A DNA stretch of 35,344 nucleotides. Origin: Acidobacteriota bacterium (GTDB taxonomy: Bacteria; Acidobacteriota; Terriglobia; 20CM-2-55-15). The translations under genes and the position numbers were made by a program. The notes under the pieces are model-generated. The model saw only the letters and a program-made list of their open reading frames with translations, ran no database searches and was not told the origin of the DNA. Shown piece by piece: positions 1 to 35,344 of the stretch (positions within the stretch are counted from its first letter, which is position 1; each line of letters starts with the position of its first letter). The stretch lies in contig JAJEEE010000088.1 in the NCBI GenBank assembly GCA_022821145.1, positions 1 to 35,344 of the forward strand, given 5' to 3'.

Positions 1-521
1 TCTGCGTGTCCTCCGTACCTTGGCATGCCGCTCGGTGTTTCGCTGCGACCTTTCGGGACGCTTCTATAGTAGGCGCGGCGTTCCTCGCCGCGACTGGACA
101 ACGAGGCGGACGCCGAGGCGTCAGTCCAAGAAAATGATCTCTTCGTTCACGGTGTTGGCTTCTTGAGAGATCTCGGCTTGCTGACGCGGCGGCCAAGAGG
201 CCGCCTTGTCCACCCGCGGCGCGGACGCCGCGGGTACCATGGGGAATGCGGCGACGTTCTGCGTGTCCTCCGTGGCTTGGCATGGCGCTGGGTCATCCGC
301 TACGAGCTTGCGGGATGTCAATTGTAGACGCGGCGTCCCTCGCCGCGACTGGACGCCTCCATGGCGTTGCCATGGAGGTGGCGGACGCCGAGGCGTCAGC
401 CCAAGAAAACGATTTCTTCTAATCTCTTCAGTTCAGTCAAAACAACCGTCGCCCACATTGCCACGCATCGAAGCATTTCCTTCTTGAACTGACGAACCGA
501 CGAGGCGCGACACCGGCACAG

Positions 522-538
522 CGTGGGAAAGTCCCACG
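522..538. repeat. Perfect inverted repeat upstream of the aminotransferase
   Basis: CGTGGGA-AAG-TCCCACG: 7 bp arms with a 3 nt centre. It lies about 30 bp upstream of the putative -10 box at 570-575. It could be a regulator site or the end of the upstream repeat region; no protein can be assigned. Confidence 0.35.
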
Positions 539-563
539 TCATCGCCCGCGCCGCCGCCGCCGG

Positions 564-591
564 ACGCGGTATAATCACCCGTTTACCGCGT
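564..591 (+). promoter_or_regulatory. Putative promoter with an operator-like inverted repeat over the -10
   Basis: A consensus TATAAT lies at 570-575 in very GC-rich DNA, about 33 bp before the TTG start at 608. It overlaps one arm of a perfect 8 bp inverted repeat: ACGCGGTA at 564-571 and TACCGCGT at 584-591, with 12 nt between. An arm over the -10 and the other at the expected transcription start is typical of a repressor site. No convincing -35 is visible. Confidence 0.45.
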
Positions 592-607
592 CGGCGGAAC
601 GCCGCCA

Positions 608-1798
608 TTGGAGCATCGGAAATCCGTGAGAGAGTTCAACGCACCGTTCCGCATCCTGATGGGACCCGGCCCCAGCGACTGCGACCCGCGCGTCCTGCGC
701 GCCATGTCCAACTCGATGGTGAGCCACCTGGACCCCGTGTTCGTCGGCGTCATGGACGACGTCCAGACCGGGCTGCAACGGGTCTTCGAAACCGACAGCC
801 CGCTGACCCTGCCGATTTCCGGGACCGGCACCGCGGGTATGGAAACGGCGATGGTCAACATGATCGAGCCCGGCGACCATGTCGTCGTGTGCACGGCGGG
901 CTTCTTCGGGGACCGCATGCAGACCATCGCCGAACGCGCCGGGGCCCACGTCCGGCGGGTCGAGGCGCCCCTCGGTCGCGCCGTCGAGCCCGATGCGCTC
1001 CGCACCGCGGTCGAGGAACACCGTCCCCGGGTCGTGGCGTTCGTCCACGTCGAAACCTCGACGGGAGTCTCCCAACCCATCGAGCCGCTCGTCGACGTTC
1101 TCCGGGATCGTGACGACGTCGTCACGATCGTCGACTGCGTGGCGTCGCTGGCGGGCCAGCCCATCGACGTCCGCCGAAACGGACTGGACTTCGTCTACAG
1201 CGGAAGCCAGAAGTGCCTGAGCGTGCCGCCGGGTCTGGCGCCGATCACGCTGTCGGACAAGGCCATCCGGAGGCTGGGCCAACGCGGAACGCCGGTCCAG
1301 AGCTGGTACCTCGACCTGACCCGGCTCCGGACCTACTGGGGCGCGGAACGCCGCTACCACCACACCGCGCCCGTCTCACTGGTCTTCGCGCTGCGCGAGG
1401 CCCTGCGCCTGATCGCCGACGAGGGGCTCCGGGAGCGCTTCGAACGCCATCGGATCAACCACGAGGCGCTCATCGCCGGACTGGAAGCCATGGGACTGGA
1501 GATGTTCGCGTGCAAGGACGTCCGCGCCTGGACCGTCAACACGGTCGTCGTGCCCGAGAGCGTCGACGACGCGCGCGTTCGCGGCAAGCTGCTCGCCCGG
1601 CACGGCATCGAGATCGTCGGCGGCATCGGGGAACTCAAGGGCCGCATCTGGCGTATCGGCCTGATGGGGTCGTCGTCGCTGGAGCGCAACGTCCTGCTGT
1701 TTCTGGGCGCCCTGGACGAAATCCTGGCCGAGGAAGGATACCCGGGACCCCGCGGAACGGGCGTCACGGCGGCCGCCGACCGTTACCGGGCCGCGTGA
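608..1798 (+). CDS. Class V PLP-dependent aminotransferase (alanine-glyoxylate / serine-pyruvate type)
   Basis: A 396-residue cytoplasmic PLP enzyme of fold type I, class V. Family marks are the N-terminal 'LMGPGPSDCDPRVL' segment, a glycine-rich 'SGTGTAGMETA' cofactor loop, 'VDCVASLAG' carrying the PLP-pyridine aspartate, and 'SGSQKCL' with the Schiff-base lysine. Length matches alanine-glyoxylate/serine-glyoxylate aminotransferases, which move an amino group from alanine or serine to glyoxylate; substrate cannot be read from sequence. A GTG at 626 (MREFNAPFRI...) is an equally plausible start, since nothing family-specific precedes it. The gene stands alone, convergent with the secreted protease gene that ends 13 bp further on. 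A putative promoter with an inverted repeat lies at 564-591. Confidence 0.9.
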   Translation: MEHRKSVREFNAPFRILMGPGPSDCDPRVLRAMSNSMVSHLDPVFVGVMDDVQTGLQRVFETDSPLTLPISGTGTAGMETAMVNMIEPGDHVVVCTAGFFGDRMQTIAERAGAHVRRVEAPLGRAVEPDALRTAVEEHRPRVVAFVHVETSTGVSQPIEPLVDVLRDRDDVVTIVDCVASLAGQPIDVRRNGLDFVYSGSQKCLSVPPGLAPITLSDKAIRRLGQRGTPVQSWYLDLTRLRTYWGAERRYHHTAPVSLVFALREALRLIADEGLRERFERHRINHEALIAGLEAMGLEMFACKDVRAWTVNTVVVPESVDDARVRGKLLARHGIEIVGGIGELKGRIWRIGLMGSSSLERNVLLFLGALDEILAEEGYPGPRGTGVTAAADRYRAA

Positions 1799-1811
1799 GG
1801 CGGCCCTCCGG

Positions 1812-4800
1812 CTACGGCAACAGGACCGTCAACTCGTAGGCGCCGGAATTGTAGACGGTGACGCCGTCGTCGACACGCATGTAATAGCTGCGCACTTCCG
1901 CCACGTACCGGCCCGCGGGAAGCGTCGTCGAAATCAACTCCCCCTGACCGTCGAGACCGCGGTCCGATCGCGCCAGCGAACGGTCGTTCGCGTCCCTGAG
2001 GAACAGGTCCAGGTCGTTGGCCTCCGCGTTCATCCCCGGCCCGACGCCAGTGACGTTTAGGCGGATGGAAACTGCGCCGCCCTCGAAGTCGAACGCGAAC
2101 AGGTGCGCCGACTGCGCCAGGTTGCTCCGTCCTCTCGACAGCGAATCCAACTCGCCCGTCACCGGCGAATCGACCGAAATCGGGCGCGGAAAGGGGTTGG
2201 AAACCGTCGGAGTCCCGGACGCCCGGTAGTCGATCATCCGCGATCGCGCCAGTTCTTCGACCGCGCCCGCGTTCACGCCGTCGACGGCGATCAGGCGATC
2301 CAGGAACGTCGGCGCGTAGACGTAGGCGTCCGCCGACATCGCCCGGAACGCCCGCCAAACGGGGTCCATGCCCAGCGCGACGCCGTCGTCGTCCATGTCG
2401 CCGCCATCGACCAGGTCCCACAACAGCGAATGAAGGGAGAACTCGCTCCAATATCCCCCCGAGTCTCCGGTAATCGAATCGTCCTCGAGGTCGAACTCGA
2501 GCACGGACGCGCCGTCGACGCCGAACGTGTCGCGATACACGGAATCGCCCATGACGTACGCCGAAAAGAAATTGGCCCACGCTTCCGACCACGCCACGCG
2601 CGGATCCAGCACGTCGCCGGCGAGATGGGGCCCACCCATCGAATCGTCTCGCGAGTACCGGACGGCCAACAGATGCGCGTACTCGTGAACCAGGACCGAG
2701 TCGTCGAACTCGTCGGAGTCGACCTGCCGGTCGCCGAGCACGTACGCGCTGCCGCTCGCGGCGTCGAAGTACGTGATCCCGATCTCCCCGGCCGACCGGT
2801 CGCCGTGGCGGCGCGTGTTGTTCGGGCTCCAGAAGACGGTGAGCGCGGGGATCGGCAACCGCGGCTCGACCGCCTCCAATACGCGATTGGCGCGCCTCAT
2901 GATGTCCAAAATGTTGAAGGCCCCCGCCTCCGTGTACGCGCCGGTAACCACGATCGCGCCGAGAGACTCGGCGCCCGGCGCCGCGGCGAAGGCGTACGGG
3001 GCGCCGTCCGACGTGTTGTCGGCCACGCGGACCCCCGACGGGCCGGTCGCGGCCTGGACGCGGACGTAGTGGTCTCCCTCCCGGGGCGCCGGAACGCGAA
3101 AACGCCCCGCTTCGTCGGTGGTGGCCACCGCGAACGTCTGGTCGGTCGAGACCTGGCGGACCTCCACCCGCGCTCCGCGAATCGGCACGGCCACGGGACG
3201 GTCCAGTTCCAGGCCGTTCGGCCCGACGTCGATCTTGTGATAGAACGCCCGGCTCCGGATTTCCCGCAACCCCCCGACGTCTCCGAGAGAACCCACCAGG
3301 ATCGAGATCGGCTCGGACTCGACGCCCGCGGCCGATCGCAGCCGTACGTCGACGTACCCGGCCTCGATGTCGGCCGGGACGTTCACGAAGACCCTTGCGA
3401 ACGGTGAAAACGCGGGGCGTACGACGCGGTCTCCGAACACGACGACCGCGCTGCTGTTCACACCTCCCACGGCGAAGACCAGTTGGTCCCCGGGTTGGGC
3501 CGGCACCGGCGGCCGGATCGAAGCGAAATAGGGACGGATCGGCGCCGCCTCGAAGACGGTCGACGGCGGCAGCGCCAAGGTGCTCACGATCGACATCGAC
3601 TGGCCCGCGGCTCCCATGAACACGGCGGCGCCGTGCACGCGCTCCGCGCCGACGACGCCCACCCAACCCGGCTTCAAGATGGCCGCCCGGGGAAACACGT
3701 CCGCCGGCGGAACCACGCGTTTCGAGCCCGCCGGAATCACCTGACGCGCGCGGGCCAGCGCGCCGCCGCGCGCGTCGACGAAGACGATCTCGATCGCCGC
3801 ATCCGACGCCCCGGCGTTCGTGAGCGCGAGGCTGACGTCCGCGGCCGTGTCCGGCGCATACGGGTAGAAGGTCATCCCGGGTTGCGCGGCCTGCAACGCG
3901 TAGGCGCTGGCGGCGGCGCCTCGCGAAACGACCAGGACCGCGCCCAGCGGCACGTTGGGCGAATCCACCGTCAACCACCCGTTGACCGCGGGCGCCGCCG
4001 GCAGCCCGGTCATCCCGGCGCCGTCGAGCACGGCCGTCGCGTTCGAGCCCACCGTCAAGGTGCGGCGGATGGGCCCCGACCGCGACGGGTCGATGAACCC
4101 GCCGGCCCCCGGCGACAGCGTCACCGTGACCGTCACCGGTTGGCCGGTGGGATTCGCCAGCAACAGCGTTGATTCGAACCCGTTCCCGAGCACGACGTGG
4201 GGCGCGACGCGGCGCGCCGACGCCATGCCGGACGCCGCCTGTCCCGCGATGCGCAGCTCGCCGCCGTTCGCGGTGATCCGGGCCTCCGCGGCCAGGGACG
4301 CACTCGACGTCAGGCGGACCGTCAGTGGCCCCGGCGCGCCGGCGGCCAGCGCGTCGATGTCGATGTCGCGCCCGGCGCCGGGCGCGAGGACGTCGGAGGT
4401 GACGGCAACCGACGCGCCCGCGACGCTCCGGATCGTCACGATGAGGCCCGCCGGTTCGTCGGTGGGGTTGACGGCTCGCAACACGCGAACCGATCCCGTC
4501 CCGCCGTCGGGGATCGGGACGACCTGGTCGCTCCACGCGGCGACGGCGGCGCCGCCTTCCAGCCCGGCCCCCGCAGCGGACTGAAACAGCACGCCCCCGA
4601 TTCCGGAAACCGGGCTCCGCACTCGGACCCATGCCGAGACGCCGTCCAGCGGCCGCGCGAACACGTCCTCGGCCGACATGGAGAGATGCCCGCGCGGAGG
4701 GATCTCGTAACGCACCGGGTTGACGGGACCGGGAGCCGGGTCGCCGTCCAGACCGATCAGCGAGAACTCCACGTCGGCGATCCCGCCCGAGGGATGGGTC

Positions 4801-4928
4801 AGCGCGAAGTGACCGCCGCCGCCCACGTTGGGAAAGTACAACTCGGTCTCGGCACGCCCCGAACCGGCGAACACGGCGCCGGCCGCGAGAAGGAACAACA
4901 CACTCCGCAATGTGTCCGTCTTGACCAC
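1812..4928 (-). CDS. Secreted multidomain protein with an HEYAH zinc-metalloprotease motif
   Basis: 1038 residues starting with a signal peptide (hydrophobic 'LFLLAAGAVFAG', likely cleaved near residue 26). Roughly residues 25-460 are beta-sandwich modules ('LLLANPTGQPVTVTVTL'). They are followed by a TIG/IPT-like region (about 470-560) and a carboxypeptidase-regulatory-like segment ('TDEAGRFRVPAPREGDHYVRV', about 600). The catalytic part has 'VHEYAHLL', giving H748, E749 and H752, plus 'WSEAWANFF' with E782 about 30 residues later, as in gluzincins. The C-terminus (about 900-1038) resembles a bacterial pre-peptidase C-terminal domain. It is probably an extracellular or surface zinc protease of unknown substrate. 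The GTG start has a GGGGGA only 2 nt upstream, so the exact start is uncertain; the signal peptide must be included in any case. Confidence 0.75.
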   Translation of the reverse strand: MVKTDTLRSVLFLLAAGAVFAGSGRAETELYFPNVGGGGHFALTHPSGGIADVEFSLIGLDGDPAPGPVNPVRYEIPPRGHLSMSAEDVFARPLDGVSAWVRVRSPVSGIGGVLFQSAAGAGLEGGAAVAAWSDQVVPIPDGGTGSVRVLRAVNPTDEPAGLIVTIRSVAGASVAVTSDVLAPGAGRDIDIDALAAGAPGPLTVRLTSSASLAAEARITANGGELRIAGQAASGMASARRVAPHVVLGNGFESTLLLANPTGQPVTVTVTLSPGAGGFIDPSRSGPIRRTLTVGSNATAVLDGAGMTGLPAAPAVNGWLTVDSPNVPLGAVLVVSRGAAASAYALQAAQPGMTFYPYAPDTAADVSLALTNAGASDAAIEIVFVDARGGALARARQVIPAGSKRVVPPADVFPRAAILKPGWVGVVGAERVHGAAVFMGAAGQSMSIVSTLALPPSTVFEAAPIRPYFASIRPPVPAQPGDQLVFAVGGVNSSAVVVFGDRVVRPAFSPFARVFVNVPADIEAGYVDVRLRSAAGVESEPISILVGSLGDVGGLREIRSRAFYHKIDVGPNGLELDRPVAVPIRGARVEVRQVSTDQTFAVATTDEAGRFRVPAPREGDHYVRVQAATGPSGVRVADNTSDGAPYAFAAAPGAESLGAIVVTGAYTEAGAFNILDIMRRANRVLEAVEPRLPIPALTVFWSPNNTRRHGDRSAGEIGITYFDAASGSAYVLGDRQVDSDEFDDSVLVHEYAHLLAVRYSRDDSMGGPHLAGDVLDPRVAWSEAWANFFSAYVMGDSVYRDTFGVDGASVLEFDLEDDSITGDSGGYWSEFSLHSLLWDLVDGGDMDDDGVALGMDPVWRAFRAMSADAYVYAPTFLDRLIAVDGVNAGAVEELARSRMIDYRASGTPTVSNPFPRPISVDSPVTGELDSLSRGRSNLAQSAHLFAFDFEGGAVSIRLNVTGVGPGMNAEANDLDLFLRDANDRSLARSDRGLDGQGELISTTLPAGRYVAEVRSYYMRVDDGVTVYNSGAYELTVLLP

Positions 4929-4990
4929 AATCCCCCGCGGGCGATCCCAAGTCGCTGATTACATTCAGCCGAGGTTCGCCGAATGGGTGG

Positions 4991-6301
4991 TTATGCAGGT
5001 AGCTTACCATCGAGGACGGCGCGCACCCGTTCGATGTCGGCCGGAACCTCGATGGGAAGGTTTCGCAGGGCGGGATCCGAGGCCGGAACGCGGCCTTCGT
5101 GGACGCGGAGCTTGAAATCGGAGAACTTGAGCCCGTGCGCCGTGCTGACGATGACGACGCGCGCCGACGGCGGGATCCGCCCCTCGGCGATCAGCTTTCG
5201 GGCGGCCGCCAGCGCGACGCCGGTCTGGGGATCGTTGAAGAAGCCGAACCGGTCCCCGAACGCCGCCGCATCGGCCAGTTCGGCCTCGGAGACCTGCGCG
5301 ACGACGCCGTCGGTCGCCCGCAGTGCGCGCACCGCCTTGGGAAAGCTGACGGGGTTGCCGATCCGGATGGCCGTCGCCAGGGTTTCGCGCGCCGTGACCG
5401 GATCCATGCGCGCGAACCCGTCCACGTAGGACCGGTACAGTGGATTGGCCCGCTCGGTCTGGGCGCAGACCAGCCGCGGCACGCGATCCACCAGGCCCAG
5501 GTCCCGGGCCATCAGGAACCCGTTGCCGATGGCCGAAATGTTGCCTAGGTTGCCTCCCGGCGCCACGACATAGTCCGGCGCGGTCCAGTCCAGTTGCCGC
5601 AACAACTCGATGCTGATCGTCTTCTGGCCCTCGACGCGCAGGGAATTCAACGAGTTGGCCAGGTAGATGGAGCCGTCCGCGGTCACCTGCCGCACGATCT
5701 CCATGCAGCCGTCGAAGTCGGTGTCCAGCGACAGCGTCAGCGCGCCGTTCGAGATCGGTTGGATCAACTGCGCCGTCGAGACCTTGCCGCGGGGGAGGAA
5801 CACGATCGACGGAATCCCGGCGGCCGCGCAGTAGGCCGACAGGGCCGCCGACGTGTCGCCGGTCGATGCGCACGCCACGGCCCGGATCCGGTCGCGGATC
5901 CGGTGGACCATCGATACCAGGACCGTCATGCCGAGGTCCTTGAACGACCCGGTGTGGGAGGTCCCGCATTGCTTGATCCGGATGTCGGCGATCCCGAGCC
6001 GCTCGGCCATGCGCGGGCTGGCGATCAGCGGCGTGTTGCCCTCGCCGAGCGAGACGACGTCCCCGGCCTCGATGACGGGCAGGACGAGTTCCCGCATCGA
6101 CCAGACGCCGCCGTCGATCAGCGTGCGCGACGCGATGCGCGCCTTCCATTCATCGGCGGCAACCCGGGACAGCGCGCCGGAGTCGTGGCGGACTTCCAGC
6201 AGACCGCCACAGTCCGGACACCGGTAGACGATCTCCTCCAGAGACCGGCGCGCGCCGCACCCGGCGAAGCACTCGAACCACGCGTTGAATGGCGTATCCA
6301 T
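4991..6301 (-). CDS. thrC: Threonine synthase
   Basis: PLP enzyme converting O-phosphohomoserine to threonine, the last step of threonine synthesis; cytoplasmic. From the ATG at 6301 it has 436 residues. An N-terminal zinc ribbon ('CFAGCG...CPDCG') precedes the catalytic domain, as in many bacterial and archaeal threonine synthases. The Schiff-base lysine is K121 in 'TGSFKDLGM', followed by 'ASTGDTSAALSAY' (phosphate-binding loop) and 'PGGNLGNISA'. The frame stays open to an ATG at 6385. That would add 28 residues without family similarity and would run into the promoter of the divergent MFS gene, so 6301 is preferred. It is followed 62 bp later by the secreted protease on the same strand, which looks functionally unrelated. 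Confidence 0.93.
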   Translation of the reverse strand: MDTPFNAWFECFAGCGARRSLEEIVYRCPDCGGLLEVRHDSGALSRVAADEWKARIASRTLIDGGVWSMRELVLPVIEAGDVVSLGEGNTPLIASPRMAERLGIADIRIKQCGTSHTGSFKDLGMTVLVSMVHRIRDRIRAVACASTGDTSAALSAYCAAAGIPSIVFLPRGKVSTAQLIQPISNGALTLSLDTDFDGCMEIVRQVTADGSIYLANSLNSLRVEGQKTISIELLRQLDWTAPDYVVAPGGNLGNISAIGNGFLMARDLGLVDRVPRLVCAQTERANPLYRSYVDGFARMDPVTARETLATAIRIGNPVSFPKAVRALRATDGVVAQVSEAELADAAAFGDRFGFFNDPQTGVALAAARKLIAEGRIPPSARVVIVSTAHGLKFSDFKLRVHEGRVPASDPALRNLPIEVPADIERVRAVLDGKLPA

Positions 6302-6386
6302 GACCTGCTCACGATCCCGGCCGCCGGGCAGCCGCGCGGCGCCGGAGACGGGCGCGCCCCCGGGGACGATGCCTCCGGAATCCATG

Positions 6387-6395
6387 TGCTAGAAT
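6387..6395 (+). promoter_or_regulatory. Extended -10 promoter for the MFS gene
   Basis: TG-C-TAGAAT is an extended -10 ending 6 nt before the GTG start at 6402. With the usual 7 nt from -10 to +1, transcription would begin at the start codon itself, giving a leaderless mRNA. No Shine-Dalgarno precedes the GTG. Confidence 0.5.
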
Positions 6396-6401
6396 CCGCC
6401 G

Positions 6402-7613
6402 GTGTCCAGCGGAGGGAAGGTTTCCCGGTTCCGGGCCAAGGGCGCTCTCATCCTGTTCGCCGTGCTCTTCCTGGGCGTGTCCGACACGCAACTGGTTCCT
6501 CCGCTCCTGGCCGCGATGGCCGCGGATCTCGACGTCCGGCCCGGCCGCATGGGCGCGATCGTCACCGTGTTCGCGCTCGCGGCCGCCGTCTCGGCCCTGC
6601 TCCTGGGGCCGCTGTCGGACCGGATCGGCCGCAAGCGGCTGATCTCCATCGCGTTGGCCGCCTTCGCGGCCGCCTCGCTGGCCACGTCGCAAAGCTCGCA
6701 TTTTAGCACCCTGGCGGCGGCCCGCATGTTGACGGGCTTCGCGGCCGGGGCGCTCTCGACGCTTTCCCTCTCCCATGCCGGGGACCTTTACGCCTACGAA
6801 CATCGGGGCCGGGCCATGGGCATCCTCTCCTCGGCCTACTTCCTCGCGTTCGTCGTCGCCGTACCCGTGGGCGCGCTCGTCGCGGCCGCCCACGGTTGGG
6901 CGTGGGTCTTCACGGGTTTCGCGTTCGCGGCCGCCGGATTGGTGTGGATCACGGCCCGGGAACTGCCCTCGGTGGCCGACAAGGACGTCGAAGACGCCGG
7001 CCGCGCGCCGGAAACCGGAACGGGTCGAACGCTGCTGGAACATTTCCGCCACCAGGACCGGGCCGCGGGAATCGCCGCCGCGTTCCTGACCTCCGGCGGC
7101 CTGGTCGGCTTCATCACCTACGTCGGCGTCTGGCTGGACGGCCAGGGCGTCGGCATGGTCCGTTACGCGTGGCTGTTCCTGGCCGCCGGCGTTGCGGCGT
7201 CGGCCGCCTCGCCGGTTGCGGGCTGGCTGTCGGACCGCGCCGGGAAGCGTGGGGTGATCCTGGTCTCCAACCTCGCGCTCGCCGTGTTGTTCCTCGTCGT
7301 CGGCGGCATGGCGTGGGGCCCCGGGCTGTTTGTCGGGATCGGCCTGCTGGGCGTCGCCGCCGGCGCCCGCCAGGGCCCGTTGCACGCGCTGACGACCGAG
7401 CTGGTCGATCGGCGGAGCCGCGGCTCCTACGTGGCCGTGCGGAACGCGGCCTCGCAACTCGGAATCGCCGTCGTGGCCGCCGTTTCCGCCGCCGCTTTCG
7501 ACAGGGCCGGTTTCCGCGCGGTGGCCGGAATCGCGGCGGTCGTGACGCTCCTGATACCGCTGACGTTGGTCTGGATGCGGGAGCCCGGCGCGAGGGACGG
7601 CTCAAGCATTTGA
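6402..7613 (+). CDS. Major facilitator superfamily (MFS) transporter
   Basis: 403 residues of an inner-membrane transporter with about 12 hydrophobic segments. Motif A between helices 2 and 3 reads 'GPLSDRIGRKRLI', and the half-repeat after the central loop shows 'GWLSDRAGKRGVIL', confirming two 6-helix halves. The soluble central loop lies at about residues 185-210. Similarity is to the drug/metabolite efflux type of MFS; the substrate cannot be inferred. The GTG start is supported by the extended -10 box immediately upstream and by the helix 1 position. It is divergent from threonine synthase. Its stop codon at 7611-7613 lies inside the -35 of the next gene. Confidence 0.88.
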   Translation: MSSGGKVSRFRAKGALILFAVLFLGVSDTQLVPPLLAAMAADLDVRPGRMGAIVTVFALAAAVSALLLGPLSDRIGRKRLISIALAAFAAASLATSQSSHFSTLAAARMLTGFAAGALSTLSLSHAGDLYAYEHRGRAMGILSSAYFLAFVVAVPVGALVAAAHGWAWVFTGFAFAAAGLVWITARELPSVADKDVEDAGRAPETGTGRTLLEHFRHQDRAAGIAAAFLTSGGLVGFITYVGVWLDGQGVGMVRYAWLFLAAGVAASAASPVAGWLSDRAGKRGVILVSNLALAVLFLVVGGMAWGPGLFVGIGLLGVAAGARQGPLHALTTELVDRRSRGSYVAVRNAASQLGIAVVAAVSAAAFDRAGFRAVAGIAAVVTLLIPLTLVWMREPGARDGSSI

Positions 7614-7638
7614 GATTCCCAATCGCCGGGACTACACT
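7610..7638 (+). promoter_or_regulatory. Promoter of the HtrA-like protease gene
   Basis: TTGAGA (7610-7615), a 17 bp spacer and TACACT (7633-7638) form a good sigma70-type promoter. The expected start of transcription (~7645) is only about 5 nt before the ATG at 7650, so the mRNA would have almost no leader. Confidence 0.55.
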
Positions 7639-7649
7639 GAAACGACGCC

Positions 7650-8879
7650 ATGGACCCGCGCGCGAGAGTCGCAATCCTGTCATCGATCATCACGGCCGCG
7701 CTCGTCTACGCCGCCCTGGAATGGCGTCCGGACGCCAGCGCCTCCGCCGACGCTGCGGCCGAGGACTCCGCTCCGCGGATCACGTTCGCCGCTCCGTTCG
7801 AGACCGTCCCGACAGCGGAACCCCAGCCGCCGCCGCGGCCCGCGGATGTCTCCCAGGACAGCCCGGACGGGGACGAGCGGAACAACATCGACATATACCG
7901 GCGCTACAGCCGGAGCGTCGTGAACGTGGCCTCGACCACGTATTCCTACGCGTTCTTTTTCCGCGCCGTTCCCGAGACGGGTTTCGGATCGGGCGTGGTG
8001 ATCGACGACGAGGGCCACATCGTCACGAATTACCACGTGATCCAGGACGCCAACGCGGAGTTGGTCGTGACGCTGGCGGACCGCAGCCGTCATGCCGGGG
8101 TCGTCGTCGGCGTCGACCCGCGCAACGACTTGGCCCTGATCCGCGTCGACGCCGACGACGTCGATTGGGTGCCGCTGCCGATGGGGACCACGTGCGGTCT
8201 GCAGGTGGGGCAGAAAGTGCTGGCCATCGGCAACCCGTTCGGACTGGACCGGACCCTGACCACCGGGATCGTCAGCTCCCTGGGGCGCGCGATCCAGGCC
8301 CCGGTCGTCAACCGGGACATCATCATCGAGGGGGTCATCCAGACCGACGCCGCGATCAATCAGGGAAACTCCGGCGGACCGTTGCTCAACACCGACGGCG
8401 AGCTGATCGGGATCAACACGGCTATCGTCTCCGGCGCCACCGGCATCGGCTTCGCCATCCCGGTCGAAACCGTGCGCCGCGTGACCGGCGACCTGCACAC
8501 CTACGGGCGCGTCCGCCGCGTCTACCTCGGGATCGATCCCCGCAGCCCGGCGCTCTCGTCGCTGGGGTCTCCCCTGGTGCAGGCTTTGCGCCTCGGCACG
8601 GATTCGGGCGTTCTGATCACCGGGCTCACGCCGGGCGGTCCGGCCGAGGCGGCCGGCATTCGGGGTCCGACGCGGCTCGAACCCATAGGGGGGGTCTATT
8701 TTCCCCTCGGAGGCGACGTGATCGTGTCGGTCGATGGCCGCGACGTCCGCGGCCTCGCCGACGTCAGCGCGGCGCTGGAAACCCGCCGGCCGGGCGACGT
8801 CGTGCCCATCGGCGTCGTTCGCGGCGGCGAGCGCATGGAGCTGGAGATCGAACTCCAGGAAGAGCCGGTGGCGCGGTGA
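7650..8879 (+). CDS. HtrA/DegP-type periplasmic serine protease with PDZ domain
   Basis: 409 residues. An N-terminal hydrophobic segment (about 6-24) anchors the protein or acts as a signal, followed by a Pro/Ala/Asp-rich linker to about 75. The trypsin-like domain carries the full catalytic triad: H129 in 'TNYHVI', D160 in 'NDLALI' and S241 in 'GNSGGPL'. One PDZ domain follows (about 290-400; 'LITGLTPGGPAEAAGI', 'VIVSVDGRDV'). HtrA proteins degrade or refold damaged envelope proteins. A single PDZ domain makes it DegS/HtrA-like rather than two-PDZ DegP. The stop codon overlaps the next start (GTGA at 8876-8879), so the following small protein is translationally coupled and probably works with it. 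Confidence 0.92.
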   Translation: MDPRARVAILSSIITAALVYAALEWRPDASASADAAAEDSAPRITFAAPFETVPTAEPQPPPRPADVSQDSPDGDERNNIDIYRRYSRSVVNVASTTYSYAFFFRAVPETGFGSGVVIDDEGHIVTNYHVIQDANAELVVTLADRSRHAGVVVGVDPRNDLALIRVDADDVDWVPLPMGTTCGLQVGQKVLAIGNPFGLDRTLTTGIVSSLGRAIQAPVVNRDIIIEGVIQTDAAINQGNSGGPLLNTDGELIGINTAIVSGATGIGFAIPVETVRRVTGDLHTYGRVRRVYLGIDPRSPALSSLGSPLVQALRLGTDSGVLITGLTPGGPAEAAGIRGPTRLEPIGGVYFPLGGDVIVSVDGRDVRGLADVSAALETRRPGDVVPIGVVRGGERMELEIELQEEPVAR

Positions 8880-9292
8880 GCTTCTTCCGCTCGCGCGGCT
8901 GGGTCGTCGGCCGCCGCGTCGTCCTCGTCGTCATCGTGCTGGCCGCAGCGTACCGGAACTACGGCGACACGATCGCCGGCTGGCTCGGCCAACCCGCGCC
9001 CGGGATCGACATCGTCCTCACCCACGTCGAGTTCCGCGCGGACCTGGTGAACGATCAGCGTCCCGCATGGTTCATCGGCCTGTCGAACCGGAGCCGGAAC
9101 ACGGCGTACCGCAACATCGTCCTGGAAGCCACGTACTCGAACGAGGCCGGCGTCCTGGAACAGGGCGAGATCGTCATCGACGAACGCCTGAACCCGGGCC
9201 AGGAAACCCTGATCGGCAGCCGCGACCCGGAGGCACGCGCCGGAGCGACGCGCGGGGCCCTGCGCGTCGTCGACGCCGAGGCCGTCGAATGA
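8876..9292 (+). CDS. Small membrane-anchored protein, FxLYD-like extracytoplasmic domain (unknown function)
   Basis: 138 residues from a GTG that overlaps the protease stop. One hydrophobic segment near the N-terminus ('RRVVLVVIVLAAAY', about 13-26) is followed by a ~100-residue predicted beta-rich domain ('VEFRADLVNDQRPAWFIGLSN'). This resembles small extracytoplasmic FxLYD-type sandwiches that describe a conserved versus altered side chain pattern, but the assignment is weak. It lies between the HtrA-like protease and the glyoxalase-II-like enzyme, with 4-nt overlaps on both sides (GTGA 8876-8879, ATGA 9289-9292). It may be a partner of the HtrA-like protease; function is unknown. Confidence 0.7.
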   Translation: MSFFRSRGWVVGRRVVLVVIVLAAAYRNYGDTIAGWLGQPAPGIDIVLTHVEFRADLVNDQRPAWFIGLSNRSRNTAYRNIVLEATYSNEAGVLEQGEIVIDERLNPGQETLIGSRDPEARAGATRGALRVVDAEAVE

Positions 9293-9921
9293 TCGTCGAG
9301 ACCTTCGCCGTCGGCATGCTCCAGTGCAACTGCACGATCCTGGCGGGCGAGGACTCCGACGAGGCGATCGTGATCGACCCGGGCGACGACGCCGAGCACA
9401 TTCTCGAGCGCCTGGCGGCTCGCGGCCTCCGGCTGGGCCGGATCGTCTGCACGCACGGCCACATCGACCACGTGGGCGCGATCCACGCGCTGCAGGAACG
9501 CACCGGCGCGGAAGCGGCGCTCCACGCCGACGACCTGTTCCTCCTGGACAATCTGGCCTGGCAGGCCACGTGGATCGGCGGGCCGGCGCCGCCTCGCGGC
9601 AGGATCGACCGCTGGCTGAAGGAAGGCGACATCGTCGAGTCCCCCGCCGTCGCGATCGAGACGCTGCACACGCCCGGACACACGCCGGGCAGCCTGACGT
9701 TCCGCCTCGACGGGGACCGCCCGGTGCTGTTCACCGGCGACACGCTGTTCATGAACGGCATCGGACGGACGGACCTTCCCGGCGGATGCTTCCCCGACAT
9801 CCTCGAATCCATCACGACGCGGTTGATGGCGTTCGGCGACGACGCGCGCGTCATCCCGGGCCACGGACCGGAAACGACCATCGGCCGGGAACGCTCCGAG
9901 AACCCGTTCCTGAGGACGTGA
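9289..9921 (+). CDS. MBL-fold hydrolase, glyoxalase II (YcbL)-like
   Basis: 210-residue metallo-beta-lactamase-fold enzyme, cytoplasmic. The metal site is complete: 'THGHIDHVG' (HxHxDH), 'HTPGHTPGS' (third His), 'FTGDTLF' (bridging Asp) and 'IPGHGPETT' (last His). Length and motif spacing fit the short YcbL-type hydroxyacylglutathione hydrolase-like group, which hydrolyses thioesters and lacks the C-terminal glutathione-binding domain of classic GloB. Its ATG overlaps the stop of the preceding gene, and it is followed after 3 nt by a thioesterase gene. Both would cleave thioesters, so the pairing may be meaningful. Confidence 0.88.
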   Translation: MIVETFAVGMLQCNCTILAGEDSDEAIVIDPGDDAEHILERLAARGLRLGRIVCTHGHIDHVGAIHALQERTGAEAALHADDLFLLDNLAWQATWIGGPAPPRGRIDRWLKEGDIVESPAVAIETLHTPGHTPGSLTFRLDGDRPVLFTGDTLFMNGIGRTDLPGGCFPDILESITTRLMAFGDDARVIPGHGPETTIGRERSENPFLRT

Positions 9922-9924
9922 TCC

Positions 9925-10305
9925 GTGGACCCGGGCGACATCGCCATCCGGACGGTCATGCATCCGAAGGACACCAACCCGATGGGAACGGTCTTCGGCG
10001 GCGTGATTCTCAGCCAACTCGACATGGCCGGCGCCGTCGAGGCGCGGAAGCACACGTCTCGGCGCCTGGTGACGAAAGCGATGCACGAAGTGGACTTCGT
10101 CGCGCCCGTCCACCTGGGCGACACGGTCACGTTCTTCACGCGGACGCTCCGGAAGGGCCGCACCTCGGTCACGGTCGAGGTCGACGTGGACGCGCAGCGC
10201 ACCGGACCGCGCGGCAAGCGCGAACGCGTCCGCGTCACGTCGGCCACGGTCGTCTACGTCGCCGTCGACGAGAACGGGAATCCCACGCCCCTGGACACGG
10301 CCTGA
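9925..10305 (+). CDS. Acyl-CoA thioesterase, hotdog fold (YciA-like)
   Basis: 126 residues. The signature 'VMHPKDTNPMGTVFGGVILSQLDMAG' (split here as MHPKDTNPMGT then FGGVILSQLD) is that of YciA-type hexameric hotdog acyl-CoA thioesterases, with the catalytic Asp in the 'LD' of the central helix. These release free fatty acids from CoA in the cytoplasm. The GTG start is 3 nt after the preceding stop. The C-terminal strand 'SATVVYVAVDENG' completes the fold, and the length equals the family's usual 120-135 residues. Confidence 0.88.
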   Translation: MDPGDIAIRTVMHPKDTNPMGTVFGGVILSQLDMAGAVEARKHTSRRLVTKAMHEVDFVAPVHLGDTVTFFTRTLRKGRTSVTVEVDVDAQRTGPRGKRERVRVTSATVVYVAVDENGNPTPLDTA

Positions 10306-10310
10306 CTTCG

Positions 10311-11222
10311 ATGCCCCCCGTCCCCCCGACGAACGGGCAGCCGGTCTACCTGATCGACGCGCTCAACTACGTCTTTCGCTCCTACTACGGGTTGCCCGCC
10401 AGCATCACGGCGCCCTCGGGCATGAAGACCAACGCCGTCCTCGGCTACCTGCGGACGCTGCTGCGCATCATCCGCGACCAGAACCCCCCGTTCATCGCGG
10501 CCGCGTTCGAGGGCGCGCATTCGTTCCGGCGCCGCATCTACGCCGACTACAAGGCGAACCGCGCCGCACCGCCGGACGACCTGAAGACCCAGTTCCCCTA
10601 CTGCCGCCGTATTACCGAGGCCGTGGGCGTCGCGGCCTTCCAGATGGAAACCTACGAGGCCGACGACGTCCTGGGCTCCCTGGCCGTCCAGATGGCGGAC
10701 CGGGGACACCCGGTGGTGATCGTTTCCGGCGACAAGGACCTGGCCCAGTTGGTGGACGAGCGGATCCGGATCTACGACCTGGCCCGGAACGTGTGGCTGG
10801 ACCCGGACGGGGTCCGGGGCCGCCTCGGTGTGAAGCCGTCCCAGGTTCCGGACCTGCTCGGACTGCTGGGCGACGCGGTCGACAACATCCCCGGGATCAC
10901 GGGCGTCGGCGGCAAGACGGCCGTCAAGCTGCTCTCGGTCTGCGAGACCATCGAGGACATCGCGGCCTCGGACCTGGAGAACGTCACCATCCGCGGCCGC
11001 GACGGGGTCCTGCGGCGCATCCGCGAAAACCTGGAACTGGCCCGGACCAGTCGGGAGCTGGCCCGCATCCGCTGCGACGTCGAGCTGGGCGCCACGCCCG
11101 AGCAGCTCCGCTACCGCAAGGGCCGGCCGCGCGAGATCATCCCCCTGTGCCGGGAGCTGGGTCTGGACAACGTCATCGACGACATCCCGCTACGCTACGA
11201 CCAGCCGGGCCTGTTCGACTAG
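10311..11222 (+). CDS. Stand-alone 5'-3' exonuclease / flap endonuclease (PolA N-terminal domain type)
   Basis: 303 residues equivalent to the N-terminal nuclease domain of DNA polymerase I, without polymerase domains. Visible are the N-terminal 'LIDALNYVFRSYYG' metal-binding Asp, 'FEGAHSFRRRIYADYKANR', 'YEADDVLGSLA' and 'VSGDKDLAQLV' acidic metal sites. A helix-3-turn-helix DNA clamp reads 'DNIPGITGVGGKTAVKLL'. It would remove RNA primers or 5' flaps during replication and repair. The ATG at 10311 lies 5 nt after the thioesterase stop. The frame is open much further upstream, but that part overlaps the two preceding genes and is not coding. It closes the five-gene run that begins at 7650. 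Confidence 0.92.
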   Translation: MPPVPPTNGQPVYLIDALNYVFRSYYGLPASITAPSGMKTNAVLGYLRTLLRIIRDQNPPFIAAAFEGAHSFRRRIYADYKANRAAPPDDLKTQFPYCRRITEAVGVAAFQMETYEADDVLGSLAVQMADRGHPVVIVSGDKDLAQLVDERIRIYDLARNVWLDPDGVRGRLGVKPSQVPDLLGLLGDAVDNIPGITGVGGKTAVKLLSVCETIEDIAASDLENVTIRGRDGVLRRIRENLELARTSRELARIRCDVELGATPEQLRYRKGRPREIIPLCRELGLDNVIDDIPLRYDQPGLFD

Positions 11223-11399
11223 CAGGCCGTCGGACTTGGACCTGCGGCCAGACGAGGCGGGTGGCGACGAGACGCTTGTCGAACAGATCCCGGAACCGAG
11301 ACGTCTTTGGTATCGTATGAGAGGTTCGCGTCAGCCGCTGGCTTCCACGGTTGGCCAACGCTAGTGCTCGGCCCCAACGGCCGAAGGAGGAAAGACGAG

Positions 11400-12194
11400 A
11401 TGCTCAACAGGATCACACCCTTGCCTGCTGCCGACACGTCATGCACACTGCCGCCAACGTCGCGCCGAGCCTTTGGACGACGTCTTGGCCTGTCGGCCGC
11501 CGGCCTGGCCCTGGCGGGATGCTCCGCGTCCGATCCCCCGGCCGACTCGGCGCCCGTCGAGGCGGAAGCCGACCAGGAGTTCGCGCCGGCCCAGGATGCC
11601 GCGTCACAGGCTGCCATCACTCCGGACGCCGCCCTCACGCTCCTGACCGAGGGCAACGCGAGATTCGTCGGCGGGACTCCCGTACGTCGCGACTACAGCG
11701 ATCAGATTCAAGCGACCGCCGCCGGGCAGTACCCGTTCGCGGTCGTGCTCGGGTGCATCGATTCTCGAGTCCCGATCGAGACCATCTTCGATCAGGGGAT
11801 CGGAGACATCTTCTCGGCCAGGGTCGCCGAAAACGTCGTGAACACCGAAATACTCGGCAGCATGGAATTCGCCTGCCAACTCGCGGGAGCGAAGCTCGTG
11901 GTCGTCCTCGGACACACCTCGTGCGGCGCCGTGAAGGGCGCCATCAGCAGCGCCCGGCTCGGCAATCTCACGCAACTCGTGCAGAAGATCGAACCCGCCG
12001 TGGAGGCGATCGAAGGCGAGCGCGATGTCGACAACGACGACTACGTCGACGGGGTTGCCGAAGAGAACGTGCGCATGGTGATCGCGGAGACTCGCCGAGA
12101 AAGCTCCGTACTGGCCACGATGGAGCAGGAAGGAGAGATCCGAATCGTGGGCGGCATGTACGATGTCTCCACCGGCGTCGTGCGCTTCATCTGA
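11400..12194 (+). CDS. Exported beta-class carbonic anhydrase (Tat-type lipoprotein)
   Basis: 264 residues catalysing CO2 + H2O <-> bicarbonate. Zinc ligands are C119 and D121 in 'GCIDSRVP' with R123 as the Asp-Arg dyad, and H172/C175 in 'GHTSCGAV'. The N-terminus is unusual for this family: 'SRRAFGRR' at 21-28 matches a Tat motif, followed by a hydrophobic stretch and the lipobox 'LALAGC' (C41). The enzyme is therefore probably exported folded and lipid-anchored, with a linker rich in Ala, Asp and Glu at 42-70. The ATG at 11400 is supported by AAGGAGG at 11384-11390. A frame upstream to 11307 is open but lacks an RBS. A beta-barrel-type gene follows after 4 nt. Confidence 0.9.
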   Translation: MLNRITPLPAADTSCTLPPTSRRAFGRRLGLSAAGLALAGCSASDPPADSAPVEAEADQEFAPAQDAASQAAITPDAALTLLTEGNARFVGGTPVRRDYSDQIQATAAGQYPFAVVLGCIDSRVPIETIFDQGIGDIFSARVAENVVNTEILGSMEFACQLAGAKLVVVLGHTSCGAVKGAISSARLGNLTQLVQKIEPAVEAIEGERDVDNDDYVDGVAEENVRMVIAETRRESSVLATMEQEGEIRIVGGMYDVSTGVVRFI

Positions 12195-12198
12195 CTCC

Positions 12199-12906
12199 AT
12201 GCTGCGCGTGTGGATCGGCGCCGTTGTTGTCACCGGCGCGATGCTGGTTCCCGGCGCGGCCCTGGCGCAGACGCCGGTCGACCGGGACCAGCTCGGGGCC
12301 TGGTACATGCTGTTCTGGTCGACTCGCTTCGACGACTCGTCGATCGGATTACAGGGTGACGTGCAGCACCGCAACTGGAACGCGGGAAGCGACCTGGAGC
12401 AGTTGCTGATCCGGGCCGGCCTGACCTACGCCCTGCCCAATGCCCCTGTGCTGTTCACCGGCGGCGTGGCGCACATCACGAGCGGCGCCTTCGGCGACAG
12501 CGACGAGACCAGCGCCGAGCGACGCGTGTATCAGGAAGCGTTGGTTCGCCAGCCCTTGGGACGGTTGGTTTCTCTGCGCCATCGCTACCGGTTCGAACAG
12601 CGTTGGGTTGACGGCCAGGACTTCCGAACACGGTTTCGCTACGCCCTGTTCGGCGATGTCGGATTGAACGGACGAGGGACCGGCGACGGGTCGATTTACC
12701 TCGCGCTGTACAACGAAGTCTTCATAAACGGGCAGCTCGAGGTCGGACGAGGCAGGACTGTAGAACGCTTCGACCGCAACCGGTTCTACACCGCCGTTGG
12801 CTTCGGAATCAGCGACCAGGCGCGGCTACAGGCCGGCTACATGATCCAGACGTTACCGGGCGGCTCGAAGGGGCAGATCCAGATCAGTCTCCACGCATCC
12901 TTCTGA
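12199..12906 (+). CDS. DUF2490-family outer-membrane-like beta-barrel protein
   Basis: 235 residues with a clear signal peptide ('GAMLVPGAALAQ', cleavage after about residue 25). The mature part is made of alternating hydrophobic strands with aromatic girdles ('RFRYALFGDVGLNG', 'YLALYNEVFINGQ', 'QARLQAGYMIQTL') and a C-terminal aromatic residue ('SLHASF'). This fits an outer-membrane barrel of the DUF2490 type, whose function is unknown. It starts 4 nt after the carbonic anhydrase stop, so the two are probably co-transcribed envelope proteins. Confidence 0.8.
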   Translation: MLRVWIGAVVVTGAMLVPGAALAQTPVDRDQLGAWYMLFWSTRFDDSSIGLQGDVQHRNWNAGSDLEQLLIRAGLTYALPNAPVLFTGGVAHITSGAFGDSDETSAERRVYQEALVRQPLGRLVSLRHRYRFEQRWVDGQDFRTRFRYALFGDVGLNGRGTGDGSIYLALYNEVFINGQLEVGRGRTVERFDRNRFYTAVGFGISDQARLQAGYMIQTLPGGSKGQIQISLHASF

Positions 12907-13220
12907 ATCGGTTGCCCGACCGCTTGCCACCGTGACCCGATTGACAACGGCTGGTGTACCGCCCGCACCGTCGACTGCCATCACTCCTCGAGCGCGCCAC
13001 CAACACAAGACAGATCCCCGCCTGCCGCGCGCCGCGAATGACCAGCGGCTTGCGCCGCGCGCTGCCCGGCCAAACCCGCAGGATTGCCGACCGATGGCCA
13101 TACACGAGTCGATGGTCGCCGTTCGAGACCCCTGAAATCGACATGTGATTGCTATTTTTGGGGTCTGTTTCGACATCCGGGTGGATTCGCCGGTGGACAC
13201 GAGCCGCTTCGGGCCGGCGG
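12907..13220. other. Intergenic region between convergent genes
   Basis: 314 bp between the DUF2490 gene (+) and the CinA-N-like gene (-). The short open frames have no family features. One T-rich patch (around 13150) stands out, but I see no good hairpin next to it. Nothing else is supported. Confidence 0.4.
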
Positions 13221-13958
13221 CTATCGTGACGGATCGACCGGGGTGATCGACCGCTCGCCGAGCTTCTCGACCAGGCGCTGACGGGCTCTCTCGAGGTAGG
13301 CGGCGTCCTTCGACTCCAGCGTCAGCCGGACCTTGTAGTCCGGGTTCTCGAACGCCGGATACGAGCCCAGCGCCAAGTCGGGAAACACCTCCAGCAGCTC
13401 GTGGAGCGTGTCGGCCACCTCGCCTTCCTCGGCCTGGACGAAGACGTCCAAGGCGTGGAACGGCGGCTGACGGAACATCTCGCGGATCCGCTCGAACTTG
13501 GCCGCCAGGATCTCGGGAACCCCCGGAAAGATGTAGACGTTGCCGACCGCCACGACGGGAAACAGCGTCGGCCGGGAGCGGACCAGAACGGCGCCTTCGG
13601 GCACGTCGGCCATGCGCAGCATGGCGCCCCCCAGCGCGCCCTGATAGTATTGCTCCAGCGCCGCAACGAGCTCGGGATCGCGGCGTACGCCCTGACCGAA
13701 CGCCGCCGCGATCCCTGGAACGGTGACGTCGTCATGCGTCGGTCCGACGCCGCCCGAGGTGAACACGAAGTCGAATTCGGAGGAGAACCGGCGCACTTCA
13801 TCGCGAATCACGGCCAATTCGTCCGGAATCACCGACAGTCTCCTTACGTCGACGCCCAGCTCGCGAAGCTGGCGGAAAAGATAGGACCCGTTCCGGTCCG
13901 GCGTGCGGCCCGACAGGATCTCGTTGCCGATCACGATGATTCCCGCGGTCTTCGACAC
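13221..13958 (-). CDS. MoaB/MogA-fold protein, CinA N-terminal domain only
   Basis: 245 residues of molybdopterin-binding (MoCF/MoaB) fold. Family marks are 'IVIGNEILSGRTPDRNG' at the N-terminus and 'FTSGGVGPTHDDVT'. The C-terminal NMN-deamidase domain of full-length CinA is absent, and the length fits the single-domain 'competence/damage-inducible protein A'-like group. In related proteins this domain binds or hydrolyses nucleotide cofactors such as ADP-ribose or FAD; activity here is unknown. The GTG at 13958 directly abuts the ATG (13959) of the divergent peptidase gene. A TG-C-TATAGT extended -10 ends 7 nt upstream of the GTG, so the message is probably leaderless. The frame remains open far upstream but there it is antisense to two other genes. 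Confidence 0.85.
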   Translation of the reverse strand: MSKTAGIIVIGNEILSGRTPDRNGSYLFRQLRELGVDVRRLSVIPDELAVIRDEVRRFSSEFDFVFTSGGVGPTHDDVTVPGIAAAFGQGVRRDPELVAALEQYYQGALGGAMLRMADVPEGAVLVRSRPTLFPVVAVGNVYIFPGVPEILAAKFERIREMFRQPPFHALDVFVQAEEGEVADTLHELLEVFPDLALGSYPAFENPDYKVRLTLESKDAAYLERARQRLVEKLGERSITPVDPSR

Positions 13959-15122
13959 ATGAAGCACTATAGCAAACGGTCCTCGGACGCCCCGGCGGCG
14001 GAGGCCCGGCTGATCGTGGCCTCCAGCGACGGCGACGCCAACATGCTCTGGGCGACCCGGATGTTCGTCCCGGATCCCTTCATTTTCATCAAGAAGGGCC
14101 GGCTGAAATACGCCGTGATGAGCGATCTCGAGGTGGACCGCGCGCGCGTCCAGGCGTCCGTGGACCGGGTCCTCGCCCTGTCCGACTACATCGCGCGCGC
14201 GCGGGCGTCCGGCGTGGGGACCCCCTCGATGGCCGACGCCCTGACCTGCGTGCTTCGCGACCTGGGGATCGGCCGGGTCCGCGTGCCGGCCAACTTCCCC
14301 CTGGCGTTGGCCGACCACCTGCGCGCGGCCCGGGTCACGGTCCGGCCGCAGCCGGATCCGTTCTGGCCGGACCGGGAGGTCAAGACCCCCGAAGAGGTCG
14401 GCCACATCCACGAATCCCTGAAAATCGCAGAGGAAGGCATGGCCGCGGGCATCGAGGCCCTGAAGCGCACGACGATCGGCCGGAACGGCGTTCTGCGCCT
14501 GGACGGCGCGCCTCTGACCTCGGAGCGCCTCAAGGCCGTCATCAACAGCCGGATCATGGAGCGCGGCGCCGTCCCGAGCCACACGATCGTCGCGTCGGGG
14601 CCCCACTGCGTCGATCCGCACAACGAGGGCAGCGGTCCGATCCGCGCCCACACGTCCATCATCATGGACATTTTCCCGCGGTCCGAGACCACCGGATACT
14701 TCGGCGACATGACGCGGACGGTCGTTCGCGGCCGGGCCTCGGACGCGCTGAAGCGCGCCTACCGCGCGGTCGAGGAAGCGCAGGCGATCGGCTTCCGCGA
14801 CATCCGGACCCGGGCCAGCGCGTACGCCATCCACCGGAAGATCCTGGAGCACTTCCGTGCACGCGGTTTCGAGACCGGCAAGAAAGACGGGCGGATGCAG
14901 GGGTTCTTCCACGGCACCGGGCACGGCCTCGGGCTCGACATTCACGAGCTGCCGACGTTCGGCCTGCGCTCGACCGGCCGGTTCCGCCGCAACCACGTCG
15001 TGACCGTCGAGCCCGGCCTGTACTACGCCGGCATGGGGGGCGTCCGGCTCGAGGACGTGGTGGTGGTCGGCGACACGGGATGCCGCAACCTGGTGCGGTT
15101 TCCCAAGTTTCTGGAGATCTGA
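13959..15122 (+). CDS. M24-family metallopeptidase (Xaa-Pro aminopeptidase-like)
   Basis: 387 residues: an N-terminal creatinase-like domain and a pita-bread catalytic domain. All five metal ligands are present: D237 ('MDIFP'), D250 ('YFGDMTRT'), H322 ('GTGHGLGLDIHE'), E351 ('VTVEPGLY') and E365 ('VRLEDVV'). It would be a cytoplasmic di-metal aminopeptidase, probably cutting Xaa-Pro N-termini; substrate is not determined. The ATG at 13959 directly touches the GTG of the divergent gene. The N-terminal domain leaves little room for a later start, because 'RLIVASSDGDANMLW' is already part of it. A DnaJ-like gene follows after 18 bp. Confidence 0.9.
   Translation: MKHYSKRSSDAPAAEARLIVASSDGDANMLWATRMFVPDPFIFIKKGRLKYAVMSDLEVDRARVQASVDRVLALSDYIARARASGVGTPSMADALTCVLRDLGIGRVRVPANFPLALADHLRAARVTVRPQPDPFWPDREVKTPEEVGHIHESLKIAEEGMAAGIEALKRTTIGRNGVLRLDGAPLTSERLKAVINSRIMERGAVPSHTIVASGPHCVDPHNEGSGPIRAHTSIIMDIFPRSETTGYFGDMTRTVVRGRASDALKRAYRAVEEAQAIGFRDIRTRASAYAIHRKILEHFRARGFETGKKDGRMQGFFHGTGHGLGLDIHELPTFGLRSTGRFRRNHVVTVEPGLYYAGMGGVRLEDVVVVGDTGCRNLVRFPKFLEI
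13966..13974 (-). promoter_or_regulatory. Extended -10 promoter of the CinA-N-like gene, inside the divergent gene
   Basis: On the minus strand TG-C-TATAGT (TATAGT at 13971-13966) ends 7 nt before the GTG start. The box lies within the first codons of the divergent M24 peptidase gene. Predicted +1 coincides with the start codon. Confidence 0.45.
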
Positions 15123-15140
15123 CCTGGCGGAAGTCGGGAC

Positions 15141-16076
15141 ATGGCCGTCAAGTTCAAGGACTACTACGAGACGCTCCAGGTGGGCCGCGGCGCCAGCCCC
15201 GACGACATCAAGAAGTCGTACCGGAAGCTCGCCCGGAAGTACCACCCCGACGTCAACCCCGACGATCGGTCCGCCGAAGACAGGTTCAAGGAAGTCCAGG
15301 AAGCCTACGAGGTCCTTGGTGACGAGGAGAAGCGCCGGCGCTACGACCAGCTCGGCGCGAACTGGAAACACGGGGCCGAGTTCCGTCCGCCGCCGGGATG
15401 GTCCGGCGGTTTCGAAACCGGATTCGACCTCAACGACATTCTCGGAAGGGCCGGGACCGGGACCAGCGGTTTCAGCGATTTCTTCGAGGCCATCTTCGGC
15501 CGGATGGGCGGGTCGGCCGCGCAGGCGGGGACCGGCTCGCCGGGCCGGGGAAGGCGGCGCGGGCGCCGCCCCTCGGAAACCGAGCTCGCCCTGCCGATCG
15601 AGGACATGCACACCGGCGTGACGCGCCGGCTCAACCTTCAGGTCGGCAGCCAGCAGAAGACCGTCGAGGTCCGCATGCCCAAGGGCGCGCGCGACGGCGA
15701 CCGGATACGCGTGCCCGGGGGCGGCGTCGACGGTGAGGACCTCTACATCCGGCTCCGCCAGGCGCCCGGTTCCCCGTTCCGCGTCGAGGGCGACGACACC
15801 GAGATCGATGCGCCGATCGCTCCGTGGGAAGCCGCCCTGGGGGCGGCGATCCAGGTCGCCGCGCTTGACGGCCCTCAGTCGATCAAGGTCCCGTCCGGCG
15901 CGTCGTCGGGCCAGCGGATACGGATGAAGGGCATGGGGCTCAACGTCCGGACGGGCGGCCGCGGCGACCACTTCGTACGGCTCCGGATCGTCACGCCGAA
16001 GACGCTGACCGGGGAGGAGCGCGAGCACTTCGAGGCGCTCGCCCGGATTTCCGCGTTCAAGCCCAGGGACGGGTGA
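15141..16076 (+). CDS. DnaJ-family co-chaperone, CbpA-like (no zinc finger)
   Basis: 311 residues. An N-terminal J-domain (about 5-72) contains the HPD motif ('[10 protein letters not shown]') that stimulates DnaK ATPase. A Gly/Phe-rich linker with phenylalanines ('[11 protein letters not shown]') follows, then two C-terminal beta-sandwich substrate-binding domains ('[17 protein letters not shown]', '[10 protein letters not shown]'). The CxxCxGxG zinc-finger repeats of true DnaJ are missing, so it is of type II/CbpA class. A short Arg-rich patch ('GRGRRRGRR', about 135) precedes the first C-terminal domain. The last 20 nt overlap the convergent ygfZ gene. Confidence 0.92.
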
Positions 16077-17010
16077 CGAACGGCAGGGAGGACACCTCGG
16101 CGCCGACCCAGGCGTCGCCGACGGAGATCTCGACGCGCGTGCCGGGAACCTCGTGGCCGCGCCGAACGAAACCCAGGGCGATCACCCCCCCCGCGGCCGG
16201 GGAACGCACGGCCCGGGTGACGGCGCCGATCTCGCGGTCCGGGCTCCGGACGGCGGCCCCGGGAGACGGCGCCTCGGGACCGGACACGCGGAACCCCACG
16301 AAACCGCGGTTGACGTGGCCGATGTATTTGACCTTGGCCACGACCTCCTGCCCCGTGTAGCACCCCTTCTCGTAGTCGATGCCCTTCTCCCCCAGCTCGG
16401 GCAGCGTGGTCGTCTCGTCGACGTCCACCCCGTACAGCGGCAGCCCGGCCTCGAGAGAGAGCCGGTCCCACAGCGAGCCGTCGGCCTCGAACACCCCGCC
16501 GTCCGCCAACGCGCCCAGAACGGCGTCGACCTCGCCCGCGGGCGCGATCACGTCGTAACCCAGATCCTGGCGCACGACGCGCACGTCTCCGAACCGCCGA
16601 TGGCGGTAGGGGGCGTCCAGGTCGAGGGACGCGCCGAGCCAGTCCTCGAGGCACGTCCTCGCACGGGCGCCGACGATGGTGAGCACGCGCGATTCCGCGG
16701 ATCGATCGGCGATCTCGGCGTCTTCCATGATCAGGAGCGCGTCCAGCCGCGCGACGCTCACCGGCACGTCCGGGTCCAGCATCAGCCAGAGCGCGTCGGG
16801 GTCGGCCAGGATCACGATCAGGGCCAGGACCTTCCCGCGCGGGTTCAATTGGGCCGCGTAGCAACCCGCCCCCGGCCCGAGGCGGGCCACGTCGTTCGTG
16901 ACCATGCCCTGGAGCCAGGAGACACGGTCCGGGCCCGTCACGGCGGCCAGCCCCGTCCGCCGCCGAACGACGGCGGCCCCGTGGGTCAGGCCCTCGTCGA
17001 TCCCTCGCAT
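16057..17010 (-). CDS. ygfZ: YgfZ/GcvT-domain folate-dependent Fe-S maintenance protein
   Basis: 317 residues of the GcvT-like fold. The diagnostic YgfZ motif K-G-C-Y-x-G-Q-E is present ('[12 protein letters not shown]'), with the conserved Cys linked to tetrahydrofolate-dependent repair or synthesis of Fe-S enzymes. The N-terminal domain starts '[13 protein letters not shown]', typical of the family, and the C-terminal barrel ends 'LGFVRRG'. The ATG at 17010 is 24 bp after the SYLF gene stop on the same strand, so both may share a transcript. The 3' end overlaps dnaJ-like DNA by 20 bp tail to tail. Confidence 0.9.
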
Positions 17011-17034
17011 CGGGTTGCAGGCGGCTCGCCGCCG

Positions 17035-17751
17035 TTACTGCGCGGCCGGCTCCGGCTCGCGCGACGAATAGGCCGTCAATGTCCGGATGAATTCCCCGGC
17101 CGTCGGCGGAACGGCGACCGTCCCGTCCAGGAGCAGGGTCTCGGCGGATACGCCGTAGCCGTACAGGCTGGCGTTGGCCTCGTCGTCGGGACGGAGCACG
17201 GCGCCGTCCAGCGCGATGCCGGCGAACAGACCCCGGCTCCGGGCGTAGGTGAGGATCTCGGCCCGCAGCGTCGCGCTCGTCGCCGCCGACATGGACCGCC
17301 CCACCGGGCCGGCCGACGCCGACGCGTCGGCGCCCAGCGTCAGTTCGTCGCTCAACAGGTGCCGCATGCTCTCCGGGGTCATGAACAGCATCAGAACGTC
17401 GGTCGACTGCCCGCCGATCTGGAAACCGAAGCTGCCGCCGCCCAGCGACAACATGGAGGGGGACCCCCAGGGACCCTCACCGCCCTGGGTCCGGCACACG
17501 ACCAGGCCGCGGCCGTATTGCCCGCCGAAGCCGAAGGCCGCGCGAACGACGCCCGGAATGACGCCCACGCACTCCGCCCCCTCCAGAAGGGATTGGGGAA
17601 TTCCCCCGTCCGGCGCGTTGACGAGTTCCTCCAGCAGCTTCGTGGATTCCCAGAAACGGTCCGCCACCTTGTCCTCGAGCTGCCCCAGCGCCGGCGCCGC
17701 CACCAGAACGGCCAGCGCCGGCGACGCCATCCAACGAGTCCGATACCGCAT
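17035..17751 (-). CDS. SYLF (Ysc84/DUF500) domain protein, exported
   Basis: 238 residues with an N-terminal signal sequence ('MASPALAVLVAAPALG', cleavage near residue 23). The rest is one SYLF/Ysc84 domain: 'GGIPQSLLEGAECVGVIPGVV', 'GFGGQYGRGLVVCR', 'SFGFQIGGQSTDVLMLF' and a C-terminal 'NASLYGYGVSAETLLLDG'. SYLF domains bind phosphoinositides and lipids in eukaryotes. Bacterial members are periplasmic or outer-membrane associated and largely uncharacterised. A strong Shine-Dalgarno (GGAGGAGG) lies about 5 nt upstream of the ATG. It precedes ygfZ on the same strand. Confidence 0.87.
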   Translation of the reverse strand: MRYRTRWMASPALAVLVAAPALGQLEDKVADRFWESTKLLEELVNAPDGGIPQSLLEGAECVGVIPGVVRAAFGFGGQYGRGLVVCRTQGGEGPWGSPSMLSLGGGSFGFQIGGQSTDVLMLFMTPESMRHLLSDELTLGADASASAGPVGRSMSAATSATLRAEILTYARSRGLFAGIALDGAVLRPDDEANASLYGYGVSAETLLLDGTVAVPPTAGEFIRTLTAYSSREPEPAAQ

Positions 17752-17894
17752 CCCGCCTCCTCCGAGCCGTCCGGAACGCGGAGTCGCGCCCGCCGTTCCG
17801 TCCAGACTACAGTTTTTGACGTCTACACTTTATTGGCGTCACACGACAAGTCAGGTCCCGTCGAAGCCGTCCTTACGCTCCGAGGAGGGGTCCG

Positions 17895-18272
17895 TCATCG
17901 GCTCTCCCGGCGACCGCGTTCCTGCCGCATGACGCGCTGCGGCGCATGAAGAAGGGACCCCAGGGCTTTCGTCACCGCCTCGCTGTCTCGTTTCGACAAC
18001 GTGCCGAGCTTTCGGACGATGAGAGCGTCGTCCAGCGTGAACAGCTTGAAGCGGACCTTGCAGGCAACGTTGAGGGCGGCTTGCCGCCAGTCCCGGACGA
18101 TCACGTCGCTCGGCCACGCGCTCACGGCGGAGGTGATCATGGCCAGGATCGACTGTTCGTGAACGCCGTTGAACTCGGCCGATGAAACGATCACGGCCGG
18201 CCGCCGCTTGACGGCCCGCCGGTCCGCGAACGGAAACGGGACGACGACCACGTCGAGGGGCCTATAGGTCAC
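17895..18272 (-). CDS. mazF: MazF/PemK-type toxin (putative mRNA endoribonuclease)
   Basis: 125 residues of the CcdB/MazF fold. The N-terminus 'GDVVVVPFPFAD'-like segment (here 'LDVVVVPFPFADRRAVKRRPAVIVSS') carries the conserved R-P-A-V-I-V core. 'ILAMITSAV' and the loop after it also fit. Such toxins cut mRNA unless bound by the antitoxin. The start overlaps the antitoxin stop by 11 nt. The protein has a slightly long, basic C-terminal tail ('RQERGRRESR'), which may be recent sequence drift. Confidence 0.82.
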   Translation of the reverse strand: MTYRPLDVVVVPFPFADRRAVKRRPAVIVSSAEFNGVHEQSILAMITSAVSAWPSDVIVRDWRQAALNVACKVRFKLFTLDDALIVRKLGTLSKRDSEAVTKALGSLLHAPQRVMRQERGRRESR

Positions 18273-18486
18273 GCCACGCTTCCTCGTCCTCGGGGGAGAC
18301 CCACTCGCTCATGACCTTGGAGAGCCCTCGCAAGTATTCGTCCCGATCCGGCGTCACCTTGCGAATCAACAGGTGGTCGCCCTCGACCTCGAATGCGATG
18401 ACATCCCCGACGTCCAGGTTCGCCGCCTCCCGGACGCGCTTCGGAATCGTCGTCTGTCCACGCGCCGTGATCTTCGCAAGCTCCAT
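18262..18486 (-). CDS. mazE: MazE/AbrB-family antitoxin
   Basis: 74 residues. The SpoVT/AbrB swapped-hairpin DNA-binding domain is clear: 'AKITARGQTTIPKRVREA' and 'DVGDVIAFEVEGD' at residues 4-40. It is followed by an acidic C-terminal tail ('SEWVSPEDEEAW') of the type that wraps the toxin. It probably represses its own promoter through the inverted repeat at 18501-18525. It is the first gene of the mazEF pair. Confidence 0.85.
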   Translation of the reverse strand: MELAKITARGQTTIPKRVREAANLDVGDVIAFEVEGDHLLIRKVTPDRDEYLRGLSKVMSEWVSPEDEEAWRDL

Positions 18487-18500
18487 TTTTCTTATTTCAC

Positions 18501-18525
18501 TACTATTCTGACTTTATGAATAGTA
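18501..18525 (-). promoter_or_regulatory. Inverted repeat upstream of mazEF, probable autoregulatory operator
   Basis: TACTATTC (18501-18508) and GAATAGTA (18518-18525), a perfect 8 bp inverted repeat with 9 nt between, 15 bp upstream of the mazE start. The patch is far more AT-rich than its surroundings. Antitoxins of this family bind such palindromes. Confidence 0.5.
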
Positions 18526-18557
18526 AGACTGAACGCTCCTGAACGCAAACGCCCGCC

Positions 18558-18583
18558 GCCGACGCCGATCCGTCGGAGTCGGC
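18558..18583 (-). terminator. GC-rich hairpin after the lipid-modification operon
   Basis: GCCGAC (18558-18563) pairs with GTCGGC (18578-18583), with inner CCGA/TCGG pairs around a TCCG loop. It lies about 45 bp beyond the stop of the DUF1295 gene. There is no clear U-run, so its role as a terminator is tentative. Confidence 0.25.
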
Positions 18584-18628
18584 CGGCGCCGCGACCGCGC
18601 GACCGATTCACGGACGCCCGTGCGCGGC

Positions 18629-19399
18629 TCAACGGAATGGCCAGGGCACGAGGCGCGGCGTCGTTCCGACGTAGCGCCTGTAGGCGGGATCGCCGCCCCA
18701 CTTCTCCTCGGCCCGCCGCTCGAGCGGCGGTATGCCGGTTACGCGGAGCAGCAGGAAGGTCAGCGCCAGGGGCCCGGCGACGGTGAGCCATGCCCAACCC
18801 GTGAAGGCGGGAGCGGCATAGGCGAAGATCCCCCACCAGCACAACAGCTCGCCGAAGTAGTTGGGGTGCCGGCTGTACCGCCACAGACCGGTGTCGGTCC
18901 ATCCGCGGCCGGTCCCCGGACGCATCTTGTGACGGAACTTCTGGATATCGGCGACGGTCTCGATCGTCCATCCGGCCGCCCACACCGCGGCCGCCGCCGC
19001 CATGGTCCAGCGCCATCCCCCGGGATTCGCGAACCATGCCGTCACCGGCAGCATGATCACCCAGACCGCCACGCCCTGGAAGAACCAGAACCGCGCGAAC
19101 TTCAGGAAGTCCTCGCGGATCCCGTCGAAGCGCGTGTCGCGGCCGATGCGCGCGATCCTGTAGACGAGATACGCCGCGAGCCGTACGCCCCACAACACCA
19201 CCATCGCCGCCATCGCCGCCTGGGCGGGATCCCGGGGATCGTTTCGAATCAGAAAGAGCAGCGCCAGGACCACGAACGTCAAGCCGTAGGAAAGGTCGGT
19301 GACCTTGTCGGTCCGGAGAGACGCCGCGAACGTGAAGAACACGGCCTGAATCGCCAGGCTGATCCCGAGCGCTCCGACGACGTGGACGGCGTCGTTCAT
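18629..19399 (-). CDS. DUF1295 membrane protein (steroid 5-alpha-reductase-like fold)
   Basis: 256 residues, six or seven hydrophobic segments. The signature 'TGLWRYSRHPNYFGELLCWWGIF' (read as 'WRYSRHPNYFGE') is that of DUF1295/isoprenylcysteine methyltransferase-like and steroid 5-alpha-reductase-like membrane enzymes, with 'VTGIPPLERRAEEKWG' and 'PRLVPWPF' at the C-terminus. Family members act on lipid or steroid substrates using NADPH or SAM; the exact reaction is unknown. It is the last gene of the B12-regulator operon, 7 bp after the small membrane protein. DUF1295 genes are known companions of LitR-linked lipid genes, which supports a role in membrane-lipid change. Confidence 0.88.
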   Translation of the reverse strand: MNDAVHVVGALGISLAIQAVFFTFAASLRTDKVTDLSYGLTFVVLALLFLIRNDPRDPAQAAMAAMVVLWGVRLAAYLVYRIARIGRDTRFDGIREDFLKFARFWFFQGVAVWVIMLPVTAWFANPGGWRWTMAAAAAVWAAGWTIETVADIQKFRHKMRPGTGRGWTDTGLWRYSRHPNYFGELLCWWGIFAYAAPAFTGWAWLTVAGPLALTFLLLRVTGIPPLERRAEEKWGGDPAYRRYVGTTPRLVPWPFR

Positions 19400-19406
19400 T
19401 TCGGCG

Positions 19407-19676
19407 TCACCCGCCTCCGGACAGCCCGAGGATCAGGACCAGCAGCGCGAAGTAGATCACGAGATAGATCCGGTAACGTCGCGCCATCCGGCGCTCTCCG
19501 TCGCTCGTGAAGTAGCGGTTCGAGAACAAGGCCGCCAGGTCGCGTCCGAACCACGGCAGCACGTTGATCGTCCATCGGTCGGTCCGGTAGATCGTGGCGC
19601 GCCAGCGATACCGCATTCGCCACAGCGGTATGCCGTAGGCCAGGAAGATGACGATCAGCACGGTTCTCGGACTCAC
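19407..19676 (-). CDS. Small two-helix membrane protein of unknown function
   Basis: 89 residues starting at a GTG. Two hydrophobic segments (about 5-20 and 68-86) flank a basic, aromatic central part ('WRMRYRWRATIYRTDRW', 'SDGERRMARRYRIY'). I do not recognise the family. It sits between the B12-binding regulator (9 bp gap) and the DUF1295 gene (7 bp gap), so it is cotranscribed with the lipid-modifying genes and likely acts in the inner membrane with them. The tight spacing on both sides and the clean membrane pattern argue that it is real. Confidence 0.65.
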   Translation of the reverse strand: MSPRTVLIVIFLAYGIPLWRMRYRWRATIYRTDRWTINVLPWFGRDLAALFSNRYFTSDGERRMARRYRIYLVIYFALLVLILGLSGGG

Positions 19677-19685
19677 CGTTCGCGT

Positions 19686-20633
19686 TCACGACGACGGCCC
19701 GCCCGGCCGCGTCCGTATTTCCGCCGCGATCGCGAGCGCGGTCTCCGGCGCCGACCGGCCGGGATGAATCAGTCGCAACCGTTCGGGATCGGACCGGCCC
19801 CGGGCGGACGGAACCCCCTGTCCCCCGACGAAGAACCGCATCGTCGGCGCGGCGCCCTCGACCAGCGCTCGAAGCCCGGCCCGTTGCTTCCGGTAGACGC
19901 TCGGGACCGTCACCGACAGGAGCACGGCGTCGGGCGCGGTCACCGAGCAGGCGTGACGGCACGCCTCCAGCGGCAGGTTGCATCCCAGATACAGCACGCG
20001 CACGCCCACCCGGCTCACGAAATAGGAAATCATCAGAATGCCCAGCTCGTGGTCCTCGCCCGGAAGGCAGGCCGCGATCACGACCGGGCGCGGCGTGCGG
20101 GGCTCGGCGGACTCGATGAGCTTGACGACCCGTTGCCTGAAGACCGACGTGATGAGGTGTTCCGCCGCCACCGAACAGGCGCCCATCTCCCATAGACGGC
20201 CGATCTCGTGGGCCACGGGCTCGATCACCTGCTCGACGACCATCTCCGGGGACGAGGCCGCGGCCATGGCGTCCAACCCTCGGTCGATGCGGCCCGAATC
20301 CAGCGCGAGGGCCGCCTCGACCAGCTCCGTCCGGACCGTCTCCAAGAGCGGCGCCTCCTGTCCGGCCTCCGGGGTCCGGGCCTTCTCACGCGCGTCTCCG
20401 AGCAGGCGCCGACGCCCGAGGGCCGCGATTTCTCCGATCGCCCGGCCCTCGTCCAACAAGGCGCGGACCCGCTCGAGCACCTTGAGGTCGTCGTCCGTGT
20501 AGTTCCGTTGCCCCCCGGGTCCCCGCCCGGGCTCGAGCAGTCCGAACCGGCGCTCCCACGCGCGCAGTCGCACCGGGGAAAAACCGGTCAGGCGCGCAAT
20601 CGTCCCCATCCTGTACGGTCCGTTCTCGGCCAC
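19686..20633 (-). CDS. litR: CarH/LitR-type B12-dependent photoreceptor transcriptional regulator (MerR family)
   Basis: 315 residues. An N-terminal MerR winged helix ('GTIARLTGFSPVRLRAWERRFGL', about 10-75) is followed by a four-helix bundle and a Rossmann-type cobalamin domain. The bundle has the W-x9-EH signature of CarH light sensors (W148, E158, H159). The cobalamin domain has 'GEDHELG' with the lower-ligand histidine H195, then 'RVLYLGCNLP' and a 'LLSVT' strand. Known CarH/LitR proteins bind adenosylcobalamin in the dark, tetramerise and repress; light breaks the Co-C bond and releases DNA. The GTG at 20633 has GGAGGCGGAG just upstream; an open frame to 20750 overlaps the preceding methyltransferase gene. 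As fifth gene of the operon it probably represses its own promoter at 25099-25131. Confidence 0.92.
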   Translation of the reverse strand: MAENGPYRMGTIARLTGFSPVRLRAWERRFGLLEPGRGPGGQRNYTDDDLKVLERVRALLDEGRAIGEIAALGRRRLLGDAREKARTPEAGQEAPLLETVRTELVEAALALDSGRIDRGLDAMAAASSPEMVVEQVIEPVAHEIGRLWEMGACSVAAEHLITSVFRQRVVKLIESAEPRTPRPVVIAACLPGEDHELGILMISYFVSRVGVRVLYLGCNLPLEACRHACSVTAPDAVLLSVTVPSVYRKQRAGLRALVEGAAPTMRFFVGGQGVPSARGRSDPERLRLIHPGRSAPETALAIAAEIRTRPGGPSS

Positions 20634-20667
20634 CGAACTCCGCCTCCGTTTTCCGACCCCGCGCGGC

Positions 20668-21735
20668 CTAGCCGCCCACGGTTCGGCGTCGATCGAGCCT
20701 CGACGGCTCGAACAGGTATTGGGCCACGCCCCACTCGGCGCCGCCGTCATAACCCCACATCTCCGAGCAGGCCATGTAGAACAGCCTCCGGCGCCGGAAC
20801 CGGCGGCCGGCCTCGCCCGGCGTGCAGGACCGCGCGAACGTCTCGATCAGCGCCTCCCGGTTGGACGCCATGTTTTCGAGCCAGGCCTCGGCCGTCCGAC
20901 GATAGTGGGTCCCGTCCCACCACCACTGGTCGACCAACGTCACGTCGTCCTGGAACCGCGGCAGCAGATCTCGCGACGGCATGAGCCCGCCGGTGAAGAA
21001 GTTGCGCGCCATCCAGTTCGCCGCGCCCTCGGTCTCGAACGTGTAGGAGTGGCGGCGATGGGCAAAGACGTGGACGAACAGGCGGCCGCCGTCTGCGAGC
21101 CATCCCGCGACCGCTTTCAGCAGCCGGCGGTAGTTCCGCATGTGCTCGAACATCTCCACGGAGAGGATACGGTCGAACCGGTCGGCCGTTTCGAAGTCGT
21201 TCATGTCCGCGGTGATCACGCCGACGTTGTCGAGACCGCGGCGGCGCGCCCGCGCCTCGATGAACGATCGTTGGCCGTCCGAGTTCGACATCGCAGTGAT
21301 TCGCGCGCCGGGATAGGCCTCGGCCATCCACAGCGACAACGCGCCCCAGCCGCACCCCAGGTCCAGAATATTCATGCCGTCGGACACGCCGGCGCGACGG
21401 CACGTTTCCCGAAGCGCGGCGTCTTCGGCTTCCGCCAGGGTCCGGACCGAATCCGGCCAGTAACCGCAACTGTACTTGAGGCGCGGACCGAGCGTGTGGA
21501 CGAACACCTCGGCGGGCACCTCGTAATGCTGGGCCTTGGCCTCGCCGGCGTGGGGCGCGATCGGACCCCGGCTCAGCCGGCGCACCATGGCGTCGACGCC
21601 GTTGCCGGGCCCTTCGGAGCGGACCTGGTCCAGCCGCTGCCGGCACAGCCGGCGGATTCCGCGGCGCACCAACGCCTCGGGCGCCCAGCCCCGCTCGGCC
21701 GCGGTGAGCGCGGCGCCCACGAGGAGATCCCTCAC
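20668..21735 (-). CDS. Cfa-family SAM-dependent methyltransferase (second copy)
   Basis: 355 residues, coclaurine-N-methyltransferase/Cfa-type class I methyltransferase. The AHYEVP (substrate) segment, 'LKYSCGYW' with the conserved Cys, SAM-binding 'ILDLGCGWGALSLWMAE' and 'SVEMFEHMRNY' (E197, acidic bicarbonate/catalytic position) are present, and 'LFVHVFAH' keeps a His at the equivalent bicarbonate site. This group includes fatty-acid and N-methyltransferases. R. palustris FufM, which adds a methyl to furan fatty acids, is one possible comparison that I cannot confirm. The GTG start overlaps the upstream cfa stop (GTGA at 21732-21735), so the pair is translationally coupled; litR follows after 34 bp. 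Confidence 0.88.
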   Translation of the reverse strand: MRDLLVGAALTAAERGWAPEALVRRGIRRLCRQRLDQVRSEGPGNGVDAMVRRLSRGPIAPHAGEAKAQHYEVPAEVFVHTLGPRLKYSCGYWPDSVRTLAEAEDAALRETCRRAGVSDGMNILDLGCGWGALSLWMAEAYPGARITAMSNSDGQRSFIEARARRRGLDNVGVITADMNDFETADRFDRILSVEMFEHMRNYRRLLKAVAGWLADGGRLFVHVFAHRRHSYTFETEGAANWMARNFFTGGLMPSRDLLPRFQDDVTLVDQWWWDGTHYRRTAEAWLENMASNREALIETFARSCTPGEAGRRFRRRRLFYMACSEMWGYDGGAEWGVAQYLFEPSRLDRRRTVGG

Positions 21736-23045
21736 CGCCGCTCCCCGACGAGGCGCTCCCCGGCGGCGGCCTCCCCACCGATGTGGCCGAGCATGGAAGG
21801 GTGCCGTTGTTGGGAACGGCCCAGCAGCAACTGAACGTCTCCGACGATTCGTTCCTCGAAACCCGCTTCGCAGTAGCACAGGTAGTACCGCCACAGCCGG
21901 ATGAAGCGTTCATCGAAGCCGAGGGCCCGCGCGCGGCCCGCGTTCTCGAGGAAACGCCGGCGCCAGCGCCGCAGGGTGCTCGCGTAGTGGGGACCGATGT
22001 CCTCGAGGTGGAGGATGCTGAAATCCGTCGTTCGCGCGAGCGCCCGCGATATCCGGCCCAGCGACGTCAGGCAGCTCCCCGGAAAGATATAGCGGCGGAT
22101 CACGTCCACCGAACGGCGCGAGCTCTCGTACCGGTATTCGGGTGTGACGATCGCCTGCAACAGCATCAGGCCGTCCGGCTTCAACAGGCGCGCGCACTGC
22201 TGGAAGTACGTGTCCACGTACCGGTGCCCCACGGCCTCGATCATCTCCACCGAGGCCAGCTTGTCGTAACGGCCGTCCAGATCCCGATAGTCACTGAGCA
22301 GGATCTCGACGCGGCCGTCGAGGCCGGCTTCCCGGACACGCCGCGTCGCATACGCGTGCTGCTCGTTCGATATCGTCGCCGCGGTGACCCGGCAGCCGTA
22401 TTCGCGCGCGGCGTGAATGGCCAGCCCGCCCCAACCCGCGCCGATGTCGAGCAGATGGTCCGACTCGCCGAGCCGGAGCTTTCGGCAGACGCGCTCCATC
22501 TTGGCCACGGAGGCGTCCTCCATCGTCTGCGCCGGATGCTGGAAGATCCCCGCGGAATAGTTCATCGTCGGATCCAGAAACAGCTCGAAGAAGTCGTTGC
22601 CGAGATCGTAGTGGGCGTGGATGTTGCGGACGCTGCCCCGGGGCGTGTTCGCGCGCATCGCGTGCAGCGCCCGGGCCGGCAGCGAACGGAGGGCGGCCCA
22701 TCCCCGATCCATCGAATCGGCCAACTGAAGGTTGCGCGCGAGCAGGCGCAGGGTCGCCGTGAGGTCGTCCGCCGACCATCCGCCGTCCATGAACGACTCG
22801 GCGGCGCCCAGTCCGCCGCCGAAGAGCACGCGGCGGTAGAAGTCCGCGCCGTGAACCTCGACGCGCGCCGCCGGCGCATGGCCCGTCCCCAGCTCGACGG
22901 TCGCCGTCCGGTCCGCAAGCGTCAACCGGCCCGCGCGCATCCGGCCGAGTCGTCCCAGGACCCGGCGGCGGGCAAGCTGCTCCAGAGGGGACGCGCCGGT
23001 CGCCGGGCCGAGCGTCCGGACGCCGCCCGTCGATGCGTCGTTCAC
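21732..23045 (-). CDS. cfa: Cyclopropane-fatty-acyl-phospholipid synthase-family enzyme (first copy)
   Basis: 437 residues. An N-terminal lipid-binding domain precedes the SAM domain ('[15 protein letters not shown]', '[16 protein letters not shown]'). The active-site acid is E270 ('EMIEAVGH'). Compared with E. coli Cfa, the bicarbonate-site His is Gln here (Q297 in 'LLQAI', 27 residues after E270, as in E. coli 239 to 266). The Cys of 'YSCAYW' is replaced ('YSAGIF', A165). The late Cys of '[10 protein letters not shown]' is kept. It transfers a methylene or methyl to phospholipid-bound unsaturated chains at the membrane; the changed residues hint at methylation rather than plain cyclopropanation. 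The GTG overlaps the DUF1365 stop (GTGA at 23042-23045). Confidence 0.9.
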
Positions 23046-23812
23046 GGCGTCGAGCCCCCGGCGGTCTTCCGGTACCGGGGATGCGGATGGAACGGCGCGC
23101 GCTTCATCCAGAGCCGGAACGCCTGCCAATAGATGCCCGCCAGCACCTTCAGCGTGACGAAGGGGTAGGAAACCAGTACGCGCGTCAGCGACGCGGTCGA
23201 GATCGGGACCCGCTCCAGCGTCAGGCGCGCGTCGAAGATGGGCTCGCCCGCGCTCCAGTTCTCCATGCAGACGTCGAGCCGGCGTCCCGGAACGCCGAAC
23301 CGCCAGCGGTATTCCAGGTCCATGCCCATGAACGGCGAAACATGGAAACGCTTCCGGAAGCGATGCCGCCGGTCCGCAGCCCCGTCGTCGCGGACGTCCA
23401 CGACATAGCAGAACCGTTCGTCCCACGGCGTGTTGTTGATCTCGGCCACGACGAACTCCAGCCGCGACCCGCACGGGGCGAAACAGTAGTAGAAGCTGAC
23501 CGGGTTCATGCAATACCCGAAGTAGCGCAAGTGCGTCAGCAGCCGAATCGGACCCCGGGGACGGATCCCGCACTCCGACTCGACCCGGTCGCGCACCGAC
23601 TCGGCCAGGGGCGTTCCGGGATCTCCGAGATGATCGGAACGCCGGAACCGGGCCGGCGCGGCGCGGCGCGCGGACCACAGCCAGCGACCGCGGAACACGC
23701 GGTCCAACTCGTCGAGATCGAGATACATCTGGAAGAAGCGGTACCGGAACGCGTGCCGAACGGGGCGTCTGCGGACGTGGCGGACCGCGCCTTCGTAGAT
23801 GCAACTGTTCAC
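23042..23812 (-). CDS. DUF1365-family protein
   Basis: 256 residues, recognised from '[22 protein letters not shown]' (start), '[18 protein letters not shown]' and '[15 protein letters not shown]', all typical of DUF1365. The function is unknown, but the family almost always neighbours an FAD amine-oxidase-type gene and a cfa gene, as here. The GTG at 23812 overlaps the upstream stop (GTGA at 23809-23812), and a GGAGG lies a few bases before it. The frame is open far upstream but there it is antisense or shifted relative to the FAD enzyme. Confidence 0.9.
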
Positions 23813-25059
23813 GCCGCCCGCCTCCGGCCGAGCGCCTCGGCCACGGCCATGCCCGAGCGCACGCCGTCCTCGTGAAACCCGTAACCCCAGTACGCGCCGC
23901 AGAACGATGTCCGGCGCGCGTCCACCAACTCGGCGTGCCGGGCCTGCGCCGCCGACCGCCCCGGCGTGAACACCGGGTGAGTGAAGCGGAACCGCGCGAT
24001 CACCTTCTCGCTGGACACGCCGTCCGCGTCGTTGAGCGTGACGATGAAGACGCGCGGGCCGTCCAGACCCTGCAGGCGGCTCATGTTGTAGGAGACGCGC
24101 ACCGCGGCGGGGTCGAACGCGGGAACGTGGCAGTTCCACGAGGCCCAAGCGCGGCGCCGGCGGGGGAGCACCCGCGTGTCGGTGTGCAGGACGGCGTCGT
24201 TGGGCTGGTACGGGAACGCCGACAGCACCTCGGCCTCCGACGGGTGCGGGTCCGCCAGAAGCCCGAGCGCCTGATCGGCGTGACAGGCCAGGACGACGTG
24301 ATCGAACCGCTCCCGGCGCCCCGCGGCGTCCCATACGTCGACGCGGTCGGCGAAGCGGCGAATCCGGACGGCGCGCCGCCCGGTGCGGATACGGTCCCGG
24401 AACCCGGCCGTCATCGCCTCGACGTAACGCCGCGACCCGCCCTCGACGACGCGCCAGACCGGCTGCCCGCGTACCTGCAGCATGTGGTGGTTGCCCAGGA
24501 AGTCGACGACGAAACGTATCGGGAAGCTCCGAAACGTTCCCGGCGGACAGGACCACAGAGCCGCGCCCAGGGGCGCGAGGTAGTGATCGAGGAACTCGCG
24601 CCCGAATCCGCGGCCCTGGACGTAGTCGGCGACCGTGGTCTCGTCGCCGCGCACGCCGTCCAGCGCCGGCGCTTCCCTGTGGAACCGCAGGATGTCCATC
24701 CACATCCGGTGAAAACGCGGCCGCAACACGTTCCGCCGCTGCGCGAAGAACGCGCCCAGGGACGCGCTGGCGTACTCCAGGCCGCTGGGATCGTGCCGGA
24801 CGCTGAAGCTCATGGTCGTGGGGCGGGATGGGACGCCCAGATCCGCCAGCAGGCGCGCGAAGCGGGGATAGTGCGTCTCGTTGAAGACGACGAAACCCGT
24901 GTCCACGTGGTAGACGCGCCCGTCCATGGCGACGCGGACGGTACGCGCGTGCCCGCCCGTCCTCGTTGCCGATTCCAGGACGGTGACCGCGTGCCGGGGG
25001 TGGAGGTGGTAGGCGGCCGTGAGACCGGAAATTCCCGAACCGACGATGGCGATCTTCAT
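23809..25059 (-). CDS. FAD-dependent amine-oxidase-type oxidoreductase (lipid-modification operon)
   Basis: 416 residues from the ATG at 25059. A Rossmann dinucleotide fold opens the protein ('[17 protein letters not shown]', then 'GGHARTV'); the amine-oxidase/desaturase signature continues with '[16 protein letters not shown]'. This FAD group is related to phytoene-desaturase-like enzymes and is the regular first gene of DUF1365-cfa-litR clusters. In Rhodobacter sphaeroides, furan fatty acid genes of this type are reported (UfaD desaturase, UfaO); which role applies here cannot be read. A GTG at 25083 is also in frame, but GAGGA lies 9 nt before the ATG. It is the first gene after the operator. 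Confidence 0.9.
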
Positions 25060-25098
25060 GGTCCGTCGTCCTCGCGCGCACACCGGAACAACGGAACG

Positions 25099-25131
25099 AA
25101 TGTATAACTATTGTCTATATATTGTCAATGT
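25099..25131 (-). promoter_or_regulatory. CarH/LitR-type operator: three tandem 11-bp direct repeats over a sigma70 promoter
   Basis: On the minus strand ACATTGACAAT (25131-25121), ATATAGACAAT (25120-25110) and AGTTATACATT (25109-25099) lie end to end without spacing. Common pattern is A-n-W-T-n-K-A-C-A-W-T. The first repeat holds TTGACA (-35, 25128-25123) and the third TATACA (-10, 25106-25101), with a 16 bp spacer. Known CarH tetramers place MerR domains on 11-bp direct repeats covering the -35. It is about 40 bp upstream of the first operon gene. Confidence 0.75.
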
Positions 25132-25164
25132 ATGAACGCGGTTCGGACACGGAGGTTGGGGCGC

Positions 25165-28100
25165 CTACCTCTGCCAATCGTCCGGCGTCGGGAGGCCGCG
25201 GCTGGTCAGCACTTCGACGTTCGCGTCCGCCGGCGCCGCAGGCGCCTCGCCGGGAAGGCCCTCGTCCGGCAGGTCGCGCAGGATGCCGCGGATCTGCCCA
25301 GACTGCGGATCGCGCAGGATCGTCACCGGGCGGTCGGTTTCCCCGTCCAGCGTCACCGAGCCGCCCGGTCCGGTCAGCGTGACTCCGGCCAGCACCTCGG
25401 CCCATCCCGGCCCGACGGGGACCGTGAAGGCGAACGACGACCGCCCGTCACCATCGCCCACCACCGGCATCGCAAAATCCAGCGTGAACAGCTCCGCACC
25501 GGCAGCCGTTGCGCCCGAGATCCGGTAATCGCCTACGGCGTCCGGCAGCGACGCCGGAGCGTCGACGACGAAGACCGGCTCCAGGAACGGCGCGCCGTCG
25601 GCGTCCACGCCGCCCCACAGCAGCAGCGAACGCCCGGACGCGGCGGTTTGCGAGGAGCGGCCCCCTCCGGGAGTCTCGTTCTGGAGGCGGAAACGGAACG
25701 CGTTGGTGAAGCCGAAGTCGCCGATCCACTGAGGCTGGCAGTAGGACATCAGGTCCCGGTGGGTCGGCGGAACCAGGCGGCCGTTCCCTCGGAAATCGTA
25801 TCCCCAGGCGCCGATGGTTCCGTTGGCCTGCGGAAAGGACGGGTCCGGATTGTCGGGGCGGCCGCACGGGGCGTGCCGAAGGCCCAGGTTGTGCCCGAGC
25901 TCGTGAGCGATCGTCGAGGCGACGGGACGCGCGAAACTCGTCGCGCCCTCGATCCAGGCGACGCCCGCCGCCCCGCCGCCGGCGACCACCGCCGACATCG
26001 TCCCCATGTAGTAGCCGCGCCCGCCCTCCATGAGGCGGATCAGCCCCGTCTCGGCCAGCAGGCGGTGGGGATCGTTGGTCGACACCATCACGGACTCGTG
26101 AGCCGTCACGGCCAGGTCGTGGATCGGCAGCAGCGTGCGGGTATCCTTGAAGAGCCCGTGACCTTCCGGGTCGGCGGCCATGGCGTTCACCAGCGTCTCG
26201 ATCGAGGCGTCCGGCTGGGTGCGCCAGATGAACGGGATCATCGTCAGGTCGAAGACGGGCATCGCTCGGACGTCGATCGGCAACCGGCCCGTCTCCGGTA
26301 TCCGGTCCGCGATGTCCACCCCCGATGGCAGCGTCCCGTCGGGGTCGATTTCCACCACGATCTCCAGCCCCGGCTGGATCACCTCCGCCGGAACCGTGGC
26401 GTTGGCCGACGCCGCCAACGACCCCTCGTTCACCTCGGCCGGAATGGCCGCCGTGCCGGCGGGGATGTCCGCGACATGCGTCTCCTGGTCGTCCAGGAAG
26501 AACCGGGCCCGGACGGGGGGGATCGTCGCGGCGGGCGCGCCGGGCGCCGTGACGAAAACGCGCAGCAGGGCCTCTTCGTTCGCGACCAGCGGCACCGGGT
26601 ACCGCCGGGACTGCACGGCCTGGGTGAGATACGCGGCCACGGCCTCGGCGCCGCACGGCTGGACGCGCCGCTTCCATATGCCGTCGAGCCACGTCTGGAA
26701 CGCGTCGTCGGACGGCGCGCAGAGGTCCGTCGCGTTGGCCAGCAGCTCGTCGAGCCGACGGAGCCGGGTCAGGGCCGAGGGCAATTCCCCCGTCAATTGC
26801 GCGTTCCCCGAAAAGGACAGCGACGACAGGTTCACCAGTCCCCCGAGCTCGGGCGGCACCGCGCCCGCCAGGTCGTTGCCGTCGAAGGCCAACTCCCTCA
26901 GACGAAACAGGCGCGCCAACTCCGGGGGGATCGGCCCGGTCAGATCGTTCGTATGAAGTCGAAGCTGGAAAAGGTTGATCAGCGATCCGATCTCCGGGGG
27001 GATCGGTCCCGCCAAACCGTTCTCGTGCAACCACAGGAATCGCAGGAGCCTCAGGTTCCCCAACTCGACCGGGATCGGCCCGGTCAACCGGTTTTCGCTC
27101 AGCAACAGGTCCGTCAGGCGCGTCAGGCGCCCCAACTCCACCGGAATGGCGCCGGTCAACGCGTTCTCGAAAAGGACCAGTTCCTCGAGGTTCGTCAGGT
27201 TGCCGAGTTCGAGCGGTATCGTCCCGGACAGCCGGTTTCGGTGCAGATACAGATCCTCGAGGTCCGTCAGATTGCCCAGCCCGGGCGGGATCGACCCGGT
27301 CAGCATGTTGTCGAAGAGCACCAGTTGCCGCAGGCCCGTCAAGCGGCCCATTTCGGCGGGAACGGATCCGGTCAGCCGGTTCTCGGAGAGGGCCATGATC
27401 TCCAGGTTCGCCAGGTTGCCCAGCTCCGCGGGGATTGCCCCGGTCAAACGGTTGTCTTCGAGACGCAGGACTTCCAGGCCGGTCAGGTTGCCCAACTCGG
27501 GCGGGATCCTCCCGACCAGGCTGTTTTCGAAAAGCGTGAGGATCTCGAGGTCCGACAGTTGCCCCAGCTCGGCCGGGATCGTCCCCGACAGGTTGTTTTC
27601 CTCGATCCGCAACAGCTCCAGGTTCGTCAGGCCGCCCAGCTCCTCGGGAATCCGCCCGGTCAGATCGTTGTCGTGGAGCCACAGCCGTTCGAGCCGCGTC
27701 AGATTGCCGAACTCGGGCGGTATCGGCCCCGTCAGCCGGTTGCCGTGCAGGCTGAGGTCGACCAGCTTCGTCAGGTCGCCCAACTCGGGGGGGATCGTCC
27801 CGGTCAGCGCGTTCTCCCGCATCCAGAGTTCTTCGAGCTGGACCAGGCCGCCCAGCTCGGGCGGAATCGTTCCCGTCAGATCGTTCTGGTCGAGATCCAG
27901 CGCGGTCAGGTGCGTCAAGCGGCCCAACTCCGGTGGAATCGTCCCGGTCAGATCGTTGTTCCAGAGCCTCAACTCGCGGAGTTCGGTCAGCTCGGCCAGT
28001 TCGACCGGGATCGGCCCCGTCAGATCGTTCTGGTCGAAGTCCAGGACCCGCAGGTGGGTGAGAGACGACAGCTCCGGGGGAATCGGCCCCGTCATTCCGA

Positions 28101-29808
28101 TCCCGACTTTCCGCGGAGTACCATCAGCATCGTTGACCCAGCGGAACATGCGCAATCCGGTCACCTGCCCCTGCCCATCGACCTCGACCCCGTACCAGTC
28201 GCCAACGGGCGCCGCCGTGCCCCAGTTCGTGTTGACGGTCCAGCCCGCGCCGTTCGTCGATTCGAACAGCGTCGTCAGAACGCCGCGCGCGCCAACGGGC
28301 GTCGTCCGGACCGGAGCGTCGAGCAGGGCCGGAGGCAAGGTGTTGAAGGTGACGATGCTCTCGTCCGCGTTCAGTTCGAAATGCAGGCCGATCGCGGCGA
28401 CCGTCCGATCGCACGACACCGTGGCAGCCCCCCCCTGGAACGACGCGGGAATCGGGACGACCGTGTTGAGCAAACGCGCCAGGTTGGTCTTCGACGGCAC
28501 GGAAAGCTCGGCCTCGGCCAGCTTCGTCCGCTGCATGTCTTCCAGCTCGATGCGGCAGTCCGCGTCGTCCGCCGTGTCGTTGGCGATCGCGAACCCGACC
28601 GTGCCGGCCGGCGTCAGGACCGGAAGCTGAAAATAATCACCGTCCTGCGAGCTGAAGACCGTGGCCATTCCCGTCGGCCGCCCCCCCTCGCCGACCCACG
28701 CGAACACGACCTGCGCCGTGACAGGGGCCGTGCAGTCCAGGATCGCGTACCCGGACGCCGTCTCCGGCGCGTTCCGCGTGGGCCACACCCGGTAGGCGCC
28801 CGGCCCATCCAGGTCGAACGTGGCGCTGGAACCGGAAATCGTGACGCCGTCCGCCTCCTGGAACCGGTCCGCCGCCAGGCCGCGCAGCGTCAGCATGCAC
28901 CGGCTCGCCGAGGAAGCGACGTTGGTGACGATCAGGCTGGATTGCCACCCGCCCCCGTCGGCGATGTGCGGCAGGACGTGCGACGGCTTCGCCGCCGCGT
29001 CCGTCCCCGGCATGGACGGATCGACCAGCGTCGGCGGCAGCGTGTTGAACGTGATGATGCTCTCGTCCGGGTTCAGTTCGAAGTGCAGGCCGATCATGGC
29101 GACGTCCCGGTCGCAGGAGACCGTCGCCGACCCTCCCGTGAACCCGTCGGGAATCGAAACGATCTTGTGGAGCAACTCGGCCCGGTTGGACTTCGAGCGC
29201 ACCTCGATCGTATCGTCGTCCAGGTCCGCCCGTCGCGGATCCTGCAGGACGATGTCGCACTCCGCGTCGTAGACGGTATCGTTCGCGATCGCGAACCCCA
29301 GCGTACCCGCCGCGGTCAGGACGGGAAACTGGAAGTCCCGGCCGGTCTGGGAACTGAACACCGTGGCGATGCCCGTCGGACGATCCCCCTCTTCGATCCA
29401 CTGGAAGACGACTTGCGCCGTGACCGGAGCGTTGCAATCGAGCGTGGCGTATCCGGACCCATCGGCCATCTCGTTCCGGGTGCGCCACACCAGGGAGTCG
29501 CCGTGGCCGTCCAGCCTGAACGTCGCCTCCGAACCCGACGCCGACACTGCGTCGGCGGATTCGAACCGGTCCGCGGTCAGGCCGTACAGTTCGACCGTGC
29601 AGAAGCTCGCCGACTGCGCGGCGTTCGTGACCAGGAGCAGGGACTGCCACCCGCCGCCGTCGGCCAGGTGGGGCAGAACGTGCGCCCGTCTCGCCGCCTC
29701 GTCCGATTGACCAGGGGCCGGCAGCGCGCAGGCGGCGGCCGCGAGCAGGACCCACGACAGCCGTCCCCGCCGAGGCCGGCGTCCCATTGTCTGCAGATGT
29801 CGCACCAC
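25165..29808 (-). CDS. Secreted leucine-rich-repeat metzincin-like metalloprotease
   Basis: 1547 residues with a signal peptide ('LSWVLLAAAACALPAPG', cleavage near 34). Two tandem ~234-residue beta-sandwich modules start at H43 and H277 ('HVLP.H.ADGGGWQS' in both). From T573, eighteen 24-residue plant-type repeats ('L..L..L.L..N.LTG.IP.ELG') and a capping repeat run to about 1030. Beyond lies the catalytic region with the full zincin motif HExxHxxGxxH: H1302, E1303, H1306, G1309, H1312, and a Met-turn 'DLMSYC'. A C-terminal beta region follows. It is presumably an extracellular adhesion/protease; substrate is unknown. An ATG at 29787 is an alternative start. TACACT lies 5 nt before the GTG. 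Confidence 0.88.
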   Translation of the reverse strand: MVRHLQTMGRRPRRGRLSWVLLAAAACALPAPGQSDEAARRAHVLPHLADGGGWQSLLLVTNAAQSASFCTVELYGLTADRFESADAVSASGSEATFRLDGHGDSLVWRTRNEMADGSGYATLDCNAPVTAQVVFQWIEEGDRPTGIATVFSSQTGRDFQFPVLTAAGTLGFAIANDTVYDAECDIVLQDPRRADLDDDTIEVRSKSNRAELLHKIVSIPDGFTGGSATVSCDRDVAMIGLHFELNPDESIITFNTLPPTLVDPSMPGTDAAAKPSHVLPHIADGGGWQSSLIVTNVASSASRCMLTLRGLAADRFQEADGVTISGSSATFDLDGPGAYRVWPTRNAPETASGYAILDCTAPVTAQVVFAWVGEGGRPTGMATVFSSQDGDYFQLPVLTPAGTVGFAIANDTADDADCRIELEDMQRTKLAEAELSVPSKTNLARLLNTVVPIPASFQGGAATVSCDRTVAAIGLHFELNADESIVTFNTLPPALLDAPVRTTPVGARGVLTTLFESTNGAGWTVNTNWGTAAPVGDWYGVEVDGQGQVTGLRMFRWVNDADGTPRKVGIGMTGPIPPELSSLTHLRVLDFDQNDLTGPIPVELAELTELRELRLWNNDLTGTIPPELGRLTHLTALDLDQNDLTGTIPPELGGLVQLEELWMRENALTGTIPPELGDLTKLVDLSLHGNRLTGPIPPEFGNLTRLERLWLHDNDLTGRIPEELGGLTNLELLRIEENNLSGTIPAELGQLSDLEILTLFENSLVGRIPPELGNLTGLEVLRLEDNRLTGAIPAELGNLANLEIMALSENRLTGSVPAEMGRLTGLRQLVLFDNMLTGSIPPGLGNLTDLEDLYLHRNRLSGTIPLELGNLTNLEELVLFENALTGAIPVELGRLTRLTDLLLSENRLTGPIPVELGNLRLLRFLWLHENGLAGPIPPEIGSLINLFQLRLHTNDLTGPIPPELARLFRLRELAFDGNDLAGAVPPELGGLVNLSSLSFSGNAQLTGELPSALTRLRRLDELLANATDLCAPSDDAFQTWLDGIWKRRVQPCGAEAVAAYLTQAVQSRRYPVPLVANEEALLRVFVTAPGAPAATIPPVRARFFLDDQETHVADIPAGTAAIPAEVNEGSLAASANATVPAEVIQPGLEIVVEIDPDGTLPSGVDIADRIPETGRLPIDVRAMPVFDLTMIPFIWRTQPDASIETLVNAMAADPEGHGLFKDTRTLLPIHDLAVTAHESVMVSTNDPHRLLAETGLIRLMEGGRGYYMGTMSAVVAGGGAAGVAWIEGATSFARPVASTIAHELGHNLGLRHAPCGRPDNPDPSFPQANGTIGAWGYDFRGNGRLVPPTHRDLMSYCQPQWIGDFGFTNAFRFRLQNETPGGGRSSQTAASGRSLLLWGGVDADGAPFLEPVFVVDAPASLPDAVGDYRISGATAAGAELFTLDFAMPVVGDGDGRSSFAFTVPVGPGWAEVLAGVTLTGPGGSVTLDGETDRPVTILRDPQSGQIRGILRDLPDEGLPGEAPAAPADANVEVLTSRGLPTPDDWQR

Positions 29809-29858
29809 GCTCTAGTGTACAACCCGAAACTGATCGAGACGCGTGTCTACGGCGCGGC

Positions 29859-29887
29859 TTGCAACATTTGGTGTTGCACCCCATAAT
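29859..29887 (+). promoter_or_regulatory. higBA promoter with an inverted repeat between -35 and -10
   Basis: TTGCAA (29859-29864), 17 bp and CATAAT (29882-29887) end 5 nt before the GTG of higB. A perfect inverted repeat TGCAACA-TTTGG-TGTTGCA (29860-29866 and 29872-29878) overlaps the -35 and spacer. This is the usual place for a HigA-type autoregulatory site. Confidence 0.55.
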
Positions 29888-29892
29888 GAGCC

Positions 29893-30165
29893 GTGCGAAT
29901 AGCGCACACGGGTTTGAGGCGCCTGTTCGCGCACGGCGACAGCCGCCGGTTGAATCCGGCCCATGTCCGGCGAATTCGACGCGTGCTGGCGGATCTGGCC
30001 GTCGCGTCTTCTCCGCACGACCTGGATCAGCCCGGTTACCGGCTGCATCGGTTGCAAGGCGATCGCGCCGGGCAATGGAGCGTGCGCGTGTCGGGCAACT
30101 GGCGCATCGTGTTCCGCTTCGTCAAGGGCGAGGCGACGGACGTGGACCTGATCGACTACCACTAG
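29893..30165 (+). CDS. higB: HigB/RelE-type toxin
   Basis: 90 residues of the RelE/HigB ribosome-dependent mRNA interferase fold. Features are 'GLRRLFAHGDSRRLNPAHVRRI' at the N-terminus and the C-terminal 'QWSVRVSGNWRIVFRF' followed by 'DVDLIDYH', the classic plasmid-maintenance-killer ending. The GTG start is close to the -10 (CATAAT). It precedes its antitoxin gene, the order (toxin first) typical of higBA. Translated nearly leaderless; no Shine-Dalgarno is visible. Confidence 0.9.
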   Translation: MRIAHTGLRRLFAHGDSRRLNPAHVRRIRRVLADLAVASSPHDLDQPGYRLHRLQGDRAGQWSVRVSGNWRIVFRFVKGEATDVDLIDYH

Positions 30166-30175
30166 GAGGGGACCC

Positions 30176-30442
30176 ATGCCCATGTTCAACCCGCCGCATC
30201 CCGGCGAGATGATCCGGGACATCCTGGAGGACGACGAGGTCGGTTGGAGCGTCACCGAGTGTGCGCGGCGTCTTGACGTGACCCGGAACACGCTGTCGCG
30301 GCTGCTCAACGGCCGTATCGGAATCTCGCCGCGAATGGCGCTCGCGTTGGAACGCATCGGCTGGAGCAACGCCGACCACTGGATGCGTCTTCAGGCGGCG
30401 TACGATCTGGCTCAGGAGAGGCGCAAGCAGTCCGCCGCATGA
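30176..30442 (+). CDS. higA: HigA antitoxin, HTH-XRE family
   Basis: 88 residues. The family signature 'NPPHPGEMIRDI' at the N-terminus and the helix-turn-helix 'TECARRLDVTRNTLSRLLNGRIGISPRMALALERI' (about 28-62; binding helix 'TRNTLSRLLNG') identify it. It neutralises HigB and represses the operon. It begins 10 bp after the toxin stop with GGAGGGG ahead of the ATG, so this second gene has an ordinary Shine-Dalgarno while the first does not. Confidence 0.92.
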   Translation: MPMFNPPHPGEMIRDILEDDEVGWSVTECARRLDVTRNTLSRLLNGRIGISPRMALALERIGWSNADHWMRLQAAYDLAQERRKQSAA

Positions 30443-30449
30443 GTCGATC

Positions 30450-30480
30450 CCCGCGCGGGCGCGTCACCCCGCGGCGCGGG
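30450..30480. terminator. GC-rich hairpin between convergent higA and M24 peptidase genes
   Basis: CCCGCGC (30450-30456) and GCGCGGG (30474-30480), 7 bp arms with a 17 nt loop, in the gap between two converging genes. No U-tract, so termination is only a possibility. Confidence 0.3.
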
Positions 30481-30502
30481 CTTGGAGCGCGTGCCGCGTT
30501 TG

Positions 30503-31690
30503 TCAGGCGAGTATGGGCACGACGCGCTCCTGGATCGGGCCGCCCGTCACCAGGGGCCCGTCCTCGCCCAGGTAGACGTCCACCTCGCTGCGGACGCCGA
30601 AGTCGCCTTTCAGGTAGACGCCCGGCTCGATCGAGAAGCAGGTGCCGACCATCAGCCGGCGGTCGTCCTGCGTCTCCAGGTTGTCGATGTTGGCGCCGTT
30701 GCCGTGGTCTTCCTCGTGGATGGAGTGGCCCGTCCGGTGGATGAAGTACTCGCCGTACCCGGCGCGGGTGATGGAGTCGCGCGCCGCGTCGTCGACCTCC
30801 CATCCGCGCAGCGCGCCGGATCGCCACCCGTCGCGCACGCGCCGGATCGCCGCGTCGCGGCCCGCCCGCACCACCTGGAAGATCGTCTCGTGCCGCTCCG
30901 GCACCCTGGCGCCCACGTAGCCGGTCCAGGTGATGTCGCCGTAGACCGAGCCGGCCTCCGCGCGCTTGGCCCAGATGTCGAGCAGCAGGAAGTCGCCAGC
31001 GCGGATCGGCGCCTTGCGGTCCGCGGCCGGCAAGTAGTGGGGGTCGGCGCTGTTGGCGTTGACCGCGACGATCGGGCGGTCCGAGGACACGAGCCCACGC
31101 CGCGAGAACTCGTCCCAGATGAAACTCTGGATATCGTACTCGTCCGTGGGCGCGCCCGCGCCGACGCGCCGCCCGACCTCGCCGAACGCGGCGTCGACAA
31201 TCTCCCGCAGGTGGCGGGCGGCGTACAGGTGGCTGTCGAGTTGCTCCCGCGTCCAGACCGCCTCGAACACCTGCACCAGGTCGGCGGAGGACACCACCTC
31301 GACGCCGAAGCTGCGGACCAGCTCCACCGTCCCCGCGTCGACGCGCGCGACGTAGGGGATGGCGTTCATCGGCGAGTACTGCATGGCCACGCGCCGGGCG
31401 CCCGCCACGGCCTCCCGGAGATGGGCGTGCAACTGCTGCCACGGCAGGTAGACGCGCTCCTGGCCGGGAAGCCCGTCGAGCGCGTGCGGCTCGATCGCGT
31501 GGACGATCTTCCGAGGCGCGCCATCGGCCGGCACGTAGTAGGCCCAACGCCGGGTGGCGATGCGGGACCGGTCCAGCTCGAGGACGTTCTCGGCGATGGG
31601 ATCGCTGCCCCGGAAGCTGAAGAACAACCAGCCGTCCAGGCCCTCCTCGCTCAGGGCCTGCTGTATCTTCAGGATCCGCGACTCGCTCAT
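30503..31690 (-). CDS. M24-family peptidase (Xaa-Pro aminopeptidase-like), second copy
   Basis: 395 residues. The five metal ligands are visible in order: 'LLDIWAK' (Asp), 'YGDITWT' (Asp), 'HRTGHSIHEEDHGNG' (His), 'FSIEPGVY' (Glu) and 'VRSEVDVY' (Glu). An N-terminal creatinase-like domain spans about 1-165. It should be a cytoplasmic proline-type aminopeptidase; it differs clearly from the M24 protein at 13959-15122, so it is not a recent duplicate. A GAGGGGG run lies 2 nt before the ATG. It is divergent from the deoxyhypusine synthase-like gene, and their promoters may overlap. Confidence 0.9.
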   Translation of the reverse strand: MSESRILKIQQALSEEGLDGWLFFSFRGSDPIAENVLELDRSRIATRRWAYYVPADGAPRKIVHAIEPHALDGLPGQERVYLPWQQLHAHLREAVAGARRVAMQYSPMNAIPYVARVDAGTVELVRSFGVEVVSSADLVQVFEAVWTREQLDSHLYAARHLREIVDAAFGEVGRRVGAGAPTDEYDIQSFIWDEFSRRGLVSSDRPIVAVNANSADPHYLPAADRKAPIRAGDFLLLDIWAKRAEAGSVYGDITWTGYVGARVPERHETIFQVVRAGRDAAIRRVRDGWRSGALRGWEVDDAARDSITRAGYGEYFIHRTGHSIHEEDHGNGANIDNLETQDDRRLMVGTCFSIEPGVYLKGDFGVRSEVDVYLGEDGPLVTGGPIQERVVPILA

Positions 31691-31701
31691 GACCCCCTCG
31701 G

Positions 31702-31730
31702 TTGAAAAGCCCTCCCCTGTTGGTCAGAAT
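31702..31730 (+). promoter_or_regulatory. Putative promoter of the deoxyhypusine synthase-like gene
   Basis: TTGAAA (31702-31707), 17 bp, CAGAAT (31725-31730). Expected start ~31737, leaving a ~23 nt leader. On the other strand TATTCT (31731-31726) could serve the divergent peptidase gene, so the two -10 boxes would occupy the same bases. Confidence 0.4.
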
Positions 31731-31759
31731 ACCCTTTTTTCGCGGGCGCCGTCCCACGC

Positions 31760-32926
31760 ATGAACCACCACGGAAAGCATTGGCTGAGGGGCAAGACGAT
31801 CGACCCACCCCCGATCGGCCCCGACACCGCGCTCGTCGAGCTGATCGACGAGACGTTCAATGCCTACAACGCCGCCCGTTTCCGCGAAGGCTGCCAGCTT
31901 TTCACCCAACGGATGCTGGACGAAGACGTGGTCGTCGGCGCCAGCCTGTCCGGCGCGCTGACCCCCGCCGGGCTGGGCATGGCCGCCGTCGTTCCCCTGA
32001 TGCAGGCGGGCTTCATCGACTGGATCGTTTCGACCGGCGCCAACCTGTACCACGACATGCATTTCGGCATCGGGCTCGAGATGCGGCGCGGCTCGCCGGA
32101 CGTCGACGACCGAAAGCTGCGCGACGCCGGCGTCGTCCGCATCTACGACATCCTGTTCGACTACGACGTGCTCCTCGAGACCGACAACTTCGTCAAGAGG
32201 GTCATTTCCGAGGATGAGTTCCAGACGACGATGGGGTCGGCGGAGTTCCACTACCGGCTGGGGCGCTACGTCCTGGAGCGGGAACGCGTCCTGGGGCTCC
32301 GGGACAAGTCGCTCGTGGCCGCGGCGTACGCGGCGGGCATTCCCGTCTACACGTCCTCGCCCGGGGACAGCTCGATCGGCATGAACGTGGCGGCCAGCGC
32401 CCTGACCGGAAACCGGTTGCAACTCGACGTCAACGCCGACGTCAACGAGACGGCCGCGATCGTGTACGACGCCAAGATGTCGGGACTGAAGAGCGGAACG
32501 CTGATCCTCGGCGGCGGCTCGCCCAAGAACTTCCTTCTTCAAACGGAGCCGCAGATCCAGGAAGTCCTCGGCCTCGAGGAGAAGGGTCACGACTATTTCC
32601 TTCAGTTCACCGACGCGCGCGTCGACACCGGCGGCCTCTCCGGCGCGACACCGGCCGAAGCCGTCAGTTGGGGCAAGGTGGACCCGGACCGGCTGCCCGA
32701 CGCCGTCGTCTGCTACCTGGACTCGACCATCGCGCTGCCGCTGTTGACCGCCTACGCCATGCGGTTGCACGAGCCGCGGCCGCTCCGGCGGCTCTACGAC
32801 CGGCGCGCCGCGATGGTGGAGCGCATGAAGCGGGTCTTCGAGGAGCGGTACACGTTGGAGTCCGACCCGCGGGCCATCAAGCCGCCGCCCTCGGACGGAC
32901 CCGTCAGTCCAGGGAATACAAGGTGA
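31760..32926 (+). CDS. Deoxyhypusine synthase-family protein
   Basis: 388 residues of the NAD-dependent deoxyhypusine synthase fold. Family segments include '[16 protein letters not shown]', '[15 protein letters not shown]', '[15 protein letters not shown]', '[14 protein letters not shown]' and '[25 protein letters not shown]'. K306 in 'SWGK' corresponds to the lysine that forms the enzyme-imine intermediate in the eukaryotic enzyme, so catalysis is plausible. Eukaryotes use it to modify eIF5A from spermidine. Most bacteria have no eIF5A, and bacterial relatives are linked to polyamine chemistry such as homospermidine formation; the substrate here is unknown. It converges on the DUF1015 gene with a 23 bp overlap. 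Confidence 0.9.
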
Positions 32927-34208
32927 GGCCGGAGAGCAGCTTCGGAAAGAAGTCGGTGGACTTCTGGGGCAGCACCTCCCCGCCGAACGCGATGTCGCGC
33001 ACCTGGTCCAGCCGCGTCGCGTTCAGCAGGAACGCCGCCTGCGCCCGGCTCGCCCCCACCCGTCCGGCCGCCGCGGCGAAGCCGCGAACGTACTCGAGGT
33101 GACCCCCTCTGAAGACCGCCTCTTCGGAGATCCCCAGGCACGCCTGGAGTATCAGCCGATGCAGCACGACCACGTCCAGCCGCGACTGCGCGGCCGTTAC
33201 GCCGTCCGCGATCCGGGCCACGTCCACGCCGTCGCGAAGCGCGAGCAGACGGCACGCCGCGGGGTTCCCCGAGACCATCCCGACGACGGGCCGGTCCGCG
33301 CCCGCCTCGCGCAGCCGCGCCTCCAGGGCCGAAGCGTCGTCCACGGCCGTCACGTGGAAATACCGCTCGACGGCGCCGGGCAGGGCCGCGGGGTCGAAGC
33401 CGTCCAGATCGGAGAGCACGCGGTGGGCGGGCAGGATCGTCATGCCCGGGCTGTCCATGTTCACCAGCGTGGTCATCAACCATTCCGAGCCCCCGGCGTC
33501 GTTCCCGCCCCGCTCGCGGCGTCTTTCGTCGCGATACGTCAGCGCGGTCTCGTATCGGTGGTGACCGTCGGCGATGACGAGCTTGTGGGAGGCCAACGCG
33601 TCGCGAATCGCGTCGATCACGTCCGGCGCGGCGATCCGCCAGAGCCGGTGATCCACCCCGTTCTCGGCGCGGAACGCGATCTCCGGGGAACGCGCCGCCG
33701 CGCCCTCCAGGAGCGCGTCCACGCGGCGCTCGGGATCGGAATACAACAGGAAGACCTGGCCGAGGTGCGTCCGCGTGGCCCGCAACAGCTCCAGGCGGTC
33801 CCGCTTCGGCCCCTCCAGCGTGCCCTCGTGCGGGAAGATCACCCGATCGGCGTAGTCCCTGAGGCGGGTGATGCAGACCAGGCCCTTGCGAACCCGGGCT
33901 TCACCGGTGTCCGGCGTCCGGAACTCCTGGAAGTAGGCGAGCATGCACGCGACCGGCGCCCTCCGCAGAATGCCCGCCGAACGCCACTCATCGAGCCTCT
34001 GGCGGGCACGCTCGTAGACCGACGCCGCCCCGCCGTCCGGAGGGTCGCATTGCGGGCGGATCAGCCGGATGACGTTGTAGGGATGGGCGTCCAGATAGCG
34101 CCGCTCCATTTCGGGCGAGATCTTGTCGTACGGCTGCGTGACGACGGTCTCGATCGGCACGCGGTCCCGATCGTATTGGAGCGGTCTGAAGGGACGGATT
34201 TCGGCCAT
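32904..34208 (-). CDS. DUF1015-family protein
   Basis: 434 residues from the ATG at 34208. Characteristic are '[11 protein letters not shown]', '[12 protein letters not shown]', '[20 protein letters not shown]' and '[19 protein letters not shown]', the last the family hallmark with its 'DGHHRYET' core. The biochemical function is unknown; these proteins are soluble and sometimes described as SerB-linked. The open frame extends to 34487, but that part overlaps the divergent HAD gene and lacks similarity. A TG-T-TAGAAT extended -10 (34228-34223) ends 14 nt before the ATG. Confidence 0.9.
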
Positions 34209-34222
34209 GGCGAGAACCGACC

Positions 34223-34231
34223 ATTCTAACA
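34223..34231 (-). promoter_or_regulatory. Extended -10 promoter of the DUF1015 gene
   Basis: On the minus strand TG-T-TAGAAT, with TAGAAT at 34228-34223. Predicted start ~34216 leaves about 8 nt before the ATG. No Shine-Dalgarno seen. Confidence 0.45.
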
Positions 34232-34250
34232 GCCCGCGGCGCGTTTGCCG

Positions 34251-34934
34251 ATGGGCGCCCCGATGAACGCGAACCGCATCCGGGCGGTCGCATTCGACGC
34301 CGTGGGCACGCTCTTCCACCACCGGGGCGCCGTCGGCGACGTCTATCGCCGGGTCGCGTTGAAGCACGGGCGGGACGTGCCGGCCGTCGAGCTTCAGGCC
34401 GCCTTCGAGCGCGAAACCGGAACGCATGGAACGCCCGTCGACGCGGCCGGCTGGAAATCGCTGGTGGCGACGCTCTTCCGGGAGCACGGGCCCTTTCCGG
34501 GCTTCGACGCGTACTTCGAAGACGTCTATGCCGTGTTTCGTACCGGGCGCTGCTGGGCCTGCTACGCGGAGACCCGCGACGTGCTGCGGTCGCTCCGTGG
34601 CCGGGACGTTGCGCTGGCCGTGGTTTCCAACTTCGACCGGGGCCTCGGCGGTGTGCTCGACGATCTCGGCATCGGCGAATATTTTGCCGCCGTGGTCACG
34701 CCCGATACGGCCGGCTGCGCGAAGCCCGATCCGCGAATCTTCATCGACGCCGCGGCCCGGCTCGGGGCGCCGCCCGCGGCGACGCTCCTCGTCGGCGACG
34801 ACTTCGAGTTGGACGTCCGGGCCGCCCGCGCTGCGGGTCTGGAGGGCGTGTGGGTCGATCGCGAGCCGGGCGGACCGGCCCCAGGCGCCATCGCGGATCT
34901 GTCCGGCGTACTTGCGATGCTCGACCGCGAATAG
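34251..34934 (+). CDS. HAD-superfamily hydrolase (HDHD3-like)
   Basis: About 227 residues. Motif I is 'AFDAVGTLF': the nucleophile Asp is present, but the second Asp of DxD is Val, as in some HDHD3-type proteins. Motif II is 'LAVVSNFDRGL', and motifs III/IV are 'GCAKPDPRIF' (Lys) and 'LLVGDDFELDVRAARAAG' (acidic pair). A helical cap lies at about 20-95. Loss of the acid/base Asp may mean reduced or altered phosphatase activity. Start is uncertain (TTG 34245, ATG 34251 or ATG 34263); the ATG at 34263 is equally near motif I. Divergent from the DUF1015 gene. Confidence 0.88.
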   Translation: MGAPMNANRIRAVAFDAVGTLFHHRGAVGDVYRRVALKHGRDVPAVELQAAFERETGTHGTPVDAAGWKSLVATLFREHGPFPGFDAYFEDVYAVFRTGRCWACYAETRDVLRSLRGRDVALAVVSNFDRGLGGVLDDLGIGEYFAAVVTPDTAGCAKPDPRIFIDAAARLGAPPAATLLVGDDFELDVRAARAAGLEGVWVDREPGGPAPGAIADLSGVLAMLDRE

Positions 34935-35017
34935 CCCAACAAGTTCCTGTGTTTCAATAGGTTGAAGTCAAGAAAAGAAAGTGATGCATTACCGCGTGTC
35001 CGTCTGTGGCCGCACCA

Positions 35018-35061
35018 ATACCCGACAAAAGTTATCGCCGATTAATATTGTCGGGTATAAT
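35018..35061 (+). promoter_or_regulatory. Rrf2 gene promoter with an 11-bp inverted repeat over the -10
   Basis: ATACCCGACAA (35018-35028) and TTGTCGGGTAT (35048-35058) form a perfect 11 bp inverted repeat, 30 bp centre to centre, about three helix turns. The right arm runs into TATAAT (35056-35061). The GTG of the regulator is 8 nt further on, so the repeat is well placed for autorepression and the transcript is near leaderless. Confidence 0.6.
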
Positions 35062-35069
35062 TCCAGGCG

Positions 35070-35344
35070 GTGTTCCGGTTATCCAAACGGGCCGACTATG
35101 GGCTGATCGCGCTGAAGCACTTGGCGCTGCACGGCGAGCACGCCCACAGCGCCCCCGAGATCGCCCGCACCTACAATATCCCGTCCGAGCTGCTGGCGAA
35201 GGTATTGCAGCGGCTCGTCCGGAAGGGCCTGCTGGCGTCGCAGGCCGGACCCAACGGCGGGTACGCCCTGGCGCGCGGCGCCGAGATGATCACGGTGATC
35301 GAAGTGATCGAGGCCCTGGAGGGGCCGTTGCTCCTGACGCCGTG
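35070..35344 (+). CDS. Rrf2-family transcriptional regulator, truncated at window end
   Basis: The first 91 codons are present; the gene continues beyond the window. 'FRLSKRADYGLIALKHLA' (start), 'SAPEIARTYNIPSELLAKVLQRL' (helix-turn-helix) and 'AGPNGGYALAR' (wing) are classic Rrf2/IscR/NsrR features. The Cys cluster that would tell an Fe-S sensor from other members lies past the end. Many Rrf2 genes lead a suf or isc operon, which would fit, but nothing in the window shows it. Confidence 0.9.
   Translation, partial: MFRLSKRADYGLIALKHLALHGEHAHSAPEIARTYNIPSELLAKVLQRLVRKGLLASQAGPNGGYALARGAEMITVIEVIEALEGPLLLTP

Follow-up and report, generated by a model that had tools for sequence, protein, structure and literature searches.

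CarH is known mainly as a switch of carotenoid genes. The locus described here raises the question of whether a regulator of this family might instead govern a set of lipid enzymes, acting on an operator that fills the promoter of its own operon. The window, i.e., the whole stretch of 35,344 nucleotides analysed from an Acidobacteriota genome, contains on the minus strand, read from 25131 to 25099, the sequence ACATTGACAAT ATATAGACAAT AGTTATACATT, a gapless run of three 11-mers:

25121 to 25131, minus strand: direct repeat 1, ACATTGACAAT, which holds the -35 TTGACA (25123-25128) and fits nAnnTnnACAn
25110 to 25120, minus strand: direct repeat 2, ATATAGACAAT, within the promoter spacer
25099 to 25109, minus strand: direct repeat 3, AGTTATACATT, which holds the -10, either TATACA (25101-25106) or TACATT (25099-25104)

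Published CarH operators consist of three or four tandem repeats that overlap the promoter, with the repeat nAnnTnnACAn. All three copies in the window fit this direct-repeat consensus and share AnnTnnACA in one register, giving an uninterrupted tandem of three 11-bp repeats with TnnACA. The -35 TTGACA and the -10 TATACA lie 22 bp apart, start to start, with a 16-bp spacer, and elements so spaced naturally come to lie on alternate repeats. An earlier note on this DNA had placed them in the first and third copies, 22 bp apart, and this placement holds. TATACA is non-consensus in that it does not end in the T typical of a -10, and a promoter scanner favours TACATT with an 18-bp spacer. Either -10 hexamer is located inside repeat 3, so that the array spans the -35, the spacer and the -10. 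The earlier note had considered the extension into the -10 notable. As a novelty it had to be discarded, since repeats overlapping the -10 are already in print for Bacillus megaterium CarH and for Haliangium.

The predicted housekeeping promoter, with which the repeats overlap, is positioned about 40 bp upstream of the ATG (25059). The long upstream open reading frame is co-directional and terminates at 25165, and the promoter therefore serves only the operon beginning at this ATG. The upstream frame itself (25165-29808, minus strand, up to 1547 aa) carries the metzincin-type motif HELGHNLGLRH and probably encodes a secreted zinc metalloprotease; a second stretch of this metzincin-type frame, 78% identical, is present in the sister genome G001 (L230).

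Downstream of the promoter, six to seven genes, most of which overlap or almost touch, form an operon with its own carH as the fifth gene:

23809 to 25059, minus strand: first gene, FAD-dependent amine-oxidase/desaturase-like protein of 416 aa, candidate UfaD by its domain matches and the description of UfaD
23042 to 23812, minus strand: DUF1365 protein of 256 aa (PF07103, E 1.2e-84), candidate UfaO, a protein that carries DUF1365
21732 to 23045, minus strand: CMAS/CFA-family SAM methyltransferase 1, GTG start (PF02353, E 1.8e-84), candidate UfaM
20668 to 21735, minus strand: CMAS-family methyltransferase 2, with a GTG start overlapping the preceding stop (PF02353, E 1.4e-40)
19686 to 20633, minus strand: CarH/LitR-family regulator of 315 aa with MerR DNA-binding and B12-binding domains, W-x9-EH and ExHxxG
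18629 to 19399, minus strand: DUF1295 membrane protein (PF06966, E 1e-61), probable final gene of the operon

A small open reading frame of about 90 aa with membrane-like sequence, below the size limit of the frame scan, lies between carH and the DUF1295 gene (about 19400-19690, minus strand).

The operon encodes an FAD-binding desaturase-like protein, a DUF1365 protein and a CMAS methyltransferase together, as does the ufaD-ufaO-ufaM operon of furan fatty acid synthesis. UfaD, a relative of phytoene desaturases, is an NAD-FAD-binding desaturase, UfaO of Rhodobacter sphaeroides builds the furan ring and carries DUF1365, and UfaM methylates fatty acyl chains in a SAM-dependent manner. The three genes are RPA2571-2570-2569 in R. 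palustris, while in R. sphaeroides ufaD-ufaO (RSP1091-1090) belong to the operon RSP1091-1087, which is controlled by RpoE-ChrR and needed for singlet oxygen resistance. Judged by domains and gene order, the FAD oxidoreductase, the DUF1365 protein and the CFA-like methyltransferase most likely correspond to this pathway, and we regard the operon as a candidate furan fatty acid operon. The description as a membrane lipid operon in the earlier note was right as to lipid enzymes and too broad as to their probable product. An ordinary cyclopropane operon was also considered and set aside: both CMAS proteins score below the NCBIfam cut-offs for true CFA synthases, and DUF1365 is the domain of UfaO.

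The regulator shows the CarH/LitR domain order, with a MerR-type DNA-binding domain (PF13411) followed by B12-binding_2 (PF02607) and B12-binding (PF02310). Thermus CarH (5c8d) matches it with an E-value of 6e-31 over the DNA- and B12-binding domains, and the W, the EH and the cobalt-ligand His are aligned. The family motifs W-x9-EH (WEMGACSVAAEH) and ExHxxG (EDHELG) are both present. The earlier claim of a CarH-like protein with W-x9-EH and a B12-ligand His in the operon is thus confirmed by the motifs and the Thermus match. Its numbering, W148/E158/H159/H195, is correct for the GTG start at 20633; counted from the Met at 20609, the same residues are W140/E150/H151/H187. The best named model is the NCBIfam CarH model NF052513 (E 4.5e-42), with a score of 144 bits against an equivalog cut-off of 400, and identity to the aligned relatives amounts to just 25-29% over the full length. 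By these sequence measures the protein is a divergent member of the CarH family and not an equivalog of the Thermus type.

One residue bears directly on the response to light. In Thermus, His132 coordinates cobalt after photolysis, tetramer dissociation in light has been reported to depend on it, and the H132A variant is still mostly tetrameric in light. At this position the regulator has a Glu, so that the bis-His upper ligation is missing and its light chemistry may differ from that of Thermus CarH. A regulator that binds a CarH-type operator and is not driven by light, i.e., a sensor of AdoCbl (B12 status) or of oxygen/redox, or a B12-independent protein like Myxococcus xanthus CarA, which has been published to bind the same type of site without B12, would accommodate this substitution. 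We consider this unlikely, as W-x9-EH and ExHxxG are both intact and 28 of 119 related CarH-like proteins also have Glu at this position, including that of Priestia aryabhattai (L219), a close relative of the light-responsive B. megaterium CarH, which goes to dimers in light. The equivalent of His132 is a His in only 40 of these 119 proteins and is absent in the other 79, Priestia included; therefore His132 does not appear to define the CarH/LitR family as a whole, and the bis-His light state would be unable to form in a large part of it. The Glu of the regulator is in this respect as in Priestia CarH. The genome also contains a cob(I)alamin adenosyltransferase gene, which indicates that the host can make AdoCbl and no more than that.

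How unusual the array is was determined at several scales. The pattern ANWTNKACAWT is found three times in the window, exactly at these three copies, versus 0.17 expected, and none of 100 shuffles reaches three. As this pattern had been fitted to the repeats themselves, the retest used the literature consensus nAnnTnnACAn / nnnnTnnACAn. Three copies of ANNTNNACA at 11-bp spacing occur a single time in the 4,175,354-base genome, at 25099-25131. When up to one mismatch is allowed, three TNNACA cores are found genome-wide at the perfect site and at two one-mismatch sites, compared with one match for a control reading of the pattern. These results, together with the minus-strand sequence and the consensus fit, substantiate the three abutting 11-mers that the earlier note had described, and the sequence supports a CarH-type operator at 25099-25131. 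The array is unchanged in the near-identical sister genome G001, which at 99% identity carries little weight.

The repeats could also have arisen by chance in an AT-rich sigma-70 promoter: both TTGACA and TATACA satisfy TnnACA, so that promoter hexamers supply two of the three cores, a 16-bp spacer corresponds to two 11-bp periods, and such cores can arise in AT-rich islands of a G+C-rich genome. Shuffling the AT-rich 33-mer alone yields the triple in 6 of 20,000 trials, however, and dinucleotide shuffling of the intergenic region 25060-25168 in none of 20,000. The promoter elements moreover leave repeat 2 unexplained, and TATACA deviates from TATAAT precisely where the CarH core requires C and A. 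Given further that carH lies in the same operon and that, near other carH genes, 11 bp is the only spacing enriched for perfect triples, we judge coincidence to be very improbable.

This spacing preference was seen in carH and ufaD regions from 396 sampled Acidobacteriota genomes together with the top 80 carH loci of GTDB, in which perfect triples were counted over whole loci at spacings of 7-17, the ten spacings other than 11 serving as control. Thirty loci with carH and ufa, including the window, contain seven perfect triples at 11 bp versus two over the ten other spacings together. For 94 carH loci without ufa the numbers are 12 and two, and 33 ufa loci without carH in the fetched stretch have none at 11 bp and none at the other spacings. 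Within the 250 bp upstream of ufaD, matches of at least 10/12 at 11 bp are seen in 18% of carH-linked and 6% of unlinked operons; this contrast is slight, as other genes often precede ufaD, and the whole-locus count was used instead.

The comparison of homologous promoters proposed in the earlier note thus recovered the same 11-mer register near other carH genes. A perfect triple ends about 30 bp before ufaD in an independent Acidobacteriota operon (L135), and triples are found a short way upstream of carH in L039, L051, L054, L167, L184, L205 and L208; in Gammaproteobacteria, L150 and L184 have theirs just ahead of carH. In L051, L054 and L205, TTGACA lies in copy 2 and TATAAT follows 16-17 bp on, past the array, such that the array of the window is placed one repeat further downstream. 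A perfect triple is absent from 25 of the 30 carH-linked ufa loci; therefore either operator design varies among these operons or some of the scanned stretches miss the real promoter. Among relatives of the same class, a carH more than 32% identical to the query is present in the sister species only, which makes footprinting with close orthologues impossible.

Other arrangements were seen in the same collection. Sites before a ufaD-like gene in L120, L134, L137 and L126 are near-palindromic, e.g., GTCAAGT-ATTTGTCATGGACAATA-ACTTGAC; they combine two direct 11-bp repeats with inverted half-sites, of which L120, L134 and L137 have two, and are reminiscent of the M. xanthus CarA operator. Four perfect repeats occur in a gammaproteobacterial ufa/carH locus (L185, 4168-4207) and in P. 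aryabhattai (L219, 9864-9902). Two carH/carA-like genes stand near each other in one locus in Archangium lansinium (L206, 10001-11700) and in L047 and L139.

Of the 396 Acidobacteriota genomes, 55 have carH and 63 have ufaD, and the two co-occur in 29 (odds ratio 10, P 3e-12). The two genes lie within about 10 kb of each other in 12 of these 29, versus approximately 0.1 by chance (P ~3e-21, assuming random placement and ignoring kinship). Linked carH-ufa clusters extend to no fewer than four further phyla: Gammaproteobacteria, Gemmatimonadota, Actinomycetota (Terrabacter) and Verrucomicrobiota (Chthoniobacteraceae).

Ordinary MerR activators recognize a dyad within an over-long spacer of 19-20 bp. 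Use of the repeats by another regulator, whether a second activator of the MerR family or a pair of ECF sigma and anti-sigma factors like the RpoE-ChrR system that controls R. sphaeroides ufaD-ufaO, is also very improbable, as this promoter has direct repeats, a 16-18-bp spacer and a good -35, and inspection of the operon's genes revealed no sigma/anti-sigma pair.

We therefore consider it probable that a dark, AdoCbl-dependent CarH repressor sits over the core promoter of its own lipid operon and is released by light. In the dark, AdoCbl-loaded CarH would oligomerise, and each 11-bp repeat would be occupied by a single DNA-binding domain of the MerR type. With the -35, the spacer and the -10 covered by CarH, RNA polymerase would be shut out, and carH, being repressed along with the operon, would be autoregulated. 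Light would split the Co-C bond, the oligomer would dissociate or loosen, and the operon would be transcribed. Its enzymes would most likely produce methylated or furan fatty acids for the membrane, where these would quench photo-oxidative damage.

On a broader scale, we lean on balance towards the view that the furan fatty acid pathway is under direct control of CarH-family B12 photoreceptors in several phyla (Acidobacteriota, Gammaproteobacteria, Gemmatimonadota and others), as an alternative to RpoE-ChrR. The window would then represent a self-contained case with one operator, the repressor lying over -35, spacer and -10. If this is correct, light itself, besides the singlet oxygen that it generates, triggers a furan fatty acid membrane defence in many bacteria, and the 33 bp constitute a compact natural green/blue-light promoter with an operator filling the entire core promoter. 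While CarH repeats overlapping a -10 are already known, furan fatty acids as a target seem to be new: the open-access literature searched yielded no report of CarH/LitR control of furan fatty acids or of such an operon.

The closest structural counterpart is the Thermus thermophilus CarH operator (PDB 5c8d-5c8f), which likewise comprises three abutting direct repeats of 11 bp that contain AnnTnnACA, with the -35 within the array, and is bound by a MerR-B12 protein with W-x9-EH and ExHxxG. The window differs in the placement of its array, with the -35 in copy 1 and the -10 in copy 3, in its lipid target in place of carotenoids, and in the exchange of His132 for Glu. B. (Priestia) megaterium CarH shares repeats that overlap the -35 or -10 and a Glu following the sensor Trp (as observed in P. 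aryabhattai, L219), but has four repeats, or three and a pseudorepeat, and a carotenoid target. In Haliangium and Myxococcus, the CarH/CarA operators also place tandem repeats over the -35, in Haliangium over the -10 as well, whereas perfect repeats are mixed there with degenerate ones and carotenoid genes are controlled. The blue-light response of Vibrio cholerae (ChrR and a MerR-like protein) is similar in that a CFA-type synthase gene is induced by blue light with participation of a MerR-like regulator; its regulators are encoded at other loci and an 11-bp operator is not described there. As for the enzymes, R. palustris 2571-2570-2569 encode an FAD-binding desaturase-like protein, a DUF1365 protein and a SAM-dependent fatty acyl methylase in the gene order of the window. 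R. sphaeroides, in contrast, keeps ufaD and ufaO in RSP1091-1087 under RpoE-ChrR and ufaM elsewhere, whereas the set in the window adjoins carH behind a CarH-type operator.
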